Assembly (NCBI RefSeq): GCF_001661265.1
Contig: NW_017567014.1
Span: forward strand, 186,001 to 250,000
Reading direction: 5' to 3'
Source: Saitoella complicata NRRL Y-17804
Taxonomy: Eukaryota; Ascomycota; Saitoellomycetes; Saitoellales; Saitoellaceae
DNA length: 64,000 bases
The position numbers and the translations under genes were made by a program. Positions 1 through 64,000 of the stretch are shown piece by piece (the first letter of the stretch is position 1; each line of letters opens with the position of its first letter). Under the pieces are notes generated by a model. It ran no database searches, had not been told where the DNA came from, and was given only the letters and a program-made list of their open reading frames with translations.

Positions 1-1774
1 GCAAAGACAGCAGCGAGACCTGTCCTCTTGCCCGGCTTGAGACAAAAATGGTCAACGACGTTCATGATAGCAGCCTGATCGAACCACTCCGGATCCCTTA
101 CAGTCTCCACCTCCTTGCCCCTGAGTACAAGCACCTGTCCCATAGGCGTGAGCTTCCCACCGAGGAACGCCTCCCTCAAGAACTCCGGAACACCAGTAAT
201 CGACACCTCTCCGACAAGAGCGGCAGTCAAGCGGTCAACTAACTTCTGCTTCTGGCGCGGTGAAAAGACCTGTGCAGGACCCGCCTGCGTTTGAACCAAG
301 TTTCTGTCGAGGTCAACGACATACGCATCACTCGGCGCCTGAATCAAGCTCCTGCTCTCAGACGTGAGGCCCAACATATATGGTCCGGCCTCGTTCACCA
401 CGGAAGCGATCGTGCTAGCGTGACAGACAGGAATATAAAGTCCGCTCCACTGGTAAACGCGGCACAAGAACCTGATCGTCTCCGACGCGATGGTCAACAT
501 CCCGGTATGCTGACTCACGAAGACAATGCGTCCGCCTGGTGACAATGCAGCCTCGAAGATTCCCGCGATGTTAGGGATAGAGAGACAGCTAAACAGCGGC
601 CACATAGGGAAATTCTGAAACCCAGATGGTGAACTGGGAAACTGGTAGACCAAGCTGTAATCCTTCATATCGATTCGAAGGACATCGTTCAACCTCGGCG
701 CCGCAAACGACAAAATCCTCGACACCTCCTCGGCACTGAAAAGATTGGTCGTGCGAGACCAATGAATGAACATCGCCTTCAAGTAATCCGTCAACAACGA
801 GAAGATAGGATACTTGGACAGGAAGCACAGCGAGTACGGCACCCAGAAAACATCAGCCGCACCAGTTTCCTCGTCGCCACCAGCAGAACTCCCAACCCTC
901 TGCCTAACCTCCTCGAGCGTATCAGCCCTCGCACGAGAACTATCCGCACGACTCCAAATCCTCAAGCTGGTACCATAGAGCGTACTCTCCGCATCCTGCT
1001 GAATAACAAACATATGACTCGTACAGACAGGCTGCTTAGGTCCAACGACAATCTCGACATCATGCGGGAACGAAGCGCGCATAGCCGCGTATAGCGACCT
1101 GGCGACATCGGAATCCTGCTCGACGCGAGGAAGTGAGCCGAGAACTTCGGGGGACCAGTAGCAGTTGATGGCGCCTTTAAGGTGAGGGATTTTCTTGTCG
1201 GTTGTGGTAAGGGGTGATTTTTGCCAGGAAGAAGGTTCTTTGGGTAATCCAACTATGTCGCGGTTAGCAATCTGTGCAAAGATGGATCCGTCAGCCACGA
1301 CATACAAACACCGTAAGCGTGGCACAGGGTACGGCTCGGGCTACCACTCGCAGCACTCATTCTCACAGAAGAGGGAATAGGATGGTGAACAGGCTGTGTA
1401 ATTCGACTGTGCAAACTCGACGCGCGACTCGGAACACGAATGAGCGTCCTCTCATGATGAGCAGACACGTCACTCGTCGTATGCTGCGTATGCGGCCTCT
1501 GGCTCGTACCCGGTCTCGACGGAGCCAAGAAGTGACTCAAACTCGGTTTCGACCTCAGCATAGGCAGTTGCGGGGCTTGCTGACTGCTGATACTACTTCC
1601 GTGACTCGGCATCCTGACTGCAACTGGTGCTTCTGGCAAGGCCTGTAAAGAGCGTCGGGGTTGGGGGTAGAGAAGGTAAGGCGAATAGTTGTTCAACTGG
1701 GACTGGACACGAGGTGATATAATGGGCGGAGGCATGTAAAAGCCTAGGTCCTCGGTCGTAAACTCGTCCGTCAT
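1..1774 (-). CDS. DENN-domain protein, predicted Rab GEF (3' end beyond the window)
   Basis: Two exons on the minus strand: 1367-1774 (start Met at 1774) and <1-1271. The intron 1272-1366 has a GTGAGA donor, a CTGAC branch and a TTTGCACAG acceptor, and joins the exons in phase 0. Exon 1 encodes a disordered Ser/Pro-rich leader of 136 residues. Exon 2 stays open to the left edge. It carries a uDENN-like part and then the core DENN signature: LFSCLSIPNIAGIFEAALS, a strand reading GRIVFVSQHTGML, and YIPVCHASTIASVV. DENN proteins are known guanine-nucleotide exchange factors for Rab GTPases in membrane traffic. The particular Rab cannot be read from sequence. The C-terminal part lies outside the window, so total length is unknown. 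Confidence 0.85.
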
Positions 1775-2203
1775 GGCGAGCGAGGTGTTTGAGATTTAGA
1801 CGAACGCTGCGGAGGTGACAGGTCGGGTGAGACTGATAATCCTTTAAAGAGGGGCAAAGAGGCGGACGGCCTGTGCCGGTGGTGTTGGCATTCCATTTTA
1901 CGTGTCTTGGAGTTTTCTCAATCTATTCGACTTCGATGGTGTTCAGCTACACGCTCCTCGATAAATTAAGGTTCGTGCTACGACGCAATCTATGCCGTGC
2001 AAGGGACTTCACGAATCGCTATATCACAAACAAGTTGATTGACAGGGTGGAAATGTACGTCTTACAATGTGAAGATCTTGCGCTTTTTTGTATGTGGTGT
2101 CTTCTTGGCTTCTGTCATGTCTCCCGAACTGGGTAAAGTGATGCTGTAACGTAGACATCAACGTTACATTCTTCGGGACGTATGGGCCGTGCCGCCTGTC
2201 AAG
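1775..2203. other. Divergent promoter, DENN gene / TAD1
   Basis: This 429-bp gap separates two divergent start codons (1774 minus, 2204 plus). I see no long reading frame with coding character and no repeat. It must hold both promoters and 5' leaders. Confidence 0.6.
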
Positions 2204-3495
2204 ATGGACTCGCTCCGGATATTACCGGCCGAGACGGCTGAAAATGTCGTCTCGACGATCCTGACAACCTACAACACTCTACCTAAACGCGGCAAACCTG
2301 CCACCCGAGATGACGGAACCGAAGAATGGACTATTCTTGCCGGTGTCGTCCTGCGGAAGGGAGATGGTCTGGAATGCGTCTCCCTAGCGTATGTTAACCT
2401 TGTTGGCCGACATTCAAGTTTGCTAAGTGGGCGACGTACAGTACCGGAGTGAAATGCCTTCCGGCCTCCAAAGTATCCCTCGCAAAAGGCCTCGTCCTGC
2501 ATGACTGTCATGCTGAGATCCTAGCTTTACGAGGGCTCAATCGCTTTCTACTGAACGAATGTTATCAACTCGCTGCTGATCCTTCATTCTCTTCGGCTTA
2601 TGTCGCACAAGCTGAAGGCAAAAATGGATCACGCCCCTTCAAGATCAAAAAAGACGTCACAATCCACATGTGGATCTCCACCGCTCCTTGCGGTGATGCA
2701 AGCATGGAAAACACGGCGGCAGAGCAGGAAGATGCAACACCTTGGACATTCGACGAGTCGGCCTCAGGCGACTCGCTGCTGCGCGGGCGCTCATATTTTA
2801 GCCTGCTCGGTGCTGTGAGAGCAAAGCCTGGTCGCACGGATTCTCCGGAGACGTTGTCAAAGTCGTGTTCAGATAAACTTGCGTATCGGGCGTCGACGTC
2901 ACTGTTGTCGTCGTTGACCAGTGGGCTGATATCGCCGGCGAACGCGTACCTCGAGAACCTTCTGCTACCGACGAATCAATACAATAAGGTCTCATGTCAG
3001 CGCGCCTTCCAGGATCGTCTAATTCCTCTGAGAGAGCCTTCAAATGTATGGGAAAGCGGATACAAGCTCATACCATTCAATACTCTGCCGGTAAAACCCG
3101 AGTTGACCTTCGAGCACGGCAAGAAAGACGGCGCAAAGCCAAGTCCACTAAGTGTGGTATATGTGAAGAATGAATCAACTAGTGAGGTTCTCTGTGGCGG
3201 CGTCAAACATGGAAATAAGCCATTTTCCGGGCGAGGGGCGAGTATGCTATCGAAGGCAAGCATATGGGAACTTGTGCAGAAGATTGAGCGGACACTCAAT
3301 TCGAAAGAAGTGCCACTTGAAGAAGACAACAGGACATACAACATGGTTAAGAAAGGTGGGGAGTTTGGGGCTGCCAGAGGGAAGGTCAAGACAGATGTGA
3401 GAAACGTTCTGAAAGTCTGGAAACCACAAGCTGAAGGCGCAGATGATTTTGAATTACCAATACCTTCACGTAAGAACAACAAAAGAAAAAGATAA
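2204..3495 (+). CDS. TAD1: tRNA-specific adenosine deaminase 1
   Basis: Exons 2204-2388 and 2442-3495. The intron 2389-2441 has a GTATGT donor, TGCTAAG branch and ACAG acceptor. The product is 412 aa. It has the ADAR/Tad1 deaminase zinc signature: HDCHAEILALRG near residue 82 (His85 zinc ligand, Glu87 proton shuttle), STAPCGDASME with Cys145, and a second cysteine in SCSDKLA. Tad1 is known to deaminate A37 to inosine in eukaryotic tRNA-Ala, the first step towards 1-methylinosine. Splicing restores the family segment LATGVKCLPASK across the junction. The ATG at 2204 is the first in frame; the upstream in-frame codon is GTG. Confidence 0.92.
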
Positions 3496-3619
3496 TGCTT
3501 GTCGAAATGCCGGGGTATCATACGTTGTTCGGGTATCTCACTCCTCCACTTCCCTCCTCCCACGTATCTCATGATATCAGTCCAGGGAAGATACCACCAC
3601 ATCTCCTGCACTTATAGAA

Positions 3620-3880
3620 TCACTGCCCCGCAAGCAGCCTCTCCCGCTCAGCCCGAACCTTCGCCAATTTCTCCTTAACCTCCTGCTCCTCCCTCTGCAA
3701 ATTCGCCAACTCACTCTGCTGCAACTCGATCTGCTTGGCGCGCGCAGCAATCTCGGCAGTTGCTTGTACGACTTCGGGAGCGGCAGACCCGGAGGCGGCG
3801 GCCGCAGCTGCCTTTTCTTCAGCGATTTTGCGGTGATGGATGGCGGCACGGATAGCGTCTTGATTTGGTGCTTCGGACAT
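3620..3880 (-). CDS. Small coiled-coil protein, unknown function
   Basis: An intronless 86-aa frame starts MSEAPNQDAIRAAI and ends RERLLAGQ. Residues 10-80 are rich in Ala, Glu, Lys and Gln with heptad-like spacing, so a single coiled coil is likely. There is no signal peptide, membrane segment or zinc motif. It sits between the convergent 3' end of TAD1 and the 3' end of CLU1. Its composition is unlike random frames here, which supports a real small gene, but I do not recognise the family. A short subunit of a larger complex is one possibility (inference). Confidence 0.55.
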   Translation of the reverse strand: MSEAPNQDAIRAAIHHRKIAEEKAAAAAASGSAAPEVVQATAEIAARAKQIELQQSELANLQREEQEVKEKLAKVRAERERLLAGQ

Positions 3881-4248
3881 TGTTTGAATGCGATCCTTCG
3901 ATGGATTATGGGTTTGGAACTGAGGTTGTCGATTGAGCTCGGATGCAAGGGTTCGCGCGTTACGGGCACCTGGGGAAAACTACGAGGAGAGCGGAGGGGC
4001 AGTGCACGAGTATAATATGGTATATACAACCAAGATTCAATAGAGTGGAGAAAATACTAAAAAGCACCCACAAATAGCATACAACTCATTCAAATGCAAG
4101 AGAACTAAAAAAAAAGACGTCAGAAACAAAAAAAACAACGAAACGCCGGCGTATTTTTTCGAGTCTGTGCAATGATCATCCTTATCAACCTTCCTGATCT
4201 TCCTCCTTTTCGTACACGTCGTCATATCATAATGCTAGAACGGGAAGC
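3881..4248. other. Gap between small coiled-coil gene and CLU1
   Basis: 368 bp holding the upstream region of the small coiled-coil gene (minus) and the 3' flank of CLU1 (minus). The part 4050-4140 is A-rich, as expected for a 3' UTR on the minus strand (T-rich when transcribed). No other feature seen. Confidence 0.5.
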
Positions 4249-7200
4249 TTAAGTAGACTTAGACTTCTTCTTGGTCTTCTTGGAGGCGGATGACTGGGCA
4301 CCATTGATGTAGTTGACCAAGTCGTCCAAGTTCTCGGTACCGCGGGGTCCACGGGAAGCCTTCTCCTTGATCTGCTGCTGAGCCTGCTGTTGAGGCTGAG
4401 CGTTCAGGAAGACACGAGGAGGGAGCGATGCCCTCTGCTTAGCCGCCTTGGCAATGTTGACAGCGTTCTGAGTAAGTTGCTCGAGCCAGAACTCAGTCTC
4501 CTTGGTGTTCTTGTCCTCGGGACCGAGCTCCTCCTTGAAAACGTTGTAAGCATCACGCATCTTCTGAACAGCACCCTTAGCGTCTTGAACGAGAGCAAGA
4601 GCCTGGGAGAGCTGGAAGGAAAGAGTAGCAGTGTTAATGCTCTTCTCACCAAACAGCTCCTCGCAAACTCTCAAGGAAGCCTCGAACCAGGTCAAAGAGT
4701 CCTTGTACTCCTTAACGCTCTGCAACATAACAGCGACGTTGTTCATGGTAGTGACAGAGTCGGGGTGACCCTCTCCGTAAGCAACCTTCCAGTAAGTGAA
4801 AGCGTGCTTGATCAAAGCAAGGGCAACCTGGGAGTTACCGTTTGAGTGCTCGAACAAAGCAAGGTTCAAGTAGTTAAGGATGGTCTCGCTAGAGTCAACA
4901 CCGAGGGAACGCTCGGCAACGATGACAGCCTTACGGGCAAGTTCGCAAGCAAGAGCCTTCTCCTCGAGCTGGTGGTAGATCATAGCAAGGGAGTTGTATC
5001 CGCGAGCGACCTCGGGGTGCAAAACACCGTAGATCTGCTCGTGAAGGGACAGAGACTCCAGAAGAAGCTCGACACCGAGGTCGCGGTTGCCCTGAATGAT
5101 GGACATACGACCAGCCTCCAAAGCCTCCTCAGCAAGGCTAGACTTCGGGGAAGCTTCCTTGACGACAGGAACGACGTTAACCAAGTCCTCGGGAAGGAAG
5201 GTGACCTTCCTCTGGGCAGTCTGACGAGCAGCCTCCGCGGCGGCGGCAGCAGCAGCGGCCTGAGCAGCGATCTGAGCAGCCTTCTTCTCAGCCTTCGACT
5301 TCTTACCAGCAGAGCCGTTGGAACGAGTAGCAGAGGTGTTCTCAGGGGTGGCAGCGCCGTTGGCCTTGGGCACCTCAGCCTTCTTCTCAACGGGGGCGAA
5401 CTCGTAGTCCTGAGCCTTCAACTGGAATCCCATCTTGAGGGCGACGTCACGGAGGAGCTGAACGGGACGCATGTCAGTCTCGAACCAGGCGTTAACATCG
5501 AAGGTGTTGGCCCTGAAGCGACGGAGGGTTTGCTCAGTAATGCGAGCACGGATGGACTCGACAGAGAGCGCGGTGAAACCAAGATCGGTGTTCTTGTAAA
5601 TAGCCTTCAACCCAGCATCGACGACAGCCTCAGGCTTAGCATTGAGCTTGAAGCCAACCAAGCAGTTGAGAACGTGAGCGACAGCAGAGCTGACAAGAGG
5701 AGCAGGCAAACCCCTCAAAACAGAGTTGAAGACGTGCTTGGTGGCACGGGCAACCATCTCCTGAGCGGCGAGCTGACGGACAGCCTTAAGCTTCTTGTCA
5801 TTGGTAGCAGTCAACTCGTAAACCTTACCAAGGTAACGCATGTTAATACCACGCTTGTGCATCATGCGAGACAAAGCGGGACCGTCCAAGGGAGCGGCGA
5901 TGAGACCCTCCTTGAAGTCAGAGATGATTCCGGGGATAACCTCCTCGCGCAAGAACTTGGAAGCAGCACGGACCTCAACCTCGTCCTTCTCGAGCTGAGC
6001 ATTCTCCTCCTCAGTCTGGGGGACCTGACCAGAGAAAGCGTCAGGGTTGAGAGAGTACTCGAACCCGGAGATGTCGATGCGCTCTTGGGGCTCAGGCTTC
6101 TTCTCCTCGGCCTCCTCAGTCTCCTCTCCCTCAGCAGCCTCAGCCTTCTCCTCCTTGGGCTCAGCGGCCTCCTCAGTCTTCTCAGGCTCCTCAGTAGCCT
6201 TGGCGGCCTTCTTCTTCTCAACCTCAACCTGAACCCATGCCTTCAGCTTGCCCTCCCAGAAAGTCTCAATTAACTCGGCACGGAGAGTAGTCATGCGGTG
6301 AGGGTAATCCTTACCCTCCTCAGCCTCAGCACCCTCCTCGAAAGTCTTAGGGCAAGCCTCCTCCAAGAACTCAATGTCGAGAGGGGTAAGGCGGTAAAGG
6401 TCGAGGACGTACCTACGTCCATCGCAACCAGCCAAACCCTTAGTCTCAACGGAAGCGGCAAGATCGTGCCTCTTACCCTCCTTGTCCCAGACAGGGTGGG
6501 TCTTGATGTGAAGAGCCTTAGCGACCTCCTGGAACATAGGCTCGAAAGAAGCGTCCTCAGCAACGACATCCTTGCCGTCAACACCACCGTAGATGATCTG
6601 AGAGTCACCCTCCTCGCGCTGACGGAAAATACCGGGAACAACAGACTGCGCAACAATACGCTCACCCATGTAGTCAACAACAGCAGTACCCAACACGCAA
6701 AGACCGTTAACATCCATCATGTTGTACAACCTGACACCAGCGACATCCTTTCCGACAGCGGCACGAGCAGCATCGTCACCACCCTCCTTGGCGAAAGTTC
6801 CGACACCATCGTAACCACGGGAGAAGAAGATGCTGTTGTAGACGAACATCTGGGCATCCGTGTCCTCTAAGGGGTTCAAAGCCTGGACCTCACCCTTGAC
6901 GACAGCCATGGCGCCACGGGCGGCAGCGTCGGCGAAGTCGGCATGGGCCTTAGCCAAGAGACGCTCGCGGAGGACACGCTCTTGAACGTTGGCACGGGGA
7001 AGCTCACGGGTAGACTGGATCTCCTCGTTCCAGTCACGGAGAGAGTCGAGGTTGTCGGTACCAGCCGTCAAGAAAGCCTCCTGAGGGCGAGTAGAATCGG
7101 AGGTGTGCTGCTCAGGGTGAACCAACCACGGGGAAGCAGGGATAGCGTTAGTCATAGGCACAGTAGCGAGGGGGTCGCAAGACTGAGTCAGCTCCTGAAT

Positions 7201-8171
7201 CTTGGCGAACTCCTTCTTGAACTTGGGCGAGAGCTGACCGAGGAGAGTGATGAGGGAGTGAGCGTAGTTGTCCTTGTGGGCAGACTTTGGTGATGGGTCG
7301 AACTTGTTGTTAGAGGACTTGTTGACGTAAAAACCACCGACGTGGCCGGTGATCTGGTACTGCTCGCCCTCGAGAGTAGCGACCTGCAAGTAGAGCAAGT
7401 GACCCTTCATACGGTAAGGTGCTGGTGGGGGGTTCCATGCGGAAATTGCGAGACCCTGGACCGCCTTGGGCACACCGTTACCCTTCCTGGCATCTGGTGC
7501 GGGAATGAACTCGGAAAGCTTTGCCGGTGCGTCGATCTCGTAGCCAGTCATCGCATGCGGCTTACCCTCCTTCACCTCCAAATCAATCGTCTCGAACAAA
7601 GAGATACCGGCGCTGATTCCAGCAGCACCAGCGAATCCAGCGTTCTTAGCAGCAGCAGGCCCAGCCAGCAAATCCTTGACGCGGGTAAAGTGTATCCGTG
7701 CATCCTTCTCGGTGTAGGGGTCCTCAATCAAGACGATCTCGGTGTTCTCGTGGGACAATCCCTCGATGTCGCCAATCTCGGAGAAGTCGTTGATGGTCTG
7801 GCCATTGTATTCGAGGTGGAAACATGTGTTGTCGGAAGTGTAGGGGAGTTCGATAATCGATTGGCGGATATCGTGGACGGTCTCGTGGGGAGAAGCAACC
7901 ATGTCGACGACATGGGGGGCGTGAGGAAGCTTGATCTTCAGCTGGTAGAGCTGCTCGGCTGTAATTCGACTCGTCAGCCAAAATACAACAGTAAGCCAGG
8001 AAAACGAATCGCACCTTGAGCCTCAGCCTGCTCATCCTGAGCAAGTTCCTGAGCATCCTCGGCCTGAGGAGCCTGTTCAGCTTGAGTGGCGGCTACACGA
8101 TCATCGTCAATTCAATTCCAATTGCTCCTCGGCAAACAACAATGGCTGCACTCACCCTCCTGCTCGGACAT
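4249..8171 (-). CDS. CLU1: Clustered mitochondria protein Clu1/Tif31
   Basis: Three exons on the minus strand: 8156-8171, 8015-8092 and 4249-7958, with introns 8093-8155 (63 nt) and 7959-8014 (56 nt). The product is 1267 aa, normal for the family. Order: a short Gln/Glu/Ala-rich leader, the Clu N-terminal ubiquitin-like region (HDIRQSIIELPYTSD), the Clu domain around residues 330-570, a Lys/Glu-rich charged segment, the eIF3-p135-like region, a second Ala/Lys-rich linker, and C-terminal TPR repeats (EQIYGVLHPEVARGYNSLAM and following). Clu proteins are known to be needed for normal mitochondrial distribution and to bind mRNAs of nuclear-encoded mitochondrial proteins; yeast Tif31 also co-purifies with eIF3. 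Codon use is strongly biased, fitting high expression, and this produces long open frames on the opposite strand. Confidence 0.95.
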
Positions 8172-8529
8172 ATCGAAATGAGAGAGTGATATCTCGTATA
8201 TGTCTTGCGAAATACGTATTGAATGTTGCGCACGCTTCGACCAGAATTTCGAGGCACTGCATTTCCCCGGCCGCGGACGCAGGTGTCAGGGTGCCTCGTT
8301 CCCGAGATTCATACGCTCTGTGGGCCGGGTGTTCGGCAAATCCGAACGATAAGATTGGCCAGAGTTTGTAGACCTGGGATTGTAATTGTAATGGTCAGTT
8401 ATGCGAGACAGTTTTTGGCTGCTTGTCCGGCATTGCAATGCTTCAGGCGTGGGTAAATATGTTCATAAATGGTATCCTTATCCTACACGCAAATACTATC
8501 ATACAATCCCAATATGCCATGCTTCACTC
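8172..8529. other. CLU1 upstream region
   Basis: 358 bp between the CLU1 start and the 3' end of the acyl-CoA synthetase gene (both minus). It must contain the CLU1 promoter and the downstream gene's terminator. No motif stood out. Confidence 0.5.
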
Positions 8530-10257
8530 TCACTTCCCAACAACCTGCTTCCTCAACACATGCTTCTGCACCTTCCCTGTACTCGTCTTCGGCAACTCCT
8601 TCACAACGTTCGCCTTCTTCGGAACCTTGTAACCCGCCATCCGACCCTTCGCATACTTTAACACCTCCGCCTCGTCAATTGTCTTTCCCTCCTTGGGCAC
8701 AACGAACGCCATCGGAACCTCACCCCACTGTGGGTCAGGGATAGCGATCACGGCGACTTCGAGGACGGAGGGGTGAGTTAGGATCGCGCCCTCCACATCG
8801 ATAGAAGAGACGTTCTCACCACCGGTAATGATGATGTCTTTTGCGCGGTCCATGATAAGGACTGACCCGTCCTCCCACCATACGGCGAGGTCCCCGGTGT
8901 GGTATGCGCCGCCGGCGAAGGCTTCTTCGGTTGCCTTGGAGTTGTTGTAGTAGCCCTTTGCGTTGAGGTTACCCTGCAAGACGATCTCACCGATTGTCTT
9001 TCCGTCTTTTGGAACGTCAGTTAAGGGGACTTTGCCGGTCTCCACGACGCGACAGTCCATGCCAGTGAGGTAGGAACTTCCTTGTCTGGCCATGTTGGCG
9101 TACATCTCATCCCCCGGAAGATCCCTCCACTCAGGTTGGAAGAAATTCCTCGTGACGGGACCATATGTCTCGGTTAATCCGTAGACATGGTTCGCCTTGA
9201 GTCCGATCTTCGCCATATCCTTGAAGAGCTGCGCAGACGGGGCCGAAGCGGCAACGATAACGTTCACATTTCTGTCGAGCTTCTTGGCCAATGGGGAAGC
9301 CACGATATGCTGATTCACAACCGGTGCAGCACAGTAATGCGTCACGCCCTCCTCGAGTAGGTATCTCCAGATCAATGGGTAATCGACCTTACGAAGGCAG
9401 ATATGTACACCGCGAGCACCGGTCACAGCCCAAGGATACGTCCATCCACCAGCATGGAAAAACGGCAAGATCCAGAGGTACCGACACGTCGGTACACCAT
9501 CCGGATCGGCAATATTCAGCGATCCCTCAATAATGTTGGAGAGGGCGGTCAAGTAGAGACCACGGTAAGTGAATTCAACACCCTTGGGCTTCGAGGTAGT
9601 TCCCGAAGTGTAGAACAAACCGAACGTCTCGTTTTCGTCGACTTTGTCAACGCAGAGGCCGGTCCAGCCTGTAGCGCCGAGTTCTTGGTGATACTTCTCG
9701 CCTTGCTTGACACAGTCCTCGTAAGCACCCGTGAGAGCCGAGACGTCACTGTCCTCAATGACGCGAAGCTTCTTCGGACCAGAGTATCCCTCCACAAGGT
9801 GTGCATATTCCTTATCAATGAAGATGAGGGACGATCCACTGTGCTCGATGATATATTGCACCTCCTCCCTCGTCAACCGATAATTAATCCCAGCCATCTT
9901 CCCACCTGCAGCAGGAATAGCATAGTAAAGCTCCAAAACCATCGGCGTATTCGGCGAGATAATCCCAACCATACGCTCTCCTCTCTTCCACTCCTCTGTC
10001 TGCAACAGCCAGTGCGCAAGCGCGACAGCGCGCTCACTCAACTGCTTGTAGTTTCTTCTCACAGTCTTTCCATCGGCGTGTTGATGAAGCACCGCGGGAG
10101 CATTCGGACTAACTCTGGCCGCTCTCGGGAGCCAGACGGTCGGATTCAGGTGATGGTGATTCGCGACGTTGATGCCTGGGAAGGAGGGCGGAGGAGCGTC
10201 CGGGAAATGCTTGGTAAGCGCCTTAAGACGATCTGCGGCAGATGGTATCGAGGGCAT
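8530..10257 (-). CDS. AMP-forming acyl-CoA synthetase
   Basis: An intronless frame; from the Met at 10257 (MPSIPSAADRLKALTKHFPD) it is 575 aa, typical for the adenylate-forming family. The frame is open up to 10356, but that extension looks like leader sequence, so I chose 10257. Visible motifs: AMP-binding loop FYTSGTTSKPKGVEFTYRG, VYGLTETYGP, YHTGDLAVW, the hinge DRAKDIIITGGENVSS, and the C-terminal catalytic lysine motif STGKVQKHVLRK. It should activate a carboxylic acid, probably a fatty or medium-chain acid, to its CoA thioester; exact chain specificity cannot be read. There is no peroxisomal SKL-type C-terminus (it ends VVGK). It is divergent from the steryl-ester synthase gene, which consumes acyl-CoA. 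Confidence 0.88.
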   Translation of the reverse strand: MPSIPSAADRLKALTKHFPDAPPPSFPGINVANHHHLNPTVWLPRAARVSPNAPAVLHQHADGKTVRRNYKQLSERAVALAHWLLQTEEWKRGERMVGIISPNTPMVLELYYAIPAAGGKMAGINYRLTREEVQYIIEHSGSSLIFIDKEYAHLVEGYSGPKKLRVIEDSDVSALTGAYEDCVKQGEKYHQELGATGWTGLCVDKVDENETFGLFYTSGTTSKPKGVEFTYRGLYLTALSNIIEGSLNIADPDGVPTCRYLWILPFFHAGGWTYPWAVTGARGVHICLRKVDYPLIWRYLLEEGVTHYCAAPVVNQHIVASPLAKKLDRNVNVIVAASAPSAQLFKDMAKIGLKANHVYGLTETYGPVTRNFFQPEWRDLPGDEMYANMARQGSSYLTGMDCRVVETGKVPLTDVPKDGKTIGEIVLQGNLNAKGYYNNSKATEEAFAGGAYHTGDLAVWWEDGSVLIMDRAKDIIITGGENVSSIDVEGAILTHPSVLEVAVIAIPDPQWGEVPMAFVVPKEGKTIDEAEVLKYAKGRMAGYKVPKKANVVKELPKTSTGKVQKHVLRKQVVGK

Positions 10258-10861
10258 TGGTTTTGGTCGATTGTTTGAAGGGTGTTTCGAAGTATGACAT
10301 GACAGCAGGTGATCAGGTGGTGGTTGGTTTATATACGACGGGAAGGATGCACCCAAGCGAGGTGGAGAACGGACTGTTTTGGGTGTGGGGGAGTTGCTCG
10401 GTAGGCGCGCGCCAGATGGAGTGGGGAAGAGCGACGACGAAAGGCAGGTATCCGCTCCTCGTGATTCCTCCGAGACGACCGAGAACGAATCAATCGCCTT
10501 GGAGCTCTCGATGAAATCGATGCTTGACAGGGTGAAGCGAGAGGGGTCGCGGGCGGGGACGTTTACAATCAGCGCAACCGTGCACCGCTTTCACAGTCCC
10601 GTGATTTGTCAGTACGTCCGATGCATGTCCAGCACCTGACCAACCCACGGGCGTTATCACCAACATTCTTCGAATTGGTGACGCTGGTTTGATCTGCAAT
10701 TAAATGAGAAATAAGGTTTCCTTGGCGGGCGGCTGCCGTCCTCTGCGCCGGGGCAGGGTGTTTGCGCGCCTTTGCCTTGGCCAGACGTCATGAGCACGAG
10801 AGATACCAACACCCAACAAGACCTTTGATCCACCGGGGAATCCACAACGATCACCGAGGAA
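10258..10861. other. Divergent promoter, acyl-CoA synthetase / ARE
   Basis: 604 bp between two divergent lipid genes. No gene-like frame seen. One CCGAGG hexamer lies just before the ARE start codon, in what should be its leader. Confidence 0.55.
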
Positions 10862-12428
10862 ATGTCGTCAAGTCAATTGCTGGCTCTACCCAATACCGAA
10901 GCAGTTCGTCGGCACCGAGCAATCTCTACGCCCTCGAGACCGTCACAAGATATCGTTCCGACATTGAAGGCTATTAGAGAGGAGAATCATGGACTCGAAA
11001 GTATAGAGAAGCCGATACCCACGGCTACGAGACCGAGGAGAGAAAGCAAACATCTGTTCCATCGTCTGGATTTCGAGTACCGTCTGACGGCGTAAGTGGC
11101 TCACAAGAACTCGGTTGCTCCTTGCTGACAATGGGCCGTATAGGTTTGACCCACACAACACAGAGCGCTCCAAAACCTCCTTCAAAGGCTTCTTCATCCT
11201 CTTCTGGCTCGGACTCTCGCTACTCGTCCTCACCACTCTCCTCCGCAACCTCAAAGAAACCGGTCGGATCTTCGGAACCTCCGTTGCCACTCTCTTCATT
11301 CACAATGTCCAAGAAGTAGCAATGACAGACGCAGCGATGATTCTATCAACCTTCTACGTCATTCCAATTCAAGTCGCTTGCTCGAAAGGGTGGATCAATT
11401 GGAACGGGATGGGTCGTGTCCTTCATTACAGCTTGCAATGGGCTTGGTTCGGAGCGTGTATGGTCGTTGCATCAGTTCGTGATTGGAGCTGGACTGCGAT
11501 CGCGTTCTTTACGCTGCACAGTATCGTCATGCTCATGAAAATTCACTCCTATGGTTCATACAACGGGCATTTGAGTGTGATCCGCAAGCAGTTGAACGCA
11601 CTCAAGAAGGCCGAGACGGTTGAGAACGAGGGTTTGCATGCTGCGAAGAAGGAAATCTTGACGTTGGAGTTGACGTCGACATTGGGACATGTGACGTACC
11701 CTGCCAACTTGAAGAACCCGGTCTGGAATTACGTCGACTACCTGCTCGTTCCGACACTCTGCTACCACATCGAATACCCTCGCACACCTCACGGTATCCG
11801 ATGGGGTTATGTCGCAGAGAAAGCTTTGGCAACCTTCGGCACAATCTTCCTTCTCGCCATTACGGTCGAACACCACATCATGCCAATTCTCACCCAAGCC
11901 TCAAAAGATCTCGCTGAGGAACCGAGCGCCCTTACCTCTGGCCTCATCTTCGCTGAAGCCCTCAGTGCCCTTCTCTGGCCTTACATGCTGGTTTTCCTCC
12001 TCGTTTTCTATATCATTTTCGAGTGCATTCTCAACGTCTTTGCAGAGGTAACCTGTTTCGCTGATCGCTTGTTCTACGACGACTGGTGGAACTGCGCAAA
12101 CTGGGAGTCCTTTGCTCGCATGTGGAACAAACCCGTTCACCATTGGCTACTTCGTCACGTTTACATGCCATGTCGTCCCAGACTCTCTCGAGGTGGAGCG
12201 ACGATGATGACGTTCTTTATCTCGGCGGTGTTGCATGAGCTTGTAATGGGGATGATTACGAGGAAGGTTAGGGGGTATGGGTTCTTTTGTCAGATGTTGC
12301 AAGTTCCGTTTATGGCCATTCAAAGGAGTAAGTTTATGAGGGATAAGGAGTTGCTAGGGAATGTGTTGTTTTGGCTGAGTATGATTACAGGGTTGTCTGG
12401 CATGACTTACATGTACGTTTTATACTGA
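10862..12428 (+). CDS. ARE2: Sterol O-acyltransferase (Are1/Are2, MBOAT family)
   Basis: Exons 10862-11091 and 11144-12428; the intron 11092-11143 (52 nt) has GTAAGT, CTGAC and TATAG. The product is 504 aa. A disordered N-terminus of about 70 residues is followed by many hydrophobic segments. The steryl acyltransferase signature FYDDWWNCANWESFARMWN starts near residue 387. The MBOAT histidine lies in LHELVMGM near residue 441. The family is known to esterify sterols with fatty acyl-CoA in the endoplasmic reticulum for storage in lipid droplets. The protein could be the Are1 or Are2 counterpart; many filamentous fungi have a single copy, so the symbol is approximate. Diacylglycerol acyltransferase activity is a less likely alternative. 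Confidence 0.88.
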
Positions 12429-12744
12429 GCATGGCTCAGAAGAGTGACAAGGCGCACTTCTTAGGTTGCTTGGTTTAGCAAGGAATTCACTCTCGTTGAT
12501 TGTATGGATAGACACTCATAATAGATCGAATGGCAGGAACATCGGCGTTTCAAGAATGGCTATATGCCTTTTGGAAAACAAAATAAGAACGACAAAAGGA
12601 CAATGCCCCAAAAACCAAGCAAGAATTATAGACATAACTTTCACGCTCAACAGTATCCCTTTTCACCCACTAAACCCTATCATCGCACAACTACTTCAGA
12701 AATGGCCGCATATGCGGGGGAGATTGGACTCGACGAGGAGTCGC
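12429..12744. other. Convergent 3' region, ARE / STM1
   Basis: 316 bp between two convergent stop codons. A-rich tracts near 12580-12650 fit 3' UTRs. No gene seen. Confidence 0.5.
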
Positions 12745-14120
12745 TTAAGCACCCAAGGAGGGGAAAGCGGACTCGTCAGAGATGGCGGGGGCAGAAGCCT
12801 TGGGGCCGCGGGCCTGACCGTTGTTTCCACGGCCACCACGGGGGGCACCACGCTGGTTGTTACCACCACGTCCACGGGGAGCACGGGTCTCACGGGGAGC
12901 ACGGGTCTCACGAGGAGCACGGGCGGGCTCGGTGAACTTCTGCTCGATCTCGAGAACCTGCTTCTCCTTGCGGTCCTTCTTGGCACCAGCAGCCTTGGTC
13001 TTGCGCTGAGCGGAGAAGATGTCCTCAACCTCGTCCACCTTGGGCTTGGTGACAAGGTTCTTGGCCCACTTGGAGTCGTCGGCACCCTCGTTGGGGGTAC
13101 GGACGGCCTCGATCTTGGGGAGAGCAGCGGTCTTGGCGGCTTGCTCAGCAAGGTACTCCTCGAGGGTCTTGGAGTTGTCCTCCTCCTCCTCACGGACCTT
13201 AGCGACCTCCTCGGTCTGACCAGCAACCTCGACGGTCTCGGTGGGCTCAGCACCCTCAACGGCTTCCTCCTTGCGGTCCTTGGCAGCGAGCTCACCGGAA
13301 GCTTCCCAGGAGTCGGTCTGCTTACCCCAGCCCTGCTCAACAGCCTTCTCGGAGTCAATACGGCCGGTAGCGGAGTGACGCTCGAACTCGCGTCCACGGG
13401 TGCCAGCGTTACCAGCACCACGGCCCTCACGGCGAGGGCCACGGGGACCACGGGGGCCACGGGGGGCCTTGGAGGCGTCCTCGTCGGTGGGGCGCTCCTT
13501 GTTGGACTCGCGGCCGTGGAAAGACTTGTCACGGACAGCTATTGTAGACGTCAGCATATAGTCACAGAAAGATCTGCCAGCAGATTGTCAAAAGATGCCA
13601 AAATGAACCGAGGAGATCGATCGATGTCGGCAGCTGCAGCAAATCTGCCGGCGAAGAAGATAAACATACCCTCGTCGTTGGCATTGCGGGGACCACGGTT
13701 GCGGTTGTTGTTGGAGCGGGGCTGGTCAGCACGGGGCTCATCGGGCCTTCGGCGGGCGGTCTTGGTGGAGGTGGTAGCCTTCACAACCTCCTTGGCAACG
13801 GGCTTGGGGGCCTCAACGGCAACGGGCTTGATGTTACCGAGGGCATCGGTCTCGAAGTCGTCGCCTGTAATCAGTTGTTAGTGGTTCGTCCATTGAATTG
13901 AAAGCCGACAATATAGCGACGGATATAACGGTGAAATCGTACCCAAGAGGTCGAACAAGTTCTGTAGAAATCACACAATGGTCAGTCAAAAGTTCGCTGC
14001 GAGAGTGACGAGCAACTCGCATTCACCCCCCGAATTCCGGCGACGACAACATGACGAAAGCAAGGAAAACGAGAACGGAGAATGCGATGGGATAGACGGT
14101 ACCTTAGTTGCGACGCTCAT
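12745..14120 (-). CDS. STM1: Stm1-like ribosome-binding protein (HABP4/SERBP1 family)
   Basis: Four exons: 14103-14120, 13943-13961, 13670-13864 and 12745-13538; introns 13962-14102, 13865-13942 and 13539-13669. The spliced product is 341 aa. It begins MSVATKNLFDLLGDDFETDA, the family N-terminus, which is only restored by splicing the 19-nt second exon. It continues with basic Arg/Asn/Gly stretches (NNNRNRGPRN, RGPRGPRR), the central HABP4/PAI-RBP1 domain with FERHSATGRIDSEKAVEQGWG, and RGG-type repeats near the C-terminus (RGRGGNNQRGAPRGGRG). Yeast Stm1 is known to clamp idle 80S ribosomes during nutrient stress. Codon bias is strong, as expected for an abundant protein. Confidence 0.92.
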
Positions 14121-14812
14121 TCTAGAATTGATCTCCTTTCGAGTTTCGCGATTGGAGCAGTGATCTGGTAAATGTCAGGTGGTGCAGCGCAATTTCTTAG
14201 GGCCTGAACCCGCCGCGCCAAAGTCCCACTTAGAGCATGGCCTAGTAGTGACGACAGAGGGAGGAACCAATAACGAGGACTGTGGAAATGCTACTGGAAG
14301 GTAAGGGATCGTGTTTTTACTCGAGCTTTGTATGCTCAGATGGACCTTCTGAACCGGTCTCTACTGGCATTCATTGGGGAGCAAGAACCATGGCCATTAC
14401 GCTTTGCAGGCAATCAAAATCAGTCACAGCCAGCCCAAGACCCTAGAATACCGCTTTGACCATCACCATTGTAGCAAAAAAGCAATTGACTCCCTCTCCG
14501 TATATATCCCTCCTCATCCCTTCCATGAAATGCACCGGCACCCGTAACCAGGGGCTTCCCTGATCCGCCTTAACCGCCGCCTGGAACCCTGCAAAACAAA
14601 CCCACACGTACACCCAGAAATACGAGACAAACCAACAATTCGAGAAGAACCGACAGAGCTGGTCCAAGTCGTTCTCTCGTTCGCCCTGTCTTTCATCTTA
14701 AACACCCGTACACACCATTTTACAGGCCCTCGCTCTCTTTTGACGGCCGTTGTTGGCCGCAGCATACATACCGACACAGGGAGGTATAATTAAGCTTTGA
14801 AAATCGCACACC
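14121..14812. other. Divergent promoter, STM1 / PAL1
   Basis: 692 bp between two divergent start codons. No convincing frame or repeat. Around 14640-14800 the sequence is pyrimidine-rich on the plus strand, usual before fungal start sites. Confidence 0.5.
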
Positions 14813-16531
14813 ATGTTGGGTAAATGTCTCTGTTCATTCAATTTGGGCAGCATTGATCTGATAACTTGTCTAGGCAATCCCTTCGTCAACGCCGAACCCT
14901 CCACCGCCTCCTTTGCATCCAACAACCCTTTCCGTGCACGCACAACCACCGCACCCCCCATCCCCGCCCCACGCTCCGTAAGCCCCGACAAGCGAGGCGT
15001 ACAACCCCCTCCTCGCCCGATATCCCGAAACCCCTTCCTCGACATCCCCGCCGATTCTCCACCGCCTGCTCGACGACCATCGACCGCAGGCGACGATGTC
15101 AACAGTCTCACGAGCTCATTCGCCAAGACGAGCATGTTGGTGGATTTGAACGATGCTCCCCCGCCTCCGCCGTACAGCTCTGGATCTGGAAAGGAGAAGG
15201 AGTTTAGAGATGAGAAGCGTGAGTTGAGGGAGCGGGATGAAAGGGAAAGGAGGCTTGAGCGACCGCACCATTCGTCTAGGAGCAGGAGTGGAGTCGAGGC
15301 TGGTGATAGGGAGAGATACAGGGACCGCGAAGCTAGGGAGCGCAGTGAGCGCATTGAGAAGAGTCGTCCCAGGGAGCGCTCCGAACGCGAGAGGAATGAA
15401 CGCGATCGCGACTACGACCGTCATCGCTCTGACCGAAGCAGGCGTGTCGAGGAGGTCATGGCATCCTCCCGCCCCCGTCAGCGTACGCGCTCGAACTCCG
15501 AGTCTTCGGTTACTCCCCGCAAATCGGATATGTCGTCCGAGAAGGACAGGGATCGCGAACGTGAACGTCGTAGGCGCGAGAAAGAGCGCGAAGCTCGCAA
15601 GGACGGTAAGACTGGATCCAGTGCCTCTCGCAAAAAGGGACCTGTGTCATCCTTGGATAAGATCGATCGTTTGGATGTGACGGGTATCTTTGGAAGCGGT
15701 ACTTTCCACCATGACGGACCCTTCGATGCGTGTCGCCCGTCTAGGAACAAGAACGGCACGAAGGCTCCTGTTCTTGCGTTCCCTGAGAACTCGACCTCTA
15801 ACTCTCTCAACTTCCGCGACGCGCCTCAGACTGTTTCTGCCACGGAGGCGTTCATGGGTAAGCACCACCACGGTGAGGCTTACAACGACTTCTCGTCGTC
15901 CGCTCGCCTTACGCAGCCGTTGACGTCCAAGTTACGCCCTACGCTCGGTACGCGTGGACAGAGTTTCGACCCTACTGCTCAGGTAGAACCCGTCTACGGC
16001 GAAACTACCGAAGGTCTTGGCCCCACCACTTTCCTCGAGGGCACACCCGCTCCTCGTACTGAGGCTCACCGCAAGTACTCCGATGAAGGCGGTGCCGCGA
16101 GCAACTTCCTCCGTCCTCGCTCCGTGTCGTCGAACAACGCCCTCGGCGGTAACACGAGTGGTTTAGGTAGGAAGAAGTCCGTGATTCAGAGGTTGAGGGG
16201 GTTGAATGCGAGGATGAGGGAGGAGTATGAGGCGCAGACGTCTCCTGCTATCTTGTCGCCTGGCGGAGGTATCACGAGTCCTACGGGTTCGTCTGCCTCG
16301 ATCAGGGAAGAGCCGAACGTGTTCTCGCAGCAGTTTGAGTCTGACCCCGCGAGGAAGGAGACCTCGATCCAGTTCGACAATAGGCCGAGCCCGACGAGCT
16401 TGCCTAGTTCTCCGGCCGGTGAGAGGGCTGGACAGGGAGATTACTTTGCTGGACAGGGAGTAAAGGAGAAGAAGGGTGGAGGCGGATTGTTGAGCAGGGT
16501 TAAGAGTATTTCGAAGAAGAGGAGGGAGTGA
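14813..16531 (+). CDS. PAL1: Pal1-family cell morphology protein
   Basis: Exon 1 is only 7 nt (14813-14819); exon 2 is 14874-16531. The intron 14820-14873 (54 nt, GTAAAT ... GTCTAG) converts the start to MLGNPFVNAEPST. Reading through it would give an unlikely Cys-rich insert without breaking the frame. The product is 554 aa. It is largely disordered: Pro-rich at 20-110, then a long Arg/Glu/Asp/Ser segment, then the Pal1 core around residues 255-330 (SSLDKIDRLDVTGIFGSGTF, HHDGPFDACRPSRN), and a basic tail ending SRVKSISKKRRE. In fission yeast Pal1 is a peripheral membrane protein at growth sites needed for cylindrical shape, and the budding yeast relatives associate with early endocytic patches. 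Confidence 0.88.
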   Translation: MLGKCLCSFNLGSIDLITCLGNPFVNAEPSTASFASNNPFRARTTTAPPIPAPRSVSPDKRGVQPPPRPISRNPFLDIPADSPPPARRPSTAGDDVNSLTSSFAKTSMLVDLNDAPPPPPYSSGSGKEKEFRDEKRELRERDERERRLERPHHSSRSRSGVEAGDRERYRDREARERSERIEKSRPRERSERERNERDRDYDRHRSDRSRRVEEVMASSRPRQRTRSNSESSVTPRKSDMSSEKDRDRERERRRREKEREARKDGKTGSSASRKKGPVSSLDKIDRLDVTGIFGSGTFHHDGPFDACRPSRNKNGTKAPVLAFPENSTSNSLNFRDAPQTVSATEAFMGKHHHGEAYNDFSSSARLTQPLTSKLRPTLGTRGQSFDPTAQVEPVYGETTEGLGPTTFLEGTPAPRTEAHRKYSDEGGAASNFLRPRSVSSNNALGGNTSGLGRKKSVIQRLRGLNARMREEYEAQTSPAILSPGGGITSPTGSSASIREEPNVFSQQFESDPARKETSIQFDNRPSPTSLPSSPAGERAGQGDYFAGQGVKEKKGGGGLLSRVKSISKKRRE

Positions 16532-17082
16532 GTAGACACATATATTGCTAGAGGAGGGTGCGTACGCGTTAGGAGCTCGAGGGAAAGCTTAAGGAATTGG
16601 ATTGGGTATTTGTTTTTGCTAGAGATTACTATGGGGTGACGATCACGTCTATGATTAACAGACTGTTTTACTTTGCAATTGTATGACTTTGGTTTTTATT
16701 ATGGTTGCGCTTGACAACGGGGTTTGTTTTGGGCATCTCCGTATGCAGGGTGTTCTGGTATTGCATTCCAGGGATCGTGGATGCGGTGAGCGGAGATGCA
16801 CCCCAACTGAAGATCATCCATCCAAAGAGACGAAGTATTGAAGGTGCCTCCGATCAACTAGCCAAGTGCATCCCAGTCTGTCTCTACCCGTCTACCGAGC
16901 TTCAAAGTTTCATTCCATCTACACTCCCTTTCTTTTCAATTGTCCCTTTCCTCCGGCTCATCAGCACACGGCACACCTTCACAACACGAGCATACATTCA
17001 CGCGTTTCGGCGGTTACAATCATTGACACTCTCTTTCATCTTGGATTCGATACTTTTCGCTTCGTCATAGCCCAGGTAGACT
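16532..17082. other. Upstream region of the mucin-like gene
   Basis: 551 bp between PAL1 and the next plus-strand gene. It becomes CT-rich at 16860-16980, a common fungal core-promoter feature. No gene seen. Confidence 0.5.
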
Positions 17083-18447
17083 ATGAAAGATACGCATACA
17101 TCAACATCCCGTCGGCCAAAACACGATCATAAGCATCATCACAAGCGGACAAAGTCGTTGCAGGTGCGGCAGGATGTCGGAGGAGCAGTTGGAGCAGCAG
17201 CGCCTGTGGATCCGGCAGCGGCGGTGACTTCGGTGGTTGCGGCGGCTACGGAGGTTGTTGGGGACGCGTCGAACGTTGTTGCGGAGCCGACGAGTGTAGT
17301 TGGAGATGTCGTGGCCGGCGCAACGGATGTTGCTGCGAGTGCGTTGGATGGGACTATGGTTGTTTCAACACCTGTTACGGACGCAGCGGCGGCGGAAACA
17401 GCGGCATTATTGGTTGATTCGTCAATACCAACGACAACGTCCGATGCGGTGCTCGCTATAGGTACGACGGCTGCGGATGGGTCGATACCAGCCAGTTCGA
17501 TGTGGTCAGAGGTATCAACAATATCGATATGGCCCTCAACAAACGTAGATCCTTCACAGTCAGCTTCCGCAATAGTTTCGAGTACACCAGCACCCTCAGC
17601 AAGTACCGACACAGCAAATGCTACTTCGTCACTCAGCGGCTCATCAGCAGTATCAACCAGAACGACGTTACTACCGAACCTAAACTCAACATCATCCTCA
17701 AACGCAACAACCGCAAGTTACTTCCTTAACTTCACTTACATCTACTCCTCAACTTACGCCCTATCCGACGACGCCTCCCTCATCCCAACAGCGACATCCT
17801 GGACCGTCCTCCCCACAAACGCAACCTCCGACACGACCGCAACCCTCCCCCAACCGTCCTCAACCTCCACCTCTTCCTCCACAAACCCGACCCTGGCACC
17901 AGTCCTCGGCGGAGTTCTAGGCGGCATCGGAGCAATCGGGATTGCATTGGGCATGGCACTTTTCATGCTCCGCCGTCACCGACGCCTAAAAGACGATATT
18001 GCACGCGACCCAACAACCCCCTACCGCGAGAAAGGCCCTGGAGGCCGCGGACCAAATACGAACAGCATGACCGCAATCGGAGCATCCGCTGCGCCGTTCG
18101 CGATACGTATGCACACCCCCACAAAAGGGCTCCCGAAATCCGAGTCAACAGAAGGCTTCGTGGTCATTTCTGGTCGGAGACTGAGTAACCCGCCTCCGGC
18201 GAGTGATACTTCCAGTGTGTACGAGTTGAGTCCGCCGGCAAGTCCGCATAGAAGGGGTGACCAGGTACCGGGCGTGGGGGTTGGCGTCGGTAATGGACCC
18301 CCGCCGCCGTTTTTGGCGGGGATTCAGAGGTTAGGGGGCACGGGTACGGTGTATCGGGAAGGACAGGGTCCGGAGCGGGATCCGATTGGACGGACGTTGG
18401 TTCAGCATGATGGGAGTTCGAGAAGTAGGTTCGTGGAGCAGCTATAA
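17083..18447 (+). CDS. Ser/Thr/Ala-rich single-pass membrane protein
   Basis: An intronless frame of 454 aa. The N-terminus is basic and His-rich (HDHKHHHKRTKS) rather than a signal peptide. Residues 40-260 are an Ala/Val/Ser/Thr-rich mucin-like ectodomain with several N-x-S/T sites. One membrane segment near residues 268-290 (LAPVLGGVLGGIGAIGIALG) is followed by a basic stop-transfer stretch RRHRRLK and a Pro/Ser-rich tail of about 160 residues. This layout resembles fungal Mid2/Wsc-type wall-stress sensors, but no WSC cysteine domain is present. Because a cleavable signal is missing, either the true start lies in an unseen upstream exon or the segment acts as a signal anchor. Family not recognised. 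Confidence 0.6.
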   Translation: MKDTHTSTSRRPKHDHKHHHKRTKSLQVRQDVGGAVGAAAPVDPAAAVTSVVAAATEVVGDASNVVAEPTSVVGDVVAGATDVAASALDGTMVVSTPVTDAAAAETAALLVDSSIPTTTSDAVLAIGTTAADGSIPASSMWSEVSTISIWPSTNVDPSQSASAIVSSTPAPSASTDTANATSSLSGSSAVSTRTTLLPNLNSTSSSNATTASYFLNFTYIYSSTYALSDDASLIPTATSWTVLPTNATSDTTATLPQPSSTSTSSSTNPTLAPVLGGVLGGIGAIGIALGMALFMLRRHRRLKDDIARDPTTPYREKGPGGRGPNTNSMTAIGASAAPFAIRMHTPTKGLPKSESTEGFVVISGRRLSNPPPASDTSSVYELSPPASPHRRGDQVPGVGVGVGNGPPPPFLAGIQRLGGTGTVYREGQGPERDPIGRTLVQHDGSSRSRFVEQL

Positions 18448-18656
18448 CAGTAGTGGTGACGGTGATGGTGATGGAAAGTGGGGCAAAACGTCAGATTTGG
18501 GACTCTTTCGGTGTTATTTGTCATTTGGATGCATGCAATATTGGAACAAATTGGGAAATTTAGGGGTAAGGATTATGTGTAATGTTAAAGAAATATACCC
18601 CATGGGATCTAAAACGTAGAATCCTGGTGCTCTGTACGTGATGTAGGGTATCATAG

Positions 18657-21071
18657 CTATAGTAATGCGATCTCGTCGTCCTCCACCATGATCGGGCCAG
18701 CCGATTTACGTTTTTTTGCCAACGCCAACGACAATGTTCTCGATTTCGTAACGTTCTTTGCTCCGAGGCTTCGTAGTACTCCTGAACTTTGACTTCGTGG
18801 TGCCGGGAATTCACTGCCCAGAAGCAGCTCGTCGCTGTAATCCTGTCCGCGGGAGACAGATTTTTCATCATCTTCAAATATGGATAGCGAGGTCTGAGTC
18901 TTGGATTTGCGCATTCCTCTGTTATGGTGGGTATCATCTTCGTAGATCCTCAGGATGGAATCAGATGCTGAACGAGAAAGCACCTTTGCCTTTTTACGTG
19001 GCAACATTGACTCTGTCATCTGCTTTCTCTTTACCGGTACCGGGCTCGGTACCATCATCTCCGCCAAATTCGATGCCTTCAGCGACCTCTTTAGACCTCC
19101 CTCCGTCTGTTTCGCTAACGGCGATGGCGCAACGACGGCGGACGAGTTCCTGTTCGCCAATGGCGAATTAAAGGACTCGTCCGACTTCGGGAAGAGTTTA
19201 AACCACTTCCTCACCATCTTGGCGGACCTAATCGTCGCGTCAAGTCGTGGAGCTGACGGTTTCCGCGCTGAAGCCAGTGCCGGAACTGAGGGTGAGTAAA
19301 CGTGAAGTCCTCCTTCCGTCTCAGGCGATGAACTTCGCGAATCATTCTCCGCCTCATCCTCACCGTCCTCCTGCATCGTCTCGTCTTCACCCGCCATCAA
19401 AAGCTCGTCATCCTCACCCTTGTCCCTCATCACTTTTCTTGGTCCCTTTCGCACAATCTGCTTCGACACCCCAACCGGCGTAGCAGCAACCCACGCATCC
19501 AAAATTCCATCGAACTTCCATCTCCGCCGACCTTCGGAGCCACTATCAGCCTTCATGGCCTTTCTCTCGATTCCTGCCGCCCATGTCGCGGCGTCGTTGT
19601 CATTAAAGGGATTTTTCATCGCCCAGCAAGTTGCGATATTCGCCGCCAAAGTAGGTGATGTCGGTAATACAGAATCCCCTATGAGCGAGCGAAATGCGGA
19701 GGAGGATGAGTAAGCCTCAAAAACCACGGACCAAAGCGAATCATCAGTCAGGGACGTCGCATGCCGACGAAGCTGCGACTGTAACGCTGTGAGCAACTCT
19801 GCTGAGGGTTTAAGCTGATGTGACCGGAGTGCCATACCCGCCGCCAACGTAGGAAACAGCGTTGTCTTGTATGGCTGTGTGTTGTCGATCTCGATAGTCT
19901 TTGGCGTACCCGTATTGAAGTACAGTGCTAGTAGTGAAGTTGCTCCGTCTGCAGCTCGTCTGGCGGTTTCTTCAGTACTCGCAGAAAGAGAGACCTTGAT
20001 GAGCTCCACGCCAAGCACATGTATGACATGTTCCAGGGTATCCACCTGTCCAGCGACTGTCGAAGATCGTTTGAAGCCTTTGTACTTCCTTGCGCTGAAC
20101 TCAAGTGCAGAGGCAAGGAGACCCCCTGAGTGTTCATCTTTCCCAGCACCCTGCACGATATACTCCGTAAACGCCGACTTGAGCATGAGCTCAATCGTCA
20201 ACGTCTGCGTCAAATGCGCTTTCAATATCCACGACCTCCGACACATCTTCGCCAAAGCCTCAACCAACCTGTATGTTTGCGCCCCCTCTTCCTCCCACCT
20301 CGTCATTTCGATCAGCTTTTGCAACAATACCGCAGCTCCCTCCCTCTCCTCATGATGTACACTCACAGCAATCAACGCCGGCAACAACTCCCTCAGCAGT
20401 TCCCCTTCCTCTGCAAGAAACTGCATAGCCTGGCCCACCACTGCCGTCCTCCGATACTGACTATGCATCGAATCATACCATTCGTCTTGGTGTACGCCCA
20501 TTCCCTCGGTCCAGGTAATACACCTACCAACCATCGCTGCTGCGCGTTCAGCGAGGGTGGAAAAATGTCGAATAGAATTTGATGGGGTACATGTTTGTAA
20601 GACCATGCGAAATGCGACGAAGATTGAGACGTAGGCAGCTGCGAGGGCCGGTGCAGCGTTGGCTTTCGCGGTTTGGAGGAGGGAGTCGTAGGTATATTCC
20701 AATGATCCGGTTGCAAAGTTGGTCAAAGAACTAGTGGTTGCTGCAGATGTGTTGGCGGGCTTCGTACTCGACGTAGCTGAGTACTTCTTGGTGATCTTCC
20801 GTCGAGGTGGAAGGGGAACCGTGAAGGGCCCCGACTGGCGATGTTGTGTTGATCCACTGACCCGCCCTTCAGTTGCCTCCACAGCATTACCAGACGCATA
20901 ATCTGTCGGAGAAGTCCGTTTGGAAGAAGAAAGAGCCTGGATCTTCGACTTGAGCGGACGCAGCGTCCGGTGACATTTCGATGCGTCCCACGGCGTTGCG
21001 GCGTTGAAGAAGATCGATGATCGCCCGGAGTCTTGAGGCGGTGTATCCGCCAATGAAGGAATGATTGACAT
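18657..21071 (-). CDS. Unknown 804-residue protein, helical middle and basic tail
   Basis: One intronless frame, MSIIPSLADTPPQDSGRSSI to MVEDDEIALL. Residues 1-110 are Ser/Thr/Pro-rich. Residues 120-490 look like a long all-helical solenoid (LLRELLPALIAVSVHHEERE, LLQKLIEMTRWEEE). The remainder is acidic, then Ser- and Lys-rich with several basic clusters (KRKQMTESMLPRKKAKVL) that could act as nuclear localisation signals. There are no cysteine clusters or membrane spans. I do not recognise the family; a nuclear scaffold or chromosome-associated HEAT-like protein is a guess from shape only. The length without stops and the amino-acid texture make it a confident gene. Confidence 0.7.
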   Translation of the reverse strand: MSIIPSLADTPPQDSGRSSIFFNAATPWDASKCHRTLRPLKSKIQALSSSKRTSPTDYASGNAVEATEGRVSGSTQHRQSGPFTVPLPPRRKITKKYSATSSTKPANTSAATTSSLTNFATGSLEYTYDSLLQTAKANAAPALAAAYVSIFVAFRMVLQTCTPSNSIRHFSTLAERAAAMVGRCITWTEGMGVHQDEWYDSMHSQYRRTAVVGQAMQFLAEEGELLRELLPALIAVSVHHEEREGAAVLLQKLIEMTRWEEEGAQTYRLVEALAKMCRRSWILKAHLTQTLTIELMLKSAFTEYIVQGAGKDEHSGGLLASALEFSARKYKGFKRSSTVAGQVDTLEHVIHVLGVELIKVSLSASTEETARRAADGATSLLALYFNTGTPKTIEIDNTQPYKTTLFPTLAAGMALRSHQLKPSAELLTALQSQLRRHATSLTDDSLWSVVFEAYSSSSAFRSLIGDSVLPTSPTLAANIATCWAMKNPFNDNDAATWAAGIERKAMKADSGSEGRRRWKFDGILDAWVAATPVGVSKQIVRKGPRKVMRDKGEDDELLMAGEDETMQEDGEDEAENDSRSSSPETEGGLHVYSPSVPALASARKPSAPRLDATIRSAKMVRKWFKLFPKSDESFNSPLANRNSSAVVAPSPLAKQTEGGLKRSLKASNLAEMMVPSPVPVKRKQMTESMLPRKKAKVLSRSASDSILRIYEDDTHHNRGMRKSKTQTSLSIFEDDEKSVSRGQDYSDELLLGSEFPAPRSQSSGVLRSLGAKNVTKSRTLSLALAKKRKSAGPIMVEDDEIALL

Positions 21072-22342
21072 TGTAGAGAGTGTAGGTGGGACAACACCTC
21101 TGGTCTCGTCAGGGATTTGTCTACGTTACCAGACTTTGTTTGTTTACGTGCTACGATACAGCCGCGCTAAACTGCATTCGGCATACATATTTGAGCGTGA
21201 GAATACCTATGAAATTATGAACGCCTTGATGAATACCTATGTGACTGAAGTAAAAATGCTGACTTGAACTCTCATAGCACCCCCAGGCGGCCGCGGCTTT
21301 CACATCGGCAAGCCGCGTTCCGCCACACTCAATGATGACTTTCCAATGTTGTAAATATCGTCCCAGCTAGCGATACTGGGTACCTCTTCGGGGATCGTTG
21401 CGAGGTATGTTCGTTTGAACGGCATTGTGACGGGTTTTACTCGACAGGTGCACTTGGGCGGAGTGTTTGTGTGGCGATGCGAGCGATACGACTAAAACGA
21501 TGTTAATGACAAGAACGTAGGGTGTGGAAGTGACGTACAACGAGAGATTGGCAAGGACAACAGCGGTTGTGCATCGACACGATGAAAAGAGGGAGGAGAG
21601 CGAAGCTGAGTATCGCAGCGACCAAATCAAACACAGTCAACCCGTGCTCCATCATCAAATGAGTGGAAAGTGCCAAGTATTTATAGGAACACCTGGACCT
21701 GGGTGAACAGTTTATGGGTGTAGTCGTGGCCTCTTGCTCTTATTTGCTGTCCTCGGCATGCACTGTCCCGCAGTGTGAACCCGGTAACGATTCAATATCG
21801 GACCGCGCGGTTACGCGGTTTCGAGCCGGTCCACGAAGAAAATCACCATGTCGGCGGATAAGGCTGAGCCAAGCTGGATGTTTGCTTGTGCCTTGGGACA
21901 TTGGCACTTCACCCCGTATGCAACTTGCAGAAACTTCGTTGAGAAGAGGTCCTGCGCATGTATGCGTATACCTGGGCATAGTCCCATATGTGCCGTCTCT
22001 GGGTTACCGACTACGGTAACAGTACCGCCTCAGCCGTGGCTGCGGGCCTTTCACGTCAATTATTTTAACAACGTAGGCAATTTCTAGAGCACCTTGGCTC
22101 AGGATCCAATAATTACCCGTCATTTCCCACGCTGACCAGATGCTCCTCCCGAACAAACAACTCAACTCACCACCGATCGCAACGCGGCACAGCGGCATGA
22201 TATAGGTATTTAAGGACAATGCAAAGCTCTTCACAAAGAGCCGCACTTCACGTCCTGCTTGATCGCGAAAGAACGCGTGGGCTTGATAAGCAGCACGGGA
22301 AGTGCGGGAGGGTTAAGTGCGCGTGGGTGTACTAAAAACGAA
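21072..22342. other. Gene-poor tract
   Basis: 1271 bp without a frame I would call coding on either strand. Nothing repetitive, RNA-like or element-like was recognised. It includes the promoter of the unknown gene ending at 21071 and borders the decayed Zn-cluster locus. Confidence 0.5.
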
Positions 22343-22789
22343 TCACCAGGAAGAGGACCTTCCCCACCTCGCAGCATTTCCCCACTCGTACTCCCTCTGA
22401 TTATATGTTGCATATTCATCCTTAAAGTGACGTGCTCTCCGGCCCTGGACAGCCATTCCGCCGACTTCCACTCCCGAGATGTGCAGGCCACCGTACATTG
22501 CAAAGTCACCCAAGACTTCGCCCTTCGCATGGAACGTGATGCTCCCTTTGTTATCATTACCATAGATCATGATAGTCGCACCCTTCCCGCTTCGACCAGG
22601 ATAGTTGCAGGCGACAGTCACCTCCCTGACCGCGCTCAGAGTCGGGACGGGACTGCAACGGAAGATCCCCCGGAACATTCCAAAATTGCACTCCCCCCAC
22701 ATGACACCGTCACTTATCGCAATCCCAACATCGCACTCTTCCTCGTCATGATATTCCGGCCATTCTTCGGTGACGGTAGGACACGCCAC
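22343..22789 (-). CDS. Possible C-terminal part of the decayed Zn-cluster gene, or a small orphan gene
   Basis: A 148-codon frame (MACPTVTEEWPEYHDEEECD to RWGRSSSW) with protein-like composition: acidic start, Gly-rich beta-like middle (ATIMIYGNDNKGSITFHAKG), aromatic tail. It lies directly downstream of the Zn-cluster frame on the same strand. A plausible 51-nt intron (GTAAGC at about 22878 to GTAG) lies between them but does not bring the two frames into register. I do not recognise any domain. It may be an independent small protein or a displaced exon of the upstream pseudogene. Confidence 0.3.
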   Translation of the reverse strand: MACPTVTEEWPEYHDEEECDVGIAISDGVMWGECNFGMFRGIFRCSPVPTLSAVREVTVACNYPGRSGKGATIMIYGNDNKGSITFHAKGEVLGDFAMYGGLHISGVEVGGMAVQGRRARHFKDEYATYNQREYEWGNAARWGRSSSW

Positions 22790-22866
22790 GCTTCGTATCC
22801 AGTCGGATCGAGATCAACATCGCCTACCACCTACCGCAACCGATCAATCATCAACTCATGCACGCC

Positions 22867-23900
22867 TCACCATTTGCTTACCTTAGCCTTCTTGTCACCA
22901 GGTCCTCCATCATCATCCCTCGATCTCTTGACGCCCAGAATGATGCTTGGCGCGCTTCCACCAGTACTCTTCCTCGCAGTCTGTTTCGCACGCCCGATAT
23001 ACCTTGGCGCCGAGTATGCGCGAGCATGCCAAGTTTGAGCAGCTTCATACTCCTCATAAGGGGGTGGGGACTGCCAAGGTTCCTGTTCTGGTGACACCGG
23101 ACCCGGTAGAGTACCCGCAATCCTGCGAGCAGTCTGCTTTTGGGCGTCCGGGTTGGTCTTTAGCATCTGCCATGATGACATCGCCTGCGGCATCCTGTGG
23201 TACTCCACGAATGTTCGGAACGCAGTCAACTCCAGCCTGGCAACTCACGCATCCAAAATCAGTCATCTCGCAGCGTTTCCGTTGCTTAGAACACCTCGCA
23301 CAATTCTGACCTGGTTTCGGGCGTGGAGCCTTAGCCTTGGGTTGATCTTTGGGAGCGGGAGTAGTTGCTGATGTTTTCTTCACAGACGGCTTTTTGCGTG
23401 CAGGAGCGGCCGTTTTCTTAAAAGGGGCGGATTCCTTACTCTTCGCATTGATGTGCTTTTGAAGAGCCTTCTGAGCAGCCTTTAACGCTTTATCCTGCTC
23501 AACATCCTCCTGCTCTTTCGTCGCTTGTTTCCTCAGAAGACTGTTCGCGGTACTGTACATCTTCCTCAAGATCTACTTCATATCCTTAATATGTTCCGGT
23601 ACACCACCAACTTTCCAGCATCAAGAGTATCCTGCAGCCGCTTCTTGGCGGTAGCCTTTACGTTAGACAGCTTGAGACCATAGTGTATGAGTTGAGCGGC
23701 ATACCAGTGGATGTTTTCGTCGTTCGGGCCGTTGTTGGCGGCTTTGAAAACTCCTCTGATACGTACCAGTCCAGCTCGGAGAAGGTGCTTCCCGTTGCCT
23801 GCCTGAACCTCTAGGTCGTCTCCATCAAACTAGAACTCCCCGAGGCGGACCGGATCCACGAGGTTGACCTTGCCCGTACCCGCTGTTCGTTCAAGCCCGT
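22867..23900 (-). pseudogene. Decayed gene with Zn2Cys6-like motif and Lys/Ala-rich region
   Basis: Reading down the minus strand, a frame around 23590-23900 gives protein-like sequence (ANNGPNDENIHWYAAQLIHY and following) with an in-frame TAG near 23827. It ends at a TGA near 23579, and the protein-like reading continues in other frames. The 23054-23569 frame then gives a Lys/Ala-rich coiled segment and the cluster CARCSKQRKRCEMTDFGC plus VSCQAGVDC, spaced C-x2-C-x6-C-x6-C-x2-C-x5-C, close to a fungal Zn2Cys6 DNA-binding domain. A second shift near 23160 leads to a Pro-rich and basic tail ending DKKAKVSKW; a 37-nt intron could explain that last shift but would be unusually short. Several disruptions and no 5' end suggest a host-type gene in decay. 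Confidence 0.45.
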
Positions 23901-24332
23901 CTAAAGCAGATTACCTTGCCGCTTAGGAACACGGACACGTAAGCCAAAACGGGTAGGATCACTTGGGTAACCTGCTGCTTATCAGGTGTATGTATGTCCA
24001 GCTGGTGGGGTCTGGCGGTCCGTCCCGGATTACCGGTGCAGGTTAATTTCAGCCCAGGTAATTAAGGCACGACTGTACCGCCAGGGCCCGGCCGGGGTTG
24101 GAAGCGTCATAAACTCCAAGGATTACAAAAGATATTTCATTCATTCTGTTGTCCTCTCAGCTTCCCAAGTCCGTAGAAAAAGCATAAGCGCCGGCTATCA
24201 CAATGTCCATCCATAATGCCGCCGGCAGTCCTCCTAATAATACTAAAAAAAACGCCGTGATTTCAATAGCCAGTTCTTCTCTTCCCTTTCTCATGAATGC
24301 ATGTTTTGCTCTTTCCTTCTCCTTTAGCATTT
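23901..24332. other. Gap before the LIM gene 3' end
   Basis: 432 bp. The first part, to about 24060, may hold unreadable remains of the decayed gene's 5' end. The rest is the 3' flank of the LIM gene. No feature supported. Confidence 0.4.
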
Positions 24333-26592
24333 TCAGATAATGACCATCCCTTCTCTCTTCCTGCCCTTCTTCTCATCCTGGCACGCCCGGCAGAAAATGC
24401 TGATGGCCCCCATCTTCTCATCAATCTCCACATAACTTGTCGAATCACCCTGCGCACTGCAACCAACACACCTGATGCACTTCTTATGCCACTTCTTACC
24501 ACGCGGTCCGGGGTGCGAGTCGGTGGGGTAAACGTTCAATCCACATCCAGCAGCGGGACACTTCTCCGCTCCACCGAAACGCGGAAGAGGACGGTTCCGC
24601 GTGCTGAAGAAGCCAGGCGTAGGCGACTTCGGTGCCGTTGCATTCGAGAAGTCCCTGCGGTTAGGTGACGCGGAGTTGGGCTTGGGAAAAATTGGGACCA
24701 TTTTGCGTGGAGTCATGATCGTACGCTCAGTCCACGTCGAAACAACGGGAGCGCATCTTGGATGCGCCAATTCACCATTGTAAGTTACGACGCTCGTAGG
24801 CCCCTCGTCAAACTCACCCGCACAGACACCACACTTGAAGCACTCCCTATGATGCTTCGCCCCATCACTCGTGCTCACCCATTCCGTATCGAGCTCCTTC
24901 TTGCAATCCACGCAATACTCGACTGGTTCCTCCTCCTTCGCAGCAGGAATACGCACGAACGTATCGACCCTTGCCGGTTCCTCAATCTTCGACACCGGAG
25001 CCTCCGCATTCCCACTCGGCACACGCCAGTGCTTAGGCGTTGAGTTCCGGCGACGCAGAGGCGGCTGTCGACGTGGATACCCCATTCCCAACGGACTCGG
25101 CTTCGTGGGAGAATGGTCACCGGGATCCCTCTTGGGAGCTCCAGAAGGAATGACCAAATCCGCAATCGTAACTGCACTGCGACGACTATTCGGCGTATCC
25201 GCACCACTGCCCCTAACATTCTCATCAATCACAGTTGGCGCACTCTCCGCATGCTTCGATTCCGTCGTCTTCCCACTCGCCACCGAGCTCGGTCTCTCTG
25301 CAAGCTTCGGGGCTGGCACAACGACAGTCCGCTGAACGACTGGACTCGGCGCAGGCGCAGGCGCAGCCGGAGGAGCCGCCTTCGAAGAGCTGATCCCCAG
25401 CTTACTGTACATATCAAGAAAGTTCGTCATACGAAGACTACTCGCCCTTTTGACATGTCCAGGCTGAAATGGCTGTTTCGGGCTATCAGCTGCCAACTGC
25501 GCCTCTAGGGGATTCAAAGTCTCGAGCATAGGCCTCCGCAAAATCGGACTCGACACCCTCACGATCTTCGACGGACTCGGACTCCGTGAACCAGAGTCTG
25601 CACGACTCAGCGGACGTTCACGCTCAAATGTGGGTGAGAGGAGCGGCGGGTCCATATACTGATTCGGAGTGTAATCGCGATGAAGAGGACGACTCCTGTT
25701 CGGACTGAACGGGCGCTGCGTAGTGGGCATCGTCAACACAAGTCCCTGCCTCCTCGCAGACAATGGTGACCGCATCGGAGATCCATCCTGGGAGGAGGGA
25801 GGAAGCGACACGAGCCTCGGCGTCAACGGCGTCGGACTGACCAACATCCTCCTCTCCCCAGCCGGCGAGAAGGGACGGAGAGTCCTCACCGGCGTCATAA
25901 CCCTTCCCCTTCCCTCCTCCGGTAGTACGGCCTCTCTTTCCGCAGGCATCTGACCCTCCTTCTCGAAACACTTCTCGCATACCGGTTCTTCTCGCAAGTT
26001 CAGGACGACGTTCTCACTGACGTCCTTGTGACAATGCTTACACCGACAACACCCCTTATGCCAAATCCTATCCGACCTCGGCGCACGAACGAAAGAGTCG
26101 TACGTGACGGTGCCATAACACGCATAACACGTCCCTTGCGTAAACCGCTCCCGATAACACTCCTCGCAGTACTTGATCGTCGGGTCATACGGATCTCGGT
26201 CAATCGTCCCTCCCTGTTCGCTCTCATCAGCATTCATTCCCATACCGAGGGCGAGGACTAGGTAAACGAACCCCATGGACCAACTTATGACACGCATCAC
26301 ATCCATACCGCCTCCTCCCCAGAACCCCCGCATCATCAAACACCGTCCCAACAACCTTACTCAACTCCTCACTCCCCACTCCACCCTCCTTTTTCAAATA
26401 CCTATTGTCCATGTCAATATCGACACACATGTACACACACACTCACAATCCCGGATGTATGCACACTTACATCTTTGACCACATATCCCCCTTCTTGTCC
26501 ATATACGGCACACTCACCGGCGGTCCACGGCATTTTTTGCATCGTTCGGCGCTTTGGGGGACGGGTTCTCCGCAGCGTTGGCAGTAGGCCAT
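24333..26592 (-). CDS. Three-LIM-domain protein
   Basis: Three exons: 26471-26592, 26272-26401 and 24333-26213; introns 26402-26470 (69 nt, GTAAGT/ATAG) and 26214-26271 (58 nt, GTTCGT, TGCTGAT branch, ACAG). The product is 710 aa. The N-terminus (MAYCQRCGEPVPQSAERCKK) carries two CxxC pairs like a zinc ribbon. The first LIM domain is assembled across intron 2, from YGCDACHKLVHG in exon 2 to YCEECYRERF, IWHKGCCRCKHCHKDVSENV and CEKCFEKEG in exon 3. A disordered Ser/Pro-rich middle of about 300 residues follows, then LIM2 (YCVDCKKELDTEW ... HHRECFKCGVC) and LIM3 (CPAAGCGLNVYP ... WHKKCIRCVGC ... FCRAC). Paxillin-like fungal LIM proteins act at polarised growth sites and septa; that role here is inference. 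The GTTCGT donor is non-consensus but keeps frame. Confidence 0.78.
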
Positions 26593-26981
26593 GGTCCTTG
26601 CTACTGCTGTTTGTAGTATTTGGACTGTGGTGTTATGCAACAAGAAGCCAAGAAACTCAGGGATGAAAGCGAATGGACGAGCAGTTGATAAGAAAAGCGA
26701 ACGAATGAAACAAATTCGATGAAAATCAAGGGATGTATGCTCGCTGCTCCAATGTTGAGCAATGTTGGTGTCAGCTGCAGCTGTAGTAGATGGGGATGAG
26801 GTAACTGTGCACTTATCCAATATATACCCCAAATAGGAAAGACCAAAACACATTTATCTCAACACCTAAAAGCTGAAAGCTAAAAATAGAAAACGCCAAG
26901 ATTAAAGACCTATAGGATATAAATGCTAACGCCGACTCATTGATCACTGTAATATCGTACTTCTTGTCCCAGCCCCGCATC
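26593..26981. other. LIM gene upstream region
   Basis: 389 bp between the LIM gene start and the 3' end of the next minus-strand gene. The reading frame stays open upstream of 26592 to 26853 but has no protein-like texture, so I treat it as leader. No motif stood out. Confidence 0.5.
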
Positions 26982-27968
26982 TCACTTCCACGCCGGCGCC
27001 TTCTTCACCCCCGCCCTCGCCTTAACCGGACTCACCGTCCCCGTCAACCTCGCATCCCTTCGCCTCTGTCTCTGCAACTCCAAATGCCGGCGATTAGCTT
27101 CCGCATTCAGCGTCGAGACATCTTTGACTCCCTCATCCTTCGTTGTGGTCGTTGATGTGGGGATTGGTAGTTTGCTGCTGGTAGCGGAGGAGAGCATTGA
27201 TTTGGATGGCGATCTCGGGATTCCGGTCTTCGTAGCCGCCGTCGTAGTCCCACTCCCACTCCCACTCCCAAATAAATTCATCTTCGAAGGACTCCTCGGC
27301 ATCCCCAGTCGCGAGGAGGCTGGGTCAAGCTTCATCCTCTTCGCCGGCGTCCCACCCTGTGTTTCCTCCGTAACACGTTTCTTCTCCGGACTCGCCAACA
27401 CGGTCGGCAGTTTTGGTTTCTGTGCCGCCTTCGTCGTCGTCGTGGCCGATGTCGTCGTAGAGCGAATCGACCCCGCACTCCCCGGTCTTGAATGAGAGCT
27501 GGCAGCGGAAACGGAACGAGATTGTGTGGACCAATGCGTGGCGATCGAATCGGCCTTTGACATTAGCTTGTCTTGCTTCTCACTCAACTTTTGCGTTACA
27601 GACGGACTCCTGGCCATCCCCTTTCCGCCGATTTTGGAGAGAGCACGGGAATGGGGGCTCGCTACAGGCCGAGACAGAGACCGCGCATTGAGCTCAGCCA
27701 AGACTTTATCCGCCGCCGTACCCGTATCCGGGATCTTTCCCGGGACGTTCGTTGGTGGTTTTGGGGCAAAGGACAATCTCGGGTCCGCAACGAAGTTCTT
27801 CTGGGGACTCGTACTCGTAGCTGATGGAACGGGGAGTTTCGAGCGTGAAGGTGAGGGGCAGGGAGAACGAGTGTTCTTCGAGGGTGAGATGAGACGGCCC
27901 AGGAAGCCTGCTGCTGAGGCGTAGATGGATTTGGTGGGGGTTGTGGGGTCTTGTTGACGGTCCAACAT
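26982..27968 (-). CDS. Ser/Thr/Pro-rich disordered protein with many SP/TP sites
   Basis: An intronless frame of 328 aa, MLDRQQDPTTPTKSIYAS to GVKKAPAWK. It is rich in Ser, Thr, Pro, Lys and Arg, with repeated SPSK/TSPQK and GMPRSPSKMNLF / GIPRSPSKSMLS motifs, and basic patches (KKRVTEETQ, PAKRMKLDP). The last 45 residues form a likely helix rich in Arg/Gln (NRRHLELQRQRRRDARL). Such a profile suits a nuclear or microtubule-associated CDK substrate, but I do not recognise the family. Its start codon lies only about 78 bp from the left end of the DNA transposon, so its promoter is largely element sequence or has been displaced. Confidence 0.6.
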   Translation of the reverse strand: MLDRQQDPTTPTKSIYASAAGFLGRLISPSKNTRSPCPSPSRSKLPVPSATSTSPQKNFVADPRLSFAPKPPTNVPGKIPDTGTAADKVLAELNARSLSRPVASPHSRALSKIGGKGMARSPSVTQKLSEKQDKLMSKADSIATHWSTQSRSVSAASSHSRPGSAGSIRSTTTSATTTTKAAQKPKLPTVLASPEKKRVTEETQGGTPAKRMKLDPASSRLGMPRSPSKMNLFGSGSGSGTTTAATKTGIPRSPSKSMLSSATSSKLPIPTSTTTTKDEGVKDVSTLNAEANRRHLELQRQRRRDARLTGTVSPVKARAGVKKAPAWK

Positions 27969-28045
27969 GATTGAGGATTTGGTATTTCTTCAGGATGGCA
28001 GCAACGAGTCGCGTCGGCCCAACAAAGCATGCAGGATGTGGTTGA

Positions 28046-28073
28046 TACAGCTAAGTGCAAAATTCTTGACACA
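28046..28073 (+). repeat. Left terminal inverted repeat (core)
   Basis: TA plus a 26-nt core. The last 20 nt match the right end exactly in inverted orientation; the outermost 8 nt match imperfectly. Confidence 0.8.
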
Positions 28074-28168
28074 ACTCACTGCAGGTGCGCGCAATCTCGC
28101 ATACCCTCCCGTAAAAAGACCTCCAAACAACTCCATTGAAGGGCTAGGAAGGCCAGGATAAGGCGAAA

Positions 28169-29286
28169 ATGCATGGGAAGATCATCGCCGACCCCGTCCG
28201 AGATCTAGTTATCCACCATTACATCAGGGGAGCTGATCCCATCACTCAGTGAAATTGCAAATACTTCAGTCCACACCGTTTAGCGAATTGTCAAGAGGTA
28301 TGAAGAGCAGGACACCAGTGAGCGTGCCGGTCATCGTACTTGTGGACGCAAGCCTCAAATCAACGAATATCTAGGGGCGGTGAGTAAGGTGGTGCTACTC
28401 GAGGGACTCACTGAATGGTATGCAGTATATTCAGTACTTGTCCGACCAAACCCTACTCTCTACCAAGAAGACTGTGCCGAATGCATGAACGAAGCCTTCG
28501 CTTGCGATCTCAACCATTTCCAGATCATGCGCTACCTCCACAAGATTGGATATACCCGTAAGGTGTTGACCGTCAGGGCAGCGCAGCGTAATGGAATGCT
28601 ATGGGCAAACCATGCGATTGAATGGCCTACTACAGGCAGGATCAGCTTATTTTCCTCGACGAATCAGCCGTCGATGAGCGCAGCGCTCACCGCAAATTTG
28701 GCTATGCTCCCGCTGGAAACCGTGCCATTGAAGACTGCACTCTCATTCACTCCAAGCGCTGGAGTGTATTGCCGGCACTCACCTCGACAGGTCTCCCTGC
28801 TTTGTGGATCTTTCAGGGGTCTTTCAATGCTGACTGCTTTGTCGAATTCGTCAAAGAGGAACTCCTACCAATCGTAGGGCCTTACCCTGGTCCCAACAGC
28901 ATTGTTGTACTCGACAATTGTCGTATTCATCACGATCCAAGGGTTGCTGAACTGCTAGTCGAAAGAGCCGGCTGTCGAATCCATTTCCTACCACCTTACT
29001 CCCCAGACCTAAATCCAATTGAGCTCTGTTTCAGCATGATGAAAAGCTGATGAAGAAGAACAACGAGCATGAGTTTGCTAAGTCAGACCCTGAAGCCTTC
29101 ATACGCTGCGCAATCGATTATATCAACTCACAAAGCAACAAAATCCTCAACATGTTCACGAACTGTGGGTATGCATTAACCCAGGCACAGCTTACAGCTT
29201 ATGTTGACAGCAGTCGTGAAATGGCCTTGCTCGCAGCTGCTGAGTTGCAGGGACCTGAACCTATCTTTGCGGATGATGATGAATAG
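28169..29286 (+). pseudogene. Tc1/mariner-type transposase (DDE_3 class), inactivated
   Basis: The frame opens at 28169 with MHGKIIADPVRDLVIHHYIR, a helix-turn-helix start typical of the family. It then reads, in shifted frames, LSEIANTSVHTV and IVKRYEEQDTSERAGHRTC (a paired-like DNA-binding region). The DDE core is clear: LIFLDESAVDERSAHRKFGY with the first Asp, VVLDNCRIHHDPRVAELL with the second Asp, and LPPYSPDLNPIELCF with the Glu, 35 residues after the second Asp. A C-terminal piece (KKNNEHEFAKSDPEAFIRC) follows a small gap. I see at least one stop in the N-terminal domain near 28297, a frame change at about 28265, another near 28620, and one near 29048, so the enzyme cannot be made. Confidence 0.82.
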
Positions 29287-29416
29287 TCAAAGTAAGCAGT
29301 ATATGTATTTTCTGATGACTTGAATTCCCACGGACACATCCCCTCACAAAATGGCTGTACGGATGTCCAAATGCAGGCACTAAGTCGGGGTTTAGTCATG
29401 CAGCTAACCCCTTCGG

Positions 29417-29443
29417 TAGGCTATGTGCATAAATCTTGACACT
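29417..29443 (+). repeat. Internal copy of the element's terminal repeat
   Basis: The segment 29424-29443 matches 16 of 20 positions of the terminal-repeat core, in the same orientation as the left end, and is also preceded by a TA (29417-29418) at nearly the same spacing. It lies between the transposase and the companion gene. Confidence 0.55.
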
Positions 29444-29567
29444 ACGTCAACCGTTGTATTTGAGTATGGAGACTGTGTGAGCTTAATGCTCAACAACCAC
29501 GAGCTAGAATGAAGCGAAAACTTCATACAATAAAGACCTATATACGATGACGCATCTATCAAAACTT

Positions 29568-30686
29568 TCAATCGTCCGCGGCCTCAAAAACTGGCGGTTC
29601 AAGCGTCCGCTTCCAAGCATGCATATTTCGCTGGGCAGTCTTCCATTTAGGCCAGAATTCTTGCATTGTGATCAGCCATCCCATCTTGATCACTCCAATA
29701 TCCTTCCTGGGGCAGCGCTTGAGGTCCTCAAGGTGTAGGCCATTGTCAATTACGCCCTGACGGGCAATATTGATATGGAAGTTGGTGTAGGTAGGCGAAT
29801 GCTCCCGTACAAACTCCAGGAATCTGTTCAGATCGTCTGCTGCTGGTCCCATAAGAGGGCTGGAGCCTGTCATGGGGTTGGGGGCTGGGGTGCCTTGACT
29901 AAATGGATGCACCATATCAGCAGACAGCGGAGTAGGCAGCATTGGATACCCTGCTGAGCTGGGGCGGGAATCAGGTGTGCTAGCCGGTATATCCGCTCGC
30001 TGAAATGCTTCGTGAAAGTCCTTAAAGACTGAGTCTGAAATGGGAGGCCTTTCGATGGTGACCGTAGAACCAGGCTCGACAACAGCAATCGCTCAGCGGT
30101 CTTGCTGCATGTAGTTGACACGGCGATGGACTCTGCTGAGAGGGTGAATGTAGCAGATGCTTTGGTGATGCTTTGAGCACATCCAGCGGGCTTGAAGTGC
30201 TCGTAGCGCAGCAAGCTTGTCGTACTTAGCCGGGTCACCCTCGAATCCAATTTCGATATTCTGAAGATGCGCAACTGTAGCACTCTTAGGGCGTCTAGGC
30301 TGAGCAGTTTGAGACCGTTTCCTGACTTGGGAGGAGCGAAACGGGGCCTGGGAGTGGGAGTCGTCGTCACTTTGGTAGGCCGACTTCGGCAGGGAGTAAT
30401 GCGAATCAACATTGATGAAGGCCTGCCATTTGGGCTTAGGTGATAAGCGCTTGACATTGACAGTGAGCATAGCGGTGAAATCGTCGATAGTGATGTCAAG
30501 GTCAACAGGGGTAGGCTCATCCGGAACTTCGATGATGTTTTCAGACCTCTGCTGGGTCCTTCGTGGTTCGGTTGCTGTTGTTTCACGGGCATCATCGACA
30601 AGGGGCGGGGGCGGTCCGGTGGTACGAGCAGATAGCCTGAGTTCCGATGAGTCGTTCTGCGTAGCGTGCTTTCGTTTAGAAGGCAT
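29568..30686 (-). pseudogene. Companion gene of the transposon, interrupted by one stop
   Basis: From the Met at 30686 (MPSKRKHATQNDSSELRLSA) the frame runs 197 codons to a TGA at about 30093-30095, then stays open in the same frame to a stop at 29568. This is consistent with one Trp-to-stop change in an otherwise intact protein of about 370 residues. The N-terminus is basic and disordered. A middle block reads LRALQARWMCSKHHQSICYI followed by a His-rich stretch, a possible Cys/His metal site. The last 110 residues (LNRFLEFVREHSPTY ... LKRCPRKDIGVIKMGWLI) resemble a SAM-like helical bundle. I infer it travels with the transposase; its role is unknown. It is not a host gene by position, since the terminal repeats enclose it. 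Confidence 0.6.
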
Positions 30687-30751
30687 TTTGATGGAGTTGT
30701 TGGATTGTTTGTGGTTTGGCCTGATTCCGCGCAGATGCACCTAAGACGCGC

Positions 30752-30779
30752 TGTGTCAAGAATTTTGCACTCGGCAGTA
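30752..30779 (-). repeat. Right terminal inverted repeat (core)
   Basis: Inverted counterpart of 28046-28073. The core 30752-30771 is exact; the outer 8 nt including TA are imperfect. It ends only 67 bp before the ATG of the exonuclease-like gene. Confidence 0.8.
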
Positions 30780-30846
30780 CGGGCAACCAGGCGCGCGAAG
30801 TCGACGGCTCGTGGGTCAGCTTGAGCTTCATCGTCAAGGCCGATCC

Positions 30847-32862
30847 ATGTTCCGACGCTTGCTTGAAGCCATGACAAAAGCAATAAATGTTACCTCCTCG
30901 AGCAGCCGTCAACCATATCCTACTCACCCTCCTAACCGCCTAACTGCTGCGCGACCACCGGTAACGGAGCAGCTCCAAGTCGTCACGGACGCAAACAGCA
31001 AACTCATCGACTTCTGGGCCATCCAAGATGACTGGCTGAACCCGCGCGATCCCTATCATGATCGGATCATCTCCAAATACCTTAAGGGAACAGGATTCTG
31101 GCGGCCAGAGCAGGGTGGTTGGCAAGTATTCCTCGATGGTATGTTTAACTCTCCCTGGGCCTGTCCCGCGTTATGCTCGCAAGTGCCTAACTCGCAAAAT
31201 TACACAGTCACGGATCTCGACGAAACGAAGAAAGCCGCGTACTTGCTGAGTTATGACGATGTCAACGCCTACAAATCCGCCATCGAGCACGAAACCAACC
31301 TCATCCTCCCCCCCCTCCCGGCATCTTTTTCATTCCCCCCCAACACCGAATTCCCACTACCAACAAGACGCATCACCTCCAGAAGCGCACTCAAACGCTT
31401 CTGGTCATCAACACTCAACCCACCCTCCGCCCGTACCGTGGATGAGACCACCTACGCTAACACCGACCTCGCGAAAGCTATGGAACTACTCCAAACACCA
31501 GGCGCGACCTTCGTCGCGATCGACGTCGAATCATTCGAACACAACCACGACAAACTCCTCGAATTCGGGATCTCCACCGCACGCGTACCACCCGCCCAAA
31601 CACCCATCACGCACTCCACCGAACATTATCGGGTACAAGAAACACTATCTCTACGGAACGGCCGTTACGTCCCCGATAACTCCCACAAATTCAATTTTGG
31701 GCGTACCGAGGTCTTACCCTTGCGCGAAATCATCCGTCGAATCGATCACCTCTTCCAAGATCCCAATGTCGTATTCGTCGCGCACGATGCCAGGGGCGAC
31801 ATAAAATATCTCCGGGACGCTGGGTCACGACTCGATGCCCAGAAAGTCTTGGTGTTGGATACACAGAGGGTTTGGACGGCGTTGGCGAGGGTGCGCGAGG
31901 TGGCGAGCGATGGGGGTGCAGGGGGAAACAGTGGACAACGCTCTTTGAAAGCTTTGTGTGCGGAGATTGGGGTGGAGAATGTCAGGGATTTACATAATGC
32001 GGGGAATGATGCGGAGTATACGATGCAGGTGTTTCTACGGATGGCGCAGGCGGGGATCGAGGCCACGTCCAAGCCGGCGATGTTGTGTGATTGGATACGT
32101 GAGGATGGGTTACGCTACAACGCGTTGAACGCGCGCGCTGTTGTCGCTTCCACTTCGCAGACTTCGCAGGGTGGGTCGGGACGGCGGGGCGGCGAGAAGG
32201 TGAATGAGGAGATACCGGCGAGGGAAACTACGCGCCCGTTCTCGAGCATACCAGGAATTCCGTCTCAACCGATGGACAGGAACGTGTACGGGAGTTACCA
32301 GCACTCGCAGATGGGTGGGTCGAGAGGGATTCACACGAGACCGATGAGGGGAAGGGGCGATAGAATCGTTGCAAAGGGAAAGGATCCAGAGAGCAACGGT
32401 ATGGTTGATATACCTTCCACCACATTACCTTTACCGCAGCTGGAGAACACGAAATGGGAACGAAGGCCGCCACTATCCAACACTGTCAGTAATTATCCCT
32501 TGTCAGACCGCCTAACGAGCTGCAGAGGGGACCTTCTCGACGTCCTCGACCGGGAACTACCTCGCCAGCCGACACCGCCCCGAACCGATGACACGTTCGT
32601 GATTGCTCCCGATATCGTGTCTGTCATGGACTCGATGCCTGTTCCGCAATCTGCCGCCGCTGGAGCAGATAGGTTGACCAGCTTTGAGGGCAAGCTGTCG
32701 GAGCTGTTAGAGATGGAGTTACCAAAGTCGCCGCGAAGGGCTCGCAAGTTTTGGAAAACCAGACAGGAGAAACAGGAGGAAATGTCCGCTCCCGGGGCAG
32801 ATCGGTTGACGCGTGTCCAGGGTGAATTACCGGAGTTCTTGAAGAGGGAGTTGGGGAAGTAA
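30847..32862 (+). CDS. DEDDh exonuclease-like protein (Gfd2/YDR514C type), C-terminus apparently truncated
   Basis: Exons 30847-31138 and 31208-32862; the intron 31139-31207 (GTATGT, CTAAC branch, ACAG) is 69 nt, in frame and stop-free. The product is 648 aa. The exonuclease fold shows FVAIDVESFEHNHDKLLEFG (Asp203, Glu205), VVFVAHDARGDIKYL (third acidic residue) and LHNAGNDAEYTMQVF (His and final Asp). This DEDDh set is known from RNase T-like nucleases and fungal Gfd2 proteins. The tail holds repeats of the form DRLTxxxGxLxxxLxxELP near residues 535, 580 and 630. A further unit remains readable after the stop. The ATG at 30847 is a tentative start; 30871 is an alternative, and the transposon just upstream may have removed the original 5' end. 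Confidence 0.72.
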   Translation: MFRRLLEAMTKAINVTSSSSRQPYPTHPPNRLTAARPPVTEQLQVVTDANSKLIDFWAIQDDWLNPRDPYHDRIISKYLKGTGFWRPEQGGWQVFLDGMFNSPWACPALCSQVPNSQNYTVTDLDETKKAAYLLSYDDVNAYKSAIEHETNLILPPLPASFSFPPNTEFPLPTRRITSRSALKRFWSSTLNPPSARTVDETTYANTDLAKAMELLQTPGATFVAIDVESFEHNHDKLLEFGISTARVPPAQTPITHSTEHYRVQETLSLRNGRYVPDNSHKFNFGRTEVLPLREIIRRIDHLFQDPNVVFVAHDARGDIKYLRDAGSRLDAQKVLVLDTQRVWTALARVREVASDGGAGGNSGQRSLKALCAEIGVENVRDLHNAGNDAEYTMQVFLRMAQAGIEATSKPAMLCDWIREDGLRYNALNARAVVASTSQTSQGGSGRRGGEKVNEEIPARETTRPFSSIPGIPSQPMDRNVYGSYQHSQMGGSRGIHTRPMRGRGDRIVAKGKDPESNGMVDIPSTTLPLPQLENTKWERRPPLSNTVSNYPLSDRLTSCRGDLLDVLDRELPRQPTPPRTDDTFVIAPDIVSVMDSMPVPQSAAAGADRLTSFEGKLSELLEMELPKSPRRARKFWKTRQEKQEEMSAPGADRLTRVQGELPEFLKRELGK

Positions 32863-34979
32863 ATCGCGGAAGCTCAAAAGGGAAGTTTTTCGATTGCGCC
32901 GGATATCTTGTCCATCATGAAGACGTTGGAAGCGCGAGATCAACTAGAGCGAAGTAATCCGATGAGGGTTGAGGTGAATCACAAAAGTGTTCGCGGAACA
33001 AATAGGCGAAGTCGCTATCTCTTTTAGAGAAAGTTAGGAGATGTTCGCGGATGGTAAGTAAACGCTATGACGATGATGTAGCCAGAGAAACAGAAGGAGT
33101 TATGACAGACATACAATAGGCACGGATTTGACTTGGTACCTAGGAATTACGGAGCTGGACTTCCAGAGTTATCGGGTCAGCAGGTAGAGCCGGGATCTTA
33201 ACATCTGATAATTTTGCATGACACTTCTTCTTCCTCGGCCGTTGCATCCAGCAACCTCCTTGAGTTGTGCACCAATTGCCCCCTCTTTTCCTCCGGCTAT
33301 AACTATCAATCACACGCGTACCCGGCACGCGTTCCCCTCTTTACCCGCACCAATTGGAACAATCTCCGCCAGTACAGGTTGACGTCGGCAACTGTCGACT
33401 GGCATTACCCGTGCGCAACCAGGATGCGCATCCGATCCGACCTGAATCAACGGCGTATTCGACTTTACTTTCTCCCTCTTCCGAAGCCCTCCACGTGCGT
33501 TCATACCTGGTTTCCTCCGCGCAACCGTTGTATCCGGCGGACGTCCTTTGAACCGTGCACGCTACCCCGCCCCGAGCTTGAGGTTCGATGGAGCAGGGGA
33601 TGACCGACAGCTGGCTGGTCCCTCCTTCGAAGGTTTGGAGGGGAACATCATCTACCGTTTCGACACACCCTCCAAACTTTCCAAATTTTGCACTTCTGTC
33701 TCCCTCGGATCTCTCCGCTGCGCACTGATTCGTCCTAGATCTAGAGCTGTACTTGTAACGTTAATTTGGACGTTCGGACTCGGATGCGCCGCTGCAGATC
33801 GCTGGAACCGAGTAAAACACGGGAGGGCTTCTGCCTCTGGCTATAGGTGTAGATGGTAGAGTAAGGTTACACCAATCTTTGTTCAAGAAGGCGGTCTACG
33901 TCAGTGGAAGTTAAGACGTCACGATGGCGAGCGAGGTCGTGTAGCCATATGTAGATCAGAAGACAAGGTCGAGGTTCCATTTGGCTATGGCTTAGACCTT
34001 CGAACGTTAAGCTCGAAGACAGGCTGTCGATCAGCACAGCAGCTGATCCCTTTAACAGGCATCCTTCAGCATCCCAATTGACGATGGAAGAATGCACCGA
34101 GTACCTTCCTGTCCCTTCCGGGAATTCTCCTGCATCAGTGGGACGATAGTGGTGAATAGTACGGCCAACGTGCTCAAGGTTAAGCGCTACAAGGTTAAGT
34201 AAGCCCAGCTCTAGACGCGAATTAGTGTGCTGTCAATTTGCGCAAAATCACGGCAAATTCGAGGCGTGGCAAGCGCACGCGAGAGATATTGTGGGCAGTA
34301 TGAGGGGGGGTGATGTGGTGGGTGTTCGTTCAGCTGCAGTATCGCAATTGAGGGTCTGGCGGTCTGCCTGTCTGTGTGTTTGTGTGTAGCTGCTGTAGAG
34401 ATCAAGGATGGTGATGATGGCTCATCGATGGACAGATCTGATAAGAACTGGTACTCAATTAATCCCATTTAATAACGCAACGGAAGGTTTATAGACGGTT
34501 GGGTTGCGTTCGAGCTCAAGTGCGAAAAGTACGCCACTCTCAGAGCCTAAATCCGCGCCGAGGGCCGGACGCGGGTAGGCAGTAAGAAGGGCGAACCTTC
34601 CCGCCCCCGAGTTCTCTCGACTTCGTATGCCATTCGAATAAACATTCGCTACACCTTTTCGTATCCTTCTTCTTCGTCAATCGAAGCCTAGGGTCGATAT
34701 CGATCTACTGCCTCACGCAGCACAGGCTTCTCATATATACCTAGGTACCCTTAAGCTTTCGACCCTTGGGGCGTTTCGTTCGACTCGGATAGTTTCACGA
34801 CACTATATTTCGACAATAAACGATCGCAGCGATCGTAAGTTTCTCCTTCTATCCGGTAATTCAGTTTTTATACCTACGCGACCTTATTCGACCTCTCGTC
34901 GCATCCTACACCGCTCAGACCTCTTCCTTGGTCATATCACCCACAACATCTCGAATTGGCGACGACGTTGGATCATGTT
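32863..34979. other. Long upstream region of the Rua1-type gene
   Basis: 2117 bp without a supported gene. The first 165 bp continue the previous frame after its stop and still read like its repeat tail. Short frames at 33200-33860 have no coding texture. From about 34600 the sequence is CT-rich with start-site character, suggesting a long 5' leader for the gene at 34980. An 8-bp palindrome, CGATCGCAGCGATCG at about 34822-34836, sits in that leader. Confidence 0.45.
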
Positions 34980-37073
34980 ATGGAGTTCCGAGGTGATGTT
35001 GAGCAGAATCAGGGAGGAGCAGGTTTAGGGATGCCCATGCCTACACAGCCTGCGCCTGCGGTGGGTTCATATGGCATGTCGGCCGTACCCGTTCCCATGC
35101 TCAACACGCCCGCGCCGCCAGGTATGGGCTATGGACATCAAAATTTACAGGTTCCGGCGTATCCTGTCGCGTATGAACCGATGCTCAGCCCTACGACGAT
35201 CGACGCACCTGCTGGAGATGGGTTTTTCATGTCGCAAGATGCGGTGCAAAATGTGTCGCCCTACGTCGATCCAGTCAAACCCAACGAGCCAGCAACCGTC
35301 AATCGTCTTCCATTTTACTACCCTACCTACGATTCCCAAAACAACGCAGCGGATTACCAACCTCAGCCTCCGCCGCCGTCGATACAGGAAGGAGTGCAGT
35401 GGAATGTCATGCCGACGGGAGCTGATGGCAACGCTTCGACGCAGTTCACTCACATGCAAACGGGGATCGACCAGCCTATCTTGATATCTCAGTATTCCCC
35501 ACAACAACCACATGATATATACGACCAGCAAACAGCACATCTCCTCAATGAAGATATCTACCGGAGCATGAGAAGAGAAAGTGTCGGAAGTATGAACACC
35601 TTCAGCACAATCTCCTCCGCCGCACCCTCCATCAACGGGCCAGGACCCCACCGCAACCCAATGCGACTATCCTGGTCCCAAAACGGCGTTTCACCCACCG
35701 TCTCAGCATTCTCCTCCATGGACGACACCTCGGCCTACGACCCCCTCCAATCCCAAACATCCCCGAACCACCTCCACGTCGCTGGCGTCGGCGCCGTCCC
35801 CCAGCTCCAACATACCTCCGTCTCCCGAATTGCAGCACGTCGTGGTTCCTCGCCTTACTCACTCGGCCAGTCTCCGAGGAGGGGTTCGAAGAGGTGGAGT
35901 AATGGTTCGACAATGCAGGGGAAGATTGGGGATCTGCATCTGGGTACGTTACCGAGTGGATTGGGCGTGAGTGGAGCGGGGACGAGTCCGATGCATAGTC
36001 CGCCTGTGAGGGAGATTCCGGGGGCGGCAGAGGCGGGAGGGTGTGTCGGTGTTGGTATGGCGAGGAACTCGTCGCTGAGTGGACCTCCGGTCATGGTCCC
36101 TGTACCAGATATGACAATCCCGCAGCAACAGGGGCCCTGGGATCAGGATATCGGACCATCTGCCTCGGCGGCTGATCCGCAAAGAATGCAACAGTTGCAG
36201 CAATTACAAGCGCAGTTACTGCAGAAACAGATTCAGCAACAGCATCAACACCAGCAGCAGGAAAATCAAATGTATTTGCAGGAGCAGCATATGAAGCTTC
36301 AGCAGCAACAGGCAGCGGCCGCGATGATGTTACAGCAACAGCAGCAGATGCAAGCTCAGCAGCGGGTTCAGCATCGGCACCAGCACCAGCACCAGCACCA
36401 ACACCAACACCAGCACCAGCACCAGCTTCAGGTTCAGCATCAGTATCAACAGGTTATGCAAAGGTCGATGTCGATCCCGCAGCCGACGAGGGCAATTGTA
36501 CCACAGCCCGAGATCGTCCAGCAGCCGCCACCACAACCCCAATCTCAGCAACAAGGTCAGCCACAAGGTCAAGGTCACCAGCACAACGACGACGCCGGCG
36601 AGAACGATTGGCCTTACCAGCCCCACGCCCCACCTCTCGACGACATCGACCCGAAATCCGAGTCCGCCCCCCGCCAACAAAAACTCCGTTTCGCCGGCGA
36701 TCTTTACACTCCCCAATGGGTCCGCGGCACCGGCAACGCAAAAGAAGGCTGGTGCGACACCTGTCGACCCGGAAAATGGTTCCAACTCAAAAACAGTGCG
36801 TTCTGGTACCACAAGCAGTTCTACCATGGTATCAGTGCGGTCAGTGGTCGAGGATTCGTGCAGCCGCTTGAGATGAGAAAGGTCGAGGGGGAGGCGTGGG
36901 AGGGGATGTGTCATCAGTGTAAGCAGTGGGTTACAGTGGCGAGTCTGAAAAGGAAGAATAGTGTGCTATGGTTTAAGCATGCGCATAAATGTCATGAGTA
37001 CCTCAAGCCGGTTGCGAAAGGACAGGCGCACTCACGACGAGGAAGTGTGCAAACTAGCACGCAGCAGCAATAA
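34980..37073 (+). CDS. DNA-binding regulator with C-terminal Rua1-type zinc domain
   Basis: An intronless frame of 697 aa from the ATG at 34980 (MEFRGDVEQNQGGAGLGM). Residues 1-400 are disordered, rich in Pro, Gln, Ser and Tyr. Residues 405-515 are a low-complexity Gln/His tract including a run of alternating His-Gln at about 36370-36425. The C-terminal 140 residues are conserved in type: LRFAGDLYTPQWVRGTGNAK, WCDTCRPGKWFQLKNSAFWY, HKQFYHGISAVSG, MCHQCKQWVTVAS and WFKHAHKCHEYL, with Cys/His pairs that suggest two zinc sites. This matches the domain first named in Ustilago Rua1, a regulator of ustilagic acid synthesis; ascomycete homologues have mostly unknown targets. The polar tract probably serves as an activation region. 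Confidence 0.78.
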   Translation: MEFRGDVEQNQGGAGLGMPMPTQPAPAVGSYGMSAVPVPMLNTPAPPGMGYGHQNLQVPAYPVAYEPMLSPTTIDAPAGDGFFMSQDAVQNVSPYVDPVKPNEPATVNRLPFYYPTYDSQNNAADYQPQPPPPSIQEGVQWNVMPTGADGNASTQFTHMQTGIDQPILISQYSPQQPHDIYDQQTAHLLNEDIYRSMRRESVGSMNTFSTISSAAPSINGPGPHRNPMRLSWSQNGVSPTVSAFSSMDDTSAYDPLQSQTSPNHLHVAGVGAVPQLQHTSVSRIAARRGSSPYSLGQSPRRGSKRWSNGSTMQGKIGDLHLGTLPSGLGVSGAGTSPMHSPPVREIPGAAEAGGCVGVGMARNSSLSGPPVMVPVPDMTIPQQQGPWDQDIGPSASAADPQRMQQLQQLQAQLLQKQIQQQHQHQQQENQMYLQEQHMKLQQQQAAAAMMLQQQQQMQAQQRVQHRHQHQHQHQHQHQHQHQLQVQHQYQQVMQRSMSIPQPTRAIVPQPEIVQQPPPQPQSQQQGQPQGQGHQHNDDAGENDWPYQPHAPPLDDIDPKSESAPRQQKLRFAGDLYTPQWVRGTGNAKEGWCDTCRPGKWFQLKNSAFWYHKQFYHGISAVSGRGFVQPLEMRKVEGEAWEGMCHQCKQWVTVASLKRKNSVLWFKHAHKCHEYLKPVAKGQAHSRRGSVQTSTQQQ
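36360..36440 (+). repeat. CAGCAC-type hexamer tandem repeat coding His-Gln
   Basis: CAC/CAG and CAC/CAA units alternate for about ten repeats inside the preceding coding region. The length may vary between strains by slippage. It gives an alternating His-Gln peptide. Confidence 0.75.
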
Positions 37074-37677
37074 CGCCAACGTTCGACATCATCATCATTA
37101 CAGGAGGAAGAAAATGGGCAGAATGTCGATATTCCACGACAACACGATGGGAACTAGATAGCAGACGGCATCAACATCCTCACAATGGGGTGTACTTAAC
37201 CTCCAACAGTTTATTTTTGGCAAGGATTCGGGATATGGGGCGTTGATTGGTTGCATTGCAATTCTTATCGATTTTTTTACGTTCATGTTTATGATTTGTT
37301 TTTATGCAAAAGCATTCTGGCCATTGCACGACAGGTGGTTAAGGTTTTGGCATGCAAAGACATTCAACATGTATTTGCTTGGCTTATGGCTTCATTGAAA
37401 AGAAGATGGGAGAAGCGTAAAGGCGGTAAGAGTGATACCCACGTTCATTGTTTGGGGAATTATGGATATCATAAGTCTATGTCTATTGCCCTCCCTACCA
37501 AAAATCATCAAGCCATAAGCACGATCTCGAGGTGTAGACCATCTCACACCACAATCCTTCGTCGTCTCGCGCCCACCCCGCCCATTGCCCTGAATCCACA
37601 TCCATGTTATACGCACGTAACAGCGGCATCGACCGAGGTAAATTGCATCTTACACCCACATCCCTTCCTTCGTCGTC
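37074..37677. other. Convergent 3' region
   Basis: 604 bp between two convergent stop codons. T-rich at 37210-37310, suiting 3' UTR and polyadenylation signals for the plus-strand gene. Nothing else seen. Confidence 0.5.
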
Positions 37678-38613
37678 TCACGCCCACCTCGCTCCACCAT
37701 GCCCACTGCCCTCATCATCACTCCCCTCCAACGCCTCATCCATAACCGCCTCATCCTCCAACTGAATCCTCCCCCTCCCTCCCCTTCCCATACTCCCCAA
37801 ATTCTTCAAACCCGGAATCTTACTCCACACCGTCGCCCCAATAATCATCACCATATCCGCCACGAACGACACCACGGAGCGAAGGGTGTGATAATGTGGG
37901 ACTTGTCGCCAGCCGGATTGTCGCATAACGACGCGTTGGTAGACGATGCCGCCGACGAAGTAGGCGAGGAGGAAAAGAATTGCAAGGAGGCCGAATAAAC
38001 TCCCAACTCCCAAACCCTTCTGGCCTCCGGCTCCCCCTCCCGATCCGGAGTCGCCGCTGCCACGGCCGTGGCCGTGTGCGATTGGGCAGGCTCGCGCTGT
38101 CCGCCACTCGAAGAAGTAGTCGCACGAATGCGGGGATCCGACGAATGTGATAGCGGATTTCTGGGTTAAGTCCCGGTCGCAGAGAAAGGAGATTAGTGTC
38201 GTGCGTTTGCTCGGCCCAGTCGGACAGGGTGTATTAGACGGTAACTCCAACGTCAACCGCCTCCCACGCAGAATCGGAACAGTATTTACATCTCCAATCG
38301 AGATAAACTGTCCGTCCTCATCAACATACCCCGCGCTTGAGTGTGGTGCATCATCGGTAGTGTTGAGAAGCGGTGCACAGATGTTGAGGGTGAAGTTCGC
38401 GCCGTAGTCGTGCCCATTTACGGACCAATCTGTGGAGAAGAGGTCGGAGGTACGAGTCAGGGGACGGAGGTCGTAGTATTCTTTTGTGAGGGGATTGGTG
38501 AGGGTACAGGATTGGTCTTCGACTGGGGTTTCGGTTGCGAGCGCCAAGACATTGTTCAACGTCGACCCAGCTGTTAGAGCCAGGGCAAGGCCCGTTATAA
38601 GAGTGAATCGCAT
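37678..38613 (-). CDS. MRH-domain transmembrane receptor (Mrl1/Atg27-like)
   Basis: An intronless 311-aa frame. An N-terminal signal peptide (MRFTLITGLALALTAGSTL) leads to a luminal domain of about 170 residues with the mannose-6-phosphate receptor homology pattern: CTLTNPLTKEYYDLRPLTR, ICAPL, FLCDRDLTQKSAITFVG, CDYFFEWRTARACP. A Gly/Ser-rich linker precedes one membrane span near 203-227 (LFGLLAILFLLAYFVGGIVY). The cytosolic tail has RQSGWRQVPHYHTLRSVV and ends acidic (MDEALEGSDDEGSG), as sorting-receptor tails often do. Mrl1-type receptors sort vacuolar hydrolases; Atg27 is a related autophagy protein. I favour the general receptor class. The start is 269 bp from that of ERG24 on the other strand. 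Confidence 0.8.
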   Translation of the reverse strand: MRFTLITGLALALTAGSTLNNVLALATETPVEDQSCTLTNPLTKEYYDLRPLTRTSDLFSTDWSVNGHDYGANFTLNICAPLLNTTDDAPHSSAGYVDEDGQFISIGDVNTVPILRGRRLTLELPSNTPCPTGPSKRTTLISFLCDRDLTQKSAITFVGSPHSCDYFFEWRTARACPIAHGHGRGSGDSGSGGGAGGQKGLGVGSLFGLLAILFLLAYFVGGIVYQRVVMRQSGWRQVPHYHTLRSVVSFVADMVMIIGATVWSKIPGLKNLGSMGRGGRGRIQLEDEAVMDEALEGSDDEGSGHGGARWA

Positions 38614-38853
38614 GGCTGTATTGCAACTGCGATTGGAATTGCAATTGACGGAGGGGGTATATTGTCGAGGAGGTCTTGGAGGTTACCTGGGAGGTTGACG
38701 CAATGGCCTACGTGTATTGGGATGCCTCTAGCCGACCATGCATGGCCGTACATGTGGGGACGTCGAGGCAGTGCAACGCCAACAATCCATAAATCCCTGG
38801 GTGAAAAAGTTGGGATATTTAGGTTGATCGAGGACCCTGATCGCCGTTCCCTG

Positions 38854-38862
38854 TTATACGAG
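38854..38862 (-). promoter_or_regulatory. Sterol-response-like site CTCGTATAA upstream of ERG24
   Basis: The minus strand reads CTCGTATAA, 20 bp before the ERG24 ATG. This matches nine bases of the budding-yeast sterol regulatory element bound by Upc2/Ecm22 (core TCGTATA). One copy only, so chance is possible, and it may lie inside the leader. Confidence 0.3.
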
Positions 38863-38882
38863 ATCGACAGTGCTTGGTCAGG

Positions 38883-40325
38883 ATGCCGAGAAAAAAGGTG
38901 AACGCGCCGAAGGCTGCGACGGTGGACGCGCAGAAGGTCGACACGAAGGATGTCAAGGCTGTTGGGCCGCTGAACCGTACCCCACCTATCTCCTCCAACC
39001 CTTCGTTACCTTACTAACCCTTTTGAACAGCCAAGACAACTCATTATGAGTTTGCGGGCCCCATTGGAGCCCTGGGAGTTACACTTTTGACCCCAGCCTT
39101 CACCTACCTCCTCTACTTCGCCTGCAACCCAGCGTCATGCTCTATCCCAACTATCTCCGGACTCCAGTCTCAATGGCCCGGCTGGGCAGGATTGTTCGAC
39201 CCGGAAGCTATTCGGGCGTATTTGAAGTGGTGGCAGTTATTGTTGATGTTGTGGGTCGTTATCCCTGGACCATGGGTTGAAGGAACGGAGTTGAGGGATG
39301 GGACGAGGGCGAGGTATAAGATGAATGGGTTTCGGACGTTCGTGGTGGTTATTGCAATGCAGATTGCAGTCTTGCTGAGGTACGGGCCCGGACATTCAGT
39401 GTTTACATTCGTGTGGGAGCATTACCTCGGGCTCATCACCGCAGCCTGCCTCTTCTCATTCGCCCTTGCGATTCATGTTTACGCCTCCTCCTACATCCCT
39501 ATTAAGAATGGTGGCAGCAAGTTGTTGGCACTTGGAGGAAACTCAGGAAATGTTGTGTACGACTTCTTCATTGGCCGCGAACTAAACCCCACCCTCAACC
39601 TCCCCTTCCTCCCCGATCAACCCTTCGACATCAAGCAGTTTGCCGAACTCCGCCCCGGAATCATTCTCTGGGCCATTCTCAACATCGCTTTTGCTGCGCA
39701 CCAGTTCGTTGAGTTTGGAAGGGTGACGGACTCTATGGTCTTGGTTTGTGTGTTTCAGGGATGGTATTGTTTGGATTCGTTGTGGAATGAGGAGGCGGTG
39801 TTGACGACGATGGATATTACGACGGATGGGTTTGGGTTCATGCTCTCTTTTGGCGACCTCGTCTGGGTTCCGTTCACCTACTCTCTGCAGGCGCGATACC
39901 TTGCTTCACACCCCGTCGATCTCGGCCTCTGGAAATCCATAGGCATAATTGCGGTTCAGCTCACTGGATACTACATCTTCCGCTCCGCAAATACCCAAAA
40001 GAACACCTTCCGCAACACCCCCACCCACCCCTCCGTCTCCCACCTAACCTACCTCCAAACCTCGTACGGCACAAAACTCATCACTTCAGGCTGGTGGGGA
40101 ACCGCACGCCACATCAACTACCTTGGAGACTGGATCATGGCATGGGCGTGGTGTCTCCCCACGGGCTTCGCAACTCCCATTACGTACTTTTATGTCGGGT
40201 ATTTCGCTGTGTTGTTGGTGCATCGGGAGAGGAGGGATGAGGAGAAGTGTGGGAGGAAGTATGGGAAGGATTGGGAGGAGTATAAGGGGAGTGTTAGGTG
40301 GAGGATCGTGCCGTATGTGTATTAG
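38883..40325 (+). CDS. ERG24: Delta(14)-sterol reductase
   Basis: Exons 38883-38976 and 39031-40325; the intron 38977-39030 (54 nt) has GTACCC, a TTACTAAC branch and AACAG. The product is 462 aa, slightly longer than yeast Erg24. After a basic Lys/Ala-rich N-terminus it has eight to ten hydrophobic segments. Signatures include LLALGGNSGNVVYDFFIGRE, LNPTLNLPF, IILWAILNIAFAAHQ, TTDGFGFMLSFGDLVWVPF and the C-terminal motif ARHINYLGDWIMAWAWCLP; it ends EEYKGSVRWRIVPYVY. The enzyme is known to reduce the C14-C15 double bond left by Erg11 in ergosterol synthesis, in the endoplasmic reticulum, and is the target of morpholine fungicides. The N-terminus is not restored without the splice. Confidence 0.93.
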
Positions 40326-42042
40326 GTGTGTAATGTACGCGTAGGCGGGGATCGACCGTTCGACGGGGACGAGCTTCGAGAACGTTGGCTGAGGCGGCAA
40401 CATCAACGTAGACGAGCTTAAGGTCCAAGGAGGAGACACGATATGAGACTTTCTAGAATACAGGAAATCAAGATTCGATCGCGAGCGTCGGTGATTGAGG
40501 CATTTTGAGATAAAAAATGTTTGGGAGATGAACCGTAGTTGCACTGCCGCTTCCTTTCATCGCTCACGCGTTCCAAACCAACTGCCGACGAAAAGCCCGG
40601 GAATCATACTGAAGATCAATGCATTCCCTGCATAATCCGATCTCATTTCTGTTTCTTTTCTAGATCAGGCGTCGGTTCATCCCGGTAGTCAACCCCTCCC
40701 GACCCTACACCCGCCGAGCTGCAGTCACGGCAGATAGATCTAGAGCAGCGCGCAACGGGCTCAATTGCCAGCCTGCAGCCTAAAACGGCGAAAACCAGTC
40801 AAAACGCATCCCTCCAAGCACTAACAAACCCCAAAAACCAAACTGCTCTAGACTGCAGTGGTAAGCACCGGTGAGCGTCGGAGTCGTCCAACCGCGGGTA
40901 GTTTCGGGGCTTGTGGGATGTGTGATGATGCCGTAAGGCTCGTAATCTGGTGCGCAATCCGCGGCGGCCGCTGGTGCAATCGCGGGTTTGGATTGCGATC
41001 GATATCGGAAAGGGTGGGCACAGGCTCGATCACATACGGCGGAGCTGGCTGGTCATGGTTAATTACATACAAGGTTGTGTAAAGATGCACCAATTGCATC
41101 GCAGCACCCTTCATTTAACTTTTTGAGCTTGGTGACAAAGATACGGAAGGAAGGTGCTGTCGTCGGTAAAAGAGGCCTAGGACTTGATCGCGAAGGCGAG
41201 AAGGTAAACAAGACAAGACGAGACAGGGTTCAGTGAATTCTAGGGATGAGCAAGCTTACGAATACCTTGTCAATGAAACTTAAACTGTGTTCTGGAGCGC
41301 GTGTGGGATCAGATCATTGATTGCTGCTGTTGTCTTGTTCGGGGAGGGAAATGAAGGGTCGGGTTGGGCGGGTAAATGCGTGTCGACTTTCCTCGAGTGA
41401 ATGCTTTGCGTATATGGTTGTGTAGCTGGCGGAGAGCACAACCAGTACAATGATAGCGAAGAGAGCATTCAGTCGAGCCCAAACACCTCCTCCTTCGTCG
41501 TATCCTGTAACACTCTCCTCTTCTCAACTCTGCTTTGTCTGCTATCTCGCGCCACTCCTCACCCTTAGGTAAGCCACATCCACATGCCGCGGTGGAGCGC
41601 GTGATTATCGGTCCCCCCGCACGAAATCTCAAAAGTCCCATGGAGACCCGTGAAAGATGAAACCCTGCCCAACTTTTTTTGTACCCTGTTACTCACCACC
41701 AAGACGGTCCGAAGCAATCGTTCTCTATTATCTAACCAGTGCTGCTTTTTGACTGAGGTGAGTTCAACAAGAGAGCTCGAGAGGAGGGGAGGACGAGGGC
41801 TGCTTATCAGTTGTCCTCGGTCGGTCCGTTGGAGACTCCGAGCTCGAGGATACGTGGCATACATCCCGAGCAAAGTGCTGACTCGAGGTGGTTTACAGCA
41901 TTCATCCTCGGTTCACAAAGCTCCCAATCAACCCAACTCCATCTTCCTCAGAACTTAAACACCTATACTCTCATTCGCAAGCCAAGCTTCATCTCAACAA
42001 CATCCCGCATTTATTCAGCATACATCCCCGATAACGGTAACA
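40326..42042. other. Long intergenic region, ERG24 to zinc-finger gene
   Basis: 1717 bp. No frame has coding texture on either strand. The stretch 41880-42040 is C- and A-rich and likely the leader of the gene at 42043. No repeat or RNA structure recognised. Confidence 0.5.
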
Positions 42043-42891
42043 ATGTACGCAACCCGCTCTACCACGACCCCACCAGTACCATCCGCAATCCCAATTGCAG
42101 CACACTATGTCGCTCAGCCCTCCGGTTTGGGTTCTTACCCATCCCCACCATCCTCGCTTCCGACAACCGATGCTCAATCTCCCTCGACCTCAACACTCTC
42201 GAAGTCCCTCCTTACCCGCCGCCAATCCTCTACCACCAACGTCTCCTCGCCCGCTGTCTCAATCCCCGGTGGTGTTACCAAGACTCGCCGAAAGTCCAGC
42301 GTCGCACACTCTCTCAAATCCACCCTCGTCCGGTCTTCCTCCTACGCCCCAACAACCGAAGACTCCGCAATCGATGATTCTGAAGTCGTTGGATCCCCCG
42401 CAAACGGAGGAAAAGAAATCGTCCGTTGCGAGCGTTGCGGAAAGGGGTACAAACATATCTCGTGCTTGAACAAGCATAAGTGGGAGCACACGCCGCAGTG
42501 GCAAACAACCTCCAAACTCCTTATCTCGAAACATCAACAAGTCCAGCTCCTCGAAGCTGCATCCGTGCTTGTCTCGATGGGGGCTTCACCATCCTCTTCT
42601 CCCGCCGCGGTTCCCGCTCATCTCGGGCCCGCGACGGCTTCGTACCCGTTCCCACCTGGTGGAAGTCCGTATGCCGCGTCGCCTTTGTCCACTCTTCCGG
42701 CTGCGAGACGAGCGAGTTTTACTCGTGGTCCTGGTTCCTTCGTCAGGGAAAGCTCTTACGCGGGCCATGGTGGTGTCGTCATTGAGGAAGAGGAGGAGAG
42801 TGAGGATGAGAGCGAGAGCGACGACGAGGATGTCGAGCGTGGTGAGAGTGAAGAGAGTGAAGAGGGCATGTTCGGTGGTATGGAGGAGTAA
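42043..42891 (+). CDS. C2H2-type zinc finger protein
   Basis: An intronless frame of 282 aa, MYATRSTTTPPVPSAIPIAA to EGMFGGMEE. Residues 1-120 are Ser/Pro/Thr-rich with SP sites. One zinc finger at about 126-150 reads VRCERCGKGYKHISCLNKHK followed by WEH, giving C-x2-C-x12-H-x4-H. It continues WQTTSKLLISKHQQVQLLEAASVL, a helical extension. The C-terminus is strongly acidic (EEEEESEDESESDDEDVERG). One isolated finger with an acidic tail suggests a chromatin or transcription co-factor; targets are unknown. The long upstream region fits a regulated gene. Confidence 0.78.
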   Translation: MYATRSTTTPPVPSAIPIAAHYVAQPSGLGSYPSPPSSLPTTDAQSPSTSTLSKSLLTRRQSSTTNVSSPAVSIPGGVTKTRRKSSVAHSLKSTLVRSSSYAPTTEDSAIDDSEVVGSPANGGKEIVRCERCGKGYKHISCLNKHKWEHTPQWQTTSKLLISKHQQVQLLEAASVLVSMGASPSSSPAAVPAHLGPATASYPFPPGGSPYAASPLSTLPAARRASFTRGPGSFVRESSYAGHGGVVIEEEEESEDESESDDEDVERGESEESEEGMFGGMEE

Positions 42892-43388
42892 GTGAACGTC
42901 GACTTACACGTGTTCTTGGGGAGAGAGGCCTAGGGGGTTGTTAGAGGCGTTTTTTCGTTTTTGTATGTAAACTTGTTGGTTGCGCGCGATTGGGGCATTT
43001 CTTGTGGTATTGTTTGGGGTTTTGTGTTTTTGTCTGTTGTTCGTTCGTGAAGGTTTTGGAGCATTTCCGGTGTGGCAATGATTTGGCCATGGGTGTCCTT
43101 CTTCTTGTGTTTTTGCTTGGTTTTTTGTGTGTTTTTTGTGTGTTTGCTGTTGTTTATCGTGCTCTCTATCCTTCCACGGATGAGATGGATATGCGTTTGT
43201 TGTTCATACCTATCTTTTACACTGTCGTTTACCATATGAATTGGAATCATTTGCTACCTACTTAGCGACGAGTGTGTTGACCCAATAGTGATGTGTATTA
43301 TTGGGGTTGTAGTTGTAGCTCTTCATCTACTGTAGCTATATGGTATACGTAGATCTACTCTGCTCTCATATATTCTGATATGTGTAGA
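42892..43388. other. Convergent 3' region, zinc-finger gene / BOR1
   Basis: 497 bp between convergent stops. The plus strand is very TG-rich (42950-43160), unusual next to its neighbours but typical of a long 3' UTR. No gene seen. Confidence 0.5.
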
Positions 43389-45453
43389 TTACGGGCGACG
43401 CTCGGTACTCCCTCGACGTCCTCTGGACCCACTATTCCTTCTTTGTCGTTCGTCTCTCAATGTACTCATCCTCCTGGTAATGCCCTTCCTGCTGGTGATG
43501 GGTTGCAGGACGTAGGATTCATGTCCATCGCCCTCCGCGCTCGCTGAGCCATGGCCAGGCATGCGATCGTCGTCGTCGCTCGCCTTCCCTTGCTCCTCAT
43601 CAACCTCACGTCCTCGTCCGCGTTCACGATCACCTTCCACCCGTAAATTGCCCGGCTTGGTCGGCTCAGGCTGCCCATGCGTCCCACCCACCGATTCCAT
43701 CGTAAACGCCGAAGCCGTAGGAGCATCGAGAATCGCCAACTCCTCACTCGTAAACCACCTCGGAAAAATCCACGTCCGCACCGGAATCAACGCCATAATA
43801 ATCACCGGAAACCCAATCGCCGCAATCGTCTGCGTAATCGCAAAGGTCCCTGCGAAACCCAAGAGCATCAATGCCACGAACGCATAGACCGCGAGTTTGC
43901 GGCATTTGTTGAGGGGGTCGGAGGGCGGGGTTAGGGAGCGGTCGCGGAGGAGGTATACGAGTTTGAGGGTTAGGCCGTTGCCTTCGAGAGCGGAGAGGCC
44001 CATGACCCAGAAGAGGCCTGCGAGGACGGCTTGCGGGATGAGGCCGAGGACTGTGAGGAGGGGGCCGGACATGCATCCGAGCGTCAGTAATCCCTGGGCG
44101 AGGTTGGAGACGCGTTGTTCGACGACATGGGTTATGACGGTCGTCTTCCTCTCCTCACCAGTGATAGTATCAGGCTTTTCGTCGATGACTTGTTTCGTGA
44201 CACAGAGTGCTGCGGTGTGGAAGGGTGCTTGTGGGATAAGACCATTGGGCGCAGGAAGACCGAGGATGCCGGAGATGAAGGTCGTTACGCCCAGGAGGAA
44301 GAAATCCCAGTGGAATGCGGCAGGTTTGCGCAAGGGAAATTCCGAACCTTGGGCGATGAGGGAGGAGACGTTGTGGTCGAAGTAGAAGAGGATCGTGAGG
44401 AGGATTGCGAAAGGGATGGCGAGGAAGACCTGGCCCACGCTGATATCCCAGAAATGGACGAACCAGCCTCGGCCGGAGGTAGTATCGAATGCACCGCTTG
44501 TCGGAAGTCTCAACAGCTCCACAGCACGCATGTGACCGATATGCGGGAATCCAGTAAAGAAGACGATAGTGAGAGGTGTTCCGTAATCGTTGATGAAGAC
44601 GCGAAGGAAGCGCCAAAGAAGCGGAGCCCGGCCGATAAGCGTGCAAATGTACCCAAACACCGTAACGAATGTCGCAATCGCAATCGAAAGGTATGCCGCA
44701 GGATCCGCTGGCCCCGTCTCATACTGATCCGTAATAACCTGCACCCCCTTCTGAATATAAATCAACGCAACATAAAACCCAAAAATATCACAACTAAATC
44801 TCGTGACATACTTCAACCCATTACACGCATTCGTAATGGCCAATATCCAATGCATGATCGCACTCCAGATACAAATCCACGCCATGAATGGGAAGAACGG
44901 AATACCGTGTGGGGTGATGATGTCGTAGACGGTGTAGTTGAACACGGTGATTGGGCCGGTGACACCGACGATGCAGAGGGGTTGTCCGCCGATGATGGAG
45001 AAGACTGCGGAGCCGAGGACGGAAGCGAGGAGGGTTTCGTTGACGCCGTAGGAGCGGTCGGTGCGGACGTACATGTCGAAGGAGAACGCAAGGGCGGGAA
45101 GTAAACTGTGTGTTTCTACTGTTAGCATTACTCACAACTGCCTGAGGAGGATCACACTTTGCGAAGAAAATGTAGACCGTAGCTGGGACAACTCGATAAT
45201 CCCACGCATCGGTCCAGTCACTCCAGTAATACGGTGCGCGCGCTCTCAAGTCCATCATGATTCCCCGGAAAGGATGTACACCCACACGATCCCATATCGC
45301 CCTCTTCCTCCCCGCCGTATACTCCGGTGGACGTCTCCGATCGCGATGTGGGGAGTCATGTTGCAATGGCTGCGGTGCCGTCGAGGTCGAGGAGCGCGGA
45401 GTCGCTACCATGGGTGTGTTGACTGAAGTCGGTGCCTCGGACGTCGCCATCAT
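43389..45453 (-). CDS. BOR1: Bor1-type anion transporter (SLC4 family)
   Basis: Exons 45158-45453 and 43389-45105; the intron 45106-45157 (52 nt, GTGTGA ... ACACAG) joins YIFFAN to LLPALAFSFDMY. The product is 670 aa. After a disordered leader comes the conserved GIMMDLRARAPYYWSDWTDA, then 11-13 predicted membrane segments with LLASVLGSAVFSIIGGQPLC, VTGPITVFNYTVYDI, and GLPAPNGLIPQAPFHTAALC. The C-terminal tail is charged and disordered. Yeast Bor1 is known to export borate across the plasma membrane, and plant and animal relatives carry borate or bicarbonate. The GTGTGA donor is weak but the spliced junction matches the family. It is divergent from COX16 with 324 bp between them. Confidence 0.9.
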
Positions 45454-45777
45454 CCTCTCTTACGATTGCAATTGACGATGGAGGTGAGGCTGTGTCTGCT
45501 GTCCTTTTTCCCAGCTTGTGCACGTTAATCTGGACTGCGGGGAAGGCGGATCGTTGCAGTGCACAGCCTCGACAGCGTACGACGCCAGTAACGTAGATCG
45601 GTAAGCGAACACGTATATCGAAGAACAAGAGGAGCATACAGAATGTCGCTAATTTTGATTGATTTAGGGAGTATCTTCCTGATGCATCTATCCTCAGCAC
45701 ACTCACGGGTGCTCACGTGCTCTCGTAACGTAGACAAACCCCACATCCTTCCACACTCTCCCTCCCTATCTCTCAAC
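45454..45777. other. Divergent promoter, BOR1 / COX16
   Basis: 324 bp between divergent start codons. The COX16 side is CT-rich (45745-45775). No motif recognised. Confidence 0.5.
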
Positions 45778-46155
45778 ATGGCCCTCGGCGGAAGAGTCTG
45801 GCGCTCCCCCACCAAAGAAGCAGCCTACAACCGCACCTTCACAGCTCGCTTCAACGCCGCTGTCCGCAAAAACCAGTTCGTCCTCTTCGGCCTTCCCATG
45901 ATGGGCATGATCGTCGTCGGCTCCTACGTCCTCTCCTTTGCAACACAAGAAAGATACAACGTTTCAGACCGGAGAGTATCGCAGATGTCGAATGAGGAGG
46001 AGTTGGGGTTGAAGAAAGATCGGAGGAAGATTGATTTGAAGGAGGAGTATTATAAGTTGGAGGCGAAGGGGTTGGCGAGTGATGGAGATGATTGGGAGCA
46101 GGTTCGGGTGCAGAGATTACCGGGAGAGCTTGATGGTATTTTGGGAAAATATTGA
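45778..46155 (+). CDS. COX16: Cytochrome c oxidase assembly protein Cox16
   Basis: An intronless 125-aa frame from the ATG at 45778 (MALGGRVWRSPTKEAAYNRT). A basic, amphipathic N-terminus precedes one membrane span at about 33-57 (VLFGLPMMGMIVVGSYVLSF), and the family hallmark follows: ATQERYNVSDRRV, EELGLKKDRRKIDLKEEYYK, DDWEQVRVQRLPGE. Cox16 is an inner-mitochondrial-membrane protein needed for assembly of complex IV, acting around Cox1/Cox2 maturation. Length is normal for fungal orthologues. Upstream in-frame codons to 45643 are not protein-like. Confidence 0.92.
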   Translation: MALGGRVWRSPTKEAAYNRTFTARFNAAVRKNQFVLFGLPMMGMIVVGSYVLSFATQERYNVSDRRVSQMSNEEELGLKKDRRKIDLKEEYYKLEAKGLASDGDDWEQVRVQRLPGELDGILGKY

Positions 46156-46692
46156 GGAGACTGAGTGGACTGGAACGGATGACACGATATCGATGAAAAG
46201 GAACAACTGCAGCCTGTCCATGGCGCCACACCGTACGAACGATGAAGGCCAGGGAAAGACAGGTTCTCTCACAGAAGGATCTTGGACCTACGGCGATATT
46301 TCACAGGGAGAGCTCCAGCATATCACGACCTCAACTAAATTACTCCCACCCTACCTCTACTTGCACCTTGACTATCGTTACTGTAACTCTTCTCATCTGA
46401 CGAAGATACGCATTCCACCTACGCTGCGGGTCATAGGCATCCTGAACCGTTATCATCTGCTACAAAGGTAAACTACAATTAAAACGACCATAAGTGTCTA
46501 TACCACAGTTCCTGTACAGTTCTCTCTCTTACGTGGCCTGCGTATACCGAGGTGAAAGCCAAACCCTGCTCAATCAAAAGTCCAATAGATAAACCCAAGA
46601 ACGCCGCCAACTACATCCATTCCGAACCAAGCCAATTGTACCACCGCAATTTTCTCCAACTACGCGTAGTTTTAAGCAGGCTAATCCACTCC
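46156..46692. other. Convergent 3' region, COX16 / F-box gene
   Basis: 537 bp between convergent stops. No frame or repeat of note. Confidence 0.5.
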
Positions 46693-48417
46693 TCACCCAG
46701 TCAGATACTTGCCCACACCCTCCCTCCAATCCTCTCCACCCCAAAAATCCAACACCAATCCCCTACAATCCTGACTCGTAGACACAACCCTCCCCAAATC
46801 CCCCTTCACACAAAATATCCAACTCCCATGATCCTTCGGAAACTCCATCCTCAACTCCCCCGTCTCCAAATCCCACACACAAACACGTCGATCATACGAC
46901 CCCGAAATAATGCGATCATTGAACAAGTGCAGAGTTCGAACGAGGAGGGAGTGCCCGGAGAGAGTGTGGAGACATTCACCCGTGGAGGACGACCAGATTT
47001 TGATTTTTTGGTCGTTGCCGCCGGAGACGATGTAGCGGCCGTCTGGGCTGACTTCCACGCATGCCAATCCGCGGGCGTGGCCTCGGAGTTCTTTGACGCA
47101 TTCTCCGAAATGCATGTTAGGGATTTCGATACCGTCTTCTTCCACCGTGAGACGTATATCCCAAACCCGCACCGTCCAATCCCCACTTGCACTAACCACA
47201 TATCCACCCTTCATACTTCGCACAGCATTAACCGGGCCCCGATGTCCCCTCAGTACCTTGACCAGTTCCCCCGTTTCGCGAGACCAGATGCACAATGTCG
47301 TATCTTTCGAACAGGATACGATATACGAACCCGAGAAACATACATCTAGCACACCCGCCGTATGTCCCTGCAACTTCTTGCGGGGTGTCCAAGTCTGCAG
47401 TGAGGGGTTGTAGACCCACATGATGAGCGTAGAGTCGCTCGACCCACTGACCAATATCTCCCTATTGAACTGCAAACACAAAATCGAAGCCGTATGAAAC
47501 GGAACTCCACTCCCACTCCCTGGTGGCGGTGGTGCCAAAGTCTGCACACACTCCAAACTCCTCGCATCCCAAACCTTGATTGTGCGATCCCTCGACCCAG
47601 TGACAATCTTGTCATTGTCAAACTGAAGGCAGTAAACACTATCCCCATGGCCCTTTAACCAGCGTCCTGTATATTCTCCATTCTTCCACCGCCTCTCGAG
47701 TCCGTGACGGATACGGTATAACTCGCGCCAGGAGGAGCCGGGGGGGAGGGAGGGAGAGACGGACCAAGTGGGTTGGGAGGAGAAGAGGGTGCGCCAGAGG
47801 GAGGGGGTGTGAGTAATGTGGGCGTGCCAGGCGTGCGAGACAAGGGTTGCTGACGAAACAGATCCGATCGGTAAGTAGGAAAATATCTGCGTGCAGAGTT
47901 CTGGGGGGAGGGTGTGCAGGGGATCCAGGCGACGAGGACGGATGGCGTCTGCGGTACCGGTGATGGGAATTGTGAAGAATCCTTCGTCGATAGCGGAGGC
48001 GTTGGTGCTGGCATCGGCTTCTGGGGAGAGACCGAGGCCGAAGTGGGAGAGGTTGTGCGCCGAGTCGATTTTGGACAACGTAAAGGATGCGGAGCGGGCG
48101 TGTAACGGCTTTGGGGATGATGACCCTGCCTGGTTTGTTGATGTCGTTGTTGACATGCGACGGAAGAAACCGAGAGAGGAAACAGAGCGGGTGAGGGGTG
48201 CTGGGTGTGCTGAAGTAGTAGCGTGGTCCATTGTAACGTCTTCCACTGTGCGATCCGCAGTACCGCTCCTGTTGGAAGAGGAGAGAGCACGCAAAAGACG
48301 AGATATACGTCCACCAAAGGGTCTCCGTAACGTGCTCCTTCTATTAGGAGAGCCACCACCTCCTCCACCGCCAAGGCCGTGGCCCTGGCCCGTACTCCCT
48401 GATGCTGCTGTTGACAT
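46693..48417 (-). CDS. F-box and WD40-repeat protein (SCF substrate receptor)
   Basis: An intronless frame of 574 aa. Residues 1-160 are disordered and Ser/Gly-rich. The F-box spans about 167-212 (LHTLPPELCTQIFSYLPIGS ... SLWRTLF). Seven WD40 repeats follow, each with GH or DH and a WD-like dipeptide, for example GHGDSVYCLQFDNDKIVTGS, GHTAGVLDVCFSGSYIVSCS and GHSLLVRTLHLFNDRIISGS. The combination is known from Cdc4/Fbw7, Met30 and fungal relatives, which bring phosphorylated targets to the Skp1-Cul1-F-box ubiquitin ligase. Which target is used here cannot be read. The last blade ends in GLVLDFWGGEDW. Start region sequence is repeated about 390 bp upstream. Confidence 0.9.
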   Translation of the reverse strand: MSTAASGSTGQGHGLGGGGGGGSPNRRSTLRRPFGGRISRLLRALSSSNRSGTADRTVEDVTMDHATTSAHPAPLTRSVSSLGFFRRMSTTTSTNQAGSSSPKPLHARSASFTLSKIDSAHNLSHFGLGLSPEADASTNASAIDEGFFTIPITGTADAIRPRRLDPLHTLPPELCTQIFSYLPIGSVSSATLVSHAWHAHITHTPSLWRTLFSSQPTWSVSPSLPPGSSWRELYRIRHGLERRWKNGEYTGRWLKGHGDSVYCLQFDNDKIVTGSRDRTIKVWDARSLECVQTLAPPPPGSGSGVPFHTASILCLQFNREILVSGSSDSTLIMWVYNPSLQTWTPRKKLQGHTAGVLDVCFSGSYIVSCSKDTTLCIWSRETGELVKVLRGHRGPVNAVRSMKGGYVVSASGDWTVRVWDIRLTVEEDGIEIPNMHFGECVKELRGHARGLACVEVSPDGRYIVSGGNDQKIKIWSSSTGECLHTLSGHSLLVRTLHLFNDRIISGSYDRRVCVWDLETGELRMEFPKDHGSWIFCVKGDLGRVVSTSQDCRGLVLDFWGGEDWREGVGKYLTG

Positions 48418-48436
48418 ACTGCTCTACACTCGGCCG
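48409..48436. repeat. Direct repeat copy 1 (over the F-box gene start codon)
   Basis: A 28-nt segment beginning TGTTGACATACTGCTC and ending CGGCCG. It includes the reverse complement of the F-box gene's ATG (48415-48417). It is repeated at 48805-48832 with one mismatch. Confidence 0.7.
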
Positions 48437-49014
48437 GAAACGCTGGAAGAGATGATGATGATGATTTGGGAGTGATATAAACCCGTCGCGTCTGAACAGA
48501 TGACAGGGTACAGTATCAGTTTGGTGTATGGGTCCAAGCGCGCGCTATGCGTTTCCGTTAGACGAAACTGGGGTGCGTAGGACAAACTTTAGGACTTAGG
48601 CTTTGATAGGGTTGGGATTGGAGGATGGAAGAAGGTGTTTGAGGTTCTAATTATTGCCAAGGACGAGTCGCTATAGGGGTCTTGTAGCTCTCTACGGGCG
48701 GATCACGCCCGGATTTACGAGTTCTCCCGACGAAAGGATCTGAAGCGACGCAGCGTGAGAAGGCAAATCCGATCATTGCAAACGAATGTCGTAGTCGCCT
48801 CAGATGTTGACATACTGCTCTACACGCGGCCGTCTCTGATCTCTTCCGACACCGACCAGTTCACATCGCACGACGGCGTCCCGACCAGCTGTGCCGAGTG
48901 ATGCACCGACCTGCACAGCCACACGTACCGAGAGCCGTCGCGTCTTGTGTTGAAACGCCGACGCCGTATCGAACAATCGATATTGCCCAGGTGATCTTTC
49001 GAACTTCATTGACG
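48418..49014. other. Divergent promoter, F-box gene / SPP1
   Basis: 597 bp between divergent start codons. Contains copy 2 of the 28-nt repeat. An in-frame ATG at 48898 upstream of SPP1 is treated as leader. Confidence 0.5.
48805..48832. repeat. Direct repeat copy 2
   Basis: Same 28-nt unit as 48409-48436 with one substitution (T to G at position 22). It carries an ATG on the minus strand in the same context as the F-box gene start but is followed by a different sequence. Confidence 0.7.
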
Positions 49015-50697
49015 ATGGACTTCAGCAGGTTGCTCAACGCGACATCCAAGCCAATCCCCTCGAAACCCGCGACACCATCCTGGCCCCAAATGAGTTCGAT
49101 GGAGGCACTCCTCGGTGCCGCAGCGGCTGCGCAGAACGACCTCACGGATGAGGATGGGGAGGGGACGGTGGTCACTGAGGACGCTGTTGCTGAGCGTGAG
49201 GAGACGCCGCCCGCTCCGGCGGAAAGCCAGGGGAATAGTATTAGAGGGAAGAGAGACTGGGATGCAACGGACTCCGAACCCGACGAAGAAACCCGAAAAC
49301 CCAAAAAACGCGCTCCACCAAAAAAGTCCTCGTCCACAAAACCCTCCCGCACGCACACCATCTCCCCCTCCCGCTCTTCCTCTCCCCACCACTCCTCTCC
49401 CCCTCCCCATGACCCTGGTGAAGAAGTAGAGGATGAAGAAGACGACGACGACCAAGCCCTCTATTGCACCTGCCGCAAACCCCAAGGCAAAAGATGGATG
49501 ATCCAATGCGATGGGTGCGATGACTGGTTCCACGGCACGTGCGTCAAGATCAATGAAGTGGATGAAGGGTTAATTGATAAGTGGTATTGTCCGGGGTGTG
49601 AGGAGTATAAGGGGAGGACGACATGGAAAAGGAAGTGTCGGTTGGGTGGGTGTAGGAAACCGGCGGATGTGGGGGAATCAGAAGAAGGACGGCAAGGGGG
49701 AGGGAAATACTGTTCAAAGGTGCATGGAGTGGCGTTCATGAAATCGATCATCCAGAAGTCTCTGTTACCAACAACAGAGTTAAAAGCACTCCTGATCTCC
49801 GCCTCAACGCCAACCGAGTTCCGGACTCTGGGTGACCGGGCACCTTCGCCTCCTCCTCTCCTCGACTCCCCCGACACTGCTACTGAGGACGATAGGGAGG
49901 ACATTCGAGTGTATTGGTCAGAGATTGAAAGGATTAGCGAAATGAGGGCACGAGTACAGGAAATACTGGAAAGGTGCGCGAAGAGACGGGGGTTGCTGAG
50001 GTACGCGCGGGACCGGGCGAAGAAAGTTAGCGAAGACCTTCGCGCGGAGGATAGTGGGGTGAAGGACATCTGTGGGTTCGATCCGCGGTTGATCATGTGC
50101 GATTCTGAATTCGCGGCGTTTACGCAGACTGAACTCGGTGCCTCGATTATCTCCCCCTCCTCGGACACCACCCCTGAGGACAAGGTTGAGTTGTGTCAGA
50201 TGGAGAAAAAGAAATGTGCGAGACATATGTCCTGGCAACAAATCCGCCAAGAGGAAATCGAACTCGAGGAGGCTTTGGTACGGGAGGAGATGAAATGCCT
50301 ACAACGGGAGGAGGAGAAGGTTAGGGGGGTTGTGGTGCGGAGAGGGATTGTGGCTATGGAAGGCCAGAGGGAGGGGGAGGTTATTCTTGCATCCGATCGG
50401 AGGGACGATGGATCCGCGCTTGGAGAGGACAAGAGGGAAGAGGAGGAGGTGGTGGAGGTGGAGAGTCCCGTCACCGCTAATTCCTTGCACGACGCGGTGG
50501 TGGAGCCAGTGGCTACGCCGGCATATTCGACAGCAGATGCGGTTGGTGAGCCTGAGGTTTCTACTACTGAGGGTACGCCGAGTGCTACGCCCGTGCTCGA
50601 AGCCTCTGCGCCAGCGCCAGACGTGTCTACGAAGACAGAGGTGGAGATGGATGATGTGGAGGGAGTATCGGCTGAGGTGCAAGGAGGGGAGGAGTAG
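49015..50697 (+). CDS. SPP1: PHD-finger protein, Spp1/Cfp1-type COMPASS subunit
   Basis: An intronless frame; from the ATG at 49015 (MDFSRLLNATSKPIPSKPAT) it is 560 aa. Residues 20-145 are disordered and acidic/Pro-rich. The PHD finger lies at about 149-198: YCTCRKPQGKRWMIQCDGCD, DWFHGTCVKI, KWYCPGCEEY, with all eight ligands of C4-H-C3. A second cysteine region follows, WKRKCRLGGCRKPA ... KYCSKVHGVAFM, characteristic of Spp1/CXXC1, then a charged coiled-coil C-terminus. Spp1 is known to bind H3K4me and to be a subunit of the Set1 methyltransferase complex; in yeast meiosis it also tethers hotspots to the chromosome axis. Start at 48898 is possible but less likely. Confidence 0.88.
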   Translation: MDFSRLLNATSKPIPSKPATPSWPQMSSMEALLGAAAAAQNDLTDEDGEGTVVTEDAVAEREETPPAPAESQGNSIRGKRDWDATDSEPDEETRKPKKRAPPKKSSSTKPSRTHTISPSRSSSPHHSSPPPHDPGEEVEDEEDDDDQALYCTCRKPQGKRWMIQCDGCDDWFHGTCVKINEVDEGLIDKWYCPGCEEYKGRTTWKRKCRLGGCRKPADVGESEEGRQGGGKYCSKVHGVAFMKSIIQKSLLPTTELKALLISASTPTEFRTLGDRAPSPPPLLDSPDTATEDDREDIRVYWSEIERISEMRARVQEILERCAKRRGLLRYARDRAKKVSEDLRAEDSGVKDICGFDPRLIMCDSEFAAFTQTELGASIISPSSDTTPEDKVELCQMEKKKCARHMSWQQIRQEEIELEEALVREEMKCLQREEEKVRGVVVRRGIVAMEGQREGEVILASDRRDDGSALGEDKREEEEVVEVESPVTANSLHDAVVEPVATPAYSTADAVGEPEVSTTEGTPSATPVLEASAPAPDVSTKTEVEMDDVEGVSAEVQGGEE

Positions 50698-51046
50698 AGC
50701 TCGAAGTAGGGGTGTGAGTACGAATGATCTTCTTGTGCTTGTTCACCGAAGCATGACGAACCATTGACAAGGCACTCTCATTCTATTTCTACCGCGGCTA
50801 GTTATCGAATGTTAATGGTCTCTAATATGTTGCTCGTGATTGTGTGGCAGACCTCGGCAAGCCGCGAAGGTCGTCTGATGCACTGTGCGGCTCATCGACC
50901 GCGGACCGAGGCACCTGATCAATATCCTTTATGGGACGGCAGGCCTGTTTGCCTGTTGTTTGAATCGCATAAATAGTCCTTGTAATTCTCCTATCGTCCT
51001 TCTCCTAAAAGCTATCTCGTCTTGATCTTACATACCTGCGTACAAC
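50698..51046. other. Upstream region of the SnoaL-like gene
   Basis: 349 bp between two plus-strand genes. The last 60 bp are C/T-rich. No motif recognised. Confidence 0.5.
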
Positions 51047-51558
51047 ATGCCTAACGTTACAAACTCGGGACCCGTCACCCAAGTTTTCGAGAAATACATC
51101 TCAACTCTAGGCAACTACTCTGATGACACCTTCAACTCCGTCATGTCCCGGGACTTCACTACCCCTTGTCCCTTCCCCTCCCAAGGACCTGGTTTTGAGG
51201 GCGTCCGCGACATCACGCAGCGTGCCGCCAAGGGATTCCCAGGCCTCAAGTGGAACATTGTTGAGGGCTTGGAGAGTTCGGATGGAAAGTATGGAGCTTT
51301 TAGGTTCGATGCTGTTGGGAAGCAAGATGGTGAGTTCCTTGGGGTGCCAGCGAGTGGGAAGGAGGTTAATGCTCCCGGATCTATGTTTATGAAACTGGAT
51401 GACGAGGGAAAGATCTGCCAGAGTCAGTACGCAGAAAGTTTCTGTTTTGACCATGCTGATCTTGTTCTATAGTGGCAATCGTGATGGATAACTTGGCTTT
51501 GTTGACGCAAATGGGTGCTGTTCCTTCCCCGGGAGGCGAGCATGCGAAGGCTGAATAA
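51047..51558 (+). CDS. SnoaL/NTF2-like fold protein
   Basis: Exons 51047-51422 and 51473-51558; the intron 51423-51472 (50 nt) has GTCAGT, a TGCTGAT branch and TATAG, giving KICQMAIVMDNLALLTQMG across the junction. The product is 153 aa, the usual size of this alpha-beta barrel family. It starts MPNVTNSGPVTQVFEKYIST and has FPSQGPGFEGVRDITQRAAK and KLDDEGKICQ in the usual order. No signal peptide. Members bind or convert small hydrophobic or polyketide-like molecules; most fungal single-domain ones are uncharacterised. No specific function is proposed. It lies beside a secreted glucoamylase, without a clear link. Confidence 0.7.
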
Positions 51559-51859
51559 GCTCACGGCAGCTGAACTATTTGGAGGACGAAGGAGAAGCTA
51601 GTATTGGAGTGCACGAATACCCAGATTGGTCTTTTGTGAAGGTGATCTTGTATCTAATTTGCGTGGGAAATCGTTCTCGGTGTAATCCACACCATCAGCT
51701 ACAGCTCAGTTAGATTCGAAGAGAGCATCTCCATTCACCCTTCCCGTCTTCCCTCCTCTAAAATAACCTTCGATGAGGTCACCTAATCGATAACTTTGCC
51801 TCCTGCATCCCTACAAGTGCCTGATTTAATCCCGCTCCCATCGTCACCAAACCTTCGTC
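51559..51859. other. Glucoamylase upstream region
   Basis: 301 bp. CT-rich at 51735-51850. No clear CreA-like GCGGGG/SYGGRG pair recognised. Confidence 0.45.
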
Positions 51860-53507
51860 ATGAAGTTCCTTCTTCCAAGCGGTGCCATATGTCTCCTAGC
51901 ACTTTCCGTCTTAGGCTATGCCTTAGACCAACACCCGCTTCTCTCTCCCCTCTCCGGCGACTGGCTGGATGAGCAATACACCATCGCTATGGACGGCATC
52001 CTCAGCAACATCAGCCCCGAGGACACCCTCAAAGGGACGGTGGTAGCTAGCCCCAGTGAACAGCATCCGAATTACTGGGTATGTGCGTCGTACTGGTTGT
52101 TATCATAATGTGATTGCGCTGATACCACGTACAGTACCACTGGACGAGGGATGCGGCGATCACCATGGAGGTTATCGTGCAGCTGTACAACAACACTGCT
52201 ACTCAAGCCGACAAGGCTGGGTGGGAACAGCTGCTGCTCGATTACGTGGAGCATGAGTGGATTGTTCAGGTTATTCGTTGACTCCGGTTACATACCTGCC
52301 CTTGCTGACGGCGGGAACAGCAAACCAACAATCCCAGTGGATCATCCGATGGAGACGGTTTAGGAGAACCAAAGTTCCAGGTGGACGGGACACCCTTTAC
52401 TGGGTAAATTGACCCTATCACCCGCTTGCTAAGCATTTCTGACAAGTTACGTGTAGTCCCTGGGCCAGACCTCAAAACGACGGACCAGCCCTCCGTGCCC
52501 TGACCCTCACTCACTTCGCAAACGCCTACCTGCACCACAACACCCACTCCTCGGCTGCCTACGACTACGTGCACAGATACCTCTACGACGGACTCCTCCC
52601 CACTAACTCTGTGATCAAAGCAGACCTAGAGTACGTCGCCACAAGTATCTTCGAACCATCCTACGACCCATGGGAAGAAGTCCAGGCGGAGAACAACTTT
52701 TTCGTCACGCTCGTTAGTGCAGCGGCGTTGAAGGAGGGTGCAAACTTGGCGGAGTCGTTGGGGGATGAGGGTGCGGCGTCCTGGTATCGGCTCGGTGCTG
52801 AGAAGTATGAAGATCAGGTGCGGGGCCTGTGGGATGGTGAACGGATAGTTTGGAATGGCACGAAGAGTCGTACAGGTGGTATTGATTGGAAGGTCTCGAA
52901 CCTCGATACGGCGGTTCTGCTGGCGTCTTTGTATGCTGATCTTCCGGAGTTTTCACCGTATACACCGGGAATCCTTTCAACAGCCCACGCTCTCAACACG
53001 ACCTTCGCAGCCGAGTACGCTATCAACGCTGGCGAGCGGTATCCACTCCTGGGAAGGTATGGCGAAGACAGATATGACGGGTACGACCTAAGCGAGGGAA
53101 ACCCGTGGTTCCTCTGCACGATGGCCTGGAGCGAAGCTATGTACGCAACCGTATATTATTACCTGCAGAAGGGCTCGAGAATCGACACTGAGGCAGCACC
53201 CGGGTTCTGGGGTGCCTATCTTCCTCTCAACGACTCCACTTCCCTGCTTGACTCATACAGTGGGGCGTGGAATGAAATGTTGTGCGAGCTCCTTCGGGAT
53301 GGGGATGAGAGGCTTGAGCACATCAAGAAACACCGCGGACAGGACAAAGAGGAGTTCGGCTTCATGAGCGAGCAGATTGATAGGGAAACCGGCTACATGG
53401 TCGGTGCAAAGGAACTAACCTGGAGTTACGTTCAGTTCGTGAGAACGAAGTGGAGCCGTGACAGAGTCATGGAAGAAGCAGAGCACAGAGGATTAGCGTG
53501 TGACTGA
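51860..53507 (+). CDS. Secreted glucoamylase, GH15, no starch-binding domain
   Basis: Four exons: 51860-52078, 52135-52269, 52321-52403 and 52457-53507; introns are 56, 51 and 53 nt. The product is 495 aa. A signal peptide (MKFLLPSGAICLLALSVLGY) precedes the catalytic (alpha/alpha)6 barrel. Motifs: YWYHWTRDAAITMEVIVQLY restored by intron 1, LGEPKFQVDGTPFTGPWARP across introns 2 and 3, SYDPWEEVQAENNFFVTLVS with the general acid Glu, and GFMSEQIDRETGYMVGAKEL with the general base Glu, followed by TWSYVQFVRTKW. The known activity is release of glucose from non-reducing ends of starch and glycogen. The family often carries a C-terminal CBM20; here it stops after the catalytic domain. Several N-x-S/T sites fit secretion. 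Confidence 0.9.
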
Positions 53508-53569
53508 TCTGTTTGTGTTAAATGCTAGTAGTTAGTTGTGCGACTAGTTAATAATATATTATGCGAACC

Positions 53570-55639
53570 CTATTCCTCAACAGCAGCCTTCTTACTCTTC
53601 TTTCTCCTCTTCCTCTTCCCACTCTGCTCCCCATTCTCCTCTCCTCCCTCAACCGCCTCACCCACATCCTCCCCCTTCGCCTCCGCCTCCGCCGCAGCCC
53701 TCTGCTGCCTCATCTTCTCCCTCTGCGCCTTCTCCACCTCCTTCCCAAACACCTCCTGCCTCCACTGCTGCAACCTCTTCTTCTTCGCATACTTCCTCTT
53801 ATCCTTCATCACCTGCTCCCTCGTCCTAAACGGATTCAACTTCTTCAAACCAATGAATTCGTTGAGTTGGGTGTCGTCCGCGAGGAGGATATCGGCGGGT
53901 GAGAGACCGAAGTCTTCGGATTCGACGGTGCGGTATTTGAAGCGGGTTGGGAGGTCGCCGATCATGTCTTCGTAGTCGAGTTGGTAGTGGTTGTCAATAT
54001 AGTCGTCGAGTTTTCGCTTTTTGTCCAGAATCTCCTTTCTCTTTTCCTTGCGGGAGGTTCTGGCTCTCTCGCCCTCAACGGCATAGTCCGCATCCATGAT
54101 GATTTCCTCCCCATTCTCGTCAACCATAGTAGCCGGCTTGTTCTTCGCGTTCTTCTTGCTGAATTCAGGCACGATATCATCGATATCAATATCATCATCA
54201 AACGTCGGCTTCGTATCCTTCCCCTCATAATACTTATCATCAAAAGCCTCCTGCATCTTCCGATCCCACCTCTCCGGATCAAACTCCCCCTCCAAATCAA
54301 CATCATCAAACGGCACCGTCTCACTCCCCGTAATCTCCGCAATCTTCTTCAACTTCTCCTCAATCTCCTTCCTCTTCAAATTCTTCAATCGTCGCAATTC
54401 TTCGAGTTTCTGCTGTTTCTCGAGTTCTTTGCGTTCGTTGCGGGCGTCGCGTGCGGCTTTGCGTTTGTCATCTTTGCGGCGGACGGAAGTTATGTTACGG
54501 GCGTGGCCGACGATGTCTGCTGCGCCGGCTTCTTCGTAGCGGAAGTTGTAGGCGTTTTCGAAGTGGTCTACGCGGTCGTCAAATTCATCTTCGTCTTCCT
54601 GGACGATCTCGTCGTACGTGGGAACTCTCGAAGCATCCTTATCCATCCATCCACGGTTCATGATGAAGTTCATCAAGAACTCTTCACCCTTCTCTTCGTC
54701 ATCGTAGGCGACCTCGGTGACCTTGATATCCTTATCCTTCTTCGCTTTGTCGAGCCATTGCTTCAATTCCTCGTCGCCAGCGGCTTCGATCAAGAACTTC
54801 TTGTACCCATCCTCTTCGTCCGCCATCTCCTCGTTTCCCTTCTTCCTCGCTACGAGGAGATCGTCATCATCCTCATCCTCCTCCGCACCAGCATGGAACG
54901 CACTCGAGATCTCAGCCTTGAGTTTCGCCTGTTCCTGCACGTGGGTCATATCATACTTCTCCCTCATTTGTGCACCAAAATCCGCGTCCGCGTCAGCCAT
55001 GTCTTCATCCTCATCTCCCCCTCCCTCCAAAAGATTTCTGCGGTGGTAATCCTTGAGGAACATGGGTTTACTCTCCTTCGCCTTCTCTCTCGCCTCCTTC
55101 CTCTGCTTCTGAAGTTCCCTTTCCGCCTCCTCAAAGTTGAATGGCTTATCTTTGTCGAACAACTCCTTATCCCCCGACCTAATCTTCGCAATCGTCTTCA
55201 AGATAGCGGCATCAACGGCCGGCGTCAACAACTCTGCATCCTCATCCTCCGTCTCGTCTTCCGAATCGGTCTCAGAATCTTCATCATCCTCAGGGTCTTC
55301 CGCGTTGACGAGATCACGCGCATGCTTCACCTCGAGACGTTGGCGTTCTTCACGTTCCTTGTTATGCTGGAACCGCTTTGCGTAATCCTCGTTAATCTTC
55401 AACTCCCCGAGATCCTCCTCATCCGACTCATCCAAGAATCCATTGCCTCCCTTCTTCGTCTTCTTCTCCACGGGAGCGGGAGCGGGGGCGAATGGGGCGG
55501 AGGTAGTGTTCTTGAGGTGAGCGACGACTTCGTCGGAGACGACAGCCTCCTCACGGGCCTTGCGAGCGGCGGACTTCTGCAGAGGATGTTAGACATAGAA
55601 ATAAAGGAGATGAAGGAGTTTACTGACCTTCCTGGGCAT
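53570..55639 (-). CDS. KRI1: Ribosome biogenesis protein Kri1
   Basis: Exon 1 is 12 nt (55628-55639, MPRK); exon 2 is 53570-55576; the intron 55577-55627 (51 nt) has GTCAGT, CTAAC and GCAG. The product is 672 aa. It is highly charged, with alternating acidic runs (LDESDEEDLGELKINEDYAK, DDEDSETDSEDETEDED) and basic coiled segments. The Kri1 core (AYDDEEKGEEFLMNFIMNRGW) precedes the C-terminal conserved segment EDMIGDLPTRFKYRTVESED, FGLSPADILLADDTQLNEFI, GLKKLNPFR. It ends in a Lys/Arg nuclear-type tail. Yeast Kri1 is an essential nucleolar factor for early 40S pre-ribosome processing, with Krr1 as a partner. The glucoamylase stop is only 62 bp from this one. Confidence 0.92.
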
Positions 55640-55947
55640 GTTCAGGGTGTTGCTGCACGTATCTGCACGGCGATATGACTTTTGTACGGCGGTTTTTTAC
55701 CAGGTGAACGAGCCAGCACGTGCACGCGTACGGCCATAACCTTGATCTGTTGAGGGGGAGGATGCACTTTTTTTAAAAGATCAAATCTTGTGTTTTAGTA
55801 ACTTTCAATAGCATCGAAACGTCTGCTGTCGGTGGGAAGTATGGTGGACCCTGCCTTCCCATGGATCCGCGATTTCATCATAGCTGTGGGGGACATCTCA
55901 CACCCTCAACACGTAAACCAAACCCCATAACACCAAACATACACAAA
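55640..55947. other. Divergent promoter, KRI1 / ACB1
   Basis: 308 bp between divergent start codons. A homopolymeric T7/A4 tract at 55770-55779 is the only visible bias. Confidence 0.5.
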
Positions 55948-56391
55948 ATGCCTTCTGCCGAATTCACCAAAGCCGCCGAGGAGGTATAATCATTCGCTCC
56001 CACATTCCTAGTCTGTGTCTAACGAAGGATTGTACAGGTCAAGAACCTCTCCAAGAAGCCCACCGACGATGAGCTCCTCTGCCTCTACGGTCTCTTCAAG
56101 CAGGCTACCATTGGTGACAACAACACTGACAAGCCTGGTATGTTTGATTTGAAGGGCAAGTACAAGTGGGAGGCGTGGAACAAGTTGAAGGGTGAGTGAT
56201 CTCTTGTCATGATAGCCTTGCTCGATCTCGTCCCGCGTGCGCAATTGCGTGGAGGGGTTGGGATGGGGCAATTGGACATGCTTTTGTTTGTGAATGAGTG
56301 TGCTGATCAGTGCTGTTTAGGTACTTCCCAGGAGGACGCCGAGAAGCAGTACATCGCCTTGGTCGAGGAATTGAAGGCCAAGAACGCTTAA
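55948..56391 (+). CDS. ACB1: Acyl-CoA-binding protein
   Basis: Exons 55948-55983, 56038-56191 and 56321-56391; introns 54 and 129 nt. The product is 86 aa, the classic short form. It reads [20 protein letters not shown] and [20 protein letters not shown], then [40 protein letters not shown]. These include the acyl-CoA contact residues (LYGLFKQAT, the Lys/Tyr of KGKYKWEAW). It binds medium- and long-chain acyl-CoA esters in the cytosol and buffers them for lipid synthesis. The N-terminal helix is only complete after splicing of exon 1. The second intron is more than twice as long as most in this window. Confidence 0.95.
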
Positions 56392-56672
56392 ACATTGCCC
56401 AACTTTGCAGAAGAGAAAGTGTGTACGATACATTAATATCATTTTGTTCACATTGATTATTGCACCACGGTCGGTCGAATTGGCAATTGACTAATTTCAT
56501 TGGTATCTATCGAGTCCAACGTCCAAAACGTTCCATAAAAATCCAAGGGAAGGTAATCAGTAACAGAGAGAAAACTAAACACTTAAACGCCGGCCGATCC
56601 CGGATATCACCGTAATATACTGACACTCGCCATCCCTTCTCATCAACCCACACCCACACCTTTGTTCGTAGC

Positions 56673-58145
56673 TTAGAACTGGTATCGGAACTCCAACTCC
56701 TCATCCCCAGTCTTCCCAGCAAAATTACTCGCATCAGCCCCAGGCGTCTGCTCAACCCTATCCCTCTCCGCATTCAACCTCTTCAAATGAATGTACATAA
56801 ACACATACCCAACGACAGCTACACCCATCGCACCCACACTCGTTCCATACCCCACCCAATACCTCGGACTCTGGTAGTAAATCTGTCCAGCGACGACACC
56901 ACCAAGATTACCGAGCGATTGTTGAATTCCGACCGCAGTGGCACGTTTGTAGTGTCCGGCAACGTTGATGTTGAGCCAGCCCAGGTTGAGACCGGGACCA
57001 ATGTAGACTCCGGCTGCGATGAGGAAGGTTGCGAAGTAGAGTACGCCGGCTTTGGTGACGGTGAGGAAGAGGATGTAGCCGATGATCATGATGATGGACA
57101 TCACCAGCAAAATCCCGAAACGCTTCTTGGTGCGATCGGCGATGATGGCGACGACGATGAAAGTGAAGGAGCCGAAGAGGTAGACGGGGACGGTCAAGAG
57201 CTGTGCGTGAACGGAGGAGTAACCCATTGCGCGGATAATTGCGGGCAAGAAGGTAGAGAAGCCGTACAGGGAGATATCGGCGCAGAACTGGATAACAGCC
57301 GAAAGCCAGACTTTAGGGTCACGAGCGGCCTTACGAGTCTCGGCCCAGTCGAATTCCTCCGATCCACGGTAGCGAGCGGTGATTTCTTGACGGGCCCTGA
57401 CCAAAGCCCTCTCGTCCTCGTTTAAGAACCACGCGAGCTTGGGGTCGTCGGGGAGTGTGAAGTACACGAGGACAGCGACGAGGATAGAGAAAGCACCCTC
57501 GATGATATAAAGCCACCTCCATCCCGCATACCCACCAACGCCATCCATATGCGAAATACCATACGCGATCAACCCACCGAAAGCACCAGACACGGCGGCG
57601 GCGGTAAAGAGGTACGAGAGACGCTTCGACTGCTCTTCACGCTTGTAGACCATGGTGAGGTACAAGTTAAGCGAAGGGAAAAGACCAGCTTCGCATGCAC
57701 CCATAATGAGACGCACCGCGACGAGACCAGCGTAGTTGTGCACGAAACAGGTGAAGATGGTACACAGCGACCACGCAATCACCGCACACGGGATCATCCG
57801 CGAGGGACGAATAATCTTGAGCAACAATGCCATCGGTGTCTCGAAGAGACAGTATGTGATGTAGAAAATCGATGTAGCGACGTTGAATTGCGAACCCACG
57901 AGACCAAGGTCTTCGGGCATGCCTTGGATTTTGGCATTTCCGATGTTGGATCTGTCGAGGAAGGAAACGAGGTAGAGGAGGCCGATGAGGGGGGTGAGAA
58001 CGAGATCGAGTTTGAACAAGAGTTTCTTTTCGGCGACGGGGTCGATGTAGATGTCGCTTGAGGATACTGCCTCGGGGGAGCGGTCACCAGAGTTGGTGAG
58101 CTCGAGGTCTTCGTTGTTGAGTTGTTTCTCGGCAGCCATGACCAA
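56673..58145 (-). CDS. MFS transporter, anion:cation symporter (Dal5-like) family
   Basis: An intronless 490-aa frame, MVMAAEKQLNNEDLELTNSG to GDEELEFRYQF (a start at 58139 is equally possible). It has 12 predicted membrane spans, with the family motifs LTPLIGLLYLVSFLDRSNIG in TM1, RLIMGACEAGLFPSLNLYLT in TM4, and GWRWLYIIEGAFSILVAVLV in TM6. Relatives carry allantoate, nicotinate, pantothenate, dipeptides and other small carboxylates with protons. It lies beside two enzymes of 5-oxoproline metabolism and shares an upstream motif with them, so a 5-oxoproline, glutamate or related amide-acid substrate is plausible (inference). The two copies of GGTGGAGCCCCTC in inverted orientation lie 300-410 bp upstream of its start. 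Confidence 0.88.
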   Translation of the reverse strand: MVMAAEKQLNNEDLELTNSGDRSPEAVSSSDIYIDPVAEKKLLFKLDLVLTPLIGLLYLVSFLDRSNIGNAKIQGMPEDLGLVGSQFNVATSIFYITYCLFETPMALLLKIIRPSRMIPCAVIAWSLCTIFTCFVHNYAGLVAVRLIMGACEAGLFPSLNLYLTMVYKREEQSKRLSYLFTAAAVSGAFGGLIAYGISHMDGVGGYAGWRWLYIIEGAFSILVAVLVYFTLPDDPKLAWFLNEDERALVRARQEITARYRGSEEFDWAETRKAARDPKVWLSAVIQFCADISLYGFSTFLPAIIRAMGYSSVHAQLLTVPVYLFGSFTFIVVAIIADRTKKRFGILLVMSIIMIIGYILFLTVTKAGVLYFATFLIAAGVYIGPGLNLGWLNINVAGHYKRATAVGIQQSLGNLGGVVAGQIYYQSPRYWVGYGTSVGAMGVAVVGYVFMYIHLKRLNAERDRVEQTPGADASNFAGKTGDEELEFRYQF

Positions 58146-58444
58146 ATAGTTGGAAGGGTTCGAGAATGTTGGAGATCAATTGGGTATGCGGTCTTGCTTA
58201 TAACCTCGTCGCGTATGAAGTCGTGGTCGGTCGAGATAAGAAGTGTCAATCACTTGATCAAGGCGAAACGGCGACAACCGCGGGACCACCCTCCCGAGAT
58301 GAAATAAGGATGGACACCGATTCGGTGATACGGGCGGTCCAAAGGTGGGGTTAGCTATGACCAGCCCCGAGCGCTTTCGATAAGCCTACGCAACATTTCC
58401 AAGGTTGTTTGGTGTGTGTAGATCTTGGTAGGGTTGACGGGGCG

Positions 58445-58457
58445 GGTGGAGCCCCTC
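58445..58457 (+). promoter_or_regulatory. GGTGGAGCCCCTC motif, copy 1
   Basis: Exact 13-mer GGTGGAGCCCCTC, 300 bp upstream of the transporter start; the same 13-mer occurs inverted 83 bp further upstream. It matches sites in the DUF1445/5-oxoprolinase promoter. Confidence 0.45.
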
Positions 58458-58540
58458 CGTAGCGCGCGAATGTCCAGATAAAGGTGCACTAGACCCAGCA
58501 GCGAGACCATCGAAAAAATCATGCGATGAAGGGGGTGATA

Positions 58541-58553
58541 GAGGGGCTCCACC
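58541..58553 (-). promoter_or_regulatory. GGTGGAGCCCCTC motif, inverted copy 2
   Basis: Minus-strand reading is the same 13-mer as 58445-58457, giving an inverted repeat with an 83-bp spacer. Confidence 0.45.
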
Positions 58554-59337
58554 TGAGGTTCATCTCCGGTTCATTTTCTGTGCGGAGGAAAGTTCTGGGT
58601 AGTGCGGGTGGAAGCCTGGACCTGCTCACGAAGCAATCTGACGTGAAGGAAGAGTAAGGGAACAGTAACACCGAAGCCTATACACCTCCAATCAAAGCCC
58701 ATAGCTAGTAGTGGTAGGCCCGCGTAATCACCTACCAAACCCATCCTATACTCTGGGACCGGCACGCCTCGCCTAGCTTCAGCTTCCCACACTGTTTTAG
58801 CGTTGAGACCCGCTAATCCTCGCTCCGCGGACCTTGTGTGTGTGTGAAACGAACGGCATCTGAGAAATTACAATTCGAATACTGATACTGTACCCGAGCG
58901 GTGCTCCTCCTCTTCTTCCTCGGGAAAGCGGAGACATGCGCTTTCATGAGCAGCTTGCAATTGCTGAGACTTGAGGAGCGAGCTTGCTTGAGATGCCCCG
59001 CGTGTCGATTGCGGCGGGGGGGTGCCGGGAGGGGCACCGCTCGGGTGAAAAATCTCCGGTCCTGTGACATGATGAGAAAAGTTTGGAATTGATCTGATAT
59101 GAGTGTCAGATTGAGGGTGATAGAGGGGTAGACTGCTTGTGCGTAATAGGATCTTGGGTCCGGCTGGTGATGGGAGGGGAAGGGGTAGGGGTATGGGAAG
59201 TCTGGACCTCGAAAGTCTGGAGACGAGATCCAACGGCCAGCCTTCTCACGGCGCTGAGTAGCACTTGCAATCATAGGATAACGACAAGTTCACTGACTCT
59301 TATAACAATACTCTTACACTCCCCTGTCCATCTCTAT

Positions 59338-60312
59338 CTACTCCTCCTTCTTCACGACATCCCAATCCCTCGCATCAAGCACAACCATATGCCCCGGCGC
59401 ATGTCCCATAACAACCCCCTCCAATCCCGCCCTCATAACCGCTTCCTGTGGCGTAACCCCACACGCCCAAAACACCGGAACATTCTCCTCATCCCCCTCC
59501 ACCTCACTCAATTTCCTCCCATCCAAGGTCAAAGGAGCATCTCCCCACTCCGGGGAATCAATGGAAGAGATACCAAGGGTGCGGAGGGCTGACCAACCCC
59601 AGGCGATGGGTTCGCCGTGGGTTGCGGTGTAGGGACGGGTTATTGTGCGGGTGGATTCGATGAGGTGGCGGGGGTAGGGACGCATGGAGACGACGTAGGT
59701 GCTGCCTGTGAAGGCACCCGCGGGGCAGAGTGGAACAGTGGTGCGATACATCGGTACATTCCTGTTCATGACCGTATGCCGGGGTGCGAGACCACCAGAC
59801 GTAAGCGCGGACTCGAAAGAGTACGAACAGCCGATGAGGAACGCGACGTGGTCTTCTGTCCATTCTTCCATCACGTCAGGACATTCGAACTTGATCAACT
59901 TTCCATCCCGGTAGACCATGTAGCGCGGTGCGTCCCTTCTGACATCAAACTCCGCTGCCACGCTGCCATCTTCCACGCCTTCGATCCAGCTCTTTAGCCC
60001 GCTCCAGTCTCCCACAGCCGCGCTCTCTGCCAACAGGGGACACGGTACTGGGTTCCGTGCGCAAAGGAGACGGAAGTCTGGGGCGTAGCGAGAGGGAAGG
60101 ATGAGGAGGTTTGCTTGGAGGTAGGTTGGGGCTAGGCCGGAGGTCGAGGTTGTGTAGGTGTTGTCGCGGGCTGCGAGGCGGGCGGAGAGGCCGGTTGGGT
60201 AGGGGGAGGAAGGAACTCCATTGGAGGATTTCGTTGACTTCGTAATCGCAGGCTCGGTGGTCTGTGAAGGGACCGTGGTTGGGTCAATTGTGACTTGTAG
60301 TGATGGTGCCAT
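59338..60312 (-). CDS. DUF1445 protein, D-glutamate cyclase family
   Basis: An intronless frame; from the ATG at 60312 (MAPSLQVTIDPTTVPSQTTE) it is 324 aa. After a Ser/Thr-rich start of about 40 residues comes the whole DUF1445 core: PTGLSARLAARDNTYTTSTS, GLAPTYLQANLLILPSRYAP, FRLLCARNPVPCPLL, DVRRDAPRYMVYRDGKLIK, VAFLIGCSYSFESALTSGG, NRNVPMYRTTVPLCPAGAF, VVSMRPYPRHLIES and FWACGVTPQEAVMRAG, ending GHAPGHMVVLDARDWD. Vertebrate mitochondrial DGLUCY with this domain converts D-glutamate to 5-oxo-D-proline; bacterial YcsI belongs to the same family. No clear mitochondrial targeting peptide. It is divergent from 5-oxoprolinase. Confidence 0.88.
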   Translation of the reverse strand: MAPSLQVTIDPTTVPSQTTEPAITKSTKSSNGVPSSPYPTGLSARLAARDNTYTTSTSGLAPTYLQANLLILPSRYAPDFRLLCARNPVPCPLLAESAAVGDWSGLKSWIEGVEDGSVAAEFDVRRDAPRYMVYRDGKLIKFECPDVMEEWTEDHVAFLIGCSYSFESALTSGGLAPRHTVMNRNVPMYRTTVPLCPAGAFTGSTYVVSMRPYPRHLIESTRTITRPYTATHGEPIAWGWSALRTLGISSIDSPEWGDAPLTLDGRKLSEVEGDEENVPVFWACGVTPQEAVMRAGLEGVVMGHAPGHMVVLDARDWDVVKKEE

Positions 60313-60801
60313 GTTGATCGCGTAGAGATAGAGAGAGGGTAGGATGTTGGTATCGACGAAGTGGAGGGAGGTGAGAGCGGTTTTGACTGATCTCACGGAA
60401 GACTGTCCACCGGCGTCGGATATCTTACCCGGCCCTTGAGAGTGGAGCTCCAGTATCTATCATACCACATCGCCTCGCACTCGCAACCCATTTTCCCGAG
60501 GTGGATCAACAAGTGGAGCTCCATCGAGCGGCGGCGTCTCATCTCCCTTGACGGAGCGATATGCCTATCTCGGGGTCCGAGCGCGCCCAAAGTGGAGCCC
60601 CGCCTTGCTCGGCCCCACATGTCCATGTACCCACCGCTGCCACACTGTAAGGTCCCGGAGGAGCTCCTCCCCATATCTGGCATTACCGAACGATCCGGTT
60701 ACTCGGTGTATCGTCAACCATCAACCTCCTCCTCCAAGTGATCGGACTTGTCAAGATACTCGCCGGAAGTACTTATACCCCCCTCCTCCTCCTCGGCCGA
60801 A
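60313..60801. promoter_or_regulatory. Shared divergent promoter with GTGGAGCYCC sites
   Basis: 489 bp between the DUF1445 start (60312) and the 5-oxoprolinase start (60802). It holds GTGGAGCTCCA at 60442-60452 and 60513-60523, GTGGAGCCCCGCC at 60592-60604, and a palindromic GGAGGAGCTCCTCC at 60657-60670. The clustering within 230 bp and the match to the transporter upstream sites suggest a binding site for a pathway regulator. Confidence 0.5.
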
Positions 60802-63800
60802 ATGTCTCCATCAACGGATCAGATCCATACACACACGAACAATAACGACATGGTCGACAAATCACTAGCAATCAGAATCTCTATCGACCGTGGAGGCACC
60901 TTCACAGACGTCCACGCCTCCATCCCAGGCCGTCCGGATGTCATCCTCAAGCTCCTCTCCGTCGATCCCTCTAATTACAAAGATGCCCCCACCGAGGGAA
61001 TTCGTCGAATCCTTGAGATCGCGACGGGAACTCCACACCCCCGTGGCGAGCTCCTGGATCTACGACATGTGGAGGCGGTAAGGATGGGTACGACGGTTGC
61101 GACGAATGCGTTGTTGGAGAGAAAGGGTGCGCGGAGTGCATTGCTTATTACCAAGGGCTTCAAAGATTTGCTTGGCATCGGAAACCAATCCAGACCCAAG
61201 ATCTTTGATTTGTCTGTTGCGAAGCCGGATGTGCTATACGAGAAAGTCATTGAGGTGGACGAGCGTGTCACCCTCGAAGGCTACGCCGAGAACCCGCGCC
61301 CACAACCCATCGACGTCAACTCTGACTCTGCTCTCCGCAAGGGCATCACCGGCGAAGTCGTCCGCGTCATCAAGACGCCGGACATGGAATCCGTGAAGAA
61401 GAGCTTACAAGAATTGTGGGATGACGGATTCAGAAGTATTGCGGTGGTCATGCTCCACTCTTACACTTACCCCGAACACGAGAACATGATCGCGAACGCC
61501 GCGATCGAGATGGGATTCTCGGTTGCGATTTCGGCGCAATTGCAGCCTATGATTAAGGCTGTTCCCCGTGGTACCTCTGCCACTGCCGACGCTTACCTCA
61601 CCCCCGTCATCAAGACCTATATCGACTCCATTTCCTCGAATTTCCGCGGCGGGTTGGGAAGTCACGGATCCAGATGTGAGTTCATGCAGTCAGATGGTGG
61701 TCTCGTCGATTTCCGCAAGTTCTCCGGTCTCAAGGCCATCCTCTCCGGACCCGCTGGTGGTGTCGTCGGATACGCTCAGACCTCGTACGACGAAGAGGAG
61801 AAGGTCCCCGTTATCGGATTCGACATGGGTGGTACTTCGACGGATGTTTCCCGTTATGGAGGAATCTACGAACACGTCTTCGAGACCACCACGGCTGGAG
61901 TCTCCATCCAGTCTCCTCAACTTGACATTAACACCGTCGCGGCTGGTGGTGGATCCATGCTTTTCTGGCGTAACGGCCTTTTCGTCGTGGGACCCGAGTC
62001 AGCCTCCGCCCACCCTGGACCAGCATGCTACAGAAAGGGCGGTCCCTTGACGGTGACCGACGCCAATTTGTTCTTGGGAAGGTTGTTACCGGAGTACTTC
62101 CCCAAGATCTTCGGTCCCAACGAAGACGAGCCCCTCGATCGTGAGACCACGGCGAAGAAATTCGCGGAGTTGACGGTGCAGATCAACGAGGAGCAGCGCG
62201 CGAATGGTGGATCCGAGTTTACGCCCGAGGAAGTTGCGCTCGGGTTCTTGAAGGTCGCGGACGAGTCGATGTGTCGTCCCGTTCGTACCCTCACTGAGGC
62301 TCGTGGACACGATACGTCTGCGCATAACCTCGCTTCTTTCGGTGGTGCAGGTGGTCAACACGCCTGTTCCGTCGCTGACGCACTCGGTATCTCGAGGGTT
62401 GTTATCCACAAGTACTCCTCTATTCTCTCTGCCTATGGTATGGCCCTTGCGGATGTCGTGCACGAGGTTCAAGAGCCGGCTGCTACATCGTTCGATGCGG
62501 AGACCAAGGAGGAGGTCAAGGCTAAGTTGCACGAACTCATGGAGAAAGCCACACAAGAACTCTTGAGCCAGGGCTTCGAGGCAAACCAGGTCAAGCACGA
62601 AGTCTACCTCAACATGCGCTACCATGGCTCCAACACCGCCCTCATGATCCTCAAGCCTGAAGCCTCCGAAGACTGGGATTTTGGCGCAGAATTCACGAAG
62701 AGACATCAGCGCGAGTTTGGGTTCACGTTTGATTCCAAGGCGATTTTGGTTGATGATCTTCGTGTTAGGGCGATTGGGGCTTCGTTTGCGACGGGGGAGG
62801 TTAGCCCGTATCAGCAGATGAAGGCGGTGGAGGGGAAGGAGGTTAAGGTTCCTGAGGCGGATGGTACAACGAAGGTTTACTTTGGTGCGGAGAATGGGCG
62901 TGTTGACACTCCTGTCCATCAACTCCAGAGCCTCGAGGCTGGTGCCAAGATTCAGGGTCCGGCGATGATTATTGATCAGACGCAGACGATTGTGTTGGTG
63001 CCTAACGCTACTGCTCATATTTTGGAGAGGTGCGTTGTGATTGACTTGGGCGAGAAGAAGACGATTGCGTCGCAGTCTCAGCAGGAGGAGATCAAGATCG
63101 ATCCCATCCAGCTCTCGATTTTCGGACATAGATTTATGTCGATTGCTGAGCAGATGGGTCGCACCCTCCAGAAGACTTCCGTTTCGACCAACATCAAGGA
63201 GCGTCTTGACTTCTCTTGCGCGTTGTTCTCGCCTGATGGTGGGTTGGTCGCCAACGCTCCGCACGTTCCCGTGCACTTGGGATCGATGCAGTATGCGGTC
63301 CGCTACCAGCATAACTTGTGGAAGGGGAAGTTGAAGGATGGTGATGTCTTGGTTTCCAACCACCCTATGTGTGGAGGTACCCACTTGCCTGACATCACTG
63401 TCATCACTCCTGTCTTCGACAACGGCGAGATCGTCTTCTACGTCGCATCTCGTGGTCACCACGCTGATATCGGTGGATGCTTGCCGGGATCTATGCCTCC
63501 CACTTCCACCGAGCTCTGGCAGGAGGGCGCAGCCATCGAGGCCGAGAAGATCGTGTCTGAGGGCAAGTTCAACGAGGAGAGGATGACCGAGCTCTTGCTC
63601 AACGAGCCTGCCAAGTACGACGGCTGCTCCGGTACCCGTTGCTTGCAGGACAACTTGTCTGACCTCAAGGCTCAGGTCGCTGCCAACACCAAGGGTATCT
63701 CCCTTATCAAGGCCCTCATCGAAGAGTATGGATTGAAGTGCGTTCAGACGTACATGTTCGCCATCCAAAAGAACGCCGAGGTCGCTGTCCGCGAGCTCTT

Positions 63801-64000
63801 GAAGCGTATGTACAAGAAGTTCGAGGGACAGCCGCTCGAGGCGATCGACTACATGGATAACGGTACCCCCATCGCGCTGAAGGTTACGATCGATGGTGAG
63901 AAGGGTGAGGCTGAGTTTGACTTTACCGGCACTGGACCTGAAGTCTACGGTAACATCAATGCTCCTTCTGCCATTACGCATTCTGCTCTCATCTACTGTT
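60802..64000 (+). CDS. OXP1: ATP-dependent 5-oxoprolinase (3' end beyond the window)
   Basis: The frame is open from the ATG at 60802 (MSPSTDQIHTHTNNN; 60850 is an alternative start) to the right edge, giving 1066 residues of a protein usually near 1280. The hydantoinase-A half starts with the nucleotide motif ISIDRGGTFTDVHASIPGRP, and has VRMGTTVATNALLERKGAR, VIGFDMGGTSTDVSRYGG and NTVAAGGGSMLFWRNG. The hydantoinase-B half starts at about residue 770 and has SIFGHRFMSIAEQMGRTLQK, ERLDFSCALFSPDGGLVANA and SRGHHADIGGCLPGSMPPTS. The enzyme opens 5-oxo-L-proline to L-glutamate using ATP, in the glutathione cycle and in pyroglutamate use. Its neighbour supplies 5-oxoproline from D-glutamate. No intron is visible. 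Confidence 0.93.
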   Translation, partial: MSPSTDQIHTHTNNNDMVDKSLAIRISIDRGGTFTDVHASIPGRPDVILKLLSVDPSNYKDAPTEGIRRILEIATGTPHPRGELLDLRHVEAVRMGTTVATNALLERKGARSALLITKGFKDLLGIGNQSRPKIFDLSVAKPDVLYEKVIEVDERVTLEGYAENPRPQPIDVNSDSALRKGITGEVVRVIKTPDMESVKKSLQELWDDGFRSIAVVMLHSYTYPEHENMIANAAIEMGFSVAISAQLQPMIKAVPRGTSATADAYLTPVIKTYIDSISSNFRGGLGSHGSRCEFMQSDGGLVDFRKFSGLKAILSGPAGGVVGYAQTSYDEEEKVPVIGFDMGGTSTDVSRYGGIYEHVFETTTAGVSIQSPQLDINTVAAGGGSMLFWRNGLFVVGPESASAHPGPACYRKGGPLTVTDANLFLGRLLPEYFPKIFGPNEDEPLDRETTAKKFAELTVQINEEQRANGGSEFTPEEVALGFLKVADESMCRPVRTLTEARGHDTSAHNLASFGGAGGQHACSVADALGISRVVIHKYSSILSAYGMALADVVHEVQEPAATSFDAETKEEVKAKLHELMEKATQELLSQGFEANQVKHEVYLNMRYHGSNTALMILKPEASEDWDFGAEFTKRHQREFGFTFDSKAILVDDLRVRAIGASFATGEVSPYQQMKAVEGKEVKVPEADGTTKVYFGAENGRVDTPVHQLQSLEAGAKIQGPAMIIDQTQTIVLVPNATAHILERCVVIDLGEKKTIASQSQQEEIKIDPIQLSIFGHRFMSIAEQMGRTLQKTSVSTNIKERLDFSCALFSPDGGLVANAPHVPVHLGSMQYAVRYQHNLWKGKLKDGDVLVSNHPMCGGTHLPDITVITPVFDNGEIVFYVASRGHHADIGGCLPGSMPPTSTELWQEGAAIEAEKIVSEGKFNEERMTELLLNEPAKYDGCSGTRCLQDNLSDLKAQVAANTKGISLIKALIEEYGLKCVQTYMFAIQKNAEVAVRELLKRMYKKFEGQPLEAIDYMDNGTPIALKVTIDGEKGEAEFDFTGTGPEVYGNINAPSAITHSALIYC

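Follow-up and report, generated by a model that had tools for sequence, protein, structure and literature searches.

It has been reported that a mouse protein containing DUF1445 forms 5-oxo-D-proline from D-glutamate, an activity that was demonstrated for the whole protein, which consists of DUF1445 and DUF4392 (PMC5339696). According to the same report, conservation of DUF4392 extends to invertebrates as well as vertebrates, whereas that of DUF1445 is limited to vertebrates. This vertebrate D-glutamate cyclase (DGLUCY, 9030617O03Rik) shares DUF1445 with the fungal protein described here, but it also has DUF4392 and is mitochondrial, whereas the fungal protein has DUF1445 only (PMC5339696). 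A preliminary description of this DNA refers to vertebrate DUF1445 proteins as D-glutamate cyclases; in that form the statement is not supported, because the active mouse protein also carries DUF4392.

In bacteria, ycsI-type pxpABC operons contain a DUF1445 gene beside a 5-oxoprolinase and a transporter, as does the fungal locus; however, their oxoprolinase is the unrelated PxpABC and their transporter is of the NRAMP type. PxpABC is a 5-oxoprolinase, and PxpT, which is 50% identical to YcsG, is reported to be required for growth of Corynebacterium glutamicum on 5-oxoproline (PMC13274462). The parallel with Bacillus drawn in the preliminary description is weaker in its transporter part, since YcsG is reported to import Mn2+ (PMC10448178), although its relative PxpT is needed on 5-oxoproline. 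The pxpTABC genes of C. glutamicum resemble the fungal locus in combining dedicated 5-oxoproline uptake with ATP-dependent ring opening, but their enzyme and transporter are unrelated, they have a known GntR repressor, and DUF1445 is absent from the gene set named in that report (PMC13274462).

Gene linkage in fungi is known here from the window, that is, the whole stretch of 64 kb that we analysed, and from print. In the case of Schizosaccharomyces pombe, we take SPAC11D3.15 to be a 5-oxoprolinase gene. The DUF1445 gene SPAC5H10.01 of this yeast and SPAC11D3.18c, which has been labelled a predicted nicotinate-type transporter (PMC4614384), are both reported to be reduced in a klf1 mutant (PMC3805531), and all three genes are reported to fall at high copper (PMC1929147). 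Region B of wine yeast, which comes from Zygosaccharomyces bailii, resembles the fungal locus in that its 5-oxoprolinase gene adjoins an MFS gene of the D-galactonate or nicotinic-acid type; it differs in containing transcription-factor genes and a FLO11-type gene, and DUF1445 is not among the five genes listed in that report (PMC7212421).

In the ORF list of the window, the locus appears as three uninterrupted frames, which encode an MFS transporter, a DUF1445 protein and a fused 5-oxoprolinase-type protein (OXP). Its features are as follows:

56673..58139, minus strand: MFS transporter gene, 488 aa (frame 56673-58175, first ATG at 58139)
58140..59337, no strand: region between the MFS and DUF1445 genes, upstream of the former and downstream of the latter, with two GTGGAGCYCC sites
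58446..58455, plus strand: GTGGAGCCCC site, 307 bp before the MFS start codon
58543..58552, minus strand: GTGGAGCCCC site in the opposite orientation, 404 bp before the MFS start codon
59338..60312, minus strand: DUF1445 (PF07286) gene, 324 aa (frame 59338-60456, first ATG at 60312)
60313..60801, 489 bp, no strand: divergent DUF1445/OXP promoter region, with three GTGGAGCYCC sites
60442..60451, plus strand: GTGGAGCTCC site inside the palindrome TGGAGCTCCA, 130 bp before the DUF1445 start
60513..60522, plus strand: GTGGAGCTCC site inside TGGAGCTCCA, between the DUF1445 and OXP starts
60592..60601, plus strand: GTGGAGCCCC site, 210 bp before the OXP start
60802 to beyond 64000, plus strand: fused (A+B) ATP-dependent 5-oxoprolinase-type gene (frame 60742-63999, first ATG at 60802), cut by the window end

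Frames and Pfam matches agree that the three genes adjoin one another, and the DUF1445 and OXP genes diverge from one region with 489 bp between their start codons, both as described earlier. We propose that the three genes form a small catabolic cluster for 5-oxoproline, and we give this reading a probability of roughly two in three. The MFS protein would import 5-oxoproline, and the fused OXP would convert 5-oxo-L-proline to L-glutamate at the expense of ATP. The DUF1445 protein would serve as an accessory enzyme through which D-configured compounds, D-glutamate or 5-oxo-D-proline (derived from peptidoglycan, for example), enter this pathway, be it by cyclisation of D-glutamate, racemisation of 5-oxoproline or hydrolysis of the D ring. 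A factor bound to GTGGAGCYCC would control the three genes together.

In the 64 kb, GTGGAGCYCC is present in five copies, all of which lie in the two regions upstream of the MFS, DUF1445 and OXP genes. Because the motif had been spotted by eye before testing, each control was credited with its best-scoring 10-mer, any word with no more than one R/Y being allowed. Regions were drawn left of position 56000, coding DNA among them. Five copies were reached in none of 1500 same-spacing placements, in none of 1455 random region pairs and in none of 1000 dinucleotide shuffles. By this motif test and by the bacterial linkage test given below, the arrangement is beyond chance. Adjacency and an exclusive common motif are consistent with a catabolic cluster of an adjacent, putatively co-regulated transporter and enzymes, and the five copies of a word absent from the rest of the window argue for the single co-regulated module suggested in the preliminary description. 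We infer that one factor, binding the five observed sites, may control all three genes. Sites of known regulators were also considered: the two regions contain GATA (9 times), CreA-like SYGGRG (19 times) and a TGACTC site, but the same words occur 115, 365 and 24 times, respectively, in the window, and we therefore make no claim on these regulators. The GTGGAG part of our motif matches the CreA consensus; the part that is exclusive within the window is the longer word GTGGAGCYCC.

According to Pfam, the OXP frame combines Hydant_A_N, Hydantoinase_A, Hydant_A_C and Hydantoinase_B, as in a fused A+B protein; 1065 residues lie within the window, so that the protein is incomplete and Hydantoinase_B reaches position 286 of 519. 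It is 43-45% identical to fused bacterial homologues over 1038-1039 residues. Alignment to caprolactamase, with the reference residues taken from its published description (PMC8453981), places Asp29 and Asp341 at the ATP site and Asp803, His861, Asp864 and His886 in the metal tetrad; these residues occur across the wider family and therefore cannot separate OXP from hydantoinases. Members of the hydantoinase/oxoprolinase family are reported to act on several lactams (PMC8453981), and the top solved relative of OXP is labelled an N-methylhydantoinase. Family membership and active-site residues suggest that OXP opens 5-oxo-L-proline to L-glutamate with ATP.

The MFS protein matches Pfam MFS_1 (E 3.7e-45), and among solved structures its best matches are two chains of a D-galactonate transporter, 6e9n/6e9o (E 8e-10 and 2e-9). 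Its earlier label as Dal5-type is fair but soft: TIGR00893 (2A0114) is the best of 11 NCBIfam models, but the score of 210 bits falls short of the curated cut-off (395). We propose that it is a putative transporter of the anion:cation-symporter (2A0114) type, which may take up 5-oxoproline or a related carboxylate.

The DUF1445 protein is a full one, as stated previously: it matches the whole PF07286 profile (D-Glu_cyclase, E 1.3e-54, positions 1-143 of 143) and is a single domain according to Pfam. No Pfam match to DUF4392 was found in its 372-aa frame, and a tblastn search of the window with one DUF4392 protein gave a best E of 3.1. Similarly, searches of the window with PxpA, PxpB, PxpC and PxpBC yielded no pxpA, pxpB or pxpC gene (best tblastn E 0.22), and no racemase was present among its 23 Pfam-scanned frames. 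The fungal protein retains 52 of the 54 columns that are conserved at 95% or more among 125 sequences, including Cys91, Cys162, Cys284, Glu167, His232 and His304. Cys91 is near-invariant (123/125 rows); Cys162, Cys284 and His304 are jointly absent from L169, L170 and L172 and are present in the other 122 of the 125. The predicted structure (mean pLDDT 89.6) has the fold of 2pif/3db9 and would place both Cys162 and Cys284 at a strand-to-helix turn. The matches of this model in a Foldseek search at E<=0.001 were limited to 2pif, 3db9 and, weakly, an NrpR-like protein, with no racemase fold among them; the NrpR-like protein is MJ0159 (3nek; E 4e-5, TM 0.32-0.49) and was not used. An internal duplication was considered and dropped: the halves align Cys162 with Cys284, yet with a P of 0.13. 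Among the literature matches listed for 'D-glutamate cyclase' or 'DUF1445', no assay of a stand-alone DUF1445 protein was found.

In a first scan with the fungal DUF1445, which gave 12 bacterial relatives (39-47% identical), the fungal OXP had no tblastn match in those 12 loci at E<=1e-5, which speaks against the cluster reading. A wider search then gave linkage: among 398 Pseudomonadota genomes, 64 contain DUF1445, 85 fused OXP (E<=1e-120) and 20 both, and in eight of these 20 the two genes lie at most 5 kb apart, with 0.04 expected; in the remaining 12 they either lie farther apart or are on separate contigs. Both enzyme families of the eight linked loci are the same as in the fungus, and a transporter is found near all of them. 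The layout of L072 and L128 is divergent like that of the fungus, and in L130 an MFS gene lies between DUF1445 and OXP, all on a single strand. The difference concerns the transporters: six loci (L069, L072, L125, L127, L128 and L129) have TRAP systems, and the MFS proteins of L126 and L130 are of the 2A0115 type versus 2A0114 in the fungus. The idea that the fungal and bacterial MFS proteins are homologous transporters was rejected: they fall into different subfamilies, and the match is weak (BLASTP E 0.67 and 1e-4). The DctP binding proteins of L069 and L072 have 2pfz/2pfy as best solved relatives, which we take to be the two DctP proteins of Bordetella pertussis that bind pyroglutamate; those of L125 and L129 share only about 26% identity with the 2pfy-like proteins. 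In the eight loci, tblastn found no DUF4392, and no racemase was present among 30 chosen frames scanned with Pfam.

PxpABC genes are found near DUF1445 in 26 of 67 Pseudomonadota loci and in 38 of 40 Synergistota loci (72 DUF1445 matches in 68 of 100 genomes, from which 40 regions were used, mostly full-length matches away from contig ends). In 30 of the 67 Pseudomonadota loci, neither an oxoprolinase nor DUF4392 lies within 8 kb of DUF1445. The 5-oxoproline theme of the preliminary description is thus borne out by the linkage of DUF1445 to two unrelated oxoprolinases and by the DctP matches of L069 and L072. Because of this repeated linkage, DUF1445 probably supplies glutamate recycling with pyroglutamate or D-glutamate; since 65 of the 85 genomes with OXP gave no match to DUF1445, it cannot be essential to the oxoprolinase.

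On a first tree (123 of the 125 rows, two second copies being omitted), DUF1445-OXP linkage changed five times, four of which are forced by starred branches. On a second tree (60 Pseudomonadota rows plus the fungus, without L163, L168, L169, L170, L171, L172 and L173), all five changes are forced, giving at least five on the tree; a change may be a gain or a loss. The fungal DUF1445 does not group with the bacterial rows that are linked to OXP; its end branch is long (1.75-1.8), however, and its placement unsure. The earlier idea that the same logic was assembled independently fits the tree, within the limits of this branch. We also considered that the whole cluster might have been acquired from bacteria in one horizontal transfer but, given the same position and branch, do not claim it.

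The exclusive motif and the bacterial linkage favour one pathway. The enzyme claim for DUF1445 is weaker, because the DUF4392 of the vertebrate cyclase is missing here and the reported activity is that of the whole protein (PMC5339696). Moreover, the mismatch between D and L forms pointed out in the preliminary description is real. It is possible, if doubtful, that DUF1445 is a D-glutamate cyclase and that D-glutamate is broken down via 5-oxo-D-proline, together with either a racemase that we do not see or an oxoprolinase that accepts both forms. PF07286 bears the Pfam name 'D-Glu_cyclase', the mouse protein performs this reaction (PMC5339696), and in L065, L077 and L148 DUF1445 is accompanied by DUF4392 and by a class IV aminotransferase that scores best against NCBIfam models for D-amino-acid transaminases, although these matches fall below the curated cut-offs. 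However, the DUF4392 of the mouse protein was found neither in the fungal protein by Pfam nor in the window and the eight OXP-linked loci by tblastn, the frames scanned in window and loci contain no racemase, and an oxoprolinase accepting the D ring would give back D-glutamate while burning ATP, so that cyclase and oxoprolinase alone would run in a circle. We regard as a tentative possibility that DUF1445 is instead a cofactor-free 5-oxoproline racemase that enables an L-specific oxoprolinase to act on the D form, the vertebrate cyclase activity then being that of DUF4392. This would close the stereochemical gap and suits the partnership of DUF1445 with either class of oxoprolinase, the reported distribution of the two domains in animals (PMC5339696), the predicted position of the two cysteines and their joint loss with His304, as expected of one active site. 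On the other hand, the Foldseek search gave no racemase fold, Cys91 equally fits a metal or Fe-S site, and the alignment of the halves reaches a P of only 0.13. The full proposal is slightly more doubtful, namely that stand-alone DUF1445 is such a racemase, acting through Cys162/Cys284 and His304 and repeatedly paired with two unrelated L-specific oxoprolinases, that the vertebrate cyclase is DUF4392, and that the Pfam name has been mis-transferred.

It is unlikely that DUF1445 is an ATP-independent hydrolase of 5-oxo-D-proline to D-glutamate, pulled by removal of D-glutamate through a transaminase or oxidase, with OXP acting in parallel on the L form. Such a reaction would be the reverse of the reported one, and in three loci DUF1445 adjoins the transaminase-like genes, but the scanned frames near the eight OXP-linked loci include no transaminase or oxidase gene. 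The equilibrium between 5-oxoproline and glutamate favours the ring, which would demand a strong pull. Least probable is that the three genes are unrelated chance neighbours, or a cluster for another lactam or a hydantoin. The lactam range of the OXP family and the N-methylhydantoinase label of its top solved relative agree with the latter, as does an Agrobacterium locus (L066) in which DUF1445 adjoins a dihydropyrimidinase gene; chance is contradicted by the exclusive motif and the repeated bacterial linkage, and the pairing of DUF1445 with PxpABC, a 5-oxoprolinase (PMC13274462), points to 5-oxoproline rather than another lactam. We therefore favour 5-oxoproline uptake and opening, with DUF1445 serving D-configured material, perhaps as a racemase. 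For all three fungal proteins, we infer the substrate and the stereochemistry.

The activity after which DUF1445 is named has been demonstrated only in a vertebrate protein of two domains. Since DUF1445 is repeatedly linked to two oxoprolinases that are unrelated to each other, its action on 5-oxoproline becomes a simple assay question, and the fungal cluster, which has a promoter motif of its own, could serve as a genetic system for it. 5-Oxoproline arises non-enzymatically from glutamate and glutamine, its D form can derive from bacterial cell walls, and to our knowledge the way in which cells use D-5-oxoproline is hardly known. Should DUF1445 be a racemase, its pairing with oxoprolinases would make both hands of pyroglutamate usable, in bacteria and in this fungus. 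DUF1445 together with PxpABC is also found in annotated plasmid operons of Klebsiella, Haematobacter and Lactiplantibacillus.

The three genes at the right end of the window form a real fungal cluster, very probably co-regulated, whose probable role is the use of 5-oxoproline. The preliminary description had placed a transporter, a DUF1445 (PF07286) gene and an oxoprolinase-type gene side by side, the last two divergent, and this was borne out: the genes are real and lie as follows.

53570-55588: KRI1-like gene, left neighbour of the trio
56673-58139, minus strand: MFS transporter (488 aa)
59338-60312, minus strand: single-domain DUF1445 protein (324 aa)
60802 to beyond 64000, plus strand: fused oxoprolinase-type gene, OXP (1065 residues seen)

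The divergent DUF1445 and OXP genes are separated by 489 bp. By alignment to caprolactamase, whose residue roles follow the account in PMC8453981, the readable part of OXP has equivalents of that enzyme's ATP-site aspartates and of its Asp-His-Asp-His metal tetrad. Among 20 large frames of the window outside the trio, a selection from its gene set, we found no racemase and no evident link to amino-acid catabolism. New here are a motif shared within the trio, the repeated linkage of DUF1445 with OXP, and a case that DUF1445's accepted name fails to explain the cluster.

The window's best sign that the transporter belongs with both enzymes is the shared motif GTGGAGCYCC, which occurs five times in the 64,000 bases, both strands included. 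Two copies lie upstream of the transporter gene (58446 and 58543), and the region between DUF1445 and OXP holds the other three (60442, 60513 and 60592). Beyond the ten bases, the sequences around the five copies have little in common, so these look like binding sites and not like one stretch that was duplicated. Since the motif was first spotted by eye, the test considered every 10-mer with no more than one R/Y position and took the top scorer among those that occurred two or more times in each region and were absent elsewhere. The real pair of regions scored 5, a value reached by none of 1500 pairs of the same spacing and none of 1455 random pairs; a score of 4 was reached by four and two of these pairs, respectively. 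When both regions were dinucleotide-shuffled 1000 times, no qualifying motif arose.

The pairing of DUF1445 and OXP was tested in 398 Pseudomonadota genomes, of which 64 had DUF1445 matches (67 places), 85 had the fungal-type fused oxoprolinase (E<=1e-120), and 20 had both. In 8 of these 20 the two genes lie at most 5 kb apart, where random placement would give about 0.04 (Poisson P about 2e-16, with rounded genome sizes). In a ninth genome, G381, contig C38 carries DUF1445 and a DctP-like gene close to its end, while OXP lies close to the start of contig C39; this is possibly one cluster split by assembly, and it was left out of the eight. All eight linked loci have a transporter alongside, of the TRAP type in six and of the MFS type in the other two. 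Locus L130 reads DUF1445-MFS-OXP on one strand, and in L072 and L128 the two genes diverge as they do in the fungus, their matched segments being 228-295 bp apart. For the DctP proteins of L069 and L072 the matches are 2pfz/2pfy (E 1e-96 and 6e-99), which we take to be the two pyroglutamate-bound Bordetella receptors; after these only 6wgm comes near, the next structure having an E of 6e-23 and 8e-25. A passage in a review mentions two such receptors crystallised with pyroglutamic acid, there without entry codes (PMC5812351). The same kind of DctP is present in L127 and L128 (64% and 86% identity), and another kind in L125 and L129 (about 26% identity). We regard these bacterial clusters as counterparts of the fungal kind.

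In the Pseudomonadota, partner classes were scored within 8 kb of DUF1445. Genes for PxpABC, the bacterial 5-oxoprolinase unrelated to the fused type, lie near DUF1445 in 38 of 40 Synergistota regions and in 26 of the 67 Pseudomonadota loci, two of the latter also with DUF4392. Fused OXP is the partner in 8 of the 67 loci and DUF4392 alone in 3; 30 have neither oxoprolinase type nor DUF4392 within 8 kb, and none of the 67 has both oxoprolinase types at these thresholds. On the DUF1445 tree the OXP link changes five times, and well-supported branches force five changes with 60 Pseudomonadota rows plus the fungus, and four in the 123-row tree; the sister rows of OXP-linked L069 and L127 are L135 and L137, which are linked to PxpABC. 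The recurrent pairing of one accessory enzyme with two unrelated enzymes that catalyse one and the same reaction strongly hints that DUF1445 has its substrate or product in common with oxoprolinase.

It had been stated that vertebrate DUF1445 proteins are D-glutamate cyclases. The mouse protein behind this name is indeed active, but the activity was measured on the whole protein, with its two unknown domains DUF1445 and DUF4392 (PMC5339696), whereas the fungal protein is DUF1445 alone. A cyclase followed by an oxoprolinase would run in a circle: should OXP accept the D ring, the pair would merely burn ATP; should it refuse, the cyclase product would be stranded. It is still likely that DUF1445 acts on the D side as an accessory enzyme, because it lies near DUF4392 and D-amino-acid-transaminase-like genes in three bacterial loci (L077:4482-8735, L148:3888-8729 and L065:7013-10257). 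The best models for these aminotransferases are D-amino-acid transaminases, all below curated cut-offs, and the neighbourhoods are a possible D-glutamate route. The separate DUF1445 and DUF4392 genes there look like a naturally split version of the vertebrate protein that has both domains, and PxpB/C-like genes lie in between at L077 and L148.

The fungal DUF1445 keeps 52 of 54 near-invariant columns. Our boldest reading is that it is a two-cysteine racemase, which would close the gap between D and L forms raised in the preliminary description; a metal site formed by the three cysteines is an equal candidate. Cys162, Cys284 and His304 are kept in 122 of 125 rows and lost jointly, all three being replaced, in L169, L170 and L172 (genomes G295, G375 and G298). 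This subgroup, whose genomes carry fused OXP elsewhere, perhaps has a different or lost activity. A structure model of the fungal protein (64 sequences, mean pLDDT 89.6) matched in Foldseek only structures of its own family, plus one weak NrpR-like match. The latter, for the gene at 59338-60312, is to MJ0159 (3nek, E 4e-5), weak but significant, whose NrpR-like family presumably senses 2-oxoglutarate.

In S. pombe, SPAC11D3.15 is presumably a 5-oxoprolinase. A published passage names nine genes whose expression drops specifically in high copper, this one, the DUF1445 gene SPAC5H10.01 and SPAC11D3.18c among them; most of the nine are described there as taking part in amino acid metabolism (PMC1929147). 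In growing klf1 mutant cells SPAC5H10.01 is described as the sole transcript down more than six-fold, and SPAC11D3.18c as one of just two other transcripts lowered (PMC3805531); one source annotates the latter as a transporter predicted to carry nicotinic acid (PMC4614384). In region B of wine yeast, a 5-oxoprolinase gene is reported to adjoin an MFS gene termed D-galactonate or nicotinic-acid type (PMC7212421), and the genes reported as down-regulated in an Aspergillus fumigatus gprK mutant include a DUF1445 gene, listed along with transporters for peptides, nitrate and ammonium (PMC5008803). None of these passages shows genome linkage.

Several bacterial DUF1445 loci without a partner, a class that includes L073, L138, L140-L143, L145, L146 and L149, group as one tight clade on the tree. 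PxpABC and DUF1445 operons occur on plasmids (L061, L062), and the operon may be mobile, since insertion sequences flank that of L062. With the fungal DUF1445 as query, 237 of 72,556 plasmid records match, 93 of them from Klebsiella. On an Agrobacterium plasmid (L066:4805-8199), DUF1445 adjoins dihydropyrimidinase (hydA) and ABC transporter genes, neighbours that hint at a hydantoin-related role for some members of the family.
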